Shown: piece after piece, positions 1-64,000 of the stretch
Layout: each line of letters starts with the position of its first letter
Position numbering within the stretch: the stretch's first letter is position 1
NCBI GenBank assembly: GCA_026196875.1
Contig: JAPHTP010000025.1
Span: forward strand, 1 to 64,000
Source of the DNA: Kangiellaceae bacterium
GTDB lineage: Bacteria > Pseudomonadota > Gammaproteobacteria > Enterobacterales > Kangiellaceae
Length of the DNA: 64,000 nt
Direction of reading: 5' to 3'
Program-made: the position numbers and the translations under genes
Notes under the pieces: model-generated
What the model saw: only the letters and a program-made list of their open reading frames with translations
The model's database searches: none
What the model was told of the DNA's origin: nothing

Positions 1-87
1 AATAAATTGATGGTCACGCCCAACCGCTAACGACTGCGCATCAGCTATAGCCAGTTGAAACTTACTGGTAAACTTATCCATTCGCAT
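1..87 (-). CDS. clpB: ClpB disaggregase, N-terminal fragment (runs off the window)
   Basis: The reverse complement of the first 87 bases reads as 29 codons from an ATG at 87 and continues off the window edge. The peptide begins [20 protein letters not shown] and continues to GRDHQFI, which matches the very conserved start of ClpB, the AAA+ disaggregase that works with DnaK on aggregated proteins in the cytoplasm. A GAGGGG ribosome-binding site lies just upstream of the ATG. Gene order rluD-pgeF-clpB is conserved in many gammaproteobacteria, which supports the call even though only the start of the N domain is visible. A sigma-32 type promoter precedes it. Confidence 0.9.
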
Positions 88-124
88 GGGATTCCCCTCA
101 ATAAAAATTCTGTTACTGGTTTAA

Positions 125-152
125 AGATGGGGCTTTTCGTCAGAAAATCAAG
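125..152 (-). promoter_or_regulatory. Sigma-32 (heat-shock) promoter of clpB
   Basis: On the minus strand a -35-like CTTGAT (147-152) is followed after 14 bases by CCCCATCT (125-132), an exact match to the RpoH -10 consensus CCCCATNT. The element ends about 37 bases before the clpB ATG, a normal leader length, and lies between the stop of the acyltransferase gene and clpB. clpB is a classical RpoH target, so site and gene agree. Confidence 0.8.
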
Positions 153-164
153 AATTACCAACAA

Positions 165-875
165 TTAATTTAGATCCGTATCAAGAACCGGATTGGTATG
201 AGAATTAATTGACTCGGCCTTATCAAGTAGCCACTCGGCAAAGCGATGTCGAAAGTCAGCTTCTGAAGCTTGAGATATTGAGATTAAAGGATGAACATCA
301 AACGTAATATTACTGCGTTTAAAAACTGAGTTTAGAACTGTGCCGGGGGCACCTACACCATTTATACGCACTGCAAAGATTGGGCATTGACTCAACTGCG
401 CTAATCTTACAATCCCAGGCTTCGTTGTTTCCCTAGGCTCGTCTTTTCGGTGAATTCCTCCTTGGGGAAACAGTGCGACTAACTCTCCTTTATTAATTGC
501 ACGTAAAGCACTTCTAAAAGCTTTTTCAACCCGGCCAGTTCGGTCAACAGGGATACAACCAGCTGCACGAAACATCCAGTTTAAGATCGGCTTCTCGTAT
601 TCCTCTTTAGCAATCATAAATCTAACGGGACGATCCATTGCAGTGATTAATAGGAACGGATCAATTCCTGAGATATGATTAGCTGCTAGGATAACATGAG
701 GCTGTTCGGGAATATGGATAGCTTGTTGGTATTGACGATGGTATTTCCGGCAATATATTCGAATTAAACCATCAAGAACATTTGTTCCCCAATGTCCCCA
801 GTCGGCACCATTATTTTTGTGGCCTATATAGAAAATAAATACAGTTAACACAATAATTATTGCTAAAGCAGTCAA
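165..875 (-). CDS. 1-acyl-glycerol-3-phosphate acyltransferase family protein (PlsC-like)
   Basis: 236 residues. An N-terminal hydrophobic helix (about residues 2-17) is followed by a PlsC/LPLAT acyltransferase domain. The catalytic H-x4-D box appears as NHISGID, followed by GCIPVDRTGR and the FPQGG form of the usual FPEG motif. Such enzymes move an acyl chain onto lysophosphatidate or a related lysolipid at the inner membrane; the actual acceptor cannot be told. The only in-frame start near the domain is a TTG at 875 with a weak AAGAGA upstream, so the exact start is uncertain. It sits between pgeF and clpB, 75 bases after pgeF, where related genomes usually have those two genes adjacent. 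Confidence 0.8.
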   Translation of the reverse strand: MTALAIIIVLTVFIFYIGHKNNGADWGHWGTNVLDGLIRIYCRKYHRQYQQAIHIPEQPHVILAANHISGIDPFLLITAMDRPVRFMIAKEEYEKPILNWMFRAAGCIPVDRTGRVEKAFRSALRAINKGELVALFPQGGIHRKDEPRETTKPGIVRLAQLSQCPIFAVRINGVGAPGTVLNSVFKRSNITFDVHPLISISQASEADFRHRFAEWLLDKAESINSHTNPVLDTDLN

Positions 876-950
876 ACCTAAATCTCTTAAAGTTACGAAA
901 ATAATCCCCGAAGCCGCTACGCTCTTTCGGGTCTACACTTTCTTGTTCGC

Positions 951-1697
951 TTATTCAAACCAGATCAAACTGGCGGTGCGTCCAGTTTTGCCGTCACGAC
1001 GATAAGAATAAAATAACTTGTCATTTGCGAACGTGCACAAATCTCCACCAAAAACGGTAATTCCCATTTTATTCATTTTACTTTTTGCCAATCCGATAAA
1101 ATCAAATTGAAACTTTTCATTTGAGTTTTTCTCAAAAAAGTCCGCTGCATTGGTAACTCTATCTGAAAACAATTGCAACACATCCTCACCGACTTCAAAA
1201 AAAGGCTGAGTGATTGATGGTCCAATCCAAGCAATAAGCTCGCTTGTACAAGATGGATAATTGGCAACAGTATTCTCAATTACTCCATCCAATAACCCTC
1301 TCCAACCTGCATGGCATGCCGCTACCCAGTCACCAGAATTGTTGGCCAATAATATAGGCATACAATCGGCGGTCATAACTACACAACTTCGGTTCTTTAA
1401 GCTTGCAAAACTCGCATCAGCTTCCGGTCGTATTTCTGTACTTGAATAAGCAATACTCTTATTGCTATGAACTTGCTCAAGCCAAAACGGAGCACTCTTA
1501 AGTTCTAGCTCTGAAACCAGTCGTTTACGATTGGCATTAACTTCTTGTCCGTTATCACCGACATGCAACCCTAAGTTAAAGGCCGCAAACGGGTCTCTGC
1601 TCGCACCAAATAAACGCGTTGTAGAAAACGCTTTGACGTTTGCCGGCGCATCCCAATCGGGCTTGATATAGTGCTCTTTATAAAACTCAGAACTCAA
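951..1697 (-). CDS. pgeF: Peptidoglycan editing factor / YfiH-family multicopper-like enzyme
   Basis: 248 residues, the normal length for the YfiH (Cu-oxidase_4, DUF152) family. Visible landmarks are LEQVHS, the ADCMPILLA segment with the family cysteine, HAGWRG with a metal-ligand histidine, IGPSI and a C-terminal YSYRRDGKTGR. Family members have been reported both as purine nucleoside phosphorylase/adenosine deaminase-type enzymes and, in E. coli, as a factor preventing misincorporation of serine into peptidoglycan; the sequence cannot choose between these. Lies 26 bases after rluD and is surely co-transcribed with it, the order found in Pseudomonas and E. coli. Confidence 0.9.
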   Translation of the reverse strand: MSSEFYKEHYIKPDWDAPANVKAFSTTRLFGASRDPFAAFNLGLHVGDNGQEVNANRKRLVSELELKSAPFWLEQVHSNKSIAYSSTEIRPEADASFASLKNRSCVVMTADCMPILLANNSGDWVAACHAGWRGLLDGVIENTVANYPSCTSELIAWIGPSITQPFFEVGEDVLQLFSDRVTNAADFFEKNSNEKFQFDFIGLAKSKMNKMGITVFGGDLCTFANDKLFYSYRRDGKTGRTASLIWFE

Positions 1698-1723
1698 AGT
1701 AATTATCCGACTAATTTTACCGG

Positions 1724-2695
1724 TTACAAACCAGAATCATGCTCTCTAATAGCGTCGAGCAATTGGGTGATATCTTCTGGGATATCAGATTCCCACTGTA
1801 TCCATTCTCCGGTTAGTGGGTGCTCTAATCCCAACAATCGAGCATGCAATGCTTGTCGTTGAAAGCTAAAAAATAGATTCTCAAACGAGTCACTCATTTG
1901 CTTTGGTTTTAAGTTTCGGATGCAGTATAAAGGATCACCAACTAAAGGGTGCTTCAGATGAGAGAAGTGGACTCTTATCTGATGGGTTCTTCCAGTTTCA
2001 AGCTTGACTCTGACGAAAGTGAAATCATTGAACTTCTCCACCACGCGAAAATGAGTAATAGCTTCTTTTCCACTAGCGATAACTGCCATTTTCTTGCGAT
2101 GAACCGTATGACGCCCGATAGGTAAATTGATAGTGTCCCCTGCGACTAATTGACCATGAACCAAAGCAACATACTCTCTATCGAATGCTCGTCTCTGTAA
2201 CTGCTCAACTAGATGATTATGAGCTTCTGCAGTTCTGGCGACTACTAATAATCCAGTTGTATCCCTATCTAGCCGGTGAACAATTCCCGCGCGAGGTAAT
2301 TTCCTTAGCTCTGGAAAATGGAAAAGTAAACCGTTAACTAATGTATCTGTATAGTGACCCGGTGCGGGGTGCACGACCAACCCGGCAGGTTTATTTATGA
2401 TTATCAGTTGCTCATCTTGATAATGAACGTTTAGTTCAATATCTGTAGCTTGCCATTCTCCTTGATCTTCAAGCGTTGTAATCACTTCAAGTTGTTCACC
2501 ACCTAGTATTTTATGCTTAGGCTTATCTACAACTTGCCCGTCAACCTTAACTTGTTGATTTTTTATCCAACTTTGCAAGCGAGAGCGCGATAAATCAGGA
2601 AAATATTCAGCTAAAACCTTATCCAGTCGTTGACCAGCTAATTCTAAGTCAACTTCGATATACTGAAGTTCATCTTCTGTTGAACTTTTTGTCAC
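1724..2695 (-). CDS. rluD: 23S rRNA pseudouridine synthase RluD
   Basis: 323 residues, close to the 326 of E. coli RluD, which makes pseudouridines 1911, 1915 and 1917 in helix 69 of 23S rRNA. An N-terminal S4 RNA-binding domain (about 15-75, RLDKVLAEYFPDLSRSR) is followed by the RluA-type catalytic domain with the signature HRLDRDTTG; Asp143 is the predicted catalytic residue. TGRTHQIRVH near 240 is the second family signature. It is the first gene of the rluD-pgeF-plsC-like run and is divergent from bamD, which is the widespread arrangement and separates it from RluA and RluC. Confidence 0.95.
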   Translation of the reverse strand: MTKSSTEDELQYIEVDLELAGQRLDKVLAEYFPDLSRSRLQSWIKNQQVKVDGQVVDKPKHKILGGEQLEVITTLEDQGEWQATDIELNVHYQDEQLIIINKPAGLVVHPAPGHYTDTLVNGLLFHFPELRKLPRAGIVHRLDRDTTGLLVVARTAEAHNHLVEQLQRRAFDREYVALVHGQLVAGDTINLPIGRHTVHRKKMAVIASGKEAITHFRVVEKFNDFTFVRVKLETGRTHQIRVHFSHLKHPLVGDPLYCIRNLKPKQMSDSFENLFFSFQRQALHARLLGLEHPLTGEWIQWESDIPEDITQLLDAIREHDSGL

Positions 2696-2723
2696 TATTG
2701 CAGCCTTATTAGTTTGGTTGGTG

Positions 2724-2821
2724 TAGCGCTAGCTAACCCCCTGAGGTAGAATGTAGCGTTTACACTGTAAATATTGGCGATAAGCTTAAATTTGGCACCA
2801 AATACCAAGTTTAGCGCTAGC
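2724..2821. repeat. Repeated TAGCGCTAGC motif in the rluD/bamD divergent promoter region
   Basis: The 10-mer TAGCGCTAGC, which contains two overlapping palindromes (AGCGCT and GCTAGC), occurs at 2724-2733 and again at 2812-2821 in the same orientation. Between them lies a short inverted repeat, TTTAC-ACT-GTAAA, at 2759-2771. The copies flank the space where both divergent promoters must lie. They could be operators; no known regulator is recognised. Confidence 0.4.
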
Positions 2822-2860
2822 GCCTTGATTTGTTGGTTATTTTAACGGCTTTAGAAATCA

Positions 2861-3619
2861 ATGAGAATACTAAAAATCACCGCTATATTGCTTGGGCTTC
2901 TTTTAATCATAGGATGTTCTGGTAAAAAGGAAGTTATTACCGAAGCGCAAAAAGTGAACAATGCTTTTAAACTTTATGAAAAAGCTCAATATTCTATGCT
3001 CTCGGGTAATTTCCGTAGTGCGATAGAGTATCTAGAAAGGCTGGATAGTCTTTACCCATTTGGTGCTTATTCCCATCAGGCACAGCTAGACCTTATTTAT
3101 TCTTATTACCGCTTGGACGATTTTGCTTCTGGGATAGCCTCTGCAGATCGTTTTATCCGACAAAATCCGCGTCATAAAGATCTTGAATATGCCTACTATA
3201 TGAAAGGCCTGATTAATTTTTCAGCAGAAACAGGGTTTGGAAAGGCATTATTTGCAGCGCCGATTTCGGAGCGCGACGCTAGCACTGCACGCCAGTCATT
3301 TGAAGATTTTGCTGAATTAATTCGATTGTATCCAAATAGTAAATACGCCAAAGACGCACAACAGCGTATGGTCTACTTAAGAAATCGACTTGCAGAGTAT
3401 GAGTTACATGTGGCTAATTACTATATGAAGCGCGAAGCGTATCAAGCCGCGGCAGCCAGAGCTCGCTATGTTGTCGACCACTACCCCAAAACACCTTCGA
3501 TTCCGTATGCATTACAAATGATGGTAGTGGCTTACGATTTATTGGAACTTCCTGATTTATCTGAAAATGCTCGCAAAGTCTTATTACTTAATTACCCAGA
3601 CTTTGGAACTAAAATCTAA
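2861..3619 (+). CDS. bamD: Outer membrane assembly lipoprotein BamD
   Basis: 252 residues. The signal peptide ends in the lipobox LIIG-C, so the mature lipoprotein begins at Cys19 and is expected to be anchored in the inner leaflet of the outer membrane. The rest consists of tetratricopeptide-type helical repeats (for example LYEKAQYSMLSGNFRSAIEYLERLDSLYP begins the first, given here only as the start of a repeat near residues 38-66), typical of BamD, the essential accessory protein that docks BamA and BamC. Length matches the family (about 245). Divergent from rluD as in Pseudomonas; a strong terminator follows. Confidence 0.93.
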   Translation: MRILKITAILLGLLLIIGCSGKKEVITEAQKVNNAFKLYEKAQYSMLSGNFRSAIEYLERLDSLYPFGAYSHQAQLDLIYSYYRLDDFASGIASADRFIRQNPRHKDLEYAYYMKGLINFSAETGFGKALFAAPISERDASTARQSFEDFAELIRLYPNSKYAKDAQQRMVYLRNRLAEYELHVANYYMKREAYQAAAARARYVVDHYPKTPSIPYALQMMVVAYDLLELPDLSENARKVLLLNYPDFGTKI

Positions 3620-3645
3620 GCTGATCTAAATTAAAAGAATTCATT

Positions 3646-3673
3646 AAAAAGGCGGTTATCAAACCGCCTTTTT
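3646..3673. terminator. Bidirectional intrinsic terminator between bamD and glnB
   Basis: A 7-bp stem GGCGGTT/AACCGCC (3651-3657 and 3662-3668) with a 4-base loop is flanked by five A and five T, so it can terminate on both strands. It lies between two convergent genes. Confidence 0.9.
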
Positions 3674-3704
3674 AATGTTGAGTAGAAAATATACCGCTTA
3701 TACC

Positions 3705-4058
<354 letters not shown>

Positions 4059-4230
4059 TTAGTCTTGTATTTTATCGTACCCGATTAACCGATTATTCAG
4101 ACATATTATTGTATAAATATATCTACTAGCGCAATCTGAACGAGCTGATTAGTCACGGATTTATTAATAATCACCAAAATGGTTCAGCAGGCGCACCAAA
4201 TTCGAGCAAAATTCCAGCAATTATAACTAG

Positions 4231-4258
4231 TTAACATCAAAATCGGTTATGCTAGAAT
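4231..4258 (+). promoter_or_regulatory. Predicted sigma-70 promoter of nadE
   Basis: TTAACA (4231-4236, five of six matches to TTGACA), a 16-base spacer and TAGAAT (4253-4258), the latter preceded by TG-n, giving an extended -10 element. Transcription would start near 4265, about 80 bases before the nadE start. The rest of the 301-base glnB-nadE gap is AT-rich and shows no other clear element. Confidence 0.6.
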
Positions 4259-4344
4259 AGCGCCCAAAAGTTATTGCAACTTTAGGTCCAATGTTGCAGA
4301 TAGACCATACATACCTTTAAGTTCATTTTCAAAGCGAGAAAGCA

Positions 4345-5175
4345 GTGATTACAACACCTCAAATATTGGCTGAACTAAAAGTCCAACCTCAAATCGACCC
4401 TGAACTTGAGCTCAAAAGAAGAAAGGAGTTTATCAAACAACAGATTAAACAATCGGGGCTTAAGCATTTAGTTTTGGGTATTAGTGGTGGAGTTGACTCT
4501 TCTACTCTAGGGAGAATTGCTCAACTGGCGGTTAACGATTTGAAACAGGAAGATGAGCAATATCAGTTTGTTGCAGTACGATTACCATATAATGTTCAAG
4601 CAGACGAAGCTGATGCACAACTCGCACTTGAATTTATTCAGCCAGATCTCTGTTTAACCGTGAATATTCAACTTGGAGCTGACGGGATCCACCAATCTGT
4701 AATGCAATCACTTCAAGATAAGTCAATTGTGTCTCCATCTGAAGCAACTATTGACTTTAGTAAAGGCAACGTAAAAGCTCGCACACGTATGGCAGCTCAG
4801 TACCATGTTGCAGGAATTTTAGGAGGCTTGGTTCTGGGAACGGACCATTCCGCAGAAAACATAACTGGATTTTTTACTAAGTGGGGGGATGGCGCATGCG
4901 ATTTAATTCCTCTTTTTGGACTCAACAAAAGACAAGTTAGACAGATTGCTAGCCATTTAGGGGCACCGGATTCGTTGGTTTACAAAACGCCAACTGCAGA
5001 TCTTGAATGTCTCGAGCCTGGTAAATCAGATGAGTCTGCACTAGGGTTAACTTATGACCAAATCGATGATTTTCTGGAGGGTAAGACAGTAGATGACGAA
5101 GTAAGTGAAAAACTGCTGAGTATTTACTCAAAGACGCAACACAAACGCCGTCCTATCCCAACGATTTATGATTAA
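4345..5175 (+). CDS. nadE: Ammonia-dependent NAD+ synthetase
   Basis: 276 residues, the size of the E. coli/B. subtilis ammonia-dependent NadE; the N-terminal nitrilase (glutaminase) domain of longer NadE proteins is absent. It makes NAD+ from nicotinate adenine dinucleotide, ATP and ammonia. The PP-loop pyrophosphatase motif SGGVDSS is at residues 47-53. [28 protein letters not shown], the [11 protein letters not shown] segment and KTPTADLE are family signatures. The start codon is GTG at 4345. Promoter placed at 4231-4258. Its position next to glnB is notable since PII regulates nitrogen metabolism, but they are divergent and any functional tie is inference. Confidence 0.95.
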
Positions 5176-5287
5176 GAAAAAAACTGGAGCAAGCAATTCT
5201 TATCGTCGTAATTAACTGGAAAATACTGTTAATTGCGGCCTAATCAATTGCTAATTTTCATCACAATAATAAAGCGGCATCCATCGA

Positions 5288-6904
5288 ATGACTGAAACGA
5301 AAATTCAAGGGCTTCCATTTTCCGTTTCCTGGAGAGCACTGCAAATTTTTTCTGCTTACCGCGTTATACTTTCGCTTTCATTACTACTTTTCTACCAATT
5401 ACAACCTGAAGTAACCTTCCTGGGAAAAGACAACCCTCAACTTTTTTACACCACAGCACTGTTCTTCTTTGCCTTCTCAATTGTTGCAATGGCATTGAGT
5501 CTATTTCTTAAGCGACTCTATTTTTTACAGCTGGAAGCCCAAGTATTTATCGACATTATATTAATCATACTAATGATGAATGCTAGTGGAGGTAATGTCA
5601 GCGGGCTAGGCGTGCTCATCGCAGTAAGTACTTCTGCAGCCAGCATTTTAACTGGTAATCCAGCGGCTTTAGGCTTTTCGATTTTAGCCTCTGCTGCAGT
5701 TCTTGGAGAAGAACTGTATTCAAATCTTTCTGGCAATAAACAATCAGGAATGACTCAAGTCGGAATTTTATCCATCACTTTTATGGCTACTAGTCTGCTG
5801 TCTTTTTATTTAACTCGTCGCATAATCGAAACTGAACACGTTGCGGAAGAATCGATCAAAGGCCTGGAAAATATGGAACAACTGAATGAGCAAATTATTC
5901 AGTTTATGACCACCGGCGTATTAGTTGTCGATGGACAGAATTCAATTCGGCTAATTAATCGCTCCGCCTGGATCCACTTAGGAATGCCGGAACTTGGAAT
6001 GCCAGAATCCACTAAATCAAGGCGACTAGAACAAGTGTCGACACCACTCGCCAGGCAGTTAAATTTATGGCGTAGGAAAAATAGCTACCGTTCTAAACCT
6101 TTTAAAAACACAGCCACGGGTCCAAATTTGCTACCCAACTTTTCTCCTATTGGAAATAGCAAAGAAAACGCAATTATATTTTTGGAAGACACTAGCTTTT
6201 TAAATCAGCAAGCTCAAAGCTTAAAATTGGCTTCTCTCGGCCGGCTTACAGCGTCAATCGCTCACGAAATAAGAAACCCTTTAGGCGCTTTGAGTCATGC
6301 CGCGCAACTAATGAAAGAGTCAGATGAAGTTGACCCAACTAATCTCGGGCTAGTTGAAATAATCGAGAAAAACACAGAAAGAGTAAACGGCATTATCGAA
6401 AACATAATGAAGCTTTCCCAACGAGCGAAAGTGCAAGTTAAAGAAATAAACTTGTCCCAATACTTACCGATAATGCTTAAAGAGTACTCCAGCGGTAAAG
6501 AAATACCGCCACAGGTATCGACCCAGTTTCAAACGAAAAACTTAATTATTCACTTTGACCTATCGCAGCTTTCACAAATTTTAACCAATCTTATTGATAA
6601 CGCGGCCAGATACAGCGAAATTAATACTGGCGAAGCGACAGTGCAATTAATGGTTGGAGTTGAACCCCACAGCAATACGGCATTTCTCGATGTCATAGAC
6701 CGTGGAGCAGGAATTTCTCCTGAATTATCTGAGAAAATTTTTGAACCGTTTTTTACCACATCCCGCTCGGGTACCGGACTTGGTTTATATTTGTCTCGAG
6801 AATTATGTGAAGCCAATCGAGCAAGACTCGACTTTATTCCTGTCCCGACAGGCGGTTCTTGCTTTAGGATCAGCTTCTCAGCAGCTAACCTCACTCAGCG
6901 ATAG
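5288..6904 (+). CDS. pilS: Type IV pilus sensor histidine kinase PilS
   Basis: 538 residues. About six transmembrane helices fill residues 15-185, followed by a PAS-like region (about 190-310), a HisKA domain with the phospho-acceptor His326 in AHEIRNPLGAL, and a HATPase domain with N box NLIDNAARYS, G1 DRGAGI, F box FEPFFTT and G2 GTGLGLYLS. The multi-helix membrane domain and PAS before the kinase are the PilS arrangement, and PilR is the next gene. PilS senses pilin levels in the inner membrane and controls PilR activity in pilA transcription. The gap to pilR is 163 bases, wider than usual, so pilR may also have its own promoter. Confidence 0.92.
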   Translation: MTETKIQGLPFSVSWRALQIFSAYRVILSLSLLLFYQLQPEVTFLGKDNPQLFYTTALFFFAFSIVAMALSLFLKRLYFLQLEAQVFIDIILIILMMNASGGNVSGLGVLIAVSTSAASILTGNPAALGFSILASAAVLGEELYSNLSGNKQSGMTQVGILSITFMATSLLSFYLTRRIIETEHVAEESIKGLENMEQLNEQIIQFMTTGVLVVDGQNSIRLINRSAWIHLGMPELGMPESTKSRRLEQVSTPLARQLNLWRRKNSYRSKPFKNTATGPNLLPNFSPIGNSKENAIIFLEDTSFLNQQAQSLKLASLGRLTASIAHEIRNPLGALSHAAQLMKESDEVDPTNLGLVEIIEKNTERVNGIIENIMKLSQRAKVQVKEINLSQYLPIMLKEYSSGKEIPPQVSTQFQTKNLIIHFDLSQLSQILTNLIDNAARYSEINTGEATVQLMVGVEPHSNTAFLDVIDRGAGISPELSEKIFEPFFTTSRSGTGLGLYLSRELCEANRARLDFIPVPTGGSCFRISFSAANLTQR

Positions 6905-7067
6905 CTACTTTAATCATTTGGCTCTACATTTTGGCTTTGTTTTAGAACATCAAGATTGACTATGCTTAGCCAGTTAGGTATTTATTAGATATAAAACCGC
7001 AGATTAGATTAATTTCTTGCAAAACAAGTAACTAATACGAACAGCTAATATAAACAGAAGGACATAT

Positions 7068-8438
7068 ATGTCGAACTCTCCTACCGCTCTGATAGTAGAT
7101 GACGAACCGGATATACTACAACTTTTGGGGATAACGCTATCCAGAATGGACATCGATTCTCATAAAGCTGAGAATTTGGGGCAAGCTTATTCTCTTTTAA
7201 ACGAGAAAAAATTCGACATCTGCCTGACAGATATGCGACTACCGGATGGTGATGGAATCGAACTAATCGACTATATTCAAAAAAATCATCCAGAACTCCC
7301 AGTTGCTTTAATAACCGCACACGGCAACATGGAGATTGCTATTGAAGCAATGAAAGCTGGTGCATTTGACTTTTTGTCTAAACCCGTTGATTTAAACTCA
7401 CTTCGCAACCTCGTTTCTTCAGCCCTGAAGCTAAACACAGAGTCAAAGAATGCGAGCAAAACATCTAGCAAAATAAAGAAGCAGTTAATTGGTGATACAC
7501 CGATTATGAAGCAGCTTAAATCCACCATAATTAAATTGGCGAGAAGCCAAGCACCTGTTTATATCAATGGCGAGTCAGGTACAGGCAAGGAGTTAGTTGC
7601 TAAACTCATTCACTTTAAAGGACCTCGCGCGGAGCAGCCTTTTGTGCCTGTTAACTGCGGTGCAATTCCTTCTGAGCTGATGGAAAGTGAGTTTTTTGGA
7701 CATAAGAAAGGCAGTTTTACCGGGGCTATTTCTGATAAAAAAGGTTTATTTCAATTAGCAGATGGCGGAACTCTTTTCCTAGATGAGGTTGCCGAACTGC
7801 CTGTGACTATGCAGGTAAAGCTACTACGCGCAATTCAAGAAAAAACGATCCGCCCGGTAGGTGGAGAAAAAGAAATTCCAATTAATGTTCGAATTTTAAG
7901 CGCAAGCCACAAAGATTTGCTAATGCTAGTCAACCAGGGAGAATTTCGGCAAGATTTATTCTATCGTATTAATGTGATTGAAGTTCGAGTCCCGGCGTTA
8001 AGGGAACGAGCTGAAGACATCCCCAAATTAAGTCAGTATTTACTCTACCAAATAGCTCAGACCCAAGGCAATGAATCATTGAAAATAGCCGATGAAGCAA
8101 TTGAGCAACTTAAGCTTTACGACTTTCCAGGAAATATTAGAGAGTTGGAAAATATACTTGAACGAGCAACGACTCTAAGTATGGGACAGGAGATTCAAAC
8201 TGTAGATTTAAACCTTACCGTCGCGCCACAAATTAATACGGAACAAGTAACTCCCTCAGATACGGCAGTTGCAACAAGAGACGGTTTAACTTTAGACGAA
8301 TACCTGGAAAAAATTGAGATCGATGAAATTCAAAAGGCCCTACAAACTGCAAATGGCAATAAAACTCAAGCAGCCAAGCTGTTGGGTATTAGCTTTCGAG
8401 CCATGCGCTACAAGCTAAAAAAACTTCAATTGGATTAG
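7068..8438 (+). CDS. pilR: Sigma-54-dependent response regulator PilR
   Basis: 456 residues with the standard NtrC-family layout. The receiver domain has DDEPD at 11-15 and the phospho-acceptor Asp55 in CLTDMRLPDG. The AAA+ sigma-54 interaction domain has Walker A GESGTGKE, the GSFTGA form of the GAFTGA loop, and Walker B-like GGTLFLDEV. The C-terminal Fis-type helix-turn-helix is TQAAKLLGISFRAMRYKLKK. GSFTGA and this helix-turn-helix are typical of PilR. A good ribosome-binding site (AGAAGGA) precedes the ATG. The expected main target, pilA, is not in the window. Confidence 0.93.
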   Translation: MSNSPTALIVDDEPDILQLLGITLSRMDIDSHKAENLGQAYSLLNEKKFDICLTDMRLPDGDGIELIDYIQKNHPELPVALITAHGNMEIAIEAMKAGAFDFLSKPVDLNSLRNLVSSALKLNTESKNASKTSSKIKKQLIGDTPIMKQLKSTIIKLARSQAPVYINGESGTGKELVAKLIHFKGPRAEQPFVPVNCGAIPSELMESEFFGHKKGSFTGAISDKKGLFQLADGGTLFLDEVAELPVTMQVKLLRAIQEKTIRPVGGEKEIPINVRILSASHKDLLMLVNQGEFRQDLFYRINVIEVRVPALRERAEDIPKLSQYLLYQIAQTQGNESLKIADEAIEQLKLYDFPGNIRELENILERATTLSMGQEIQTVDLNLTVAPQINTEQVTPSDTAVATRDGLTLDEYLEKIEIDEIQKALQTANGNKTQAAKLLGISFRAMRYKLKKLQLD

Positions 8439-8557
8439 GGCTTGTTGATCTTCACTAGAACAATTTAGGGATAACAAATAAGCTCTTACATCAAGGATGG
8501 CGAATTTCCTACAGCCTCACATTCCAGTTTCTGAATAATTTTTAATCGCAACGCCGC

Positions 8558-8574
8558 GATCTCTTTAAGAGATC
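8558..8574. repeat. 17-bp palindrome with two GATC sites upstream of the pseudopilin gene
   Basis: GATCTCTT (8558-8565), one central T, then AAGAGATC (8567-8574) is a perfect inverted repeat whose two ends are both GATC. It lies 71 bases before the pseudopilin start. It may be an operator or a hairpin in the leader; there is no T-run, so it is not a normal terminator. Confidence 0.45.
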
Positions 8575-8645
8575 CTCTGATTTCATAATGAGATAAAAGC
8601 ACTAAAATAGCCCCTCAATAATAAAATGAATTTAGGGATATAAAA

Positions 8646-9209
8646 ATGAAACAGGAGTTCACCAAGGGATTTACTTTAATTGACCTTTTATTTGCGCTCG
8701 CTATTCTTGCAATACTCATCAACATAGCTGTCCCTGCATTTAGTGACCTAATTAAAAAAGGTAAAATAAAATCTGAGTCATCTGCCCTCTATTCCGTACT
8801 GCAGGCAAGTCGTGTTGTCGCGGTAGAGAGCAATGAAAAAGTAACTATTTGTCCAACTCAAACAGGCGAAACCTGTACATCTGAATGGTCAAACGGATAC
8901 CTTGCTTTTATTGATAATAATGGTAATCGTAGAATTGATGAAAATGAAACAGTCCTATTTCAAAAACTAGTCCGGTCTGAAGATATTAGCCTCAGATGGC
9001 GGGCATTTGGCGTTCGCTCGTCAATGCAATGGCTAAGCAGCGGTATTACCAATCATCAGAATGGTTACTTTGAATTTTGCTTTCAAGGAGAGCCGACTCT
9101 AGCCAGAGCCCTAATTATTTCAAAATCTGGCCGAATCAGACGCTCAGCTGATACCAACGGAAACCAAATCCATGAAAATTCTCAAGACGACGATATCGTT
9201 TGTAGTTAG
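8646..9209 (+). CDS. FimT/GspH-like type IV pilin-like protein (minor pseudopilin)
   Basis: 187 residues. The N-terminus has the type III signal KG-FTLIDLLFALAILAILINIAVPAF given in part as FTLIDLLFALAIL, with prepilin peptidase cleavage after the Gly. The usual Glu at position +5 of the mature pilin is Asp here. The remainder fits a GspH/FimT domain, with two pairs of cysteines (CPTQTGETC; FCFQ near 144 and the C-terminal Cys). FimT-like proteins in other bacteria act in type IV pilus assembly or DNA binding during transformation. It follows pilSR as fimT does in Pseudomonas, but the fimU-pilVWXY1E genes that normally come next are missing; thiI follows in convergent direction. Confidence 0.8.
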   Translation: MKQEFTKGFTLIDLLFALAILAILINIAVPAFSDLIKKGKIKSESSALYSVLQASRVVAVESNEKVTICPTQTGETCTSEWSNGYLAFIDNNGNRRIDENETVLFQKLVRSEDISLRWRAFGVRSSMQWLSSGITNHQNGYFEFCFQGEPTLARALIISKSGRIRRSADTNGNQIHENSQDDDIVCS

Positions 9210-9220
9210 ACTGTTTTGAA

Positions 9221-9263
9221 TAAAGGTTTATCGCCCACAAATACTAAGGTTGATAAACCTTTA
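9221..9263. repeat. Perfect 12-bp inverted repeat at the fimT-like/thiI junction
   Basis: TAAAGGTTTATC (9221-9232) and GATAAACCTTTA (9252-9263) are exact reverse complements separated by 19 bases. The right arm lies inside the last codons of thiI and the loop contains its stop codon. Neither side has a clear T-run, so this may be a weak bidirectional terminator or a 3'-end stabilising hairpin. Confidence 0.55.
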
Positions 9264-10704
9264 CCTGGTAGCCTCTAGAATGCAATTCCTCAGCTTGCAA
9301 CTGGCTCATCACACCTTTATCACAATAAAGCAAATAGGTTTTATTTTTATCCAAATTGTCATATGCGTGAAGCTTAAAAAATGGAACAGCAATAACTTCA
9401 TTTTTAGTCAGTTCTAGTGGCGCAATTGCAAGTTCTTGAGGATGTCGGATATCAATAATCACATCCTCACTTGAAGGTAAGGTCACAATTTCAATCTGTT
9501 CAATGTTATGGTCAGAACTAAACAGCTCATCGATGTTTTCCACTTTACGATTAGTAAAGGCTTGCTCCAATACTTCGAAGTCAAAATTAGATTCTTCGTC
9601 TTCAATTTTGTCTAGCTTCGCTTTCGTGGTCGGTTTGTCAGAAATCACCCCGCAATACTCGGGCATTACTTTTGCGAATTCCTCAGTTCCAGTTTGTCGC
9701 GAAAGAGCGATAATCTCCTGTTTGTCCATAGTGATCAATGGGCGAAGAGTTAAAAAGTCTGTTGCTTTATCAATCACTGATAGATTTGTCATAGTTTGAC
9801 TAGAAACTTGGCCAACACACTCGCCAGTAACTAATGATGGCGCATTAAATTCGATAGCAACTTTTTCAGCTGCTCGCAACATCATACGCTTTAACACCAC
9901 GCCCATTTGTGAGTGATGAACCTTGGTTAAAATTTCTGAAACAACTTCTTCAAATGGGATCGTAATAAAGAGTATGCGATGCGAAGATGCATATTTTTCC
10001 CACAAATAATGAGAAACCTGTTTGACTCCAACTTCATGGGCTATTCCGCCTAAATTAAAGAAGCAAAAATGCGTTCTGATACCTCTTTTCATCATCAGAT
10101 AAGAAGCGACGGAAGAATCGTAACCGCCGGATATTAAACTCACACATGATTCCTGCTGGCCAATAGGAAAACCGCCTAATCCCTGCGTTCGGGATTCAAT
10201 GGTGTATAACTTATCTTGTTTGATTTCAAGCTGGACGGTAATCTCCGGCTCCTTTAATTGGACCCCTTTTGCTTCACTATTATGTAAAAGCGCTCCGCCC
10301 ACTTTTTGTTCAACTTGAGTTGAATTGAACGCATGGCGCCCAGTTCGTTTTGCCCTTACACAAAAAGTCTTGTCTTTGACAACATCTGTATATTCTCGAA
10401 TAGTAACCTCTGCGATATCCTCCAAACTTTCAAATTGGTGGGTTTTAACTTTCAAGATAAAGTCGATGCCAGGGGTGTGTTTTAGCCTTTCTAAAATTTG
10501 AAGTTCGAGATTTTTTTTAGACTCGTCGTCCAACAATTTGTCCAAACGAACCTCAACAAAATCCCAAGATCCAGAGATAATGATATCTTCACACAGAGGT
10601 GTAAGAGTTCGGTTCAAATTCTTTTTCAGCTGAGAAATTAGACGTTTTCTTACAGGCTTGCTCTTTATTATAATTTCTGGAAAAAGCTTAATGACAAATT
10701 TCAT
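9244..10704 (-). CDS. thiI: tRNA 4-thiouridine synthase / thiamine biosynthesis sulfurtransferase ThiI
   Basis: 486 residues from the ATG at 10704; a TTG three codons upstream is in frame, but MKFVIKLFPEI is exactly where E. coli ThiI (482 residues) begins. An N-terminal ferredoxin-like region and THUMP domain are followed by the AANH PP-loop domain with SGGYDSSVAS, then a PEYCGVIS segment with the cysteine that forms the internal disulfide, and a C-terminal rhodanese domain with the persulfide cysteine in YCDKGVMS. ThiI adenylates U8 of tRNA and inserts sulfur received from IscS, and supplies sulfur for the thiazole of thiamine. The long rhodanese-containing form is present, so both roles are possible. 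Confidence 0.95.
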   Translation of the reverse strand: MKFVIKLFPEIIIKSKPVRKRLISQLKKNLNRTLTPLCEDIIISGSWDFVEVRLDKLLDDESKKNLELQILERLKHTPGIDFILKVKTHQFESLEDIAEVTIREYTDVVKDKTFCVRAKRTGRHAFNSTQVEQKVGGALLHNSEAKGVQLKEPEITVQLEIKQDKLYTIESRTQGLGGFPIGQQESCVSLISGGYDSSVASYLMMKRGIRTHFCFFNLGGIAHEVGVKQVSHYLWEKYASSHRILFITIPFEEVVSEILTKVHHSQMGVVLKRMMLRAAEKVAIEFNAPSLVTGECVGQVSSQTMTNLSVIDKATDFLTLRPLITMDKQEIIALSRQTGTEEFAKVMPEYCGVISDKPTTKAKLDKIEDEESNFDFEVLEQAFTNRKVENIDELFSSDHNIEQIEIVTLPSSEDVIIDIRHPQELAIAPLELTKNEVIAVPFFKLHAYDNLDKNKTYLLYCDKGVMSQLQAEELHSRGYQVKVYQP

Positions 10705-10729
10705 GGCGGACAACGATTAAAACATGGGC

Positions 10730-10767
10730 AAAAAAATAGGCGGCTATTCTAGCTTAATAGCCGCCTA
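10730..10767 (-). terminator. Intrinsic terminator of lexA
   Basis: A perfect 12-bp stem, TAGGCGGCTATT/AATAGCCGCCTA (10737-10748 and 10756-10767), with a 7-base loop. On the minus strand it is followed by seven T. It lies 32 bases after the lexA stop and before the thiI start, so thiI probably has its own promoter or relies on read-through. Confidence 0.9.
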
Positions 10768-10798
10768 ATTCATACCTATCCCTGCCGGAAAGAAACTA

Positions 10799-11389
10799 TC
10801 AGGCCCTAATAAGGCCTACAAATTGCCCTTCAATTGCCAAATTTTCGGCCGGCAGCACGATCGGTTCATAATTTTCATTCGCAGGCTGCAAAACTGCATT
10901 ATTACCTTGCCTTTCCAGGCGCTTAACTGTGACATCATCTTCAATTCGAGCGACCACGATTTGCCCGACCTCAGCCGTATTGGTCTTTCGTACTGCAATC
11001 AAATCCCCATCTAAAATTCCTTCATCTATCATGCTGTCCCCCCTCACTCTGAGGAGAAAGGTTGGTTTTTTCCTTTTAAGGACTTCAGGAATAGTAATGT
11101 AAGCTTCAACGTTTTCCACCGCTTCAAGTGGTAATCCCGCAGCGACCGAACCAATCAGAGGAAGCTCATTTTCGTTAGTTTCAAGTATCTTGATTCCACG
11201 AGGTTTATCTGGGTAGATTTTAATCACATTTTTCTTTTCAAGCGCTTTTAGGTGATCAGCTGCTGCTTTGGATGAGCTCACCCCAATCAACTCCGCTAGC
11301 TCAACATGGGTTGGCGCAATCCCATAGTTTTCAACATATTCCTTTAACGTTTCAAAAACTTCAGATTGTCTGGAAGTAAGTTCTTTCAT
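10799..11389 (-). CDS. lexA: SOS repressor LexA
   Basis: 196 residues. The N-terminal winged helix covers residues 1-70. The C-terminal peptidase domain has the self-cleavage bond Ala84-Gly85 (SVAAG), nucleophile Ser119 (GDSM) and Lys156 (VTVKRL), all at E. coli numbering. It represses SOS genes and is cleaved when RecA filaments form. The recognition helix differs from E. coli: Asn41 is Lys, Glu44 is Ala and Glu45 is Asp, while Ser39 and Ala42 are kept, so the operator probably differs from CTGT-N8-ACAG. No such box is seen upstream; other palindromes are (next entry). No sulA or other SOS gene is adjacent. Confidence 0.96.
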   Translation of the reverse strand: MKELTSRQSEVFETLKEYVENYGIAPTHVELAELIGVSSSKAAADHLKALEKKNVIKIYPDKPRGIKILETNENELPLIGSVAAGLPLEAVENVEAYITIPEVLKRKKPTFLLRVRGDSMIDEGILDGDLIAVRKTNTAEVGQIVVARIEDDVTVKRLERQGNNAVLQPANENYEPIVLPAENLAIEGQFVGLIRA

Positions 11390-11427
11390 AGAAGCTGCTC
11401 CGCTTAAGATGCTCTATGGCACCTAGA

Positions 11428-11481
11428 TAAACACTATTTAAACAAATAGTAGTTAATTTCTAAACACTCTGCAAGTGTTTA
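11428..11481 (-). promoter_or_regulatory. lexA promoter region with two perfect palindromes (candidate LexA operators)
   Basis: Palindrome 1 has arms ACTATTT (11433-11439) and AAATAGT (11444-11450), spacer 4. Palindrome 2 has arms TAAACACT (11461-11468) and AGTGTTTA (11474-11481), spacer 5. A third copy of TAAACACT lies at 11428-11435. On the minus strand TTGCAG (11469-11474) and TACTAT (11446-11451), 17 bases apart, could be the -35 and -10; palindrome 2 covers the -35 and palindrome 1 the -10. This is the layout of a repressor-controlled promoter. The rest of the 312-base gap (11390-11701) holds nothing I recognise. Confidence 0.55.
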
Positions 11482-11701
11482 TTTTATTTAACTAATTTAG
11501 GGACATAGAACTAGGCAGCAAAAGCTATTCTCATCACCACCAAGCTCAGTCGGCAAGAAAACTCATATAAATAACGCTCTGGAATCCGATTCCGGCTTGA
11601 ATAGGCTTGTGGGGACAGAATTTCATTGTGCTTGGGAAAGGGAATACTAATCCACTTAGATTAGTGAGATTGCGCAGCTAGTGACTTTTTAAGAGTAACC
11701 C

Positions 11702-12217
11702 CTAGTGAAACTCTTTGGTTATTGAGAACATAATTTCTGGCTTACGAATGGTTTTATCTTTAACCCGACTCAATGACCAAGTGTCTGTTTTATAGTCCGA
11801 ATATTCCATTATAGAATATCCTTTCAGCGTAAGACGATAGACTGCAGGGATAGTGTTTTTGTAGCGGTTTGACTTACCTTTAACCAGATTTTGCTTAAAT
11901 GCCTTTAAAAGCTTTGGTTGCCTTTTCTTGGATGTAAACAAAGAAATCTCTGGTCTGAACCGGGTTTCACTATCAGAGGATTCTGAGCGATAAGATTGGT
12001 AGTCCTGTTGAGAAGTCAAAGAAACTTCAATACCGCCAAATGAGGTATTTGAAACAAGTTTTTGAGTTGAAGTATCAAATGAAAATTGAGAAGAACTTTT
12101 GTCTTGAGCGTTACAAATGCTGCCGCCAAGTGAAAGAAATGAAACTAGTCCGCAAACTAACGACTTAATGCTAAATAACTTAAATCTTGCTAGTCTTAAT
12201 ACGCTGTCGATGTTCAT
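11702..12217 (-). CDS. Secreted hypothetical protein
   Basis: 171 residues from the ATG at 12217, chosen because it has an AGAGG ribosome-binding site and opens a plausible signal peptide; the longer open frame to 12334 adds 39 residues with no sensible function. The N-terminus MNIDSVLRLARFKLFSIKSL leads into a hydrophobic core (CGLVSFLSLGG) and a likely cleavage site SICNAQ-DK. The mature part is Ser-, Lys- and Tyr-rich with probable beta structure and no cysteines. I recognise no family. It stands alone between lexA and hrpA on the same strand; no terminator is evident. Confidence 0.6.
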   Translation of the reverse strand: MNIDSVLRLARFKLFSIKSLVCGLVSFLSLGGSICNAQDKSSSQFSFDTSTQKLVSNTSFGGIEVSLTSQQDYQSYRSESSDSETRFRPEISLFTSKKRQPKLLKAFKQNLVKGKSNRYKNTIPAVYRLTLKGYSIMEYSDYKTDTWSLSRVKDKTIRKPEIMFSITKEFH

Positions 12218-12525
12218 TGAGGCTACCTCTTTAATACTGCAACTGCAAGTAGTCCTTTGTGCCAAACTCCTACTAAAAACCTTTATTCTTGTTAAAACTG
12301 GTCTATTCTGCGGAAGTCTTATCAAATAGCTCAAAAAACAACCGCTTCAATTAAAGAATAACACAACCTATTAGATGTTCACTGTGTCTTTTGCGGATTT
12401 GAGACCTATCTCACAGGTTTAATATTTTAAGCTGGAAGCATAAGGAAGCCCGTTTATATAACCTTAATAACCTATTGTTTTAGAAGAGTTTTTACTAACC
12501 TATCCGTTTGAACTGGTCAAACAAG
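12218..12525. other. Intergenic gap of 308 bases, nothing recognised
   Basis: AT-rich spacer between the secreted hypothetical protein and hrpA. I found no RNA gene, strong hairpin with T-run or open frame with a ribosome-binding site. It must hold the promoter of the hypothetical gene, but no clear -35/-10 pair stands out. Confidence 0.5.
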
Positions 12526-15500
12526 TTAAAGTTTTTCTTCCAGTTCTTCGAAGTAAGATTGCAGTTTTTTAGACGAAATCGACGTTTTTGTCTTGATCCC
12601 AGGTGAAAACAAAGAAAGCCTATATTCTTGGAGTTCCCAGTATAGGTGGTTAAGTTCATCTTTGGAGGTTTGGCGTAGTGTCTCAGTATTTAGGTCAAGC
12701 CACCATTGGTACCACTCCTCCCAAACTTCCATGGCAGTTTTTTCTTTTGGGTAGTTTTCGTTAATCCTTTTAATCCGGAGTTCAACGCCTTTATGGTATC
12801 GAGTAAAGTCGTCTATTAACTCCAAATCAACTTGTTGAATCGTTTGACTGTCCCACAGCTCCTTTAACTGTTGCTTGATATCATCAATTGATTCTGGAAA
12901 TGAGTGATAGTTTAGTTTGGATAATTGCTGGAAAAGCTTTTCTCTAAGCTTGATTAAGGGTAATAGGTGATTAAGGTATTCAGCAATTAAAGGAGAAACG
13001 CGCGACTCGAATCGCTTGGATACTTGCCTAAATTCATCCGCAGTTTGAACCCGTTGTGTAGCTATTAGAGCCTGAGCTATTGCTATTAGCACCGAGTCAA
13101 ATAGTGATTTAAATCCTCCATATCGAATACAAAGCTTTTCGAATTGAGTTTTATCAGGCCACGAATTGAATGTTTTGTTTAACTTGCTTTGGTGTTCTAA
13201 AATAAGCAGCCTTGCAACCCCTTGCCGATGAGTCGCTATAGCTTGCCTCAAATTATTACAAGGAATGCATTCGACCCACTGAGATTTATCCGTCAGAGCT
13301 TGAAAAATCCTTAATTTTACTTTTCCTTGCGTTGTTTCTTTTTCTAGTTCGAAGGTTGAATGCTCCCATTTATAAAGCTTCTCGCTTTGCTTCGAATGAC
13401 TCTTAACAGGAGTGGCAGCTTGCTTTAAGGCATCTCCAAGTGATGCGCTCAGCTGCGCCTTACCTTTTCTTTTCACCAGACTGAACTTCATTTTCAAATG
13501 AGGCTCAAGATTAGCCAAATCGAAATCTGAAGGTTTAAATTGTTTTCCCATTTTGACTTGGAGAACTCTCGCCAATTCATCGACAAACCACTTTCCCTGC
13601 ATCGATTGCTGTAATAATTGTTGAGTACACCACTTGGCAGTTTCTTTTATTGGAATTAAAGTTTTACGTGTAGCTTTGGGTAATGACTTAATTGCCGCTT
13701 CAACTTTTTGAGGTAAATAACCGGGTACCAACCAATCAAAGTCTCTTTCATGGAACTGGCCTAACATCTCTTCAGGAATTTTTACACTGACGCCATCTTC
13801 TTCACTTCCTGGTGCGAAACTATAGCTTAAGGGCAGCTCTACCCCCTTAACCAATATACTTGAAGGAAAGTCTTCATTTGCAGTCGAAACATTATTTGAA
13901 AGTTGATCAATAGTGAAAGTTAGTTGTTTATTTCGTTCCTTGAAATCTTTCTTTAACCACTTCTGCAAACTTACCTGGCTGACAATGTATTCCGGTAATA
14001 CCTGATTGTACAGTTCCGCTAAAGTCTCCTGGTCAACTCTAAGATTATTAGTTCTTTGTCTAATTTCCGTCTCTTCCAAAGAATCGAGCTTTTTCTTGTT
14101 AGCGTTTAAGAAAGGAAAATTTGCGGAAATCTGATGCTTAGCTAATCCTTCAAGCAAAAATACCTCTCTCGACTTTTGTGGATCAATGCTCGCGTAGTTT
14201 ACAAACTTCTTATTTACAATCGGCAAACCGAGCAGAGTTTGATTAAGATAGGCAACAACCTTGCCCGACTTTTTAGTCCAATGTATGTCAACATAATTAT
14301 TCTTAACCAAATGTTGCGCGTAAGGCGCGATCCATTCTGGTTTCAAAGGACAGTTCATTCGAGCATAGAGCTTTTCAGTTTCTATCATCTCAGCAGATAA
14401 CTGCCATGGAGCTCGCTTTTTAAATTGTAAAGATGAAGGATGCAGCCAAACTTTTAAGGCTCGAGCACCTTGATAATGAGCTTCAGTTGTTTTTTGAAAA
14501 ATATGAGTAATAAATCCGGGAATTAATGCTGCGTGAACGTGGTCGTCGTGAGCGGAAGAAGCATTAATCTTTATTCCTAACGATTCAACGGCGTCTTTTA
14601 ACTGCGAATAAACCCTTCTCCATTCTAACCAGCCGAGAAAATTGATTAAGTTCTTACTACACCAGGTTTTAAATTGATTGGATGAAGTCGACTCTCTCTG
14701 TCCGGCTAATTCATTCCAAAGATTGATTGCTGTTAAAATATCTGAATCATTTTTGTTATAAGCGGAGTGTAATTGATCGGCTTTTTGTTGCTTGTCATGC
14801 GGGCGCATCCTGACTTCTTTGACGCTCATTAATGAACAAATAATTAGCATTTCTTTAACAGCTGACAGATTTTCATCAACCAAGATACGAGCAAGCTGTG
14901 GGTCAACCGGCAGTTTCGCCATTTTTACCCCAACTTGTGTTATGTCTTGATTTTGGCTAATAGCTCCCAGTTCAAAAAGACTGTTAAAGGCAACCTTCCA
15001 GGCTCTGTCAGTAGGAGCTTCAAGAAAAGGAAAGTCAGTTACCTCGCCGACTCTTAATGCTTTTAATTTAAGTACAACAGCCGCTAAATTAGTACGTCGT
15101 ATTTCGGGTGATGTGAATTCTTCTCGTGCGTTAAAGTCCTCTTCAGAATAAAGCCGAATACATATTCCCGGGGCGATCCTGCCACAACGGCCTTTTCTTT
15201 GTTCGGCACTCGCACGGGAAATTTTTTCTACCGGCAACTGTTGAATTTTATTTCTTTGGCTGAATCGACTTATTCTTGCGGTGCCAATATCAACTACAAA
15301 CAATATACCGGGTACAGTTAGCGAAGTTTCCGCAACGTTTGTCGATACGATAATTTTACGCTTACCTGATTCCTTAAATATTCTTTGTTGCTCTGCGACT
15401 GAAAGCCTTGCATAAAGAGGGAGTAATTCTGTTTGGCTTAAATTTAAGTTTTTTAGCCTTTTAATAATCGATTTTATTTGACCTTCACCGTCAGCGAATA

Positions 15501-16347
15501 TCAAAACGTTACCCGATGATTCGGCCATGCATTCGTCAATAGCATTTACGATACCATTCATCAAAGGATCATCGTTTTGCTCTTCGGCTTCGTTTAGTGG
15601 ACGATATCTAACCTCAACGGGGTAACTTCTACCCTCAATTTGTACCATCGGCGCGTGATCAAAATTTTCGGAAAATTTCTCAATATCTATGGTCGCTGAA
15701 GTAATGATAACTTTGAGATCTTTTCGTTTTTCGAGAATCTTTTTTACGAACCCCAGTAAAAAATCAATATTGAGACTTCTTTCATGGGCTTCGTCGATAA
15801 TAATGACTTCATAACGAGAAAGAAGAGGATCGGATTCAATTTCACTAAGCAATACGCCATCGGTCATTAATTTAATACGAGTCTGCTCACTTGTTTTGCT
15901 ATTGAAGCGAATGTTATATCCAACTAGCTCACCTAATTGACAGTTCATCTCTTCAGCAATTCGTCGCGCGACACTTGTTGCTGCTACTCTGCGGGGTTGG
16001 GTGTGGGCAATCAAGCCTCTTGCTCCAAGTCCGGCCATTGCACAAAGTTTAGGTAGCTGAGTCGTTTTACCGCAACCGGTTTCGCCGGCCACAATAACCA
16101 CCTGATTATCTTTTATAAGCTCAACTATTTGTTCGGCCTTGCCGGCGATGGGTAACTCGGACGGAATTGAAATATTCCCTATTTCAATTTTACTTTTTCG
16201 CGTTTCCAGACATGAGCGCTCAAACAATTCATTAAGTTTTGCTTCGAGTTTATCAACAGGTAATTTGCCAGCCTTGCGTTTTGCAATACTAGAATTGAGT
16301 TTGATTACTTTTGATATATCTCTTGTTTGAACGTTTTGCAGATTCAT
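12526..16347 (-). CDS. hrpA: ATP-dependent RNA helicase HrpA (DEAH box)
   Basis: 1273 residues, near the roughly 1300 of E. coli HrpA. Domains in order: N-terminal region (1-70), RecA1 with Walker A GETGCGKT (88-95), DEAH (185-188) and SAT (ITSATID), RecA2 ending with QRKGRCGR, winged helix/HA2 and OB-fold regions, then the long C-terminal DUF3418 extension typical of bacterial HrpA. In E. coli it rescues stalled or collided ribosomes on mRNA. It is preceded on the minus strand by the terminator of the alpha/beta hydrolase gene, so it is transcribed from its own start region. Confidence 0.95.
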   Translation of the reverse strand: MNLQNVQTRDISKVIKLNSSIAKRKAGKLPVDKLEAKLNELFERSCLETRKSKIEIGNISIPSELPIAGKAEQIVELIKDNQVVIVAGETGCGKTTQLPKLCAMAGLGARGLIAHTQPRRVAATSVARRIAEEMNCQLGELVGYNIRFNSKTSEQTRIKLMTDGVLLSEIESDPLLSRYEVIIIDEAHERSLNIDFLLGFVKKILEKRKDLKVIITSATIDIEKFSENFDHAPMVQIEGRSYPVEVRYRPLNEAEEQNDDPLMNGIVNAIDECMAESSGNVLIFADGEGQIKSIIKRLKNLNLSQTELLPLYARLSVAEQQRIFKESGKRKIIVSTNVAETSLTVPGILFVVDIGTARISRFSQRNKIQQLPVEKISRASAEQRKGRCGRIAPGICIRLYSEEDFNAREEFTSPEIRRTNLAAVVLKLKALRVGEVTDFPFLEAPTDRAWKVAFNSLFELGAISQNQDITQVGVKMAKLPVDPQLARILVDENLSAVKEMLIICSLMSVKEVRMRPHDKQQKADQLHSAYNKNDSDILTAINLWNELAGQRESTSSNQFKTWCSKNLINFLGWLEWRRVYSQLKDAVESLGIKINASSAHDDHVHAALIPGFITHIFQKTTEAHYQGARALKVWLHPSSLQFKKRAPWQLSAEMIETEKLYARMNCPLKPEWIAPYAQHLVKNNYVDIHWTKKSGKVVAYLNQTLLGLPIVNKKFVNYASIDPQKSREVFLLEGLAKHQISANFPFLNANKKKLDSLEETEIRQRTNNLRVDQETLAELYNQVLPEYIVSQVSLQKWLKKDFKERNKQLTFTIDQLSNNVSTANEDFPSSILVKGVELPLSYSFAPGSEEDGVSVKIPEEMLGQFHERDFDWLVPGYLPQKVEAAIKSLPKATRKTLIPIKETAKWCTQQLLQQSMQGKWFVDELARVLQVKMGKQFKPSDFDLANLEPHLKMKFSLVKRKGKAQLSASLGDALKQAATPVKSHSKQSEKLYKWEHSTFELEKETTQGKVKLRIFQALTDKSQWVECIPCNNLRQAIATHRQGVARLLILEHQSKLNKTFNSWPDKTQFEKLCIRYGGFKSLFDSVLIAIAQALIATQRVQTADEFRQVSKRFESRVSPLIAEYLNHLLPLIKLREKLFQQLSKLNYHSFPESIDDIKQQLKELWDSQTIQQVDLELIDDFTRYHKGVELRIKRINENYPKEKTAMEVWEEWYQWWLDLNTETLRQTSKDELNHLYWELQEYRLSLFSPGIKTKTSISSKKLQSYFEELEEKL

Positions 16348-16366
16348 TTTTTAAATTCGATACAAC

Positions 16367-16393
16367 TAAAAAAGCCCGCTAACGCGGGCTTTT
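16367..16393 (-). terminator. Intrinsic terminator of the alpha/beta hydrolase gene
   Basis: Perfect 9-bp stem AAAGCCCGC/GCGGGCTTT (16371-16379, 16384-16392) with loop TAAC; the A-run at 16367-16373 becomes a T-run on the minus strand. It lies only 20 bases upstream of the hrpA start. Confidence 0.88.
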
Positions 16394-16415
16394 AATTCTG
16401 TTAATTTCCGCGGGT

Positions 16416-17246
16416 TTAGCTTTGCCAAAATGCGTGTGGTGCTCGCAGCTCCCCGATAAAGTCCGCCACCGGACGATAGAAATCTTTATCTTCCCAATAG
16501 CCGGTATGACAAGCCGGATTCCAGGAAGTGGCAGCACTCCCAACATTGATTTCGAAGTCACCGTGAACGCTCTTATCAAACTCCTCTGACAACCCTTTAA
16601 GCGGATATGCCACTATGTCATCTTTGTCGTAGAAGTTATACCAACGAGCGCGTTTTTTCATATCGTCATCAAGTGCCTCGCCGACAATATTACAAGGTTC
16701 CCCAAGGTTTGAATTGGCTGACTCAAGCGAATAAAGTCCCATAGGGTTACCAAATGTAATGTAACCAGCGAGTGTTTTCATTGTTTCAAAATTACTCAAA
16801 CCTGAATCGGATTTTTGCATCTCACGAATATAGTGAGACATCATAACGCCGCCATAAGAGTGAGCCAACACAACTAACGGTGTGCTATCCTGATCGACAC
16901 GACGATGAGAGGCAAACTTACGTAACCCATCTTTGATACGGTTGTTTACTGCTTCATATACCTCTGTACCAGGTCGATAAAGCAACGCAAGCGCTTGCGC
17001 GTCTGTCATGATTTGACGAAGGTTTTGATAAGCTAAATCACCTTTGTAATTAGCTCTTTCTCTGAAACTCGCCAACTCTTCTTTGACAAGGTCACCCCAA
17101 TAGATTTCGTGGAAAAGTAATTCGTCTTCCAATCGGCCCTCGGCGCCTTTAACATACTCTTCTGTAATACGATGCTTTAATTCGACCGAGTAGAACTCAT
17201 CTTCACTGCCTAGGCCATGAATTACTGCGATTGCGAGTCTTTTCAT
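16416..17246 (-). CDS. Alpha/beta hydrolase fold protein, function unknown
   Basis: 276 residues, no signal peptide. The start MKRLAIAVIHGLGS is an oxyanion-loop HGLG motif. The nucleophile elbow is AHSYGG with Ser130; candidate acid and base are in the YDKDDIVAYPL and CHTGYWED segments near 215-250, the latter resembling lipase/esterase-type DxxH spacing. The AxSxGG elbow and length fit soluble lipase- or esterase-like proteins, but I cannot name a substrate. Its own terminator follows, and tRNA-Asp lies upstream on the same strand. Confidence 0.65.
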   Translation of the reverse strand: MKRLAIAVIHGLGSEDEFYSVELKHRITEEYVKGAEGRLEDELLFHEIYWGDLVKEELASFRERANYKGDLAYQNLRQIMTDAQALALLYRPGTEVYEAVNNRIKDGLRKFASHRRVDQDSTPLVVLAHSYGGVMMSHYIREMQKSDSGLSNFETMKTLAGYITFGNPMGLYSLESANSNLGEPCNIVGEALDDDMKKRARWYNFYDKDDIVAYPLKGLSEEFDKSVHGDFEINVGSAATSWNPACHTGYWEDKDFYRPVADFIGELRAPHAFWQS

Positions 17247-17457
17247 TTGTGTCCCTCTTTACTGAACATTTTGCAGATTTTTTATTGATTATCAGTATCA
17301 TAAAGTATTCGATACTATTTCGCTAGTCACAATAGATGACCTTTTTGGTCCAGAATATAACGGAAGGTAGATATAGTCAAAAACGTCTTTCCTGTCCCCA
17401 CTTTGCTAATCGAGCTAAACCATGAGAAGGCGGGAATAGCAGGCAAGTAACAGACAC

Positions 17458-17484
17458 AAAAAAGGCCGCCTATTGGCAGCCTTT
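17458..17484 (-). terminator. Terminator downstream of tRNA-Asp
   Basis: On the minus strand AAAGGCTGCC, loop AATA, GGCGGCCTTT form a 10-bp stem with one G-U pair, followed by a T-run. It lies 12 bases after the tRNA 3' end. Confidence 0.85.
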
Positions 17485-17496
17485 GATGTGTTAATA

Positions 17497-17573
17497 TGGC
17501 GGAGTGGACGGGACTCGAACCCGCGACCCCCGGCGTGACAGGCCGGTATTCTAACCAGCTGAACTACCACTCC
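17497..17573 (-). tRNA. tRNA-Asp (GTC)
   Basis: 77 bases on the minus strand. Acceptor stem GGAGTGG/CCACTCC with discriminator G and encoded CCA, D-arm beginning TAGTTCAG, anticodon loop CTGTCAC with GTC, and T-loop GGTTCGAGTCC. Anticodon, G73 and overall sequence match gammaproteobacterial tRNA-Asp. It has its own terminator and stands alone, not in a tRNA cluster. Confidence 0.97.
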
Positions 17574-17744
17574 GCACTGGGTGTAGCCCTATTCGAAAAT
17601 AGTCAGAAGAAACTCGTTCAGGGAAGTTTCTTAGCTACTGCGTTTCAGCGGGCGCCATAATACGAACCCGACTTATTGCTGTCAACGATAATTTTAAAAA
17701 AATTTCATTTTTTTTTATTTTTGCCCGAAAATTAATCAAAATGA

Positions 17745-18758
17745 TTAATTTTCATCCGGCTTTTTGTCTCCGCTCTCAGCAAAGGCGTCATCCCAGCTAG
17801 GTTCGTCATCTTCAGTATGGCCCAATTCCAGCTCATCTAACGCGCTATCAATATCATCAAGCTCGCTATCGATAGAAAAATCCAGCGTTTCTTCTTCCGC
17901 TGTTTCGCTAAGTTCCTTTTCGACTTCCACTTCCGGCATTTCTGCAACGTCTTCTTCGCTATCTTCTATGACTTCAACATCTTCCAACTGCTCTGCGACT
18001 TCTGACTCTTCTCCAAGATCGGATATTTCCTCCATCCCAGATTCAATATCTGTCTCCGATTCAACGTCGCCTACACTCGATTCCTCTGCTTCGGCAAATG
18101 CATCGGGCTCATCTTCAATTTCCTGCTCAACACTATCGACATCCGTCATTTCTTGTTCCGAAGCACCTCCTTTACCCGAGAAAGACTCCATAGCAGTAAT
18201 TATTTGGTCGACCGACATTTCGGTTTCAGGAACTTCTTCACCAAACATAGAACTAAATTCAGCAAAGATATTGTTTAAGGTAGTTAAAGTAATGTGTACT
18301 TCATGTTTTAAACTCTTTATTTCTTGTTTAAGCGCGTCGACATCTTCGGTCTCTTCCGCTTCCTCTACTTCTTCTTCAGCAGTGCTCGCTTGAATATCGA
18401 GATCATGGTAGTGTTTCACAATACGGCTGAGATCATCTTCTAAACCGATAAGAGCTTTCTCATTCTTATCTAACAGGCTGCTGATTAAGTTTCTAAATAG
18501 AAATTTTCTTTCATTAATAATTTTCTTAGTTTGTTTTTTAACCGCTGTTTGCTCTAATCCGGCCTTGTCGGTCAAAAATGCTGATACCGCCTGCTTTTGG
18601 GCTTCCTCATTATTTTTTATGCGTAAAATCAACTGTCTAACAGCTTCTTTGTTTTTCCTTTTGGAGCTTACTAACACCCAAATCAAAATCACGCTCAAGA
18701 TAAAAAAAGGTAGCGCGACCTCTACAATTATTAGCCACGATACAATTTGGTCATTCAT
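17745..18758 (-). CDS. Membrane-anchored, strongly acidic protein of unknown function
   Basis: 337 residues from the ATG at 18758 (a TTG codon just before is also in frame; GTGGGG precedes the ATG). One N-terminal transmembrane helix (about 8-32) is followed by a basic, coiled-coil-like region (35-120), a predicted helical stretch (140-170), and an acidic C-terminal half (about 205-337) very rich in Glu, Asp and Ser. The topology suggests a single-pass inner-membrane protein with a cytoplasmic tail. It lies 18 bases after the VWA protein gene and is surely co-transcribed with it. I recognise no family; the acidic tail resembles low-complexity regions of FimV only in composition. Confidence 0.65.
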   Translation of the reverse strand: MNDQIVSWLIIVEVALPFFILSVILIWVLVSSKRKNKEAVRQLILRIKNNEEAQKQAVSAFLTDKAGLEQTAVKKQTKKIINERKFLFRNLISSLLDKNEKALIGLEDDLSRIVKHYHDLDIQASTAEEEVEEAEETEDVDALKQEIKSLKHEVHITLTTLNNIFAEFSSMFGEEVPETEMSVDQIITAMESFSGKGGASEQEMTDVDSVEQEIEDEPDAFAEAEESSVGDVESETDIESGMEEISDLGEESEVAEQLEDVEVIEDSEEDVAEMPEVEVEKELSETAEEETLDFSIDSELDDIDSALDELELGHTEDDEPSWDDAFAESGDKKPDEN

Positions 18759-18776
18759 CAATATTCCCCACTTAAA

Positions 18777-20627
18777 TTAGTCTTCATCATCTTCATCAAT
18801 GGCCAATTCATCGGCCATTAGAGCACTACTTTGGCGCCCTTTCTTCTTAATCAGTTTCCACCCAAAAAATCCTAGCACTGCTAGCAATAAGTTAGCTGCA
18901 AGTCCGATATAAAGCCATAAGGTCCAATCTGTCGCCTCTGTCTCCGGTTGTTCGGCAATTTCAGGCTTTTCTTCTTCAGATTCTGGCTTTGATTCTTCTT
19001 TCTTTTCAACAACGTCTTCAGGCTCTTGTTCAGCAGGTTCCTCTTTTATAGGTTCTTCAACTTTTTCTTGTTGCTGCGAAGCTAAGTACTGGGCTGTGGG
19101 TTGAGCCTCAAAAATAACAGGTGCCGGAGAAACTGAAAAATTTCTGCCGAGTATTGATTCTCCTTTAACGTCCACTGATATTTGATATTTTCCACCTTCC
19201 GGTAACCTCCTTATAGACACAGGCATAGCTAAATCATCTACACCTAAATATTGCTTTTCACCATCCGGATGCTGGATAGTCAAATTAACTTTCAACGACT
19301 CAGGTTTGACAATATCGTCTCTAACAGAAAATGAGAGTTGATGGGGTAAGTCGTCAACTTCGGAAATCTCAACCTCATGAATAAGCGGAGAACCATAAAT
19401 GTTAATGGCATGATTTCGGGTTCTTTCAAAGGTCGGGCTTTTAACTTCTAATGTCAGGTCGAGTACACCTTCAAAACTATCAGTGAAAAAGTTTTGTTTA
19501 AATTTATGAGAACCAGAGTCAAAGAACATTGCCAATCGACTAGTTTGTCCATCTTTATTTTGAATCAGCTTTGCCTCAACCAAGCTAAGGAAGTCAGGTT
19601 TGGTAATCACTTCCCCATCTTCCAGTAAGGTTGCTTCGTAGTTGATAGCTTCACCCGCCAGCAAGTTATTTGGCACTTTACCGATACTCAGTCCCAACTT
19701 ACTCACCACCATAACTCTATTGTCAGGGTCCACCTTAGCATCTATCTTCCAGTCACCAGACTGTGGAGACTTGACTGTAATAAGATCATAACCAGCAGTC
19801 GTGAACCAGCGGACCGACTTGTTGTTAGTACTGCTTTGAATAATCTGATTATCAGGGGTTATCAACTTGGATTCTTCAAGAGGGTCTTGCTTAAAAACCA
19901 GTAAGGTCATTTCTTCGATACTAGCATCTACTTTGAATTGATTATCTGTCAGCGGTAAACTATCTCTTTCCGTGGATTGTTCAAAAATTTTGAGGAATAC
20001 TTTCTGCAATTCTTCTGCAGAATCTACCGCCTGATACCACCCATCAGTTTGTGTTGAAAGCGCTTTTAAGAGTTCATGATCTGCATTTTGAGATAGCGCA
20101 ATAGTGTGGATTGAGACGCCAGATTGTTTTAACTTGGGAAGGATTTGGGTAAGAATTTTATCTCTTTCTCGTGCATTTACCGAGGCGTCTTTCGAAATAT
20201 CAACCATTCCATCGGTCAATAAAATCATACTTCGCTTTTCACTGCTATCGGGACGGCTCCAACCGTAGCTTGCCTTTTCCAATACCCCACCGATATTAGT
20301 AAAAAGCCCTGCGGAGTTAATTTTCTTTGCGGTAGATGTCGCCTTGTTTTGCCACTGTGCGTCCACAGTGGCAAGCGGAACCATCATATTAACATATCGA
20401 CCGAATGCCCAAACTCCAGCCTCGGCTCCTTGGGGCAATAAATTGGTTACTAACTGTAACGCGGGTACTCGGAGGTTATTAGGATCATTCTTTTTCATGC
20501 TTCCCGAAATATCGATTAATAATCGAACATCCGGCTTCGCTTGCTGCGCAGCTTGCAAAAAACCACTAGAAAGCAAGGTCAAAACAGAGGTGACCAAAGC
20601 TAAAGTTAGTATTTTTAGTTTTTTCAT
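18777..20627 (-). CDS. Exported VWA-domain protein with C-terminal membrane anchor (TIGR03503-like)
   Basis: 616 residues. A signal peptide ends near LQAAQQA; a von Willebrand A domain follows with the MIDAS residues Asp39-x-Ser41-x-Ser43 (DISGS) and later TNIGG and LLTDGMVD. The middle (240-510) is probably beta-rich, followed by a Glu/Pro/Lys-rich linker, a transmembrane helix near 580-600 and a short Lys-rich/acidic cytoplasmic tail. This fits the gammaproteobacterial family I recall as TIGR03503, whose distribution was noted to track that of the GlyGly-CTERM sorting tail; such a tail is present on the M6 protease in this window. Function is not established. The acidic membrane protein is the next gene. 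Confidence 0.7.
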   Translation of the reverse strand: MKKLKILTLALVTSVLTLLSSGFLQAAQQAKPDVRLLIDISGSMKKNDPNNLRVPALQLVTNLLPQGAEAGVWAFGRYVNMMVPLATVDAQWQNKATSTAKKINSAGLFTNIGGVLEKASYGWSRPDSSEKRSMILLTDGMVDISKDASVNARERDKILTQILPKLKQSGVSIHTIALSQNADHELLKALSTQTDGWYQAVDSAEELQKVFLKIFEQSTERDSLPLTDNQFKVDASIEEMTLLVFKQDPLEESKLITPDNQIIQSSTNNKSVRWFTTAGYDLITVKSPQSGDWKIDAKVDPDNRVMVVSKLGLSIGKVPNNLLAGEAINYEATLLEDGEVITKPDFLSLVEAKLIQNKDGQTSRLAMFFDSGSHKFKQNFFTDSFEGVLDLTLEVKSPTFERTRNHAINIYGSPLIHEVEISEVDDLPHQLSFSVRDDIVKPESLKVNLTIQHPDGEKQYLGVDDLAMPVSIRRLPEGGKYQISVDVKGESILGRNFSVSPAPVIFEAQPTAQYLASQQQEKVEEPIKEEPAEQEPEDVVEKKEESKPESEEEKPEIAEQPETEATDWTLWLYIGLAANLLLAVLGFFGWKLIKKKGRQSSALMADELAIDEDDED

Positions 20628-20762
20628 TTATGCCGCCAGCACCGTTCCTGTTAAACTCACATCTAGTTTAGCTGAAAATCAAATATTTTCCATATTTTTC
20701 AGTTAGATAGGAAAGAATCTTGCGGTAAAAAGTGAAGTCGTTCGCAGGCCTGGGGAGAAAGC

Positions 20763-20804
20763 TTGATCGGTATCAAGCAAAAATGACCGGTCTTTAACTA
20801 GTAT
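20763..20804 (+). promoter_or_regulatory. FNR/Anr-type box and -10 of a class II promoter before the CBS gene
   Basis: TTGAT-CGGT-ATCAA (20763-20776) is a perfect match to the FNR/Anr consensus TTGAT-N4-ATCAA, extended by G/C pairs on both sides to 7-bp arms. TAGTAT at 20799-20804 can serve as -10 and puts the start at 20811, which centres the box at exactly -41.5, the standard position for FNR activation. The leader would be 52 bases. The site lies 136 bases from the divergent VWA gene. Confidence 0.75.
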
Positions 20805-20862
20805 TAGTATAAACGCACACAAAGTCTGACTCATACTATAGCCGCATTACAAGGAGCGAGCC

Positions 20863-21315
20863 ATGATTACCGTTGCAGAAATTATGACAAAAGATCCAGC
20901 CACTTTGTCTCGTTATAACAGTTTGAGTGACGCACGGAAGCTGATGAGCGAAAAGCGTTTTCGTCACATTCCAATAGTCGATGAAAATGACACTCTTATC
21001 GGATTAGTAACACAACGCACGGTATTGGAACACGGAATAACCTCTCAAAATTTCATCGATTCCGAGGAACTTGCGAAAATAGAACAAGGGACACTGTTAG
21101 CGGATATAATGACGACAAATCTAACGACTATTTCACCAAATTTAAAAATAGGTGATGCAGCCGCATTAATCCATAAGCATAAGTTCGGCTGCCTGCCTGT
21201 AGTAGACGGGAACAATCAGTTAGTTGGTATTATCACCGACCATGACTTTGTCGAAATGACAATTCAATTGCTAGATATGATGGAACAGTCAGAGCCTTTA
21301 GATGACGAATACTAA
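20863..21315 (+). CDS. Two-CBS-domain protein
   Basis: 150 residues made of two CBS motifs: the first at about 1-65 (starting VAEIMTKDPATLSRYNSLSD) and the second at about 80-140 (ADIMTTNLTTISPNLKIGDA). There is no attached enzyme or transporter domain. Stand-alone CBS pairs usually bind adenosine nucleotides and report energy state to a partner protein; the partner is unknown here. A strong AAGGAG ribosome-binding site precedes the ATG. The perfect FNR/Anr site upstream suggests induction at low oxygen. Confidence 0.85.
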   Translation: MITVAEIMTKDPATLSRYNSLSDARKLMSEKRFRHIPIVDENDTLIGLVTQRTVLEHGITSQNFIDSEELAKIEQGTLLADIMTTNLTTISPNLKIGDAAALIHKHKFGCLPVVDGNNQLVGIITDHDFVEMTIQLLDMMEQSEPLDDEY

Positions 21316-21404
21316 GCCCTAGAAATCCGGATCTGCTTCAATTGAGCTGGCAGACGGTCAGCTCAATTGAAGAACTTACCTAAGATTCCGACAATTCGAC
21401 CAAG

Positions 21405-21869
21405 TTAAAGCTCGTCTCGATCAAAATAATCTTCATCAACGACATAATCTTCAAAGTCTTCTTCATTAATATCAGCCTCGCTAATAACTTTACCCGTTAC
21501 TGCTCGGTTAGCTTTTTTTGCCGATAATGGATCGCCAGTTTCAAGAGGGTGCCATTCAGGTAACGGTTTACCGTTGGCTAGCAATCGATAGCCGCAAGTT
21601 TCAGGAACCCAGGTTAAGGTCCCGGCATTGTCTGGGGTAATTTTGATGCAGTCGGGGACATATTTATGCCGTTCAGGGTACACGGTACATTGGCATTTAT
21701 TCGTGTCAAGATATTGGCAAACTACGTTTGTTTTGAATATCTCATCGGTATCTTCGTCCTGCAATTTATGGGCGCAACATTGGCAGCAACCATCACAAAT
21801 GGATTCCCATTGCTGTTGGTTGAGATCTTTAAAAGGAATCCGCTCCCAAAAACGGTCTTTAACTGACAT
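21405..21869 (-). CDS. ycgN: YcgN-family cysteine-cluster protein (UPF0260)
   Basis: 154 residues. Conserved cysteines are CDGCCQCCAHK near the N-terminus, CQYLDTNKCQCTVYPERH and a later CGYRL, the pattern of the CxxCxxCC zinc/iron-chelating family. E. coli YcgN is about 150 residues and of unknown function. The C-terminal extension is acidic. It ends the rnd-ycgL-mltB-FAH-ycgN run, whose members are also grouped in Pseudomonas and enterobacteria. Confidence 0.9.
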   Translation of the reverse strand: MSVKDRFWERIPFKDLNQQQWESICDGCCQCCAHKLQDEDTDEIFKTNVVCQYLDTNKCQCTVYPERHKYVPDCIKITPDNAGTLTWVPETCGYRLLANGKPLPEWHPLETGDPLSAKKANRAVTGKVISEADINEEDFEDYVVDEDYFDRDEL

Positions 21870-21908
21870 AGGGGGTGCTTAGAAAAGAATAAAACTAAAT
21901 TATATCCT

Positions 21909-22583
21909 TCACTCAACTCGAGATACAGCGATTTGCTTATTCTGCATATAAAATACTAGCTCATCACCAGAATACAACGGCCCAACTCCTTCAGGTGTCC
22001 CCGTGAGGACTATATCCCCAGGAAGCAAAGTAAAGTGGCGAGATATCTCTTGTAGCAACTTGGGAATGCTGAAAATCATCTGCTCTACTAAACCATTTTG
22101 CACAAAATCGCCGTTTTTGGTCATGCCAAAGTCGAGCTGATTCAGATCTGTAATACCCTCAATGGGCTCGAATATGCTTACCGGGCAGGAACAATCAAAG
22201 GCTTTCGATTTTTCCCAGGGGTGGCCTTTTGCCTTTAGGTTCGATTGGACTTCGCGTAGAGTTAAATCCAGCGCGATCCCAACCCCTACGATAGAAGATA
22301 TTACTTGCTCTTTTGATGCGTCAGTTAGTTTGTCACCAATCAGTAAGGCCACTTCCAATTCATGATGACAGCTAGAGTCTATATCAGGCAATTTTATTGG
22401 TGCGTCAATTGGGCAAAGACAAGTATTAGGCTTAATAAAAAGTAAGGGCTCTTTTGGTACTGGATTATTTAACTCAGCCGCATGAGCCCGATAATTGCGC
22501 CCAACACAAACAACTTTACTGGTAGCGCATTTATAATCTATAACGCCACTGCTGGACTTTAATTTAGGTACAAACCAATTCAT
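21909..22583 (-). CDS. Fumarylacetoacetate hydrolase family protein (YcgM-like)
   Basis: 224 residues, the length of YcgM. Motifs VGRNYRAHAAEL, EPLLFIKP, the metal-binding HELEVALLIG segment, and GDIVLTGTPEGVGPL identify the FAH C-terminal fold. Relatives hydrolyse acylpyruvates or decarboxylate oxaloacetate; the presence of an oxaloacetate decarboxylase pump elsewhere in the window is not evidence for either. Preceded 18 bases by the lytic transglycosylase gene on the same strand. Confidence 0.88.
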   Translation of the reverse strand: MNWFVPKLKSSSGVIDYKCATSKVVCVGRNYRAHAAELNNPVPKEPLLFIKPNTCLCPIDAPIKLPDIDSSCHHELEVALLIGDKLTDASKEQVISSIVGVGIALDLTLREVQSNLKAKGHPWEKSKAFDCSCPVSIFEPIEGITDLNQLDFGMTKNGDFVQNGLVEQMIFSIPKLLQEISRHFTLLPGDIVLTGTPEGVGPLYSGDELVFYMQNKQIAVSRVE

Positions 22584-22601
22584 CTATTTCTCTTTGGGTC
22601 T

Positions 22602-23579
22602 TTATTGGACTCTGGGATACCCGATTCTGTCTGCCAGGTACCCGACTCCGGTGGCAAAGTAATGTGATCGATTCCATCTCATCAAAACGTCGAAGTTTTT
22701 GTAAACGAGGTAGACCCGACCTTTTTCTCCACCGGGAGCAATCATATAGGCTTCTAGGTCAACCATTGGCAGGTCACTCATATCGCTTCTTCTAACGCCG
22801 TCTGCTTGCCAATTGGCAAGCGATTTTTTATGTTTTTTACCGATTTGATAGTTATCGAAAGGCTTAGTTAACTTTACCTGGCGTCCCCAGGTTTGCTCTT
22901 TTTTCCAACCGGACTCAGCTAAAAAATTTCCCATAGAGGCAAATATGTCCTGCTTATCGCCCCAAATATTCTTCTTACCATCTCCATTTGCATCTTTGGC
23001 ATATCTCAAAAAGCTACTCGGCATAAACTGGCAATGCCCCATCGCGCCAGCCCAACTCCCCTTCATCTCGTCAATCCCTATATGACCCTCAGCAATAATT
23101 TTAGTTGCAGCCATTAATTCTTTAGTGAAAAATTTTGCTCGCCGTCCATCGAACGCTAATGTTGCCAGCGCACTCGGTACATGGTACTTGCCGGTAATAG
23201 AACCAAAATTACTTTCTTTACCCCATAAAGCAACTATGAACCTGGCTTTAACCCCCGTATCTTGCTCGGCAACAGCGAGAAGTTCTTTATGAGCTTTATA
23301 TTGTTCCCGAGCTTTTTTGACTTTCCACTCGGGAATTACCCGGGTTAAATACTCTTCATGAGTCATAGTACCTTCTGGTTGACGCCTATCTAATTCGACT
23401 ACCCGAGGGATGTAGCTAAGTGAAGCTATTATTTCGTCGGCTAACTCAGGAGACGCGCCTTCAGCAGTCATCTGAGGTTTTAACGCTATTTTCCACAGCT
23501 CAAATTCCTTCTCTGGAGCGTTGCTTGCGTAAATTTGGGTTGTTAGCAATAGTGCAATGAAGGCAAAAAAAATTTTCAT
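22602..23579 (-). CDS. Lytic murein transglycosylase (MltB/SltB family)
   Basis: 325 residues. A signal peptide ends at YAS-N with no lipobox, so this is a soluble periplasmic member rather than a lipoprotein such as E. coli MltB. The catalytic glutamate is Glu122 in WGKESNFG. Also visible are SALATLAFDGRR, SWAGAMGHCQFMPSS and DANGDGKKNIW, signatures of the SLT_2 domain. It cleaves the MurNAc-GlcNAc bond in peptidoglycan to give 1,6-anhydroMurNAc. Part of the rnd-ycgL cluster. Confidence 0.93.
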   Translation of the reverse strand: MKIFFAFIALLLTTQIYASNAPEKEFELWKIALKPQMTAEGASPELADEIIASLSYIPRVVELDRRQPEGTMTHEEYLTRVIPEWKVKKAREQYKAHKELLAVAEQDTGVKARFIVALWGKESNFGSITGKYHVPSALATLAFDGRRAKFFTKELMAATKIIAEGHIGIDEMKGSWAGAMGHCQFMPSSFLRYAKDANGDGKKNIWGDKQDIFASMGNFLAESGWKKEQTWGRQVKLTKPFDNYQIGKKHKKSLANWQADGVRRSDMSDLPMVDLEAYMIAPGGEKGRVYLVYKNFDVLMRWNRSHYFATGVGYLADRIGYPRVQ

Positions 23580-23607
23580 CGAATCTCCTCGTTTGAACTG
23601 GACTCAA

Positions 23608-23865
23608 CTATTTTAGTTTGGCTTGGTTCGAATGAATTACCGGCGGCATTTGCAGAAAATACCCTTCTTGTTCAAGGTGTTGCTTTACATCGTTAATATT
23701 AACCCGTGAAAGTTTGTCACGTTTAGCTAAATTCAGCTGCATCGCAAATTGAGGCTGACCAAATGCTTTGAGTAGCGGTTCAGGTACACAGGAAAAATCA
23801 TCTTTTTTAACCAAGTAAAGATACATTTCATCCTTTTTGTTACTTCGATAAACACTTGCAAGCAT
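23608..23865 (-). CDS. ycgL: YcgL domain-containing protein
   Basis: 85 residues. The start MLASVYRSNKKDEMYLYL and the FGQPQFAMQLNLAKRDKL segment identify the YcgL family (about 90-110 residues; structure known, function not). It lies 28 bases before mltB and after rnd, the common gammaproteobacterial order. Confidence 0.88.
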   Translation of the reverse strand: MLASVYRSNKKDEMYLYLVKKDDFSCVPEPLLKAFGQPQFAMQLNLAKRDKLSRVNINDVKQHLEQEGYFLQMPPVIHSNQAKLK

Positions 23866-23972
23866 GATCTAATTGATTGCCTCGTTAATTTCAGCTCTTC
23901 GGCTCTTTGACTTTAATTTTTACGCAACATAAAAGCTGCTTTTGATGAACTCTATTGTAAACCAGCAAGCAC

Positions 23973-25148
23973 TTAATCAATAGGTTTAAATTGTGAAAAA
24001 ATGGGGGCGAATTCAGGCGATAAAAGTTTCCCTCTCCACCCATTCCACTGAGTTGGATATTCTTCGTTAGTGATCCACGCCAACGCAATTTTCTTGATGA
24101 TTCTTTTACTGGCGATTAAACCGGGGTTCACCTCTAGCTCTTTTGCTTTTTGCTCTACAATTTTTGCCAACTGGTTGATAAGCGGCTTCAACTGCTTAAT
24201 ATCTCTTGGATTGATCACAGGCTTTTCGAATTGCTCCGGCTTTTCCGGATGCGCTTCAATTATCTGTAAGATGTCTTCCGAATACTTTCTAATCGAACGA
24301 GGATGTATCCCTTCAATTGATTTTAATCGAGCCTTAGAATCTGGCCTCACCCGAGCCACTTCGACAAGCTGATGGTCGCGAATAATATGGTTTCTTGTTC
24401 TATTCTGGTTGATTGCGGTTTCTTCCCTCCAGCGATAGAGTGTTTTAAACAACGCCAGTTGTTTTCCATTGAGTCGATTGACATCTTTTGCCTGACGGTA
24501 GTCCTTGTCGAAATTAGGTTGATTATTCGCCTGTTTGCATAGTTCTATGCACTCAGTTTCAAACAGCTCACGGCTTTTAAGCGAATGAATTTCAGGCTCC
24601 AGATGACCAAATAATGAGTAAAGATACAGGACATCATTAGCAGCATACTCAATCTGTTTTTCGGACAGGGGTCTTGCCAGCCAGTCAGATTGAGTTTCTT
24701 CCTTATCTAACAAAACGCCACAACACTTTTCTACCAAAGCGGCATAGCCTATTGAAGACTCACCACTAACAAAAGCATAAGCAACCTGCGTATCAAATAA
24801 CCCTTGAATAGAACAACCCCAAGAGTAATTCAATACCTCAAGATCTTCTTTGCAAGCATGCATGACTTTAGTGATGCTCCCATCACCGCAAATTTGCTTA
24901 AATGATTTAGGGCAACCAACCTCCAGGGTGTCTATTACAAAAACCTCTTTGCCATCAAAAATCTGCAACAATGCAAAGTTCGGAAAATATGAAGTGCGCC
25001 TTTCAAACTCAGTATCAATTGCCAACGCATTTATCTCAGCCTGCTTATTTTCAGTGCTGAATTGTTCCAACCAACGCGAGCAGACTCGTTCAAATTCGTC
25101 TGAGGATTTGATCCAAATAATTGGGGGTTTTCGAAGATTATTCAACAA
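23973..25148 (-). CDS. rnd: Ribonuclease D
   Basis: 391 residues (E. coli 375). DEDD 3'-5' exonuclease domain with Asp45 and Glu47 in IDTEFERR, then MHACKEDLEVL and the YAANDVLYLYSL third motif, followed by two HRDC-type helical regions. RNase D trims the 3' ends of tRNA and other small RNA precursors. First gene of the rnd-ycgL-mltB-FAH-ycgN group. Confidence 0.95.
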   Translation of the reverse strand: MLNNLRKPPIIWIKSSDEFERVCSRWLEQFSTENKQAEINALAIDTEFERRTSYFPNFALLQIFDGKEVFVIDTLEVGCPKSFKQICGDGSITKVMHACKEDLEVLNYSWGCSIQGLFDTQVAYAFVSGESSIGYAALVEKCCGVLLDKEETQSDWLARPLSEKQIEYAANDVLYLYSLFGHLEPEIHSLKSRELFETECIELCKQANNQPNFDKDYRQAKDVNRLNGKQLALFKTLYRWREETAINQNRTRNHIIRDHQLVEVARVRPDSKARLKSIEGIHPRSIRKYSEDILQIIEAHPEKPEQFEKPVINPRDIKQLKPLINQLAKIVEQKAKELEVNPGLIASKRIIKKIALAWITNEEYPTQWNGWRGKLLSPEFAPIFSQFKPID

Positions 25149-25187
25149 AATACTCTATAAGCTGTTTAATCATTTTATTTTAAGTGT

Positions 25188-25211
25188 AAGGCCCAACCAT
25201 AGCTGAGCCTT
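25188..25211 (-). terminator. Weak hairpin after fadD
   Basis: On the minus strand AAGGCTCA and TGGGCCTT pair over 8 positions with one wobble and an 8-base loop, 33 bases after the fadD stop. There is no proper T-run, so termination strength is doubtful. Confidence 0.3.
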
Positions 25212-25243
25212 TTAAAAAATGGAAGGAGTATATTCAATCCGCT

Positions 25244-26911
25244 TTAAGCGGTTTCTTCTCGAAGTTCCCTGCGAAGTATTTTACCAACATTGGATTTAGG
25301 TAAATCATCTCTAAACTCGATAACTTTTGGGCGTTTATAACCGGTTAGGTTTTCCTTACAATATCCCATCAATTCTTCTTCGGTTAAACTTGAATCCTTT
25401 TTCACCACAAAAACTTTAACCACCTCACCACTTGATTCTGAGTGAACACCGATGGCTGCAACCTCCAATACTTTTTCATTTGCAGAAATGACATCTTCTA
25501 CTTCATTCGGATATACATTAAACCCAGAAACCAGAATCATGTCCTTCTTGCGGTCAACAATTTTGAAATAACCTCTCTCGTCCATGCAAGCAACATCGCC
25601 CGTACCAAACCAACCATCTTCAGTTAAAACTTTAGCTGTCTCCTCGGGCCTATCTAAGTATCCTCGCATAACTTGAGGACCCCTTACCCATAATTCTCCG
25701 GCTTCACCAGGAGGTAGATCGTTGCCATCATCATCCCTAATTGAAACTTCGGTTGAGCAAATGGGTAATCCAATAGTGCCATCGTTACTTGGTTGGGTCA
25801 TAGGGCTGATACAAACCGCCGGTGAAGTTTCTGACAAACCGTAACCGACAAGTAAAGGTCGTCCGGTTACTTTCTGCCACTCTTCTGCAACCGACTCTTG
25901 CACAGCCATGCCTCCACCAAGTGTTAGATGAAGTTCGCTAAAATCTAAGTCAGCAAAACCAGGAGTATTTAACAAACCATTAAATAATGTATTAACCCCA
26001 GTTATTGCTGTAAATTTATAGTTAGAAAGTTCTTTAACAAACCCCGGCATATCTCGCGGATTGGTAATTAATACGTTTAAACCGCCCGACTTACAAAACA
26101 CCATACAATTCGCCGTGAGCGAAAAAATATGATAAAGCGGCAAAGCGGTAATGATGACTTCTTTTCCGGGCCGAACTAAACTGGACAACCAAGCGTGCGC
26201 CTGGAGTATATTGGCCACCATGTTTCGATGAGTTAAAACGGCTCCTTTTGCGACTCCCGTGGTCCCGCCAGTGTATTGTAAAAAAGCGATATCGTTGTGA
26301 GACAACTCTACTTTTTCGAGCGATAATCCCTCGCCTTTAGAAATAGCACTTTTATACTTTAGTGCGTTAGGAAGACCATAAGCAGGCACCATCTTTTTAA
26401 TATATTTAACGACAAAGTTCACTAGCCATGACTTCAATCCGCCCAGTTCATCCCCTAACTCTGTGACTATTACATGCTTAACTGGGGTTTCTTTTATGAT
26501 CTTTTCTAGAGTGCAGGCGAAATTGGCAACAATGATGATAGCGTCAGCTGAGGCATCATTTAACTGATGCTTGAGTTCTCTTGCGGTGTATAAAGGGTTA
26601 ACATTGACTATCGAAAGTCCCGCTTTCATTGCCCCAAAAATTGCGACCGGATACTGCAATAAATTAGGCATCATTATGGCCAGGCGGTCTCCGTGCTTTA
26701 ACCCTAAACCCGACTGCAGATAAGCAGCAAAGTCTCGAGCTTTCTTATCAAGCTCAGCATAGGTTAGAGTTTTTCCCATATTGACAAAAGCCGGATTATC
26801 AGCAAATTTATCAACTGACTCTTCAAATACCTCTAATACCGACTGATACTCATCAACATTTATTTCATGGGGGACGCCCTCTGGATAAGACTCCAACCAT
26901 ACCTTTTGCAT
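25244..26911 (-). CDS. fadD: Long-chain fatty acid-CoA ligase
   Basis: 555 residues, matching FadD (561). The AMP-binding P-loop is [19 protein letters not shown]; later landmarks are [11 protein letters not shown], the GEL-WVRGPQ and GWFGTGDVA motifs, [17 protein letters not shown] and the catalytic lysine region [12 protein letters not shown]. It activates long-chain fatty acids with ATP and CoA at the inner membrane for beta-oxidation. The start [17 protein letters not shown] is typical FadD. An acyl-CoA dehydrogenase is encoded 12 kb away. No clear FadR or PsrA site seen upstream. Confidence 0.93.
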
Positions 26912-27102
26912 TCTTATTTTCTCCCAACTTACGGCTATTTTAGTTATTAATATAGGGTCATGAGCTTATATGAAAGTGACACGTAGAAGTAGTTTCCAGC
27001 TCATCCAACCACTTGCGATTCGCTTAAAGTATACTAGTAAGCCAAGAATGGCAAAGCGCTTTTTCGCTAATTTTCGAAAAAATTATCAAATATGCTCGAA
27101 AA

Positions 27103-27948
27103 TTAGCCGTATTTGTTGAAAAATTCGCTTATCTTGTTAGCACAGGCCTGAGTTTGTTCAAGATGTACGTGGTGCCCCCCGGGGATTTCCTGTATTTCGA
27201 TTTTGGAGACTATTTGCTTCCTTTGTTTAAAATGCTCTGCTTGTTTAAGAAAGCCTTTATGGCCCTCGATCAATAAAATCGGTGACTTAATATCACCCAT
27301 AATATGCTGAAGGTGAGGTTCCGAAAGACGTAGTGGAGAGGAAGTTCTCAATCTCGAGTCAGCCCGCCAGGTATACCCTTCTTCAACTCGAGTTAAAGCC
27401 CTTTCGACTAACGACTTAATTAAATCAGGCTGAATATTTGACGCTTCTGCTCGGGCCTTTAGTGCCTGTTCGAATGAAGGATAAATAGGCTTACGCTTAT
27501 CTCTAAGCGCCTCCCTTTGTATTACGGCTCGAGAAAACAATTCAGAAATTTCCTGCGGCTCAGCGGTTAGTGGACCGATTGATTCGATCAGGGCTAGAGC
27601 TTTAACTCTGTCGGGTAAACTTGCCGAATAAACCGTTGAAATAGCTCCCCCCATCGAGTGCCCAAGTAAATTTATCTTGTCTTGTTTAAAATGCTCAGCT
27701 AAATCACTGATTAAATACATACCATCATAGAAGTGATACGACGCCCCTAAAGGTATGTGCCGGGAATGACCATGACCTGGAAAGTCTATTGCCACCAATC
27801 GGATATTTTCTAATTGAGCGGCCAAGCCTTCAAATGTAGCCAAATTATCCAACCAGCCGTGTAGACCAAAGACCAGAATCTTGGCATCGGGGTTCCATTC
27901 TGCCACTGCACATTCGCAGCCTGCTAGATTTAATCGATATTCAATCAC
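27103..27948 (-). CDS. Alpha/beta hydrolase
   Basis: 281 residues, cytoplasmic. HGWLDN forms the oxyanion loop, GHSMGG carries the nucleophile Ser98, and GGHHVHLEQ near the C-terminus supplies the base. Cap-region helices lie between. It resembles serine hydrolases found next to fadD in Pseudomonas and relatives, which suggests a thioesterase or lipid-related role, but the substrate is not determinable. Confidence 0.82.
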   Translation of the reverse strand: MIEYRLNLAGCECAVAEWNPDAKILVFGLHGWLDNLATFEGLAAQLENIRLVAIDFPGHGHSRHIPLGASYHFYDGMYLISDLAEHFKQDKINLLGHSMGGAISTVYSASLPDRVKALALIESIGPLTAEPQEISELFSRAVIQREALRDKRKPIYPSFEQALKARAEASNIQPDLIKSLVERALTRVEEGYTWRADSRLRTSSPLRLSEPHLQHIMGDIKSPILLIEGHKGFLKQAEHFKQRKQIVSKIEIQEIPGGHHVHLEQTQACANKISEFFNKYG

Positions 27949-28034
27949 TATTCAGGTTCTTTCAAATAAGAAATGGCGCGGCCAAGCCCAAATAAATCAA
28001 GCTTCGACCTTAAGTTTAAAATCAGAGGTTTCGA

Positions 28035-28331
28035 TTAGTCGTGAGGAGTCTCTTTAACTTTCTTAATTGCCTTTAGTACTTGCCGTTTGGCATATTTTTT
28101 TAAGTCTTTAACTTCTTCCCGCAACTGTTCACTTGGAGACTGTTTTTCTAAAAAGTTACAGACATATTTTGCTGGCATATTATTCAATGCTATTGCTGCG
28201 ATATCTTGAATTGATACTTCCGATGTAGGTACATCCGTCTCATTATCTTCTACTAGCAAGTGAATCTGTTCAAATACGATTTCTTCGGCTAAGTTTTCAA
28301 GATCATCGTGATAATACATCTCTTTATACAT
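28035..28331 (-). CDS. ComFB-like small protein
   Basis: 98 residues. The central segment DIAAIALNNMPAKYVCNF matches the conserved core of the late-competence ComFB family (ALN-x-LPP-x-YV). The N-terminal helix LAEEIVFEQIHLLVE also fits. Many ComFB proteins carry a zinc-binding set of cysteines; this one has a single Cys, so it is a metal-free variant. Cyanobacterial ComFB homologues have been reported to bind cyclic dinucleotides; whether this protein does is unknown. The C-terminus is a Lys-rich helix. Lies about 86 bases after the end of the hydrolase start region and is transcribed the same way. Confidence 0.65.
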   Translation of the reverse strand: MYKEMYYHDDLENLAEEIVFEQIHLLVEDNETDVPTSEVSIQDIAAIALNNMPAKYVCNFLEKQSPSEQLREEVKDLKKYAKRQVLKAIKKVKETPHD

Positions 28332-28551
28332 TGACAGCTCCCGTTAAGTAAGTGCTCCAACTCGGTGATAGGTTTAACAGTTTTTATTCCGCGCCCTATT
28401 CACTTGTCCCCAAATTAAACGCTTTAGCATAAAAAAGCTAGCATTCTTTATAGTCTAGAACATATCTTTAACTCCGCTAGTACCTTTATCGATATATCAG
28501 TTAAAATGTGCGCCTTTTTTACACTCAGTTAAACAAGTCCAATTGTCTGCC

Positions 28552-29745
28552 ATGCCTGAAAATGACTCTATACACTACGACGTTGTAATAATTGGCGCCG
28601 GAGCCGCAGGACTTATGTGCGCTGCTACCGCGGCCGGTCGCGGCAAAAATACTATCGTACTAGACCATGCGAATAAAATGGCAAAGAAAGTCCTTATGTC
28701 TGGTGGCGGGAAATGTAATTTTACCAACATGTATGTTGAACCTGAAAATTTCCTTTCTCAAAACCCGCACTTTTGTAAATCAGCCCTGAGCCGGTACACC
28801 CAATGGGATTTTATTAGTTTGGTCGACAAATATGGTATTGAATACTATGAAAAAGAACTCGGTCAATTGTTCTGCAAACAATCCTCCAAAGAAATTCGAG
28901 ATTTACTATTAAACGAGTGTCAGAAGGTAAACGCGAGAATTCAACTTAAGTGCGATGTCTTAAGTGTCAAACCTGTACAGGATGGATTCACAATAGACAC
29001 ATCACTCGGTCAATACAAGTGCAACTCTTTGATAATCGCCACCGGTGGGCTATCTATTCCGACAATGGGAGCCTCCGGTTTTGGTTATCAAATTGCAGAG
29101 CAATTTGGGCACAAAATAGTTGAAACCGGCGCAGGATTAACTCCACTCACCTTTAAAGGGAAATTACTACAACAGTTCATAGAATTGGCTGGAAACTCCG
29201 CTCGCTGTCGAGTCAGTTGTGGTGGCCAGAGTTTTACAAATGCAGTTCTGTTTACCCACAAGGGTCTGAGTGGTCCCGCAATATTGCAGATTTCCAACTA
29301 TTGGAAGAAAGGTGATTACCTCGAAGTAAACTGGATGCCTGATTTAGATATCGATGAATGGCTCTCCAAGGGTATATCGCAACGCCCTGAAGCCTTGTTA
29401 AGAACTCTACTGGCCACTGAGTTTAGCCAAACAATCGCCAACTTTATTTGTCGTCTAATAGGATTTGATAAAAAGTTAAAACAGATTGACCACAAAGAGA
29501 AGCTACATATTATCAATCTACTCGAAAACTGGCGGATCTTCCCTGATGATGTTGAAGGGTATCGAGTAGCAGAAGTGACACTGGGTGGAGTAGATACTTC
29601 GGAAATATCATCAAAGACCTTTGAATCCCAAAGGCAGTCTGGTCTCTATTTTATTGGGGAAGTACTTGATGTAACCGGTCATCTAGGAGGATTTAACTTT
29701 CAGTGGGCATGGGCATCTGGTTATGCCGCGGGACAGTATGTTTAA
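28552..29745 (+). CDS. YhiN/HI0933-family flavoprotein
   Basis: 397 residues from the ATG at 28552; an in-frame TTG three codons upstream is also open. The N-terminal FAD-binding Rossmann motif is VVIIGAGAAGLMCA, followed by KVLMSGGGKCNFTN and IATGGLSIPTMGASG, diagnostic of the HI0933-like family. The end, GEVLDVTGHLGGFNFQWAWASG, is the conserved C-terminal FAD contact. The reaction is not settled (annotated variously as aminoacetone oxidase or NAD(P)/FAD oxidoreductase). Single gene, divergent from the ComFB-like gene. Confidence 0.9.
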   Translation: MPENDSIHYDVVIIGAGAAGLMCAATAAGRGKNTIVLDHANKMAKKVLMSGGGKCNFTNMYVEPENFLSQNPHFCKSALSRYTQWDFISLVDKYGIEYYEKELGQLFCKQSSKEIRDLLLNECQKVNARIQLKCDVLSVKPVQDGFTIDTSLGQYKCNSLIIATGGLSIPTMGASGFGYQIAEQFGHKIVETGAGLTPLTFKGKLLQQFIELAGNSARCRVSCGGQSFTNAVLFTHKGLSGPAILQISNYWKKGDYLEVNWMPDLDIDEWLSKGISQRPEALLRTLLATEFSQTIANFICRLIGFDKKLKQIDHKEKLHIINLLENWRIFPDDVEGYRVAEVTLGGVDTSEISSKTFESQRQSGLYFIGEVLDVTGHLGGFNFQWAWASGYAAGQYV

Positions 29746-29802
29746 ATGGCTTGTAGCTACACTCAAAAACTGACCTTCAAACCCGATGCGTTTGTAGTTC
29801 GC

Positions 29803-31935
29803 TTACTCCAACACAACGATATCATTATTGATTGCTATAAACTGACTCAGTAATAGCTCGTTATTCTTTAGCCCGGTTACTTTCCAGGCTGTTGCTTTTA
29901 GGGGCAAGATTGCTTTTATGAACTGCCCTTCCATGTTGTATTGATTGAGAATCAAATTACTCCTATCAACACTATAAAGTAACTGCTCGTAAATGAATAA
30001 AGCTTTACCATTTAAGTGGGGCAATCGCTTGGTTTCACTATTGCCCTTATCCAGAGGACGCGTAAAAACATCACCGTTTAAATTACTGTAAATAAGCTGA
30101 TTTTTATGTACCCAAGCGGCTTCAACCTGGTTAACACCAAAAGGGATAAGTTCGTTTTTAGCAAAATTCAGGCGGTATAAACCTCCTGGGATGGGGTCGT
30201 TTAACAAAACCAAAAGCTGATTTTCTTTATACCAGGACAAAACAGAGAAAAGAGGTTTATTTGTGCTAAACAATTCAGTATTGCCACTTAAATCTGTAAC
30301 GGCGAGCTTATCATCTGAGACCCAAGCCAAATGATTGCCATCCGGTGACCAGCTATAGCTGTGGATACTATTTTGGGAAGTTTCAAAAGTTAATTGTAAC
30401 GCCTGCCCCTGGTTTTGAAACTGGCGCCAAATCCAGATCTGATCATGCCCGCTACGATCCGAAATAAATGCAATTTGCTCACCATTTGGTTGATACATAG
30501 CATTTCTTTCTTGAGCAGTAGTGCGGGCTAAACTCGCAAAGGGTAGTTTCTGGGCGTTTAATTCCAACTCAAGTGGAGCCGAGTCTTTCTCACCTAGCGT
30601 TATTCGAGCTATGTCGATATCTTTCTTGCCCTTTACGGCCAGTACACTATTGTCTCTCGGATGTTCGGCGACAGATACTAAATTAGCTTCCGGTGTTTTT
30701 ATTAAGCGTAGCTGCCCATTTAATCCTATTTTATATAGCCGGTTATTACTAATTGCGAGCAAATATTCCCCATGGAGGCCAAAATTAGCGACAAAATTCT
30801 GATATTGACTCATTTCCTCTGAAAGTTGGATCTTTTCTCTGCTAATTAATCTCCCATCTTTGTCCAATAGCTCTATTTGGTTATCAAAGCGTTTATTGCG
30901 GCTAATAATTACAAAACGTTTATTCGAAGGATCGTAATCAAAATGATAAATGTAATTTTCTTCGGAAGAATATAGCGGAGTTAACTCCTTGCTTAAATCA
31001 TCATACTGCACCAATTGGTAACGCCCGCCTTCATACTGTAAAAAAGCATACTGATGATTTGTTAGAGCTTTTGGTTTACTTATACTTTCAACCTGACATT
31101 GATACCGCAACTCGGGTTTTATGGGGGTTGATAATGCCTGGGCGAAATCTAACGTAGCAATACTCCAACACATTTGATCTACTGTAGGGTTTGTCCCCTT
31201 TTTACTTAGTTCATCGCAATGTTGTTTAGCGGAAAACACTAGTTCTCGGCCGTCAGTGGTAAAACTCATCTCACCGTAGTAGCCGGCTTGTTCGGTTAAC
31301 TGACTTTCTCTGCCCGTGTCCTGATGTTTTGCCCATAAATGGCTTTTACATGCTCCTGCGTAACGATTAAACACCAAATATTTTGTATTGGGACTAAATA
31401 AGGCATAGGTTTCATGGGCATCCGTCTGCGTTAGTGGTTTAACTTGGGTATATTGAACAGGTTGCCCACCCGGCCAAAATACACTGACAAATGTTACGAG
31501 CAATAAAGCGGCTATGGCAAACCATAAAATCCTAGCCTTCTTTATGCCTTGCTTTTCGGACCTATTCTCTAATTCTGGAACAGGGGAAGCAGCTGATAGT
31601 ATTTTTGGGGGAGCTTGCCAGTTAACCTCGGCCAGCAGGCGATAACCTATCCTGGGATGGGTGGCTATAATAGTCGGGGCCTTGGCATTGTCGCCCAGTT
31701 CTTTTCGCAGGATGGCGATACAGCGTTGCAACGCGTTAGGCACCACTTCAGCTCCCTGCCAAACGCGCTCCATAATTTCCTTATGGGTCACTACTTCATT
31801 TTGGCGTTCAGCTAACAGTAGCAGGACTTTTAAAACCTTCGGTTCTAGTTGGATCTGATGTTGTCTTTTTATAATCGCAGAGAGAGACAGATCAATTTTA
31901 AAACCAGCAACGTAAAATATTTTTACTTCTGACAC
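29803..31935 (-). CDS. Membrane-bound winged-helix regulator with periplasmic beta-propeller (CadC/TolB-like)
   Basis: 710 residues. Residues 1-105 form an OmpR/CadC-type winged helix (ending in the THPRIGYRL wing). A transmembrane helix lies near 130-152 (LWFAIAALLLVTFVSVFWPG). The rest, about 160-710, is beta-rich with TolB/WD-like repeats such as FISDRSGHDQIWIW and SWSPDGNHLAWVSDD, so a periplasmic propeller. This one-component design senses outside and binds DNA inside without phosphorylation. It is divergent from an exported metallo-beta-lactamase-fold gene, and an 11-bp tandem repeat lies between them, making that gene the likely target. Confidence 0.85.
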   Translation of the reverse strand: MSEVKIFYVAGFKIDLSLSAIIKRQHQIQLEPKVLKVLLLLAERQNEVVTHKEIMERVWQGAEVVPNALQRCIAILRKELGDNAKAPTIIATHPRIGYRLLAEVNWQAPPKILSAASPVPELENRSEKQGIKKARILWFAIAALLLVTFVSVFWPGGQPVQYTQVKPLTQTDAHETYALFSPNTKYLVFNRYAGACKSHLWAKHQDTGRESQLTEQAGYYGEMSFTTDGRELVFSAKQHCDELSKKGTNPTVDQMCWSIATLDFAQALSTPIKPELRYQCQVESISKPKALTNHQYAFLQYEGGRYQLVQYDDLSKELTPLYSSEENYIYHFDYDPSNKRFVIISRNKRFDNQIELLDKDGRLISREKIQLSEEMSQYQNFVANFGLHGEYLLAISNNRLYKIGLNGQLRLIKTPEANLVSVAEHPRDNSVLAVKGKKDIDIARITLGEKDSAPLELELNAQKLPFASLARTTAQERNAMYQPNGEQIAFISDRSGHDQIWIWRQFQNQGQALQLTFETSQNSIHSYSWSPDGNHLAWVSDDKLAVTDLSGNTELFSTNKPLFSVLSWYKENQLLVLLNDPIPGGLYRLNFAKNELIPFGVNQVEAAWVHKNQLIYSNLNGDVFTRPLDKGNSETKRLPHLNGKALFIYEQLLYSVDRSNLILNQYNMEGQFIKAILPLKATAWKVTGLKNNELLLSQFIAINNDIVVLE

Positions 31936-32049
31936 CGTGCCTCACTTTTGATAAGTTAAAAAACCGAAATCTTATGGATTATTGGTTCGACTGTCGAGGA
32001 GCAGATAGAAAAATGCGTTAAATAGTAAGCCAATATAGACCATCAGCAA

Positions 32050-32071
32050 TTCATAAGCATTTCATAAGCAT
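32050..32071 (+). promoter_or_regulatory. Tandem 11-bp direct repeat, candidate regulator site
   Basis: TTCATAAGCAT occurs twice head to tail (32050-32060 and 32061-32071) with no mismatch. A period of 11 puts both on the same face of DNA, as expected for OmpR/CadC-type winged-helix dimers. It lies 75 bases before the metallo-beta-lactamase-fold gene and 115 bases from the divergent regulator gene. Confidence 0.6.
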
Positions 32072-32145
32072 ACTTTGTTGCCATCAGCCCAGACAATTCC
32101 TTTAAATACCCGATAACAGAACACACCCAATTTGAGGTTAATTTA

Positions 32146-33711
32146 ATGGGATATAAAAAGGCGTATTTCCAACAATTTAAGCTAGGGACAATCGCATTCT
32201 TGCTAATGCAATTCAGCCCGAGTTTAGTAGCTGGAGAAAAAGAAAACGACATTATAAATAAGTCGGTGGAAGCCTACGGCGGCGAGAAACTAAAACAACT
32301 GCAAAATCTAAAATATACAGATAACATGAAGCATTTTTTCCAAATGCAGAGTGGTCATTCTGCCCAAGGCCCTATGACCACGCATTTAAATACTTACCAG
32401 ATTGAAGCCAGCTTAGATCTAGTTAATAAGCGTAAAGCGTTTAAACGAGCCACCACGCGGTTAGTCGGAAATCATGCAAGTAAAAACCTGACAACCACTC
32501 ACAGAGTATTTGCTGAAGACAAAGGCTATGTTATAGATCACTGTTTAGAGCAATACCAATTTGTTCCAGGCGTTAATTACGGAAATGCAGATGTGGGGTT
32601 TAGTCTAATGCTGGACCCCCTGATCATTAAACAACTCTATCAAGATAGAAATAATAGTCAATTGATAGATAAAGCTTACATTCAAGGACAAGCGCATGAT
32701 GTACTAACCGCAAATGAAGGCACTAAACGAGAATACACACTCTACCTTAATCAGAAAAACGGCCATTTGAGCCGCATGATTAAAAAGCACGGCCAGCAAA
32801 TCCGTAGCTATGACTTTCTGGAACACCAACAATCGCAAGGAATAACCTGGGCCAAACAAATGCTTGTTGCCACGGCAGAGCAACCTGTCTATCACACAGA
32901 TTCCAGGCATCTCAGTTTTAACTCAATGCAAAAGAACCAGTTCGACATTCCCTCCGGTTACCAGCAAGTAAAGCAACCTCAAGCTGTAGATGTGTCAGAA
33001 CTAACCATCAGGCAATTAGCTAACGGTGTTTATTTTGTGGGGCAAGGATGGGGATATACATTATTCGTTGATGCAGGAGAATATTATGTTTCAGCCGGCG
33101 CCTGGGGAATGGAAAATAACTCTCACTCCTGGCAGCAAGGATTATCTCTATTAAGGCAGACAACTGGCAGCAATAAGCCGGTGGCGCAGCATGTTGTTAC
33201 CCATCATCATACCGACCATATGTCGTCACTGAGCGATATAATTGAGCAAGGGGCAAATTTAATCATCCATCCAACAGATATTGCTGGAGTTAAAAAACAT
33301 CTGCAACATTCACTGAAGGATAGTAAGTTTGTACCAATAGAAAAGATAAGCCATCTGGCCGATGGAAAAATCATATTATTTGACGTGCCTAATAGTCATG
33401 CCAGCCACAATTTAGTGATCTATCTACCTGAGCATAAACTACTATTCACGGAAGATATGTTTGGTAGTAGCTATGTGACAGAATTACATTCACCAAATAA
33501 CTGGCCAAGTCAGGATACCTATCAAAGGCTTTGGACCTTAACGAATAAAGTCAAACAACTCGGTTTGTCAATAGAACAATACGTATCATCCCATCATGCC
33601 AGAGTATTAAGCCAAACAGATATTGACAAGGCGTTGAATTTAAATTGCCCCTCTGAACAGGTGCTCAAAACAAGGCTATACGGCCACTCTAAAAATATCG
33701 AACAGCCTTAG
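32146..33711 (+). CDS. Exported metallo-beta-lactamase-fold hydrolase
   Basis: 521 residues. A signal peptide occupies roughly 1-28 (hydrophobic LGTIAFLLMQFSPSLVAG). The middle third (40-270) has no family I can name and looks like beta structure. The metallo-beta-lactamase domain is C-terminal, with the zinc motif HxHxDH at His353, His355, Asp357, His358, a further histidine in NSHASHNLVIY, the TEDM segment, and HHARVL at the end. Substrate unknown. Because its length and N-terminal domain differ from plain lactamases, antibiotic hydrolysis should not be assumed. Divergent from the membrane regulator. Confidence 0.8.
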   Translation: MGYKKAYFQQFKLGTIAFLLMQFSPSLVAGEKENDIINKSVEAYGGEKLKQLQNLKYTDNMKHFFQMQSGHSAQGPMTTHLNTYQIEASLDLVNKRKAFKRATTRLVGNHASKNLTTTHRVFAEDKGYVIDHCLEQYQFVPGVNYGNADVGFSLMLDPLIIKQLYQDRNNSQLIDKAYIQGQAHDVLTANEGTKREYTLYLNQKNGHLSRMIKKHGQQIRSYDFLEHQQSQGITWAKQMLVATAEQPVYHTDSRHLSFNSMQKNQFDIPSGYQQVKQPQAVDVSELTIRQLANGVYFVGQGWGYTLFVDAGEYYVSAGAWGMENNSHSWQQGLSLLRQTTGSNKPVAQHVVTHHHTDHMSSLSDIIEQGANLIIHPTDIAGVKKHLQHSLKDSKFVPIEKISHLADGKIILFDVPNSHASHNLVIYLPEHKLLFTEDMFGSSYVTELHSPNNWPSQDTYQRLWTLTNKVKQLGLSIEQYVSSHHARVLSQTDIDKALNLNCPSEQVLKTRLYGHSKNIEQP

Positions 33712-33821
33712 TGATTAAGATACAGGTCTTACTAACAGAGAAAGCTTTATCGTGGGAAAAGATAGAAATTGTCTTCGCTTTTTATTCTATAATAATGAAA
33801 ATATGATGAGTCCCAAAAGTT

Positions 33822-33849
33822 AAAAAAGGCCGCTATTGCGGCCTTTTTT
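33822..33849. terminator. Bidirectional intrinsic terminator
   Basis: AAAAAAGGCCGC, loop TATT, GCGGCCTTTTTT is perfectly symmetric, so it works both for the metallo-beta-lactamase-fold gene and for the convergent accD. Confidence 0.93.
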
Positions 33850-33867
33850 AACCGAGAATAATCAAAA

Positions 33868-34746
33868 TTACTCTTCTACTTCTTCAGCAACCGCTGGTTT
33901 ATTAGCCATTTTAAGTAGTAAGTTAGCAATCTTTTCACGCATCTCACGACGGTCAACAATCATGTCTATAGCACCATGATCTAACAAAAACTCACTTCGT
34001 TGAAACCCATCAGGAAGCGTTTCACGCACGGTTTGTTCAATTACTCGAGGACCGGCAAATCCAATTAAAGCATTTGGTTCTCCAATATTTACATCACCGA
34101 GCATAGCCAAACTTGCCGAAACACCGCCCATTGTAGGGTCTGTTAATACCGAAATGAAAGGGAGCCCTTTATCTGACATTCGAGCCAATGCAGCACTAGT
34201 TTTAGCCATCTGGAACAATGAAATAAGCGCTTCCTGCATTCGAGCTCCGCCACTAGTCGAAAAACAAATCAGCGGTAATCCTTCTTTAATACAGTGAGAA
34301 GCAGCTCGTACAAACTTTTCACCGACTACTGAAGCCATTGAGCCTGCCATAAAATTAAACTCAAAAGAACACGCTACCACAGGCAATCCTTTAAGCTCTC
34401 CTTTAAAAACTACCAAGGCATCATTTTCCCCAGATACTTTTTGGGCGCCAGTAATTCTGTCTTTATAGCGCTTGGAGTCCTTAAATTTCAGCTGGTCTAC
34501 AGGCTTAAGCTCACTACCAATTTCCCCTAATTCACCCTCGTCCAAAAAGTTAATCAAACGGTCTCTGGCACCAATCCGCATATGATATGAACACTTCGGA
34601 CAAACTTCTTGATTACGCTCTAGTTCAGCCTTGTAGATCACCGAATCACAGTTTTTACATTTGGCCCACACGCCCTCAGGAACAGATTTTCGTCTGTCTG
34701 CAACAGAAGTCGTTCGTTTGGGAAGTATTCTTTCAAACCAACTCAT
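33868..34746 (-). CDS. accD: Acetyl-CoA carboxylase carboxyltransferase subunit beta
   Basis: 292 residues from the ATG at 34746; an in-frame TTG two codons upstream is rejected because [10 protein letters not shown] is the standard AccD start. The N-terminal zinc finger has CKNC and CPKC pairs. The carboxyltransferase domain includes [26 protein letters not shown], the PTMGGVSAS oxyanion region and [10 protein letters not shown]. With AccA it moves carboxyl from biotin to acetyl-CoA, the first committed step of fatty acid synthesis. Follows truA by 216 bases as in Pseudomonas, but trpF is missing between them. Confidence 0.95.
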
Positions 34747-34962
34747 ATACAACTCTTATTTTAACGTAGGTAAAATTCTGGCGGTATTCTACCACCCTTT
34801 GTTTAAAGATTAAGTAGTTAGCTAAATAAAACTGGTCTAATCTCTACCAACAATTCGAAAACAATCTTTCAATCTTCAATTGTGTGCCTCGATTATCTTT
34901 GAGACTAAACAATAGCTAACAGGTTCATTTTGTTATTGCTCGAAAATATCTCACTACCAAGG

Positions 34963-35757
34963 TTAAGATAATTGCTCCGGTAAGGTCAGCGGGCCTAAAA
35001 TTTTTTGCGGCAAACCGGTTTCTTTGGGATAACCAACATCTACTAAATACAGTCCATCAGGTTTAGCCGTCATCGCTGCTTGAGTTCGATCTCTTTTGGC
35101 CAGCAGCATTTCGATATAGTGAGTATCTTGAGTTCCCTTGCCAACTTCTAACAAACTCCCGGCGATGTTACGCACCATATGATGGAGGAAGGCATTGGCG
35201 GTTATGTCTATCACTACAAATTGATTCCATTGAATAACGCTGACTTTCTCTACAAAACGAAACGGGGTTGGGGATTGGCACGAAGCTGCTTGAAAAGATG
35301 AAAAGTTTTGCTCACCGCATAAAGCTTGGGCTGCCAGATCCATATCTTCTACATTTAGTGGAGTTCGGATCCAGGTCACTAGTCCAGATAAATTTGCGGG
35401 CCGTTGCCTGGTATTTTGAATCACGTATCGATAACGTCTGCTAAACGCAGAGTGTCGAGCGTGAAAATCATCTGACACATGCTGCGCCCAAGTTACGGAA
35501 ATATCGTCAGGTAAAAGCGTATTAGCTCCCAACAACCATGCTTTTAAAGGCCTTTCAGATTTGAGCTCAAAATTAACAACCTGACCGGTAGCATGTACCC
35601 CCGTATCAGTCCTACCAGCGCAGCTAACTTCAACGGGGTGATTGGCAATTTCAGATAGCGCTTTTTCTAAAGCTTCCTGCACCGATGGCGAGTGAGACTG
35701 CTTTTGCCAACCGCAATAATTACGACCTGAATATTCAATACCTAATGCAATGTTCAT
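34963..35757 (-). CDS. truA: tRNA pseudouridine(38-40) synthase TruA
   Basis: 264 residues, the family norm. Catalytic Asp51 lies in AGRTDTGVHATGQVV; RRYRYVI and FLHHMVRNIAGSLLEVG are the other signatures. It modifies U38-U40 of the tRNA anticodon arm. Located between fimV and accD, the order known from Pseudomonas and many gammaproteobacteria. The terminator after fimV's end lies upstream, so truA starts a new transcript with accD. Confidence 0.95.
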   Translation of the reverse strand: MNIALGIEYSGRNYCGWQKQSHSPSVQEALEKALSEIANHPVEVSCAGRTDTGVHATGQVVNFELKSERPLKAWLLGANTLLPDDISVTWAQHVSDDFHARHSAFSRRYRYVIQNTRQRPANLSGLVTWIRTPLNVEDMDLAAQALCGEQNFSSFQAASCQSPTPFRFVEKVSVIQWNQFVVIDITANAFLHHMVRNIAGSLLEVGKGTQDTHYIEMLLAKRDRTQAAMTAKPDGLYLVDVGYPKETGLPQKILGPLTLPEQLS

Positions 35758-35852
35758 ACTGTGATATAAAAATCAATTTGCTCTGTTATTTCGTTCTTTA
35801 AATATCGACCACCTATAAATCTTGACTACTTTATATCTTGGTTTTGGCCAAT

Positions 35853-35878
35853 AAAAAAGGCGGTAAAACCGCCCTTTT
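35853..35878 (-). terminator. Intrinsic terminator of fimV
   Basis: GGCGGT/ACCGCC stem (35859-35864, 35868-35873) with a 3-base loop, T-run on the minus strand, 36 bases after the fimV stop. Confidence 0.88.
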
Positions 35879-35913
35879 AGTATTTTAAACTGAATTAACT
35901 GCTAATCAATCAA

Positions 35914-38376
35914 TTAATCCATTTTTTCCATTAGTGCTTTAGCTTCTGACTGCTGCTCGTCATTTCCTTCTGCAACTACCTCAGACAATATTTCTTTAGC
36001 GCCATCAGCATCGCCCATATCAATGTAAGCGCGAGCGAGATCAAGCTTAGTTGAAATCTCGTCACCATCAGCTTCATCTACCGCACCAAAATCATCATCA
36101 TCGGATTCGTCGAAACTAAATTCATCATCGTCTAAATCGAGTGAAATGTCATCTGAGTCATCAAGATCGATATCATCAGCACTTTCATCCAAATCTAATT
36201 CGAAATCATCACCTTCATCGCTCTCATCTAGACTGAAATCACCCGACTCTTCTTCCAAGTCATCTAATGAGAAATCTTCGTCGTCCAATGAATCGAAAGT
36301 TTCGGTTACTGCATCAGAATTTACATCATCAAGTTCGACTTCATCGCTATCTAGATCCATATCGATATCAAATTCTTCTTCGTCCCCATCAGAACCCAAG
36401 TCGAGTTCTTCGGCTTCTTCACCAATCGAATCCAGCTCACTCTCAAAATCATCATCTTCACCAAAAATATCTTCTGTTGAAGGTAAGTCAAAATCATCTG
36501 CCCCCGCAGCCTCTCCACCGAAAGCCTGGGTTCTCAACTTGTCTATTTGCTCATTCCATTCTTCAGCATCAACTGCCTGAGAGACTTCTTGAGCAAGTGA
36601 CTCAAACTTTTCGCCGTCTTCGGTTTCCGCATAGCATTCCATTAGCTTAACTTTCAAATCAGAACGAATTGGATTTTCTTCAATAGCATCCGTCAACAAA
36701 CTTTCGGCCTGTTCATATTTGCCGTAAGCGATATAAATGTCCGCTTCGCCTAGCGGGTCAAAATTCTCTTCATCCGATTCAGTTTCCGCCTCTGGTTCTT
36801 CATCCATGTCGAGTTCAACCAACATGTCATCACCAACATCCGGCAATTCAAATGTCTCTGTTGTATCCATAGAACCGGCACCAGCACTAGCGACTAAGTC
36901 GTCTTGGAAATCATCTTCTTCCATACGTTTACGCATGCGCCAGAAAACAGCTAATGCAATTAACACAACCACACCAACAATTCCGCCCCACAAAACAGCC
37001 CCCGAATCGAGCAATCCTCCACTACTGGCCGGAGTCTCATTAAATACTGGCGTCGTCGGTTTCGGTTGTGTGGATGTTTGCTCAGCAGGTGTAGTTTCTG
37101 GCTGAGTTGTACCAGTATCACTATCTGCTTGCGCCACTTCTGAAGTTGTTTCATCAGGAGACTCACCGACTGGATCAGTTTGTGAGCTATCTGTGGTTAA
37201 GTCGCTAGCTTGTGTCTCTCCACCAACTACAGAATCAGTAGTCGAGCTATCTGTAGCAGTATCACTACTTGGACTGTCAGTTTGCTGCGACTGAGTTAGT
37301 GCGGCTAGTTCCGTATCAGCGATATCAACCGCGCTACCAGATTGAGTCTGTTCCAGTTTAGACAGGGCATCCGCTAATCTAGCCCTCAACTCGTCATTTT
37401 CAGCTTGTAATGTAGCACTCTTTTCTTGTGATTCGACGAGTTGATTCTCTGTGTCTGCTAGTCTATCCGTGAAACCAGAACCACTCGCTGCATCGGATGA
37501 TGAATCACTACTTGGCGTGGAAAGAGATAGCCTAGCTTCGGAGGAAGTCTGGCTAGATGAGGTTTGGCCAGATGTATTCTCTACAATTCGTCGAGCTCCA
37601 CCACTGCGCCATTGACGATTTTGCACAACAACGTCTTGTAGCGCAGCACGATGAGGTACTTGACTAATGACATTTGCGTCAGGGATCTGCAAAACTTCGC
37701 CACGCATCAAATTATTGATATTACCATTAGCGAAAGCATTTGGATTTGCCCTATAAATGGCGACTAAAGTCTGATGAATAGTTGCACCTTGAGGGCGAGT
37801 GCTCGACGCAATGCTCCACAAAGTATCATTGGCATTAACAGGACCATAGGTAGAACCAGTAAAAGCAGGTCTAGGTTCTTCCGTTTGTCTAGGGGTATAA
37901 CTAGTTTGCGGAGCCGCTGGCTCCGCTGTTTGACTTGACTGGGTTTGCGACCTTTCTATGGTCGAAGACGTCGACTCTTCAAATATCGGCGGGTCAAGCA
38001 AGAAGGTGTATTCTCTAATTATTCGTCCATTAGGCCAATTAAGCTCTACTAGAAAATTTAGGAAAGGCTCTTTGATTGGCTCTCGACTGGTTAAGTGAAT
38101 AACCACGTTCCCGTTATCATCTCTTACTGTCTCAAATCGAATAGAATTTAAGAAAAAAAGACGATCAACACCTACTTTTTCAAATTCCTGCAAGCTCGCA
38201 AGTGATGCATGAACTTCATGTTCGCTCAATTCACCTGCTGATAGCAGAGTGATTTTGGCTTTTAACGGCTGATTTAGTCCTGAGTCGAGCTCATACTCAC
38301 CCAAGCCTACAGCTAACACCCCACCTGAATAAAAACATGCTGCAGAAACAATTAGGAGGATAAGTTTGCGGAACAT
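35914..38376 (-). CDS. fimV: FimV, LysM-containing polar hub / pilus motility protein
   Basis: 820 residues. Signal peptide (1-22), FimV N-terminal periplasmic domain (starts GLGEYELDSGLNQPL), a LysM peptidoglycan-binding domain near 180-235 (VNANDTLWSIA ... GEVLQIPD), a coiled coil near 305-345, a Ser/Thr/Gln-rich linker, a transmembrane helix near 460-480, then a long acidic cytoplasmic tail with Asp/Glu/Ser-rich repeats and a final TPR-like FimV domain (ISTKLDLARAYIDMGDADGA). FimV organises the cell pole and controls type IV pilus assembly in Pseudomonas; pilSR and a fimT-like gene elsewhere in the window fit. Single gene with its own terminator. Confidence 0.93.
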   Translation of the reverse strand: MFRKLILLIVSAACFYSGGVLAVGLGEYELDSGLNQPLKAKITLLSAGELSEHEVHASLASLQEFEKVGVDRLFFLNSIRFETVRDDNGNVVIHLTSREPIKEPFLNFLVELNWPNGRIIREYTFLLDPPIFEESTSSTIERSQTQSSQTAEPAAPQTSYTPRQTEEPRPAFTGSTYGPVNANDTLWSIASSTRPQGATIHQTLVAIYRANPNAFANGNINNLMRGEVLQIPDANVISQVPHRAALQDVVVQNRQWRSGGARRIVENTSGQTSSSQTSSEARLSLSTPSSDSSSDAASGSGFTDRLADTENQLVESQEKSATLQAENDELRARLADALSKLEQTQSGSAVDIADTELAALTQSQQTDSPSSDTATDSSTTDSVVGGETQASDLTTDSSQTDPVGESPDETTSEVAQADSDTGTTQPETTPAEQTSTQPKPTTPVFNETPASSGGLLDSGAVLWGGIVGVVVLIALAVFWRMRKRMEEDDFQDDLVASAGAGSMDTTETFELPDVGDDMLVELDMDEEPEAETESDEENFDPLGEADIYIAYGKYEQAESLLTDAIEENPIRSDLKVKLMECYAETEDGEKFESLAQEVSQAVDAEEWNEQIDKLRTQAFGGEAAGADDFDLPSTEDIFGEDDDFESELDSIGEEAEELDLGSDGDEEEFDIDMDLDSDEVELDDVNSDAVTETFDSLDDEDFSLDDLEEESGDFSLDESDEGDDFELDLDESADDIDLDDSDDISLDLDDDEFSFDESDDDDFGAVDEADGDEISTKLDLARAYIDMGDADGAKEILSEVVAEGNDEQQSEAKALMEKMD

Positions 38377-38482
38377 ACGCTTATTTCCTTGTTTATAAAC
38401 CTATTATCTTGTACCAAAACTAGTCTGACTCTATGGAGACTCAATTAGAAATAGAGCCCTGTTATTTTTAACTATTCCATAA

Positions 38483-38529
38483 AGTTACAGCAATAAGTTA
38501 AGAACTTTCTTTATGATATTGCTGTAACT
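38483..38529. repeat. 13-bp perfect inverted repeat upstream of fimV
   Basis: AGTTACAGCAATA (38483-38495) and TATTGCTGTAACT (38517-38529) are exact reverse complements around a 21-base loop. It is about 107 bases before the fimV start, in the 429-base gap 38377-38805, and shows no T-run on either side. It could be a 5'-leader hairpin of the fimV mRNA or an operator. A smaller hairpin TAGCC-TTTT-GGCTA lies nearby around 38620. The remainder of the gap is AT-rich and otherwise featureless. Confidence 0.6.
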
Positions 38530-38714
38530 ATAGCTTATAATTAGCTTTTTACCAATAGCTATCCCGTCACAAATTTTGCAATTTGTTCTAAATTTGAACG
38601 TCAACTTGAGCTAATTAATAGCCTTTTGGCTAATTTTAGTAGATTCCAGCTCAAATGAAGGACTAGTTTGTCTCATTTTAGACTTTTACTGATATTAATT
38701 TGCTAGCATCCAAA

Positions 38715-38748
38715 TAAAAAAGCCCTATTCAAAATTGAAAAGGGCTTT
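38715..38748 (-). terminator. Intrinsic terminator of the acyl-CoA dehydrogenase gene
   Basis: AAAGCCCT/AGGGCTTT pair around an internally paired loop (TTCAA/TTGAA), with a T-run on the minus strand, 58 bases after the stop. Confidence 0.8.
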
Positions 38749-38805
38749 CTAATTTACTTAAAAGCTAGAATTTTAAAGACTAAAATTTATCCTGTAGTAA
38801 TTGGC

Positions 38806-40563
38806 TTAAATAGTCTCATTATCTAAAGACATCAACGCCCGATAACCAGTTTTAACCTTTTCGCAGTGCAGAGATAGACTTCCAAACTGATGCTCAAGAT
38901 AATACTGAGCTGCCGCCAATTTACGTGCCTTGAGCACAGAGTCTTCACTACTTTCAAGTGCCGCGACCATTTTTAGCCACATCCATCCATATACCAAATA
39001 TCCTGCGGCGTGCAAGAAATCAACTGCTCCGCCTTGGACCTCATAACTACGAGCTGCAAATTCTTGTTTTAACCAAGTTGCAGTATCAGTAAATTCAACT
39101 AACGAGCTTTCTAGTTGAGTTTTATATTTCGAAGCCAGCTCTGAGCAGCTATCTAACGCAAGGTCTTGTTTTATCAACTCAGCTAAATGCTCCAACAAAC
39201 CTGCCTTGTCCAGGCAGACTTTACGTACCAACAAATCTTGAGCTTGAATGCCATTGGTTCCTTCGTATATCTGAGCGATTTTGGCATCCCTGATAAGTTG
39301 CTCTAACCCCCACTCTCTCACAAAACCATGCCCACCGAGAACTTGTACACCGTGGTTACAAGCTTCATAGCCTTTGTCGGTAAAGAAAGCTTTTGCAATA
39401 GGCGTAAGCAAAGCCATTATGCCTGCAGATTGATTTCTAACGTTTTCGTCAGAATGGAAATATTGTTTATCGATTTGCATCCCCATAAACACAGCAAGCG
39501 CTCTGCCAGGTTCGGTGTTTGCTCGTTGTTGCATCAACATACGGCGTACATCCGCATGCTGAATTATCGTTGCTGTTTCACCTGATGCATTTTTACCTTG
39601 CTTGCGTTCTTCAGCGTAGGCCTTTGCTAGCTGGTAAGAAGTTTCTCCTAACCCAATACCTTGAATACCGATAGACAGGCGTTCCAGGTTCATCATGGTG
39701 AACATTGCAAATAATCCGCGGTTCTCTTTACCTACGAGATAACCTTCAGAATTGTCAAAGTTCATCACACAAGTAGATGAAGCTTTAATTCCCATTTTAT
39801 GTTCAATGCTGCCACAAGTAACTTGGTTGGCTTCTCCCAAGCTTCCATCAGCATTTACCTTTATTTTAGGAACCAGGAACAGGCTAATCCCTTTGGGCCC
39901 GTCTGGTGCTCCAGGTAGTTTTGCTAGAACCAGATGAATAATATTCTCCGATAAATCGTGTTCCCCACCGGTGATAAAAATCTTAGTTCCGTTGATTTTA
40001 AAGGTTCCGTCGCCATTATCTTCTGCTTTCGATTTGATAATACCTAAATCTGAACCGGCATGGGGTTCTGTGAGTCCCATAGCACCAGCCCATCGACCTT
40101 CTAGCATTGGCGGAAGATAAGTTTGCTTTAGGTCGTCAGATGCATGTGCATGAATAGCGTGATATGCACCGTTAGTGAGGCTTGGGTAAAGGCAGAATGA
40201 TGTGTTTGCAGAGTAAATCATCTCTTCAACCAACACATGCAGTGCTTTGGGCAACCCTTGACCACCAAACTCAGGATCTCCATTTGAGCCTTGCCAACCA
40301 GCTTGGCAGAACTCTTGATATGCTTCTTTGAAACCTTTTGGCGTAGTTACTTTCCCGTCCTCAAAGAGGCAACCTTCTTCATCACCTGTTCGATTTAACG
40401 GAAATAATACGTTTTCCGAAAACTTGGCTGCCTCTTCCAAAATGGCGCCGTATAAGTTGGAATCGAATTCGGCAAAATTATCAATTTCACCTAGAGATTT
40501 TTCTACATTGAATACCTGATTCAAAAGAAAATTCATATCGTCAAGCGGGGCTTTGTAACTCAT
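38806..40563 (-). CDS. Acyl-CoA dehydrogenase with C-terminal extension
   Basis: 585 residues, the long type with an extra C-terminal domain. Landmarks: GLTEPHAGSDLG (flavin/substrate loop), FITGGEHDL, ERLSIGIQGIGL, and YEGTNGIQAQDL near 440, where the glutamate is the likely catalytic base. Such enzymes oxidise acyl-CoA to enoyl-CoA with FAD in beta-oxidation; chain length is not told by the sequence. Only about 40 bases separate its start from the terminator of the symporter gene, so its promoter must overlap that terminator or lie inside the preceding gene's end. Confidence 0.9.
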   Translation of the reverse strand: MSYKAPLDDMNFLLNQVFNVEKSLGEIDNFAEFDSNLYGAILEEAAKFSENVLFPLNRTGDEEGCLFEDGKVTTPKGFKEAYQEFCQAGWQGSNGDPEFGGQGLPKALHVLVEEMIYSANTSFCLYPSLTNGAYHAIHAHASDDLKQTYLPPMLEGRWAGAMGLTEPHAGSDLGIIKSKAEDNGDGTFKINGTKIFITGGEHDLSENIIHLVLAKLPGAPDGPKGISLFLVPKIKVNADGSLGEANQVTCGSIEHKMGIKASSTCVMNFDNSEGYLVGKENRGLFAMFTMMNLERLSIGIQGIGLGETSYQLAKAYAEERKQGKNASGETATIIQHADVRRMLMQQRANTEPGRALAVFMGMQIDKQYFHSDENVRNQSAGIMALLTPIAKAFFTDKGYEACNHGVQVLGGHGFVREWGLEQLIRDAKIAQIYEGTNGIQAQDLLVRKVCLDKAGLLEHLAELIKQDLALDSCSELASKYKTQLESSLVEFTDTATWLKQEFAARSYEVQGGAVDFLHAAGYLVYGWMWLKMVAALESSEDSVLKARKLAAAQYYLEHQFGSLSLHCEKVKTGYRALMSLDNETI

Positions 40564-40603
40564 AACTTTCCTTTATTTGCTTTTAATTGTGGCTATTAGG
40601 CGC

Positions 40604-40629
40604 AAAAAAGGCTCTAAAAAGAGCCTTTT
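40604..40629 (-). terminator. Intrinsic terminator of the sodium:alanine symporter gene
   Basis: AAAAGGCTC/GAGCCTTTT 9-bp stem with loop TAAAAA, T-run on the minus strand, 57 bases after the symporter stop. Confidence 0.88.
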
Positions 40630-40685
40630 CTACTTATTGTTTGCGCGCATTCTAACACATAATTTCAAACAGGTGTTTTAATTTT

Positions 40686-42353
40686 TTAATCTGCTTGATT
40701 CTTGTCAAAGTGCTCCCAGTATTTTGCCACAGTTTGCTTCATATCCTTATGCAATAAAAGTATACCTATCAAGTTTGGAATGGTCATAAGTGCGACTGTT
40801 ACCAATGCGATGTCCCAAATTATCTGTGAATCAATTACGGCTGCGATGAAAAATGCCGCTACATAGACAACCCGATACGGTAGTACTGATCTTTCTCCAA
40901 ATAAATAGGTCATAGCACGATCACCGTAGTAAGACCATGCTATTGCAGTAGTAAAGGCGAATAACAACAACCCAATGGATACGATGTATTGTCCCCATTC
41001 ACCAAAGAAACCTCGCTTGAATGCTTCCGATGTAAGCTTCACTGAGTGCACTAGGGACTTACCCGATACATCAATATTATCAGTAGCTAGTTTGCCATTT
41101 TCTATTTTAATTGTTCCAGTATAAGGCTTGTCTTCTGAACTGTAAGTTACTTGCTCTGCAACAGAGCGGGCTGCAATTAGAGTTACTGAAGAAGAATCCA
41201 ACACACCATCTTTGACTGATAGCTCACCTTCGAATGTTTTTACACTCGACGACTCCGCATCAACAAGGAAATTACCTAAATGCTCAACATGTTCTTTGTT
41301 TTGATCGGTATACACTCCTTGAACATAAGTCATGTCGGTACGATCAAAGTCGTTTTGGTGTTTTTCTGTCCATACGTTTGAAGACAAAATTACCAGACCA
41401 GTGACAGTACATATAATAATTGTGTCAATAAATGGCTCTAACAATGAAACCATTCCCTCTGAAGCAGGTTCTTTACCTTTTGCGCTAGCATGAGCAATTG
41501 CCGCCGATCCTTGACCAGCCTCATTGGAGAACAACCCTCGGTTAGCACCAATTTTCATTGCAAAAGCAAAACTAGCTCCCAGAAATCCACCTAAAGCGGC
41601 TGAACCAGAAAATGCATTTTCAAAAATAGAAACAAAAGACGGGCCAATATTTTCGATGTTGTAAAATATAACTGCTAACGCTCCAATTAAATAGATCGCA
41701 GCCATAGAAGGAACAATTGTTTCTGCGACGTGCGCTATACGCTTGATGCCGCCGATGATAACAAAAGCTAATATGCCGGCTAATACGAGTCCAGTTACCC
41801 AGTTTTCAATACCAAAAGAAGAATTCATTCCAACAGCGATGCTGTTAACTTGCGGCATGTTGCCGCTTCCAAGAGAACTCACTACCGTGGCAACAGCGAA
41901 AATAACAGCCAACCACTTCATATTGAGTTTTTTCTCCATATAGTACATCGGACCACCAGCCATAGTTCCATCAGCTGTTTTTTCACGATACTTGTGAGAC
42001 AAAGTAACTTCTACAAACTTGGTGGTCATACCAAAGAAAGCAGTAACCCACATCCAAAACAACGCAGCCGGTCCACCAAAGTATATAGCTAGCGCAACTC
42101 CACCAATGTTCCCTGTTCCTACTGTCCCAGAAAGAGCGGTAGTTAATGCCTGAAAATGGCTGGTATCACCTGGAGCATCTTCTTTCGCATATTTGCCCCT
42201 TAGTATTCTTGTTGCATGAGTAAAGTACCTTACTTGAGGAAAACCTAAATAGATGGTGAAAACTACACCGGTACCAATTAGTAAGTATGGGAAATAAAAC
42301 GCGCTACCGAGAAAAGAATCCAGGTAAAGAATGAAGTTTGACAAAGCTTCCAA
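40686..42353 (-). CDS. Sodium:alanine symporter (AGCS family) with an inserted loop domain
   Basis: 555 residues. The first 320 residues are typical [28 protein letters not shown] begins near 75 (cited here only as [11 protein letters not shown]), [23 protein letters not shown], and [19 protein letters not shown]. An insertion of about 110 residues (roughly 325-435, beginning [15 protein letters not shown]) follows, beta-rich and polar, before the last membrane helices ([25 protein letters not shown]). Most AGCS proteins are 450-490 residues and lack it. It imports alanine or glycine with Na+. Lies beside the Na+-pumping oxaloacetate decarboxylase genes. Confidence 0.9.
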
Positions 42354-42463
42354 AATGCTGCCCCTTAATAAATATTATTGATAATTATTCAGGGCATTAT
42401 AAACGAACTGTGAGAAAAATAGCTATCTGATAGCAAAGCTAAGCTGGTTGAATATTTACACTA

Positions 42464-42811
42464 TTATTTATTGTCTTTTCTCATTCTCATTCGAATACCT
42501 TTTTCCACAGAGAGAAATACCTCTTGGCCGTCTATATTGGCAGGAAAAAAACAACCCGAAATTTGAGCGGAAGCAATACTTGCTCCATGTAGGTTAGAAA
42601 GTGAAAAATCGATGCCTCTTAAATCAGCAGCACGAAAATAACAACCGCTAAAATTGATCCTGGTAGCATCCAATCCGCGGAGATCTAAACCTCGAAAGTC
42701 ACAATCGTGAAAATCAATTACTCCAGATTCAGGTTTCTGCTGATTAAATTCTTCAACTTTTTCCGCTCGAAGTAACTGATAAAGGGGATCTTCGGGAAAG
42801 CGTAACGCCAT
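42464..42811 (-). CDS. Pentapeptide repeat protein
   Basis: 115 residues. Between residues 32 and 85 the sequence runs in pentapeptide-type units centred on Leu/Phe (FHDCD-FRGLD-LRGLD-AT and FRAAD-LRGID-FSLSN), giving a short right-handed beta-helix of about two to three turns. The C-terminus is basic (GIRMRMRK). Function unknown; the repeat is too short for a Qnr-type gyrase protector. It lies between the symporter and oadB on the same strand. Confidence 0.75.
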   Translation of the reverse strand: MALRFPEDPLYQLLRAEKVEEFNQQKPESGVIDFHDCDFRGLDLRGLDATRINFSGCYFRAADLRGIDFSLSNLHGASIASAQISGCFFPANIDGQEVFLSVEKGIRMRMRKDNK

Positions 42812-42842
42812 AACTCACCTCTGTTTTAAAACCGAAAGTCTA

Positions 42843-42862
42843 GGGTGTGTTCAAACACATCC
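42843..42862 (-). terminator. Hairpin downstream of oadB
   Basis: GGGTGTGTT (42843-42851) pairs with AACACATCC (42854-42862) with one G-U pair and a 2-base loop, 45 bases after the oadB stop. The T-run is poor, so it is a possible weak terminator or 3'-end hairpin. Confidence 0.4.
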
Positions 42863-42906
42863 TAAAAGCTCTGAAGTAAGAGTATAGTCAGTAAAATATC
42901 GCTTCG

Positions 42907-44040
42907 CTAACCAACTAGCGCAAGCAATACCCCAGCGGCTACAGCGGATCCAATCACTCCAGCAACATTTGGTCCCATTGCATGCATAAGTAGAAAGTTA
43001 TGAGGATTTGACTCTAAACCGACTTTATTCACCACTCGTGCGGCCATAGGAACAGCCGATACTCCGGCTGCGCCAATTAGGGGATTAATTTTTGTCTTGG
43101 ACATCCTAGACATTAATTTTGCCATTAGAACACCACTTGCTGTTCCAATTGAAAATGCTACCGCGCCAAGCAATAGAATGCCGATAGTCTCCCAGTTTAA
43201 AAACTGTTCTGCTGAAAGCTTGGAACCCACACCTAATCCTAAGAATATTGTCGTAATATTTATAAGAGAATTTTGAGTCGTTTCAGATAAACGATTAACA
43301 ACCCCACTCTCTTTCATCAAGTTTCCAAAACAAAACATTCCAATTAAGGGAGCAGCTGACGGCAATAACATAATACATAAAGCCATAACGACGAGAGGAA
43401 ACGCAATCTTTTCCTTTTGCGAGACATGACGGAGCTGAGTCATTTTAATCGCTCTTTCATGTTCGCTAGTTAAAAGGCGCATAATTGGGGGTTGGATGAT
43501 TGGTACTAATGCCATATAAGAGTAGGCTGCTACCGCGATAGCGCCAAGCAAATCAGGAGCTAGCTTGCCCGCCAAAAAGATTGCTGTCGGGCCATCGGCG
43601 CCTCCGATTATGGCGATTGCCGAGGCGTCCTTTAATGTCCACTCAATACCAGGAATAACATTTAATGCCATAGCCCCTAGTAGCGTCGCAAAGATCCCAA
43701 ACTGGGCTGCGGCTCCTAAAAAAAGAGTCTTTGGGTTTGCAATCAAAGCGCCAAAATCCGTCATAGCGCCGACCCCCATAAATATAAGTAGCGGAAATAC
43801 GCCAGTGTCAATCCCGATCTTATATACATAGTGCAGCAACCCACCGACTTCTGCGATACCGGCAATTGGAATGTTGCTCAGAATACAGCCAAAACCGATA
43901 GGTAAAAGCAACAGCGGCTCAAATTCTTTCGCGATGGCCAAAAATAGTAGAGACAAACCAACCGCGATCATCGCAAGTTGAGGGATAGTAAAGTTGTAAA
44001 CCCCGGTATTCTGCCAAAGCTGAACGAAACCTTCCAACAT
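42907..44040 (-). CDS. oadB: Oxaloacetate decarboxylase, beta subunit (Na+ pump)
   Basis: 377 residues, nearly all transmembrane. The conserved [19 protein letters not shown] begins the membrane core that carries the Asp essential for Na+ transport, and there are later [11 protein letters not shown] and [19 protein letters not shown] segments. It decarboxylates carboxybiotin and couples this to Na+ export across the inner membrane. Last gene of the oadG-oadA-oadB operon, 22 bases after oadA. In other gammaproteobacteria the order is the same. Confidence 0.94.
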
Positions 44041-44062
44041 ATAAATTCCTTAGGCCTAGGTC

Positions 44063-45844
44063 TTAGCTTAAACCGATCAATTGATCGCCAAGTGAAACGG
44101 CATCACCTTCTTTTACAAAGATTCTGGCTATATTTCCCGCTTGATTGGCTTTTACTTCGGTTTCCATTTTCATAGCTTCAAGAATAATTACAGTTTGCCC
44201 TTCTTCAACTTGGTCACCTTCGTTTACAAGTACCTTGAATATATTTCCGGCAAGCGGAGCTTCAATGTTGCTAGAGACTTCAGCAGGTTTTGAAGAGTGT
44301 GTAATGGGCGCTTTGTTATTTTCGATCGGAACTGTTTTAACATCCACAAGTTGTCCGCTTGGCGCGACTGTTACTTGGAATTTTCGACCATTTACCGCAA
44401 CATCATAACTTTCTGGTCCCCCGCTAGGACTATTAGCTTTTGGTGCGTCTGGTTCTGCGCAGGGCATAGGTTCAAATGCGTTAGGATTGCCGCGATTTTT
44501 GAGAAACTTAATTCCTATTTGCGGGAATAATGCATAAGTTAACACATCATCAATTTCATTTTTTGCCAACAAAATTCCTTCTTTAGCTGCGACAAGTTTG
44601 AGTTCTTTGGTTAGCTTTTCAACTTCCGGTTCCAAAAGATCTGCCGGCCGACAAGTTATTGGCTCACTGCCTTCTAACACTCGTTTTTGCAACTCTTCAT
44701 TAACCGGTGCTGCAGTTGCGCCATACTCTCCTTTTAAAACGCCGGAAGTTTCTTTGCTTATTGTTTTATACCTTTCGCCAGTCATCACATTAAGAACTGC
44801 TTGAGTTCCGACAATTTGTGACGTAGGCGTAACCAGCGGTATATATCCCAGATCTTTGCGTACACGTGGGATCTCTTTTAGTACCTCATCCAATTTATCT
44901 CCAGCTCCTTGCTCTTTTAACTGATTCTCCATATTAGTCAGCATCCCACCTGGAACTTGTGCAACAAGAATCCTCGAGTCGACTCCTTTAAGACTACCTT
45001 CCCATTTGGCATACTTTTTACGCACTTCTCTAAAATACGCAGATATTTCTTCAAGTGCTTGCAAATTAAGGCCTGTATCCCTTTGCTCATCTTCAAAAAT
45101 GGATACAACAGATTCAGTTGCCGAATGACCGTAAGTCATGCTCATGGATGAAATACTTGAATCCACAGTATCAATACCTGCTTCAACGGCTTTAGTGATT
45201 GTTGCAGTGCTGAGCCCGGTAGTAGCGTGAGCATGGAGTGCAATCGGCACCTCAATTTGTTCTTTTAACTTGGAGACCAACTCTTCCGCGACATAAGGCT
45301 TTAGTAATCCAGCCATATCTTTTATACAAATAGAGTGCGCTCCCATGTCTTGCAACTGTTTGGCCATATCCAACCACATTTGAATGGTATGAACAGGACT
45401 CACCGTATAAGACATCGTACCTTGTGCGTGCTTACCCGTTTTAATTGTCGCCTTGATCGCGGTTTCCAAATTACGCATATCGTTCATTGCATCAAATATG
45501 CGGAAAACATCCATGCCGTTAACCGCGGCACGCTCAACGAAAGCTTCCACCACATCATCTGCATAATGCCGGTAACCCAAAATATTTTGCGCTCTGAATA
45601 GCATTTGCTGCTTTGTGTTTGGCATTGCAGCTTTTAACCGGCGTAACCTGTCCCAGGGATCTTCACCAAGAAAACGAATACAAGAATCAAATGTAGCACC
45701 GCCCCAAGTTTCGATGGACCAATAGCCAATTGCGTCTAACTTCTCAGCGATTGGTAACATATCCTCAATACGCATACGCGTAGCGAACAACGACTGATGT
45801 CCATCACGTAACACCAGTTCGGTAATGCCTAAACGATTGCTCAT
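44063..45844 (-). CDS. oadA: Oxaloacetate decarboxylase, alpha subunit (biotin carboxyltransferase)
   Basis: 593 residues. The N-terminal carboxyltransferase barrel begins [15 protein letters not shown] and has the catalytic Lys in [13 protein letters not shown] and the HxH metal site in [11 protein letters not shown]. The conserved carboxylase domain follows (to about 460), then a linker and a C-terminal biotin domain with EAMKMETE, where the Lys is biotinylated. It takes CO2 from oxaloacetate to make carboxybiotin, giving pyruvate. Separated from oadG by 9 bases. Confidence 0.95.
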
Positions 45845-45853
45845 TGTTAGTCC

Positions 45854-46090
45854 TTAAGATTTAGAATTCTTGTTTCGGTAGGTATGAATTGCGCTGGAAA
45901 TAGCCGCTATTTCTTCGCTACTAATTTGTTCTTTTCTTTGAACTTCGCTAATCACAGTAACTGGAGGTTCTCCAAGAAACCTCTGCATCAGGATAGTAAC
46001 AAATACTAAAACAGACAAAAATACAAACACCATCCCCATGCCTACAAGCATGAGCTGGAAGCCATTCGAAAGTAATTCAGTATCAAGCAT
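45854..46090 (-). CDS. oadG: Oxaloacetate decarboxylase, gamma subunit
   Basis: 78 residues, the usual size. One N-terminal transmembrane helix (LMLVGMGMVFVFLSVLVFVTILMQ) and a short cytoplasmic tail, as expected for OadG, which links the alpha and beta subunits in the membrane. First gene of the operon; the 197-base stretch upstream shows no clear promoter but contains the terminator for the next gene upstream in the window map. Confidence 0.92.
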   Translation of the reverse strand: MLDTELLSNGFQLMLVGMGMVFVFLSVLVFVTILMQRFLGEPPVTVISEVQRKEQISSEEIAAISSAIHTYRNKNSKS

Positions 46091-46243
46091 GGTTGTTGTT
46101 TATCTATATTTGCAATAAAAAGTAAACTGTTAGATGAATAAGCGAGTTTATTTAACTAGCAACAGTGAAGCAAATGGAATGAAAAGTGTCAACTTAAGCT
46201 TATTGGATAATAACAACATTCTAAGCTTTAATTGTTGTGGATC

Positions 46244-46268
46244 AAAAAAGCCAGGCAAGGCCTGGCTT
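46244..46268 (-). terminator. Intrinsic terminator of the M6 protease gene
   Basis: AAGCCAGGC/GCCTGGCTT (46248-46256, 46260-46268) with a 3-base loop and a T-run on the minus strand, 20 bases after the protease stop. Confidence 0.9.
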
Positions 46269-46287
46269 ATTCAAATAGTCGAGAAGA

Positions 46288-49116
46288 TTAGTCCTTTTTT
46301 CTTAGCCTAATTAATGGTAACAGCAACAATGTCCAAAAGATTGAACCACCACCGCTTGAACCGCCACTAGCAGGAGGTTGAATCACAGTTTGAATGGTGA
46401 CCTGCCTACTGAATGAATCGGAGGCGCCGGTTGAATCAGTTACCGTCAATTGAACCGTGTAACTTCCGTCAGCATTATACGTATGTGTAGGAGTCTCTTC
46501 AGTTGAAGAGTTACCGTCACCAAAATTCCAGCTATAGCTCAATCCTCCAATACCTCCAGAGGTAGAATTAGAAAAGGTTACCGTTTTAGCGTTTACCGAA
46601 GACGTAAAGTTTGCTTCAGGCAATGCTCCGACTCTTACTGTTTGGCTGACTGAATCAGAATCCGAAGTGTCGTTGTCGGTGATCGTTAAGGTTACTGTGT
46701 ATTCACCTTCACTCGTGTAATTGTGCGTAGGACTGGCTTCGGTCGAATTTACAGAACCATCACCAAAATCCCAATCATAAGAAATATTTCCTGAGGAAGT
46801 TGAGCTATTAGTAAAAGTCACGTTTGTACCTGCGTAGCTATAGCTGAAAGCAGCATTAATAACTACCAATCTTGAAACTCTAATTGTCGCAGTAGAACTA
46901 TCGGCCGCTTGATTTACAACTTCAATATTTAGCCCATGCACAGGAAGCTTAATTCCAGACTCTGCTTGCGTAGGCGCGGAATAATCGTCAGCATCTGAAA
47001 ATAAAGTTTTGGCTGCCAAGTTCGTATCTCCCGAGTACGGCGTTTGAGAAAACATACTAAAGGCCGCATCTCTTACTTGCACACCTGTGTCCGAAGTACC
47101 AATCAGTACCTGATCTGCATCCACAACTCCAACAAATCCTTCACCGGGATGGTCCGAAGAATTATTATCTGCAAACTTAGAATCAGCAAACCAAATAACT
47201 ACACCATGGTCATAACTTCTTGTAGACAACCCATTGTCTGGACCATTATGGCTTCTTAATTGAACCCAGTAGTTTTGCGGTAATCCATCTCTCTGGCTGG
47301 TAATCCTGGAATAGCCTGCCAAAGTAGCAACTCCGTCCGATTCGGCTCCATCGGTATAAATTTCTGATGTACCATCCAGAACTTTAATTTCGTCAACCGT
47401 TAACCCGTAACCACCTGTATTGCTATCAGACTTATATTCAAATTTTACGGTTACAGTTTGGCCTTTAAATTGAGAAATATCGTAGGTTAAATCTACCCAG
47501 TAGTCAGGTCCTTGTGCACCTGCAATGTTCTGTGATTTATCAGTAATATAATGAGTCACATCATCATACAATGCGTATTGTCCGGTATATGGATTTGTCG
47601 CCCTAGTATGATTTCCAGGAATCGCTGTATCGTTAAATAACACTCTCGCAAAATCCCAATCTTCTTCAATATCCCAATGTGCTTTCATCGTCAAAGAAAC
47701 ATTATCCGAATTAGGAACGTTAATTTGGAATGACATGGTGTTATTAAGATCGTGTCCTTCGCCAGAGTAGTATTGATAGTTTCCTGCAAATGGAGACTTA
47801 AAATCTATACGGGGTGAAGGGATATCGATTCTAACCTGGTTTATAGTGTTAGCAGTATGATTTACCGCTTCAACTAGATTAATATCTTGCGAATTTGTAA
47901 GGTCAGCAAGGTTAACCGTAACCTCATTTATCCAATTAGCGCCGTGACGAGCTTGCAGATATGAACGCGCGTATGCACTAAATCCAGTTGGCTGAGAACC
48001 AGGTAAACTTCCAGCCCAAGAACCGTTCGACATAACAGACCAATGGCCAACAGGCGAACCTTTTCCAGCGCCCCGATTTGTATTAGTATCATATTCGTCA
48101 GGCAAACCAAGATCATGTCCAAACTCGTGCACCACAACGCCTATCGCTGCATCAATAGGTTGAATGGTATAACCGAATAATCTTTTGCTAGTTCCAGATA
48201 CCACATGTCCCATCGTTGAAGGGTCACCTGTTTGATTGACGAAAAAGCGATGCGACCAAATTGCATCATCTCCAAGTCGTCCACCGCCAGCGTCTTCTCC
48301 CATGCTGGAATGAAAAACCATTACATGATCGATAAACCCATCGGGCTCGTCGAGATTTCCATTGCCATTTAAGTCATAGGGATCTTCTAAATCGTACTCG
48401 TCAAGATTAATCGAATTTGCAGCGACAGCTTTGTCCACGGCTTCTCTAATCAAGGCAGGAACATTTATGTCTCTTTCGTCATCAGGGTCATTGCCACCAT
48501 AGGTTGCAGCGTTGTTATCTGCGGTTACCCATCCATAAACATTCCCCTCAAAAAAGAACTCCCCACCAGACTCTTCTTGATAGTAGGTGTAGGCTGTCTT
48601 CAAGTTTTCTCCGTTCGGTCCTGCATAAGTCGAAGTAGAAAACATTAGATTCTGATAATGAGAAACCGGATAGCTAGGATAATACATACTAGTGTCACTT
48701 GTTGTTAATCCGTGGCTCGAGTGCAACAAGTCAGGAAAATCAATTAGTACCCCTAGTACTTTTACCCTTTTAGGTGTTAACGCTTTTTGCTCAGAATTAC
48801 TCTTAGAGTGTTTAGATGCCAATTTTTGGTTGTTTTCTTGAGCTTTTTTTACAAGCTCTTTGATAAATTTAGATTCGGAATAACCTGTAGCACGAGATTG
48901 ATAATCGGCCAGAATTTGCCGAATTTCCGACTCGCTAGCGCCGGGTTTAATAACCCCTCGTTTTTTAAGCCAGTATTCAACTCGTTCAAGATTTATTACA
49001 CCCACATCTTTAGCAGGTCTTAACTCGTATGCACCTGTTTGTGCGTTTACATTGATACTAACAGCAACAGCTAACGGAGCCAGGGTTGCTATCGCAGTTT
49101 TTCTAATAAAACTCAT
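46288..49116 (-). CDS. Secreted M6-family metalloprotease (PrtV/immune inhibitor A type) with GlyGly-CTERM tail
   Basis: 942 residues. Signal peptide (1-25, ending NVNA-Q), propeptide, catalytic domain with zinc motif HEFGHDLGLPDEYD starting at His330 and Met-turn VMSNGSW, a jelly-roll-like middle, and two PKD domains (about 755-840 and 840-925, each with a YDWDFGDG or YSWNFGDG core). The end is a GlyGly-CTERM-like tail: a Gly/Ser linker (GGSSGGGS), a hydrophobic stretch and RLRKKD. M6 plus two PKD domains is the layout of Vibrio cholerae PrtV. The tail implies rhombosortase processing after type II secretion. The lipoprotein gene upstream overlaps its start. Confidence 0.93.
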   Translation of the reverse strand: MSFIRKTAIATLAPLAVAVSINVNAQTGAYELRPAKDVGVINLERVEYWLKKRGVIKPGASESEIRQILADYQSRATGYSESKFIKELVKKAQENNQKLASKHSKSNSEQKALTPKRVKVLGVLIDFPDLLHSSHGLTTSDTSMYYPSYPVSHYQNLMFSTSTYAGPNGENLKTAYTYYQEESGGEFFFEGNVYGWVTADNNAATYGGNDPDDERDINVPALIREAVDKAVAANSINLDEYDLEDPYDLNGNGNLDEPDGFIDHVMVFHSSMGEDAGGGRLGDDAIWSHRFFVNQTGDPSTMGHVVSGTSKRLFGYTIQPIDAAIGVVVHEFGHDLGLPDEYDTNTNRGAGKGSPVGHWSVMSNGSWAGSLPGSQPTGFSAYARSYLQARHGANWINEVTVNLADLTNSQDINLVEAVNHTANTINQVRIDIPSPRIDFKSPFAGNYQYYSGEGHDLNNTMSFQINVPNSDNVSLTMKAHWDIEEDWDFARVLFNDTAIPGNHTRATNPYTGQYALYDDVTHYITDKSQNIAGAQGPDYWVDLTYDISQFKGQTVTVKFEYKSDSNTGGYGLTVDEIKVLDGTSEIYTDGAESDGVATLAGYSRITSQRDGLPQNYWVQLRSHNGPDNGLSTRSYDHGVVIWFADSKFADNNSSDHPGEGFVGVVDADQVLIGTSDTGVQVRDAAFSMFSQTPYSGDTNLAAKTLFSDADDYSAPTQAESGIKLPVHGLNIEVVNQAADSSTATIRVSRLVVINAAFSYSYAGTNVTFTNSSTSSGNISYDWDFGDGSVNSTEASPTHNYTSEGEYTVTLTITDNDTSDSDSVSQTVRVGALPEANFTSSVNAKTVTFSNSTSGGIGGLSYSWNFGDGNSSTEETPTHTYNADGSYTVQLTVTDSTGASDSFSRQVTIQTVIQPPASGGSSGGGSIFWTLLLLPLIRLRKKD

Positions 49117-49430
49117 TACTTCTTACCACCTTTAAGACACAACTTATATTGCGCATTTTTCTTTGCAATATATTCTTTGATCGCTACTTCTTTCTCTCCT
49201 TGAGACATTTCGGTAGTAATGGTTCCTTTTGCTACCAGGATAGGTTCAAGTTTCCAAATATCTTCGATGGGCGCAGGCTGTTTGCACGCCACAGGTATTT
49301 TTGTAGATAAAGTCGAAGAATTGGTTAATTCGGTTGTAGATTGTGAGGTTTGATCGCTACCGTTTTGACAAGCAGAAACAAGTAAAACGCAGCAAATTAA
49401 GGAAAGAGGACGTAGTCGCACTACACTCAT
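49116..49430 (-). CDS. Small lipoprotein coupled to the M6 protease gene
   Basis: 104 residues. Signal peptide with lipobox LVSA-C, so Cys21 is the lipidated residue. The mature part is Ser/Thr-rich then charged, ending with Lys-rich YKLCLKGGKK; it has three cysteines after the lipobox region. Its stop codon overlaps the protease ATG by one base (TAATG), indicating tight translational coupling, so the two products probably work together. I recognise no family; a role as chaperone or inhibitor of the protease is speculation. Confidence 0.65.
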   Translation of the reverse strand: MSVVRLRPLSLICCVLLVSACQNGSDQTSQSTTELTNSSTLSTKIPVACKQPAPIEDIWKLEPILVAKGTITTEMSQGEKEVAIKEYIAKKNAQYKLCLKGGKK

Positions 49431-49594
49431 ACTTCAATGCTCCTAATGATATAACGCGTGCATCATAGAGACTTTATCGGCATGAGTAAGGTAAATAATA
49501 CACTAATGTAATTATTCACATTAGAGATGTCGACTTTATTTTGACTAGGCTATTGTTTTTTTATGGCTTTTCTAGAATATGTATCTTTAAAAAT

Positions 49595-50905
49595 TCAATA
49601 TTTCTCCGACCTGTTTCGCGGGCGGAATACTAATCCGCCAACAAAACAAAGGAAGATTGTTAGTAATCCCAATGAGCCTGCGGCACTGAAATCTTCTTGC
49701 TCAGGAACTTCAAACTGAGTTCCAGAGTCGTCACCAGAGCCATCATCACCACCGTCTCCACTTCCATCGTCTCCACCACCATCTCCGGGATCAGTAGACT
49801 CATCGTCAGAGATGGTTACATTTACCGTTGATGGATTTCCGAGCACAGCACCATTTGTCGGATTACTCAACCGCAAGCTATAAGATTCGTCTCCTTCAAC
49901 TTCTTGATCATCCAAAATTGTTAATGTGACAGTCTGACTCTGCTCTCCTTCTGCAAAAGTCAACGTTTGATTAAATGTCTGGTAATCAGTTGCATCTGTA
50001 GCTGTTCCACCAATGGTATCCAAATTCACAGTTACCTGGCCTGCACCACCAAATGAACGGAGAATGGTTACGTCATAGGTTGAAGCATTTTCGGCGACGC
50101 TATAGTTAACACGGCTGAAAAAGAAGGTACCGGGTTCATTTGAAATTTCGTTATCCAGAATGGTCACTTTGGTTTGCGCCTGTCCTCCAAGCACCGCACC
50201 ATTAACAACATTGCTTAATGTAACTGAGAAGACTTCTGCCCCTTCATATACATCGTCATCAGCTAAGGTCACGGTAATCGTTTTGCTGGTTTCGCCATCG
50301 GCAAACACCAAAGTCCCGGTATCCGCTACATAGTCATCTGGCGACGTAGCAGTATCCGTACCAACCGTTGCAACCGTATAATCGACACTAATCTGCCCCT
50401 GGGTACCAAGCTGTCTCATAACTGTTAGAGTGACCTCCGGATCTGTTTCCTGGGCAGAAGCTGTTACACTTTGCATTTCAATGAGACCAAATTGAGCAGC
50501 TGGACCTATCGATATTATCCAGTCGAAAATAGTATTTTGATCTGCAACGCTTATTTGCGGTCCACCGGGAGGCATAACGCCACCACATTGAGGATTATTC
50601 TGAGAAATCTTGTCGTACAAGGTTGAATTAGCCGGTTCACCAGGAGTTACACGCTGCAAGTTACACCCCGCTAATGAGGAGTTAACATTAACTAGCTCTA
50701 TTTCAGATGTAGCAGCGTCATCTAGCGACAGCCCTGCGCTCGGGTTGTTTCCACTATGGCAGTTTAAGCAGCCGTTATTTACGAATACGGCTTGTACTTC
50801 GGCGGGAACATCAGCCATAACATCGCGCGGAATGCTCAGAACACTCAAAAGTACGAATGCGGAAATTGTTAATTTAGAGACAATCGAGTTGGAAGTAATA
50901 CTCAT
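49595..50905 (-). CDS. Cytochrome c-type domain joined to Calx-beta repeats, with CTERM-like tail
   Basis: 436 residues. A signal peptide ends near DVMA-D. A c-type haem site follows at Cys46-x-x-Cys49-His50 (GCLNCHSG), with GGVMPPGG near residue 120 as a possible sixth-ligand Met, resembling planctomycete-type cytochrome domains. Two Calx-beta repeats come next (about 155-250 and 255-365, e.g. TFAEGEQSQTVTLTILDD). A Gly/Asp low-complexity linker leads to a hydrophobic stretch and RPRNRSEKY, similar to GlyGly-CTERM tails. Likely a surface protein; electron transfer is inferred from the motif only. Single gene near the M6 protease. Confidence 0.75.
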   Translation of the reverse strand: MSITSNSIVSKLTISAFVLLSVLSIPRDVMADVPAEVQAVFVNNGCLNCHSGNNPSAGLSLDDAATSEIELVNVNSSLAGCNLQRVTPGEPANSTLYDKISQNNPQCGGVMPPGGPQISVADQNTIFDWIISIGPAAQFGLIEMQSVTASAQETDPEVTLTVMRQLGTQGQISVDYTVATVGTDTATSPDDYVADTGTLVFADGETSKTITVTLADDDVYEGAEVFSVTLSNVVNGAVLGGQAQTKVTILDNEISNEPGTFFFSRVNYSVAENASTYDVTILRSFGGAGQVTVNLDTIGGTATDATDYQTFNQTLTFAEGEQSQTVTLTILDDQEVEGDESYSLRLSNPTNGAVLGNPSTVNVTISDDESTDPGDGGGDDGSGDGGDDGSGDDSGTQFEVPEQEDFSAAGSLGLLTIFLCFVGGLVFRPRNRSEKY

Positions 50906-51040
50906 CGGGTAGCCTACACTTAGATAGCAGTTTTGAGAGGTAAAACCTTGTTCTTCAGATATCCCCTAAATTAGCACATCTCTGGCTAGAATTACGTAAA
51001 ATAAGTGGGTTTTGTTGTAATTTGTGCGGCTGTTCAACCA

Positions 51041-51068
51041 AAAAAGCCAGACGATTGTCTGGCTTTTT
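51041..51068 (-). terminator. Intrinsic terminator of the peroxiredoxin gene
   Basis: AAAAAGCCAGAC, loop GATT, GTCTGGCTTTTT, a perfect 12-bp stem, 18 bases after the stop. The flanking A and T runs let it act on either strand. Confidence 0.92.
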
Positions 51069-51085
51069 CATCACTTTAATAGATA

Positions 51086-51691
51086 TTAAAGATTGTCAGC
51101 TTCTTCTGACAAGTATTTAGCAACCCCCTCAGGTGAAGCATTCATACCCTTGTCGCCTTCATTCCAGCCAGCAGGGCAAACTTCGCCGTGCTCTTGATGG
51201 AATGCAAGCGCATCAACCATACGAATCATCTCGTCAATGTTGCGGCCTAAAGGTAGGTCATTAACTACCTGGTGGCGTACGTTGCCTTCTTCATCAATTA
51301 AGAAAGAACCACGGAAAGCAACACCGGCTTCCGGATGCTCAACATCGTATGCTTGACAGATTTCATGTTTAACGTCAGCTACTAACGTGTAACCAACAGG
51401 TCCAATTCCACCTTCATTAATTGGAGTGTTTCTCCAAGCATTGTGAGAGAAGTGAGAATCGATAGATACACCAATGACTTCAACGCCACGCTTTTTGAAC
51501 TCTTCTAAACGATGATCAAAAGCGATCAATTCAGAAGGACAAACAAAAGTGAAATCAAGAGGATAAAAGAATACAACCGCTTTTTTCCCTTTTGTCGCTT
51601 CTTTGAAGTTAAAATCGTTAACAATTTCGCCATTGCCTAAAACAGCTGCAGCTGTGAAGTCAGGTGCTTCGCGTCCAACTAAAACGCCCAT
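51086..51691 (-). CDS. Typical 2-Cys peroxiredoxin (AhpC/TSA family)
   Basis: 201 residues. Peroxidatic Cys51 in DFTFVCPSEL and resolving Cys172 in EVCPAGW place it in the typical 2-Cys class (Prx1/AhpC). The GGIGPVGY loop and C-terminal YL are features linked to over-oxidation sensitivity in some family members. It reduces hydrogen peroxide and alkyl peroxides using thioredoxin or AhpF; no ahpF is nearby, so thioredoxin is likelier. Confidence 0.94.
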   Translation of the reverse strand: MGVLVGREAPDFTAAAVLGNGEIVNDFNFKEATKGKKAVVFFYPLDFTFVCPSELIAFDHRLEEFKKRGVEVIGVSIDSHFSHNAWRNTPINEGGIGPVGYTLVADVKHEICQAYDVEHPEAGVAFRGSFLIDEEGNVRHQVVNDLPLGRNIDEMIRMVDALAFHQEHGEVCPAGWNEGDKGMNASPEGVAKYLSEEADNL

Positions 51692-52001
51692 TGCAATCTC
51701 CTAGTATTAGTGTTTGTTTAAATAAAAACTGTAAATCAGAATCGATAAGATACTGCTAAATAGACTTACATCCAAATTGAGGCTTTCAATCTAAGTTATT
51801 GTTCAAATCTATTAAAACAATTACATCAATAGATTATCTCAAATAAATGCAGAGATTTCACAATGTTCGGTGCCAAATCTCTAAGTAAATCATTTTGCTC
51901 TTAGTGCTAGTGCCAAAGCAACATCAACTATTCAAACCCTGAAATCCTTTGAACTTTGGCATTAATAATCTATGGAGCTATCAATGCCGCTTCGATTTTC
52001 T
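51692..52001. other. 310-base gap upstream of the peroxiredoxin gene, with an 8-bp dyad
   Basis: AATCTATT (51806-51813) and AATAGATT (51828-51835) are perfect inverted arms with a 14-base spacer, 115-145 bases before the peroxiredoxin start. The spacing does not fit the OxyR pattern. The rest is AT-rich with no gene, RNA or terminator that I can see. Confidence 0.35.
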
Positions 52002-53324
52002 CTACAAGTGGTTTAAAAAGCTGGCTTCGTCTTGATCTTCCACGATTTTTTCAGACATTTGAATGTTCAGCAACTCTAGCTCTTTAAGAACCGGTGAATA
52101 AATATCTCTTGTAACCGGAATACATACTCCTTTGCGATTGATCTCCCCAGACAAAATTAAATCAGCAGCAATAGCGGCGGGAAATCCGACGGTTTTAGCC
52201 ATAGCCGAGTAACCGTCTTTATCACCTTTTTCGACAAGAGTAGACCGATGAAAGGTTTTATTTCCATCATTATCTACCAACACCAAACGGTGCTGCATAA
52301 CAATCATATCTTGTTCGTCTTCACCGTATTTAAGTTTCTCAGTCAATAAATTGCAAAAGGCCGAAATGGGGCTGTCACCATTAATAACCTCATCTGACAA
52401 ACACCCTAACCAGGCAAAACTGTCTTTAGTTTTGGCGTCTGTGAACATTTGGTCTGTTTGGTCCGCATTTTTACCAGTGAGCTGGCACATTAACTGGAGC
52501 CAGGTAGTAGGAGTTGCTTCCTCAAACTTTGCACCGTCTAATAAGCCTATATTTTTAGCTGCACCTATTATTGGCCCAAAACCTGGATACCGCAAAGTAC
52601 CACGCAATAATGTTTTCACCTCAGGGATATTGTACTCTTCTTTGTACCCAAGAGAATTCCTGTTGGCATATCCTTTTAATTCCATATCTTTAGTTAAGGT
52701 AACATCACGCATTGATTCTAATAAGCTATCACCCGGAATAGACTTATTTTCCCCTTTACTAAGATACAAGGCGTCATTTGAAACTGCGCTCAACACAGCC
52801 ATCGGTGACCATGAAAACTTATATCCTAAGGGATTGTCATTTGCCTCAGGAGCAGGAATTCCTCCACACCACGAAACTAATGCCTCAACTTTTTGCCCTT
52901 TTTCGTGAGCCTCATCGATAGTCTGCATGGCAGTCATATGGTCGATACCTGGATCGACGCCTATTTCATTAAGAATTGTAATATCAGCTTTTTTCGCGGC
53001 CTCATCCAGCTTCCACATATCTTCATGGGTGTAGCTGGCGGTAACTAGGGATTTTTTCTCAGCTACGCAGATTTTTGCAACCGAAACATGAAATTGGAAT
53101 GGAACGAATGAGATGACTAACTCTGATTCACGAATCAACCTGCTCAACTGCTCTCCATCCGTCACATCGACCTGCATTGGAGTTAAATTATCTCTACCCG
53201 CAACTAACTCTTCCGCCTCATACAAAAACTGAGAGCCGATAGTAATTTGGTGATTTTTTTTGTGTAGGTAGTCAACTAGAGGCCCAGTAACAAAACCAGC
53301 ACCAAGTAAGAGAATGTTAGCCAT
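52002..53324 (-). CDS. Saccharopine dehydrogenase-type oxidoreductase
   Basis: 440 residues from the ATG at 53324; a TTG four codons upstream is in frame but the Rossmann motif LLLGAGFVTGPLVDYL starts right after MANI. The saccharopine dehydrogenase domain continues with LNEIGVDPGIDHMTAM and the SWCGGIPAPEANDNPLGYKFSWSP substrate region, given here as SWCGGIPAPEAND. The closest named activity is glutamate-forming saccharopine dehydrogenase (lysine metabolism), but bacterial members may act on other amino acid conjugates. Single gene with no lysine-pathway neighbours. Confidence 0.85.
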   Translation of the reverse strand: MANILLLGAGFVTGPLVDYLHKKNHQITIGSQFLYEAEELVAGRDNLTPMQVDVTDGEQLSRLIRESELVISFVPFQFHVSVAKICVAEKKSLVTASYTHEDMWKLDEAAKKADITILNEIGVDPGIDHMTAMQTIDEAHEKGQKVEALVSWCGGIPAPEANDNPLGYKFSWSPMAVLSAVSNDALYLSKGENKSIPGDSLLESMRDVTLTKDMELKGYANRNSLGYKEEYNIPEVKTLLRGTLRYPGFGPIIGAAKNIGLLDGAKFEEATPTTWLQLMCQLTGKNADQTDQMFTDAKTKDSFAWLGCLSDEVINGDSPISAFCNLLTEKLKYGEDEQDMIVMQHRLVLVDNDGNKTFHRSTLVEKGDKDGYSAMAKTVGFPAAIAADLILSGEINRKGVCIPVTRDIYSPVLKELELLNIQMSEKIVEDQDEASFLNHL

Positions 53325-53503
53325 AGTGGATTCCAAATGAATAAGAAATTGACGAAAATGATTAACTAATAATCAATTTGAAATAGAAATAGACAAGCAG
53401 TAATGGCGCACAAGAATAGCTAGTAATTTTGGCCGTGTAAACCCAAAATTACCACTAATATGAGCATTATTGAAAACATAAAATTGGAGCGCGTTAAACA
53501 AAT

Positions 53504-53527
53504 AAAGCCCCGAATATTAGGGGCTTT
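53504..53527 (-). terminator. Intrinsic terminator of the first chalcone-isomerase-like gene
   Basis: AAAGCCCC/GGGGCTTT stem with an 8-base loop, 34 bases after the stop; a short T-rich tract follows on the minus strand. Confidence 0.75.
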
Positions 53528-53560
53528 ACCGATAAGATATACGAAAATATTAAGAATTTT

Positions 53561-54202
53561 TTATTTTAAAGAAACAAATCGTCGTAATAGCTGGATTGCA
53601 TATTCATTTTCGTTCTGACCCATAATGCCATCCCTAAATTTTGAAGAAGGCGGCCTGCCCCCAACCCATACATTAACTAGCATTCGGTAAAGATCTGAAG
53701 ATCGGTCAATCACACCTAGCTGACGGCCATTGAGAGAAATTCGTGTTCTAGAATCGGCTTTGTAATAATCAACAGTCACGATATCCCCTTTCTTATAGGT
53801 TCCACGGAACATGCCGATAAATCGGCGAAGATTTTCTCCCTCTGCTTTTATATACTCAGCCTCATTGTTAATTTTAATCCCTTCGGCGAGCTTTCTTCCA
53901 AATCCTCGACCAGAAACCTTTCTTTCAGAGGCAAATCGAAATTCCATTCTTCGAGGTGCTTTTAAATAAGCTAAATCTTCGGCGCTATCATACTGAGCAG
54001 CATCGTCAACGTAAAATGCGCCAATGTAATAATCGTCGTTCATTAATTGGGTTAACCCCATACCAACCATTTTTAATGGACGGTCACCTAGCTTTACATT
54101 TTGCGCGGCTATAATTTTATCCGCTTCACTTTCCTCTGCTTTAGCTAGATTAATTGCTCCAAAAACAACTAAGAGCGTAACATACCATATCTTTTTCACC
54201 AT
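53561..54202 (-). CDS. Exported chalcone-isomerase-like protein
   Basis: 213 residues. A signal peptide (1-22, ending AKAEE) is followed by a domain of the bacterial chalcone isomerase-like family (Chalcone_3 type). Features are KMVGMGLTQLMNDDYYIGAFYVDD near the N-terminus of the domain, FRFASERKVSGRGFGRK, GTYKKGDIVTVDYY and LNVWVGGRPPS. These bacterial relatives lack established isomerase activity; a lipid or small-ligand binding role in the periplasm is the usual guess. A second, longer member is divergent 580 bases away. Confidence 0.8.
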   Translation of the reverse strand: MVKKIWYVTLLVVFGAINLAKAEESEADKIIAAQNVKLGDRPLKMVGMGLTQLMNDDYYIGAFYVDDAAQYDSAEDLAYLKAPRRMEFRFASERKVSGRGFGRKLAEGIKINNEAEYIKAEGENLRRFIGMFRGTYKKGDIVTVDYYKADSRTRISLNGRQLGVIDRSSDLYRMLVNVWVGGRPPSSKFRDGIMGQNENEYAIQLLRRFVSLK

Positions 54203-54782
54203 CTACCCCAATCTTCTGTTAGTTAGCCAGATAAATCCACTAAACCCTCGAATTCTTATTGTCATCCTTGAAGATTGCACCGCCTTTGTAGAGCGAATAA
54301 TTAGCAACTGCACTACACTAGCTTTATAAAGTTTTACTGAACCAGCAGCAAAAAGTCAATTACAATCAACAGAATAAAGACAAAAACCACCGTTTTTGGC
54401 AAAAGTATCAGGGAGTTAGCTGAAAATGGGTATTTTTACCATGGGATCCCCCATAAGTAATTACAATAACAGAGGATTTTGTCTTGAAAGATCGTGCAAA
54501 ATCGCATTATTATTGGAATTGCAGCACAAAATCAAAAATAAAAGCGTAACTCCAAGTAAACGTACTTTTACTCAGGGGAAGTGAAAGTAATGTTGGGATG
54601 GTGAAATTAGATAGAAGGTTAATTCAGACCAGCAAGCCAAAACCTTTTCATTAAGGCCAAAGTTTATTAAGACGAATAAATCTCCCCTTTTTGCAGGATG
54701 CAATCATTAAGGTTGACCTTAGGCTATTTGCCGGAGGAATGGACAATTAATAGTAGTTTTACACTTTTAGGTGGAGCCATAG
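54203..54782. other. 580-base intergenic region between the two chalcone-like genes
   Basis: Holds divergent promoters. A perfect palindrome TAAGGT-TG-ACCTTA lies at 54708-54721, 61 bases before the downstream gene, and CATTAAGG occurs twice (about 54649 and 54705). A short open frame at 54426-54581 (51 codons, ATG, no good ribosome-binding site) is not convincing as a gene. No RNA gene seen. Confidence 0.5.
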
Positions 54783-56135
54783 ATGCCAGTACACTTTTTT
54801 GATTTGCTTGATAATTCAAGACTTAAAAAGACAAGTGCTTTTTTGCTGTCAGTGTTATTTTTAATTACAGCACAAACAGCAAAAGCTGATTTGACCGCAG
54901 ATTTATCTGACGGAAAGACCCTCCAACTTCTCGGTATTGGTATGCACCAAGAACTCCGAAATGACATTTATGTAGGAGCTTTGTTTGCTCCAAGTTCAGT
55001 TTCGAATGTCGATGAGATCAAAGGTGAAACCATACCTAAAAGAATGTCGATTCGATTAGTATCCAATTATTCACATAGAAAGATGTCACGACATTGGAAA
55101 GAGCGGCTTGCGATGAACAACCCTCGAAATTTGTGGCAGCCGTTAACTAAAGAAATAGTGTTGTTTTCGAGAATATTCAAACGAAAACTCCAGGTTGGTG
55201 ACGAACTAAACATCGATCACGTTCCTGGTGTAGGCACCCAAATATACTTAAACGGAACACTTTTCCAAACTGTTCAAAAAGCCGGCTTTGTTGATTTACT
55301 GCTTAATGTCTGGCTTGGCACCAATCCTCCCACAAAAGCATTTAAGAAAAGTATTCGCGGCCAAGATGATGCTGCAACCAAAGGTGGTTTCGTTACTAAA
55401 TACTCAGCTTTGCAACCAATCGCAGGGAGATTTGACGCTGACCTGGCTCCTGTAACTCAGGTTGCAAAAGCAGAAACTCCTGCTAAATCTGCAGCCAGTA
55501 AACCGCCGGTTAGAAAGAATACTCCAAAGAAAACAACAGTGGCCAAACCAACGCCGAAAAAAGTTGCCAAGACGCCCCCAAAAACAGAACCCAAGAAGTC
55601 AAACACCAGCGAAGCTAAGCCGGCTACAACTACTCCACCTCCAAAGAAAGCTGTAGCAGCCAAAAGCGAAACGAACGCCACAGAAAAAAAGGTTGCAGCT
55701 CAGAAGCCCGACTTCAAACCCGACATAAATATCAACAATGTATTAAATCAAGCTAAACCTCCTGTCAAAAAAGTAGCATCAATAGAAAAGACCGAAAGTG
55801 CTAAACAAGCAGAAGAAAGTATTGAAGAAGACTTCTTTGATGCAGACCTATTGAGCGGGTCTTACACTCGAGATTTGATCAATGCAATCAGAAAGTATGA
55901 GAGTTACCCGAAAAAGGCTTTACAACGAGGCGATCAAGGAGATGTTGTTGCGCTTGTCAAAATAGATGGCGCGGGTGAAATTATTGATATTCAAATTGTG
56001 GAGCGTTCTGGTTCTCGAATTCTAGACAAAGCTGTTACTCGAATGGTAAGAAAAGCAGCACCATTCCAAGCAATTCCTAAAGAACTAAAAATGGATGAAT
56101 TCGAGTTTGAGGTGCCAATCTCATTCCAACTTTAG
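54783..56135 (+). CDS. Chalcone-isomerase-like domain fused to a TonB C-terminal domain
   Basis: 450 residues. Signal peptide with long polar start (to about 36, cleavage AKA-DL), then a chalcone-isomerase-like domain (40-190: LQLLGIGMHQELRNDIYVGALF, given in part as GIGMHQELRNDIYVGALF; LNVWLGTNPP near 180). A Lys/Ala/Pro-rich linker (about 215-335) resembles the periplasmic spanning part of TonB. The C-terminal 95 residues (ESYPKKALQRGDQGDV, VKIDGAGEIIDIQI, ILDKAVTRMVRKAAPF) are a TonB C-terminal domain. There is no obvious transmembrane anchor apart from the signal peptide and no exbB/exbD nearby. Good ribosome-binding site GGTGGAG. Function is unknown. Confidence 0.8.
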   Translation: MPVHFFDLLDNSRLKKTSAFLLSVLFLITAQTAKADLTADLSDGKTLQLLGIGMHQELRNDIYVGALFAPSSVSNVDEIKGETIPKRMSIRLVSNYSHRKMSRHWKERLAMNNPRNLWQPLTKEIVLFSRIFKRKLQVGDELNIDHVPGVGTQIYLNGTLFQTVQKAGFVDLLLNVWLGTNPPTKAFKKSIRGQDDAATKGGFVTKYSALQPIAGRFDADLAPVTQVAKAETPAKSAASKPPVRKNTPKKTTVAKPTPKKVAKTPPKTEPKKSNTSEAKPATTTPPPKKAVAAKSETNATEKKVAAQKPDFKPDININNVLNQAKPPVKKVASIEKTESAKQAEESIEEDFFDADLLSGSYTRDLINAIRKYESYPKKALQRGDQGDVVALVKIDGAGEIIDIQIVERSGSRILDKAVTRMVRKAAPFQAIPKELKMDEFEFEVPISFQL

Positions 56136-56161
56136 GCTAACGGTTAATTTTCATAAGCCCC

Positions 56162-56190
56162 AAAAAGGCCGCTTTATGCGGCTCTTTTTT
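56162..56190. terminator. Bidirectional intrinsic terminator
   Basis: GCCGC/GCGGC stem (56168-56172, 56178-56182) flanked by A5 and T6 tracts between two convergent genes. Confidence 0.85.
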
Positions 56191-56953
56191 AAACTAATTC
56201 AATCCAGTCAAACCCATCATTTTGATCGGCTAAGACGAAATCTACACTCAAGCCGCTAGTCAATTCTTCTAAAATTGATTGAACTAATTCAGCGCAGTTA
56301 TTTTCCTCGCTTAGATGCATCGCACAGATAACTTTCAACCTTGAACAGTTGTAATCCGATAAAAACTCTAGTGCCTGTTCGTTGCTTAAATGCCCTAGAG
56401 GTCCACCAACACGGGATTTAAGTTTTGGCGGATATTTTCCATGGAGCAACATTGACTTGTCATGATTAAACTCGATCAACAGTGCATCAAGTTGCTGAAA
56501 CTTTTGCACTATAAATGGCGTTATATGGCCTAAGTCTGTCAAAATTCCTACTCGCGATTGCTCTGCACTCAACACAAATTGACACGCTTCTCTTGAGTCG
56601 TGCGGTACCAGAATAGGTTCCACATTGATCTCGCCTATCACAAAATCTACGTGGCTATTAAACAGATTTAAATCTTTTAGCTTAGATACGGTTGGATGTA
56701 ACGAAGTCCCTTTACTCATCCAGACGGGAATTTCATATTTATTGGCAAATGCTGGAACGCCTTTGAAATGGTCACTGTGTTCGTGAGTAACTAACACAGC
56801 ATTAACTTTTTGCGGAAGAACTCCACGTGCTGATAATCTTGATTCTAGTTCCCTGCAGGAGAAACCAGAGTCGACCAATATATTGGTCGACTTGTACTGC
56901 ACTAAGGTGGAGTTTCCCTTACTTCCAGAACCTAAACTGGTAACGCGTAGCAA
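56189..56953 (-). CDS. Metallo-beta-lactamase-fold hydrolase (YycJ/WalJ-like)
   Basis: 254 residues, cytoplasmic. Zinc motif HEHSDH at residues 57-62, preceded by NILVDSGFSCREL and followed by a later GILTDLGH and FNHDKSMLLHGKYP segment. This pattern is the YycJ/PhnP-type single-domain hydrolase, some members of which are DNA exonucleases. It follows bamC as in Pseudomonas, where the next gene is purC; purC is absent here because the strand switches. Substrate unproven. Confidence 0.85.
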   Translation of the reverse strand: MLRVTSLGSGSKGNSTLVQYKSTNILVDSGFSCRELESRLSARGVLPQKVNAVLVTHEHSDHFKGVPAFANKYEIPVWMSKGTSLHPTVSKLKDLNLFNSHVDFVIGEINVEPILVPHDSREACQFVLSAEQSRVGILTDLGHITPFIVQKFQQLDALLIEFNHDKSMLLHGKYPPKLKSRVGGPLGHLSNEQALEFLSDYNCSRLKVICAMHLSEENNCAELVQSILEELTSGLSVDFVLADQNDGFDWIELV

Positions 56954-56996
56954 AACTACTTCTCCAGTAACTGGCGTCTAAAACCGAATTACCTAG

Positions 56997-58082
56997 TTAT
57001 CTTTTATCGCCAAACAGCTGACTTAAACTTGGATATAGTTTAACCATTAACGCTGCTTCTAGCGGTTGTCCTGCGCCATCTTTAAAGGTAATCGCCGTTT
57101 GTTCACCTAACTCGCTAAGTGTAACCTGATAATTTCCTGGTTCTATAGGCAGTTTTTCGACTTCATCGTCAAACAAGGAAGCAAAGAAGCCAGGCTCTTC
57201 GTACTTGTATTCAATAAAATATGTCATGAGCGTTCTATCGCGATCGCTCATTTCAAATTGCAACGCTTCTAACACTCTTGGGAGTTTTTGCCATACATCT
57301 TCTTTTTCTGCTGCAGTCACTAAAGCCGCATTGTTTTCTGAGTCTTTCCCCAGTTTAACCTTAAAACCGGCAATAGCTCGTTTACGCATCTCTCTCTCGC
57401 GCGTTGAGACAGAAACATCATAGCTAGAAATAATCAGATTTAACATTTCGGCAGAATCTTGCCAAAAAGTTGGCTGGTTTTCCCACTTGTCAGATTCATC
57501 ATCAAATTTTTGCGCTTGAATTCGTTCTACGGTTAGACTCTGTTCACCTTTTAAATTTCCTGGAGTGATAGTTATTTTAAACTTCGCTCTAAATTCATCG
57601 ACTTCTTCTCTATTCTCAATTCCAAGCCATACACCTCTTTCATCAACAGCAACCCATCCAGAATCCAGGTAATATTGTTTTTGATCCATCACGGCAGGAG
57701 TAATTTCGTTTTCTTCGAACATTTTAACAATCGACTGCCAAATATTTATTGCTGAATCAGAAATAAAAACACTCGGATGTTCCGACTGTTTGTTAATTCT
57801 CATGTTTTCAAGTACAGCCAAGAGTTGGATCGGCGCACCAACTTCTAGCTCTTTGCCAGAAGGTGCACTCTGAGCTTTCTTACCAATTGTTGGTACCTGC
57901 GCATAGTTAGCTTTATCTTCTTGAACTAGATCGCCGGGTATCTTGAGCTCTTTTGCTTGACGAGCTTCAATATACTCATAAGCACGATCTTTAATTAATC
58001 CATCTTCGCCGTAAATGTAGCTACAGCCAGTCGTAACCAAAACTGTTAGTAGGATGACTGCCAATTTACTTAGATTGTTCAA
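56997..58082 (-). CDS. bamC: Outer membrane assembly lipoprotein BamC
   Basis: 361 residues from a TTG at 58082, which I prefer over the open-frame GTG at 58115 because a GGAG ribosome-binding site lies 8 bases before the TTG, and the GTG start would overlap dapA and give an overlong signal peptide. The signal peptide ends with lipobox VTTG-C (mature Cys20). A largely unstructured N-terminal part is followed by two helix-grip domains typical of BamC. It binds BamD in the assembly machine for outer membrane proteins. It lies 14 bases after the dapA stop, the classical dapA-bamC pair. Confidence 0.88.
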   Translation of the reverse strand: MNNLSKLAVILLTVLVTTGCSYIYGEDGLIKDRAYEYIEARQAKELKIPGDLVQEDKANYAQVPTIGKKAQSAPSGKELEVGAPIQLLAVLENMRINKQSEHPSVFISDSAINIWQSIVKMFEENEITPAVMDQKQYYLDSGWVAVDERGVWLGIENREEVDEFRAKFKITITPGNLKGEQSLTVERIQAQKFDDESDKWENQPTFWQDSAEMLNLIISSYDVSVSTREREMRKRAIAGFKVKLGKDSENNAALVTAAEKEDVWQKLPRVLEALQFEMSDRDRTLMTYFIEYKYEEPGFFASLFDDEVEKLPIEPGNYQVTLSELGEQTAITFKDGAGQPLEAALMVKLYPSLSQLFGDKR

Positions 58083-58096
58083 ATTATCTACTCCAC

Positions 58097-58999
58097 TTAA
58101 TTCAGAAGCTGGCACTTTTTTAATGCCAGTCTTATTATATCTTTCGAAACAGATGAAGGATTAGTTAAGGGTGACCTAATCCCTTCCTGTAATTGTCCTA
58201 ATATCGTAAGAGCCCATTTAACCGGAATTGGATTTGGCTCAACAAACAGTGCTTCGTGAAGCGGCATCAAACTTTCAAAAATTTGCTTTGCTTCTTCACT
58301 TTCTAAATCATTTAAACTTAACCCTATCCATCGGCTCATTTCGTAAGGTGTTATATTGGCTGTAACCGAAATAACTCCTTTTCCACCAGCCTGTACAAAA
58401 TCGAAAGCAGTTTCGTCGTCTCCACTTAAAAAGACGAATTGTTCTATTTGAGGTATTAGACGACTAGCGCGGTCAATATCACCCGTTGCATCCTTTATCC
58501 CGACGATATTCCTATGTTGAGACAGTTTTAAAATAGAATCATCGCCTAAGTCAACTCCGGTCCTGGATGGAACATTATAAAGAATAATCGGGGCGCGGCT
58601 TTCATCAGCTAATTGAGAAAAATATTCCTGTAAACCGATCTGCGTTGGTTTCACATAGTAAGGTGTCACACATAAAACAGCATCAAGCTCAATTTCATTT
58701 AACTTCTGACAAATAGCAATTGATTTATTTGTTGAAGGAGATGCACAACCTGCTATCACAGGAATTCTTTTCCCGACGATGACTTGAGTGCGTTTGATTA
58801 CAGAAATAAATTCTTCATCAGTTACTAAAGCAGACTCTCCAGTAGTCCCCATACTAACAATCGAATTTGTTCCGTTGCTTATGTGCCACTCAATTAATTC
58901 TTCAAGAGCATCAAAATCGATATTGCCGTGGTTGTCCATTGGCGTAACCAGCGCCACAGAACTTCCGTAAAATTGTGTATATGAGACAGCTTGAGCCAT
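58097..58999 (-). CDS. dapA: 4-hydroxy-tetrahydrodipicolinate synthase
   Basis: 300 residues. The Schiff-base lysine is Lys169 in GIKDATGD; Tyr141 (YNVPSRTG) and GTTGES at 51-56 complete the active site. It condenses pyruvate and aspartate-4-semialdehyde, the first step of the diaminopimelate/lysine pathway. Forms an operon with bamC. The start ATG at 58999 has a weak ribosome-binding site. Confidence 0.96.
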   Translation of the reverse strand: MAQAVSYTQFYGSSVALVTPMDNHGNIDFDALEELIEWHISNGTNSIVSMGTTGESALVTDEEFISVIKRTQVIVGKRIPVIAGCASPSTNKSIAICQKLNEIELDAVLCVTPYYVKPTQIGLQEYFSQLADESRAPIILYNVPSRTGVDLGDDSILKLSQHRNIVGIKDATGDIDRASRLIPQIEQFVFLSGDDETAFDFVQAGGKGVISVTANITPYEMSRWIGLSLNDLESEEAKQIFESLMPLHEALFVEPNPIPVKWALTILGQLQEGIRSPLTNPSSVSKDIIRLALKKCQLLN

Positions 59000-59254
59000 T
59001 ATTTTTAGGTCTGTTTTCTCAATAAAATAAAATTATCACTAATATCAGTGGCTTAGTCGAACTACAGATTTCCCTTTTATGCAAATTTTATACTTTTGCA
59101 GGCAGAGTGTAAGCTAGAAAAAGCGTAATGTTACTTGTCAAATAACGCCAAAACAAGCAAAACTCGTAATCTAAATCCAAATCACGAATGGCATTTATGA
59201 CCTCGAAACCAAAGTGAGGTTCAACTCTTGTTGATTAAACTCATTATTGGTCAG

Positions 59255-59872
59255 TTATTGGCTGATTGGAATACCGCTATGAAATCGGAAAAGCTGATCT
59301 TCACTTTGGATTAACTCCGCTTCTTTTGCCAAAAACGACTCAACTCGCTTATCAATAGGCTCATTTGAATATAAAGCGGCAAGCTCAAGATAATCTTCGT
59401 AGTGTCTTGATTCGGATTTGAGTAGGTACCGATAGTATCTCGCAAGATCGACCTCCCCTACTTCTTCCAACAAGGGAGCCAAACTTGCAAATCTCTCACA
59501 TGAACGGGCTTCAATTATTGCACCAATAATGCAAAAATCGACTAATTTATCTGGTTCATTGTCTCGAGCAAGTTTACGTAAGCTAGCAGCATATCTAGAA
59601 GGAGTTAGGATTGAGTACTCAATTCCTCTTGCCTGGATTTTCTCATAAACCTGCTCAAAATGGAGAACCTCTTCCCTGGCTAGCTGGGCCATCTTGATCT
59701 GTAGCTCATTTCTTTCGGAGTACTTAAACATCAGGCTTAATGCAGTAGAAGCAGCTTTTTTTTCACACTTAGCGTGATCAACTAACAAAATATCTACGTG
59801 CTTCAATGCATGATTTAGCCATGCTTCAGGTGTGTCACACTTTAAGAAAGAACGAATATGTGAAATGTCCAT
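59255..59872 (-). CDS. miaE: tRNA-(ms2io6A37) hydroxylase MiaE
   Basis: 205 residues with a ferritin-like diiron fold. Ligand-bearing helices include DHAKCEKKA, REEVLHFEQ, IIEARSCERF and ESRHYEDYLEL. It hydroxylates the isopentenyl group of ms2i6A at position 37 of tRNA using oxygen. Monocistronic, 255 bases upstream of the dapA start region on the same strand. Confidence 0.93.
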   Translation of the reverse strand: MDISHIRSFLKCDTPEAWLNHALKHVDILLVDHAKCEKKAASTALSLMFKYSERNELQIKMAQLAREEVLHFEQVYEKIQARGIEYSILTPSRYAASLRKLARDNEPDKLVDFCIIGAIIEARSCERFASLAPLLEEVGEVDLARYYRYLLKSESRHYEDYLELAALYSNEPIDKRVESFLAKEAELIQSEDQLFRFHSGIPISQ

Positions 59873-60036
59873 CGGCTACTACATTTGTTTTACTAGAGTG
59901 GGTTGCCCCAAAGTGCGCGCATTATAGGGTAAATTTAGTCAATTATCGAGCATAAAGATTATCAACGGAATTGAACTAAGGAACCTCAGCCGTCAACTAC
60001 TAACGGGAAGATACTGTCTCCACGCACCTTTAAAGT

Positions 60037-62037
60037 TTAACTAAAATAACCATTTAAGCGTTTGAAACTAGTCAAAACTTTTCGGCGGTTATTTGCTGAA
60101 CTTGGTTTCTCAGCATAGCGGTACTGTATGTAGGACTCCAGCAAATTTTTGTATTTAGATTTATCTTCCAAACTTGATTGAGAAATTATGTTGAGTAGTT
60201 TGTAAGGACCTATGTTCTTAGGTAGCTCTACACCAAGTGCCTTATTTAATTTTGAGAGGAGCTTAGTAAACTCTCTATCATATGGGCTTAAAACATCTCT
60301 TTTTCTAAAACTCCTGATAGCGATAACCAAAACGAAAACAGAAATTGCAACAAAAATAATGCCTATCATTTGCTGCGGTTTTATGCCGCTAAGGCCAAGT
60401 TTTGATAACAAGTTTGATTGACGTTGTCGGTTGAAATCTAACACCCAATCATTCCAATTAGTGTTCATCTGATCAACCCAATACTCGATTTGTTTGAGCA
60501 TCCCTAGATCGTCCAAATTAACAACACTAAATTCATCAAATAAGCTCAAGCGTTGAGAATAATCAGAAAGCAACTCTGATTCTACCCTTTCTTCCGCTAT
60601 TGCGGCTGTAGGGTCCAAACGAACCCAACCTTCTCCTTCAAACCAAAGTTCAGTCCAAGCATGCGCATTTGCGTACCGGACTATCCAGTAGTCCGACAAG
60701 GGGTTCTTTTCACCTCCTTGATATCCAACAACAACTCTCGCAGGAATCCCTGCGGCTCGAGCAATAAAGACTAAGGCTGAAGCATAGTGTTCACAAAATC
60801 CTCGCTGTGCTCCTAACCAAAAATTATCGACTATATCTTCATCAAATGACGGAGGACTTAAAGTGTAGAAGTACTCTTGTTGATTAATTCTAGTTAACAC
60901 GGAATTTATGAAGGCCCTATCGTCTGAGTATTTTTCTCTTTCTACTATTGACCAATTTTTGGTCATTTCATTGCCTTCCGGCAAAGACAAATAAAACTCT
61001 TTCTTAGGTGAGCTTAACCGGGTACCTATCTCCAGGTTCGGTGCCGACTGCATTGAATAACGTAACCGATCAATAATTCGAAAAGGCGAATAAACGGTAA
61101 AATCTTCTAAAATAAAAGAGCGCCCTTGAGTCTTAACCGGCCGATCCAGACTAATTAAAAAATTCCGCTGCGTCTCTTCCATTGTTATTGTGTAATCAAA
61201 CTTAATCTGCTGTTCCGTTAAAGGTATTTGATTTAGCGGGTTTGCCCCTTCCCTTGTCCAAGCCATACCATCAAACTTATCTAACGACAACACTCTCCAA
61301 TAAAGATCGTTTTCGTTAGGTGGACTTGATTCAAAAGTAGCTCTAAAAGCTATTTTGTCAAACAATTGCAAACTACTTATTTCGCCTGGAGACATGGTAT
61401 CACTGATACCAGATACAGCTTCAGAACTGCCTGGCATTCTCCATAACGGCCCGGCCAGTCTTGGGAAAAAAACAAACAAAATCAGCATAAGAGGAATGGC
61501 AAGTAATAAGTACTTGCCCAGTGAAGACAAGATTGACCTCAATGAAAACCCAGACTTGTCATCAGTGTTGACTCGATAAAGAGAAGTATATGCATTTAAC
61601 AATGCAATAACCGGAACAAACTGGTAGACAGCAATAAGAGGATCCTGGTTAAACAAAAAACCGGCAACCAACATAAAAAAACCAAGGTTTAGCAATAAGT
61701 GCGCATCACGTAATTTGTAAGTTTCTAATATTTTCAATCCGTACATTGCGCTGATCAGCGCTACGCCGGCGTCTCGTCCGGAAATTTTCCTAAACGCAAT
61801 AAATACGCCTAATACAGCAGCAGTTGTTATTGCTACCTTAAACCAGCGAGGTACTCTGAACTCATTTTTTTGGCTAGCCCAAAATACAGTTCCACTCACC
61901 AACAGATTCAACAAAATAATCCAGAAAGGAATAAAGAAATACAAAGGAAACAACACTAATTGCTGGGCAACAATAATTTCCTTTAATGGCAAAGGTCGAC
62001 TAACTAATTGTTGTTGTGTAAGCGATTGTGCGTTCAT
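60037..62037 (-). CDS. TgpA-type membrane transglutaminase-like protein
   Basis: 666 residues. Five to six transmembrane helices in the first 200 residues (DUF3488), a periplasmic transglutaminase-like domain with catalytic triad Cys415 (GFCEHYASA), His459 (NAHAWTELW) and Asp475 (RLDPTAA), then a last helix near 555-575 and a cytoplasmic tail. Pseudomonas TgpA, the same architecture, is essential and has transglutaminase activity in the cell envelope. It is the last gene of the moxR-DUF58-tgpA run, 11 bases after the DUF58 gene. Confidence 0.9.
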   Translation of the reverse strand: MNAQSLTQQQLVSRPLPLKEIIVAQQLVLFPLYFFIPFWIILLNLLVSGTVFWASQKNEFRVPRWFKVAITTAAVLGVFIAFRKISGRDAGVALISAMYGLKILETYKLRDAHLLLNLGFFMLVAGFLFNQDPLIAVYQFVPVIALLNAYTSLYRVNTDDKSGFSLRSILSSLGKYLLLAIPLMLILFVFFPRLAGPLWRMPGSSEAVSGISDTMSPGEISSLQLFDKIAFRATFESSPPNENDLYWRVLSLDKFDGMAWTREGANPLNQIPLTEQQIKFDYTITMEETQRNFLISLDRPVKTQGRSFILEDFTVYSPFRIIDRLRYSMQSAPNLEIGTRLSSPKKEFYLSLPEGNEMTKNWSIVEREKYSDDRAFINSVLTRINQQEYFYTLSPPSFDEDIVDNFWLGAQRGFCEHYASALVFIARAAGIPARVVVGYQGGEKNPLSDYWIVRYANAHAWTELWFEGEGWVRLDPTAAIAEERVESELLSDYSQRLSLFDEFSVVNLDDLGMLKQIEYWVDQMNTNWNDWVLDFNRQRQSNLLSKLGLSGIKPQQMIGIIFVAISVFVLVIAIRSFRKRDVLSPYDREFTKLLSKLNKALGVELPKNIGPYKLLNIISQSSLEDKSKYKNLLESYIQYRYAEKPSSANNRRKVLTSFKRLNGYFS

Positions 62038-62048
62038 AAACCTACCAA

Positions 62049-63065
62049 CTACCCCATGCCCGTACTATTGAATAAAGCAAGCGAAGTCAGGCATTTTTTT
62101 CTGTGAACATCACCTTCGTCAAATCCTATATGCTGACCTGGAATTGATAACGAATACGCCAAATTCTGATGTGAAGCCTGTAGCACCATATAAGTCAGAA
62201 AAGAAACTCTAGCTTCCTCAGGAAAACCTTCGAATTCTTCCCAACGAAAACTGAGCTCGTTCCCTTGAACCGAAGCAAACTCTCTTACATGTAAACCACG
62301 CTCGCGAGCAAACGACTTCCAGTCTATACGAGATAATGACTCTCCGGCCTGATATGATTTTAATCCATAAAAATCTTCATTTCCGACAGACTTTTTACCT
62401 TGCTCACTTTCCATTTCATCTCCTCCCGACACTTCAAACCTTTGTGGCGGCTCGATTGGATGAGGGTAAACAAGGACTTTCCTTGCTAAGCCGAAATAAG
62501 CCCACGTTCTAAACCATCCAAAAGGAAAAACACTTGAAACCATCATTCTAGGTAATTCCTGTTGGCCCCTTTTTTCCGGTATAAATGTTAAATTTACACT
62601 AGTTAAACCGTGGCTCGCGACATCAACATAAATTAGATTCGCGACGCCTTTTTTGTAACCGGAATCCCAGCCAATTCCAATGGACGCATGGTTTTCATGG
62701 TTATATGAATTTAGCGTAATTGAGATCACACCAGATTGTTTGGCGAAAAGCTCTGTCGGCTGACCTTCACAGAACTCGATATTTTGTAGATTTTTATACG
62801 TATAAATGATAGTTACTAGTCCAACGCCAACTAGCAAGAAAGTTAACAAAAAGGCCAGATTGTTTTGATAGTTGGTAGCCCCAACCAACATTAAGATAAC
62901 GATAACTGACAACATATAGCCACTTTTTGTTGGCCAAATATAACTTGAGTTTTGGTTAAGTCTAACCTTATCCCCAACAGGCATACGACTCCCAAACCAC
63001 TTGCGAGTCTGCTGCTGAATCGTTGCTGTCAATTTCACATTTACTTCCTGATTTTTACTTGCCAA
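62049..63065 (-). CDS. DUF58 membrane protein
   Basis: 338 residues. Two transmembrane helices near 45-95, then a cytoplasmic beta-rich part and the DUF58 core (GDEMESEQGKKSVGNEDFYGLKSYQAGESL begins the region; key piece FYGLKSYQAGESLSRIDWKS). DUF58 proteins are partners of MoxR ATPases and are thought to act in chaperone-like or metal-insertion systems. Preceded by moxR (7 bases between the genes) and followed by the transglutaminase gene. Confidence 0.9.
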   Translation of the reverse strand: MASKNQEVNVKLTATIQQQTRKWFGSRMPVGDKVRLNQNSSYIWPTKSGYMLSVIVILMLVGATNYQNNLAFLLTFLLVGVGLVTIIYTYKNLQNIEFCEGQPTELFAKQSGVISITLNSYNHENHASIGIGWDSGYKKGVANLIYVDVASHGLTSVNLTFIPEKRGQQELPRMMVSSVFPFGWFRTWAYFGLARKVLVYPHPIEPPQRFEVSGGDEMESEQGKKSVGNEDFYGLKSYQAGESLSRIDWKSFARERGLHVREFASVQGNELSFRWEEFEGFPEEARVSFLTYMVLQASHQNLAYSLSIPGQHIGFDEGDVHRKKCLTSLALFNSTGMG

Positions 63066-63072
63066 GTTTCAC

Positions 63073-63993
63073 TTATCTAGGCACTTTCACATCGGATAAT
63101 ATTTGCACAACTGGAGAGTTATCAGCGCTAAGGTTAGAACCGCTTTGGCCTAATAATCTATGACCCGCAACCGAGATCCACACAGCCTGAACATCTTCTG
63201 GCAATACAAAATCCCTACCGTCCAATAGTGCCCAAGCTTTGGCAGCTTTTAGTAAAGCCAAACCACCTCGCGGAGATAATCCATGTGACCAGTGGCTAGA
63301 AGTTCTGCTTGCCTCTACCAAGGCCTGCAAATAGTCTAGTAGAACATCTGAAGTATTCACTTTCTCAACCTGGGACTGGTACTTCATCAGTTCTTCAGTA
63401 TTTAATACTGGTTCGAGCTCTTCAATTTGAGTTCTTGTTTCCTGACCTTTAAACAGCAAGCGCTCAACTTCAGCGGCCGGATACCCCAGTGATATTCTAA
63501 TCATAAAACGGTCTAGTTGAGACTCTGGTAATGGGTAGGTACCAATTTGATGAAATGGATTCTGTGTGGCAATCACGAAAAAAGGCTCGGGTAATTTTCG
63601 ACTAACGCCTTCTGAGGTCACCTGATATTCTTCCATCGCTTCCAATAGCGCACTTTGCGACTTAGGTGTGGCCCGATTGACTTCATCGGCTAATATAACC
63701 TGGGTGAAAATTGGACCTTGATGAAATTTAAAAGTCTCATCACTACGTCTATATATGGCCGAACCAATAATGTCAGCCGGTAGTAAGTCGCTAGTAAACT
63801 GGATGCGCTGGAAATCTAGTCCTAAAACTTTGGCTAATGCATGCGCTAAAGTTGTCTTTCCCATCCCTGGTAAATCTTCAATCAATAAATGGCCTTTCGC
63901 TAAAAGCCCCACCAGTGAAAGTCGTATTTGCTGTTCTTTACCGAGAATGATCTGATTAAGTGAGTTAATTACTTGTTCAAGCTTAGGATGCAT
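63073..63993 (-). CDS. MoxR-family AAA+ ATPase
   Basis: 306 residues. Walker A LPGMGKTT, Walker B ILADEVNRATPKSQ, and the sensor-1 FVIATQNP region, followed by the lid domain (RGGLALLKAAKAWALLDGR, VLPEDVQAV). MoxR ATPases act as chaperone-like remodelers with DUF58 or VWA partners. First gene of the three-gene operon; its start is within seven bases of the window edge, so the promoter is outside. Confidence 0.92.
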   Translation of the reverse strand: MHPKLEQVINSLNQIILGKEQQIRLSLVGLLAKGHLLIEDLPGMGKTTLAHALAKVLGLDFQRIQFTSDLLPADIIGSAIYRRSDETFKFHQGPIFTQVILADEVNRATPKSQSALLEAMEEYQVTSEGVSRKLPEPFFVIATQNPFHQIGTYPLPESQLDRFMIRISLGYPAAEVERLLFKGQETRTQIEELEPVLNTEELMKYQSQVEKVNTSDVLLDYLQALVEASRTSSHWSHGLSPRGGLALLKAAKAWALLDGRDFVLPEDVQAVWISVAGHRLLGQSGSNLSADNSPVVQILSDVKVPR

Positions 63994-64000
63994 GAAAATA

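Follow-up and report, generated by a model that had tools for sequence, protein, structure and literature searches.

C-terminal domains of the TonB type normally belong to energy transducers of the inner membrane and plug into outer-membrane transporters, and FusB, a membrane-anchored TonB homologue without a chalcone isomerase (CHI) domain, contacts a protein substrate. A soluble form of such an arrangement has been described in Pseudomonas aeruginosa, where VreA (PA0674, of the PUMA3 system) consists of a signal peptide, a periplasmic domain and a TolA/TonB-type domain; in the available text of that study, the majority of the protein is soluble, and binding of a partner is put forward as a speculation (PMC2729926). 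The CHI fold has been studied in the yeast proteins Aim18p and Aim46p, which need the catalytic arginine for haem, and one nonconservative substitution in the active site is enough to remove nearly all chalcone isomerase activity, according to the available part of that paper (PMC9996372).

Literature on the two domains together was sparse. A search on chalcone isomerase and TonB returned nothing judged relevant to a CHI-TonB fusion in the text that was available, and one on chalcone isomerase-like proteins, bacteria and periplasm returned no papers. Publications on Chalcone_3 (PF16036) consisted of plant work and a soil survey, with no tested function for the bacterial family in their available portions, and no chalcone term was found in the available receptor literature. 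Teredinibacter turnerae has four tonB genes, and the accessible part of the study describing them (PMC10734418) reports no CHI fusion; the TonB family survey of Chu 2007 may mention one. Both domains are known, whereas their combination, and its pairing with outer-membrane genes, appears to be new as far as the accessible text of the literature searched goes.

Domains, export and pocket of the fusion protein

The window, by which we mean the whole stretch of DNA analysed, comprises 64,000 nucleotides of a Kangiellaceae genome (assembly GCA_026196875.1, contig JAPHTP010000025.1). An earlier note on this DNA had described two chalcone-isomerase-like genes, one of them joined to a TonB C-terminal domain through a TonB-like Lys/Pro linker, and both the coordinates (Table 1) and the profile searches bear this out. 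The head of the fusion protein matches Chalcone_3 in Pfam with an E-value of 4.4e-26 (92.4 bits against a cut-off of 27). The tail, whose failure in profile searches had been named as the point on which the idea would fall, matches both Pfam TonB_C (PF03544, E 1.5e-17, 64.2 bits against a cut-off of 24.6) and NCBIfam tonB_Cterm (E 2.7e-15). Over 133 residues, the linker is 20% lysine and 14% proline; it is of this K/P type and not a coiled coil, and the protein has no match to the TolA model in NCBIfam. No STN domain was found in the protein with Pfam at E <= 1, and no NCBIfam model names the protein as a whole. Thirty other relatives are 25-65% identical to it, with the frame conserved over its full length, and it is therefore not a chance open reading frame. 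A role in anti-phage defence was considered and rejected, since a PADLOC search gave no match at E <= 0.01.

Table 1. Features of the fusion gene and its paralogue, in window coordinates
Feature	Position	Strand	Description and basis
Single-domain Chalcone_3 paralogue	53561..54202	-	213 aa; divergent from fusion gene; Chalcone_3 profile and CHI-fold model
CHI-TonB fusion gene	54783..56135	+	450 aa, ATG start, TAG stop; open reading frame, profile matches, orthologues
Likely signal peptide, aa 1-35 (AKA-DL)	54783..54887	+	Heuristic; low-confidence model helix 11-31
Chalcone-isomerase-fold domain, aa 36-212	54888..55418	+	Chalcone_3 match aa 43-191; block pLDDT 87-96; PDB Z 15.6
Lys/Pro-rich linker, about aa 213-353	55419..55841	+	pLDDT <50 for most of aa 225-346; composition
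TonB-type C-terminal domain, aa 354-450	55842..56132	+	TonB_C match aa 373-450; block pLDDT 88-96; PDB Z 11.4

Structure prediction, which the earlier note had proposed as a check, gave the same two folds. The AlphaFold2 model, built from an alignment of 17 sequences, is confident at aa 41-220 and aa 351-450, has a low-confidence helix at aa 11-31, and predicts disorder over most of the region between the two domains. When the model was compared with the PDB by Foldseek and VIA-align, the folds nearest to the head were chalcone isomerases, CHI-like proteins and FAPs (the best, 6ms8_G, with an rmsd of 3.0 over 161 aligned residues), and those nearest to the tail were the C-terminal domains of TonB and TolA. 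A profile of the tail run against PDB sequences scored HasB best (E 3.1e-12), with 6sly at E 2.1e-10; very few TonB tails were matched in the PDB, and we therefore do not read the top score of HasB as a haem function.

The protein is probably exported. By a simple rule based on hydrophobicity and the (-3,-1) positions, which is not SignalP and for which some start codons may be misplaced, the window protein has a hydrophobic stretch at aa 19-28, no lipobox, and a site at aa 35, immediately before the CHI domain's first strand. By the same crude rule, 34 of 47 fusions have an AxA-type site, but in at least six of them (G015fus, G007fusM14, G033kang, G014kang, G004typeC and G005typeC) it falls within the CHI domain and is false, so that 28 of the 47 fusions, the window protein among them, have a plausible site and 19 have none. 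The earlier note had given the protein only a signal peptide; such a peptide is plausible by this heuristic, and it would be cleaved on export.

The N-terminus can also be read as an inner-membrane anchor. The protein would then be a true TonB paralogue coupled to ExbB/ExbD, in which a CHI insert near the membrane senses or handles a ligand and the tail energises dedicated receptors. The model helix, a K/P linker and tail as in TonB, and the 19 fusions that by the crude rule have no plausible site would all fit, as would the receptor-fusion gene pairs described below, since such receptors need a TonB. The plausible sites of the other 28 fusions, and the placing of that of the window protein, argue against an anchor, as does an N-terminal stretch that is not conserved in sequence. 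Nor did ExbD give any match on the two contigs that carry fusions in this genome (C100 and C76), with 12 matches elsewhere in the genome, and no exbB or exbD was noticed among the neighbours of fusions that were inspected, judged from the starts of their sequences. We regard an anchored, energised protein as rather unlikely.

The pocket of the CHI domain appears to be remodelled at a position that matters in the enzymes. We take the arginine of the GxGxR strand to be at the catalytic arginine position of chalcone isomerases. With the position in the fusions placed by sequence alignment, it is arginine in 7/7 single-domain Chalcone_3 proteins taken from the class and in 0/94 fusions, where the residues are H (41), A (17), Y (16), Q (6), F (4), E (3), N (2), L (2), I (1), S (1) and V (1). 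His or Tyr thus accounts for 57 of the 94, and the window protein has H55. Two other residues separate the groups in the opposite sense: R99 is present in 88 of the 94 fusions versus one of the seven class single-domain proteins, and F187 in 87 versus none. A periplasmic enzyme of the chalcone isomerase type would have the fold in its favour, but with the arginine absent from 94/94 fusions the protein is not a chalcone isomerase; we rejected that activity and find an enzyme of this kind barely credible. With the arginine missing, neither isomerase activity nor haem binding of the Aim18p/Aim46p type can be carried over to the fusions.

Distribution, variants and the neighbouring paralogue

The fusion is a conserved lineage, and its carriers include some marine and plant-degrading gammaproteobacteria. 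The nearest named record is from Aliikangiella coralliicola (61-67% identity, depending on the alignment), and the other named ones come from Aliikangiella, Pleionea, Kangiella, and Kangiellaceae or gammaproteobacterial metagenome-assembled genomes. Among 394 genomes sampled from the order, both domains were matched in 35/35 listed Kangiellaceae genomes (family f1; in G003 and G016 the match came in two pieces of one frame) and in six genomes of two other families, f13 (G048, G437, G456) and f14 (G049, G438, G457); no two-domain match was listed at E <= 1e-20 for the remaining genomes of the sample. A class sample of 369 genomes added no further genome with a two-domain match among the matches listed, which extended to about E 1e-18 with up to four candidates per genome scored. 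Seven candidates for further class fusions (G200, G253, G418, G407, G403, G356 and G417) were rejected as single-domain matches, several with upstream read-in. A phylum sample of 398 genomes searched at E <= 1e-33 contained two more fusions, both in a family of another order that lay outside the class sample (f204, which we take to be probably Cellvibrionaceae). In that family, 54 of 61 genomes have a match at E <= 1e-25, many of them two or three, and 53 of the 61 have the fusion; G1146 has only a single-domain gene, and the gene of G1133 is cut by a contig end. The domain search across genomes proposed in the earlier note thus found the same fusion in these families. The note had added that a known widespread family with an assigned function would count against the idea: the family is indeed widespread in some gammaproteobacterial families, but no assigned function was found in the available text of the literature searched.

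Across 94 distinct fusion open reading frames, six of them of a second type (type C), the linker varied in length and composition. Where it could be cut out (85 rows), its length was 56-216 residues; 28 linkers were K/P-rich, 13 were proline-poor charged coils (Kangiella and others), and 44 fell between, with E/P or A/P linkers common in f204. This drift from K/P to E/P, A/P and coiled coil is as expected of a spacer. Type C occurs in Kangiellaceae, including the window's own genome (contig C76), and has a degenerate tail that was missed by Pfam or fell below its cut-off in the four tried; the tail nevertheless aligns with the TonB tail (hhalign probability 97%, a single-pair value), and the proteins end in the motif CKR....W.C (8/8 sequences). 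Some fusions appear to have two tail copies, seen by eye in L060 and as two TonB_C stretches in L179.

The Kangiella members have coiled-coil linkers of E, K, Q and A, and one of these orthologues matches TolA weakly (E 3.7e-6, below cut-off). They raise the possibility of a TolA-like organiser of the envelope, in which the CHI domain is a protein-binding module and the tail binds Tol/Pal-like, peptidoglycan-linked or barrel-assembly partners. The tail itself is nearly as close to TolA (Z 10.8) as to TonB, and the core fusion gene of Kangiellaceae adjoins a block of genes, which we take to encode DapA, BamC and a protein of the metallo-beta-lactamase fold, where no transporter was noticed. This organiser is nonetheless unlikely, in our judgement: the profile matches in the tail of the window protein are to TonB, with none to TolA, and other members of the family are paired with receptor and porin genes.

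The earlier note was also right about the second gene, a divergent single-domain paralogue 580 bp from the fusion gene. Its residues 28-195 match Chalcone_3 (Pfam, E 3.5e-20, 73.2 bits against a cut-off of 27), and its model has the same CHI fold (pLDDT 87.9). The same genome (G000) has two further Chalcone_3 genes, of which that on contig C126 is single-domain and that on C76 is fusion-like, and 13 TonB_C matches in all. The clade of the paralogue also has R99 (13/15) and F187 (15/15), and it is therefore tied more closely to the fusions than to ordinary Chalcone_3 proteins. The gene next to the paralogue in the window is presumably saccharopine-dehydrogenase-like. In Pleionea, the order is a single-domain gene, an M14 carboxypeptidase (identified by Pfam for one) and a saccharopine-dehydrogenase-like gene, and in Kangiella, G438, G456 and G007 it is the fusion that lies beside an M14-type gene, assigned by resemblance in the last three. 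Synteny and shared residues together suggest that the paralogue may derive from a fusion by loss of the tail. In trees of the CHI domain, the deep branches are weak (supports of 22, 42, 57 and 62 among others). The data do not reject one common origin for all the fusions (p-AU 0.30; 0.28 without type C), and a tree that joins the paralogue's clade to those fusions that occupy the same genomic slot is close to being rejected (p-AU 0.062, or 0.12 when two rows are added), the groups for these paralogue-clade tests having been chosen after seeing the data.

Outer-membrane neighbours and a possible role

The earlier note had proposed that the fusion may carry a ligand to or from an outer-membrane component. 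Members of the family that are paired with receptor or porin genes support a link with such components, whereas the window's own copy has neither as a neighbour. Among 82 distinct loci in which both neighbours could be seen, a receptor or porin immediately adjoins the fusion in 11, ten of them on the same strand, and neither does so in 71. Neighbours were detected with four receptor and two porin query proteins, which would miss distant ones, and the 11 include G438, whose upstream receptor came from the separate receptor search. For a rough comparison, the receptor label was given to 24 of the 1275 genes in the fusion loci, counting those linked to fusions.

That receptor search covered 295 genomes of the order at E <= 1e-100, with three candidates per genome scored, and listed 20 loci of the receptor family in 19 genomes. 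Directly downstream of each of the four best receptor matches, in the same orientation, lies a fusion gene, at distances of 66 bp (G011), 27 bp (G457), 35 bp (G049) and 119 bp (G438), and the other 16 listed loci have no fusion in the available flanks of about 1.5 kb. In two of these four paired receptors, both plug and barrel are recognised by Pfam. The receptor-fusion pair is thus conserved in four genomes of two families, which could go back to one transfer event. In five other loci (L054, L060, L179, L190 and L192), from Kangiellaceae and f204, a porin-type gene lies 3' of the fusion on the same strand, with gaps of 22, 38, 44, 181 and 439 bp; Pfam Porin_4 identifies one of these porins, and the others are assigned by their similarity to it. 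The fusion would be co-transcribed with its receptor or porin gene. A small gene after the porin in five loci looks PstS-like by eye, with no Pfam match in the two tried. The window's own genome has 48 matches to the receptor plug domain, 47 of them above the cut-off, and on contig C80 it encodes a receptor that is 41% identical to a fusion-paired one, without a fusion beside it. Three receptors compared with the NCBIfam receptor models matched none at cut-off, and hence no substrate can be named.

A CHI-fold head, a spacer, a TonB-type tail and, beside some members, the genes of outer-membrane barrels are best explained, we suggest, by an exported periplasmic adaptor or carrier that docks on such barrels by its tail, a reading to which we give a probability of roughly 0.4. 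The N-terminus would be removed on export, and the CHI-fold domain, with its remodelled pocket, would bind either a partner or a small ligand of hydrophobic or ring-shaped nature. The long flexible spacer, predicted to be disordered, could reach across the periplasm, and the TonB/TolA-type tail would dock on the periplasmic face of barrels, notably on the TonB boxes of receptors, as the fold of the tail and the receptor and porin gene pairs of relatives lead us to expect. The ligand-handling domain would in this way be held where an outer-membrane channel releases its cargo, and the protein would not be an energised TonB. In the genome of the window, the docking partner would be encoded elsewhere, for example among its receptor genes. 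A more specific version, in which the protein is a new accessory of outer-membrane transport whose TonB-mimicking tail sits at the receptor exit while the CHI pocket, with its exchanged arginine, takes the incoming ligand (possibly haem, porphyrin-like or aromatic), seems to us improbable.

Docking on TonB boxes by an unanchored domain could also block receptors instead of serving them. The protein might instead be a soluble competitor or part of a signalling system, whose tail occupies TonB boxes to tune receptors and whose CHI domain senses a signal. VreA offers a precedent, since its signal peptide, STN domain and TolA/TonB-type domain make up a protein that, in the available text, is mostly soluble (PMC2729926), and some fusions are encoded directly after their receptor. 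On the other hand, no sigma/anti-sigma pair was noticed by eye beside the fusions inspected, and the CHI domain takes the place of STN, which is the signalling mediator in VreA; we consider such a competitor quite improbable. Should the adaptor or carrier reading hold, outer-membrane channels would be served by periplasmic partners of their own, which recognise the same docking signal, and the fusion family would provide the first context for the bacterial Chalcone_3 family. The receptor-fusion gene pairs make the docking idea directly testable.

Comparison with known systems

Bacterial single-domain Chalcone_3 proteins have the same fold as the head of the fusion and belong to the same family above its curated cut-off, but they have no linker or TonB-type tail, and the seven from the class retain the GxGxR arginine and mostly do not have R99 and F187. 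The CHI fold is further shared with plant chalcone isomerases, the fatty-acid-binding FAPs, and the yeast haemoproteins Aim18p and Aim46p (8ew8, 8ew9); Z scores are 15.6 to 6ms8_G, 13.9 to AtFAP1, and 12.9 and 12.1 to Aim18p/Aim46p. Identity to these proteins is 9-19% in the CHI rows listed, and the fusion adds a probable export signal and the TonB tail. The arginine that Aim18p and Aim46p need for haem, according to the accessible text (PMC9996372), is replaced in the fusions.

Among TonB C-terminal domains (HasB 2m2k, Helicobacter pylori 6sly and Neisseria 9dc4), the fusion tail scores Z 11.4 to both 6sly and 9dc4; it differs from TonB in being carried by a CHI-fold protein, with no sign of ExbB/ExbD coupling in the genes examined. 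The tail of FusB (7zc8, 9hi3) is in the same fold class, at Z 8.8 and 8.0. VreA shares with the fusion the order of signal peptide, periplasmic domain and TolA/TonB-type domain, but in the available text of its description it has an STN signalling domain in place of the CHI domain, a short linker and adjacent sigma-factor genes (PMC2729926). By layout, VreA is the closest precedent, and an exported protein with a tail of this type is thus not without parallel among described systems.

Other carriers of the two domains

Single-domain Chalcone_3 genes also occur outside the window, and in the CHI-domain tree those at L107 and L106 fall in a clade distinct from that of the window's paralogue. Each is immediately adjoined by a glycosidase gene, which we take to be NagZ-like, and this adjacency was seen across two families. 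The genome of the window also encodes a protein in which repeat-like stretches flank a mid-placed TonB_C domain and whose start, by eye, resembles a signal peptide; it is possibly another exported TonB-tail protein. This genome's second CHI-linker-tail gene belongs to type C, the second Kangiellaceae fusion type, and its degenerate TonB-like tail ends in CKRSTSAWICF. Two related tryptophan-halogenase-like genes (Pfam check on one) adjoin it.

Features by locus (coordinates counted within each locus)
Feature	Locus	Source
Mid-placed TonB_C protein	L006:1045-2415	own genome, C58
Single-domain Chalcone_3	L107:5832-6413	own genome, C126
Single-domain Chalcone_3	L106:3231-3812	
CHI, two TonB-like tails	L060:5099-6712	
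CHI, two TonB-like tails	L179:6855-8423	
Tandem fusion pair	L088:6211-7614, 7786-9168	
Tandem fusion pair	L183:6924-8342, 8968-10407	
Type C CHI-linker-tail	L058:7173-8423	own genome, C76
Fusion near cyclic-nucleotide-binding gene	L168, L170, L173-L176, L180, L181, L185, L187, L189, L198, L199, L206, L207	f204
Coiled-coil-like linker	L034-L042, L057, L105	g5

Duplications and gene neighbours

Downstream of both double-tail genes lie a porin-type gene and then a small PstS-like gene, and a TonB-dependent receptor gene immediately precedes the L088 tandem pair. In f204, a family of another order, one fusion gene lies close to a cyclic-nucleotide-binding protein gene (Pfam basis, L170), which is often adjoined by a PilZ-domain gene (Pfam basis, L181); these neighbours hint that the f204 fusion may be under second-messenger control.

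Linker exchange

The listed orthologues from g5, presumably the genus Kangiella, have in place of the K/P linker one that is about as long but charged and coiled-coil-like, and the one orthologue tested showed a weak likeness to TolA.
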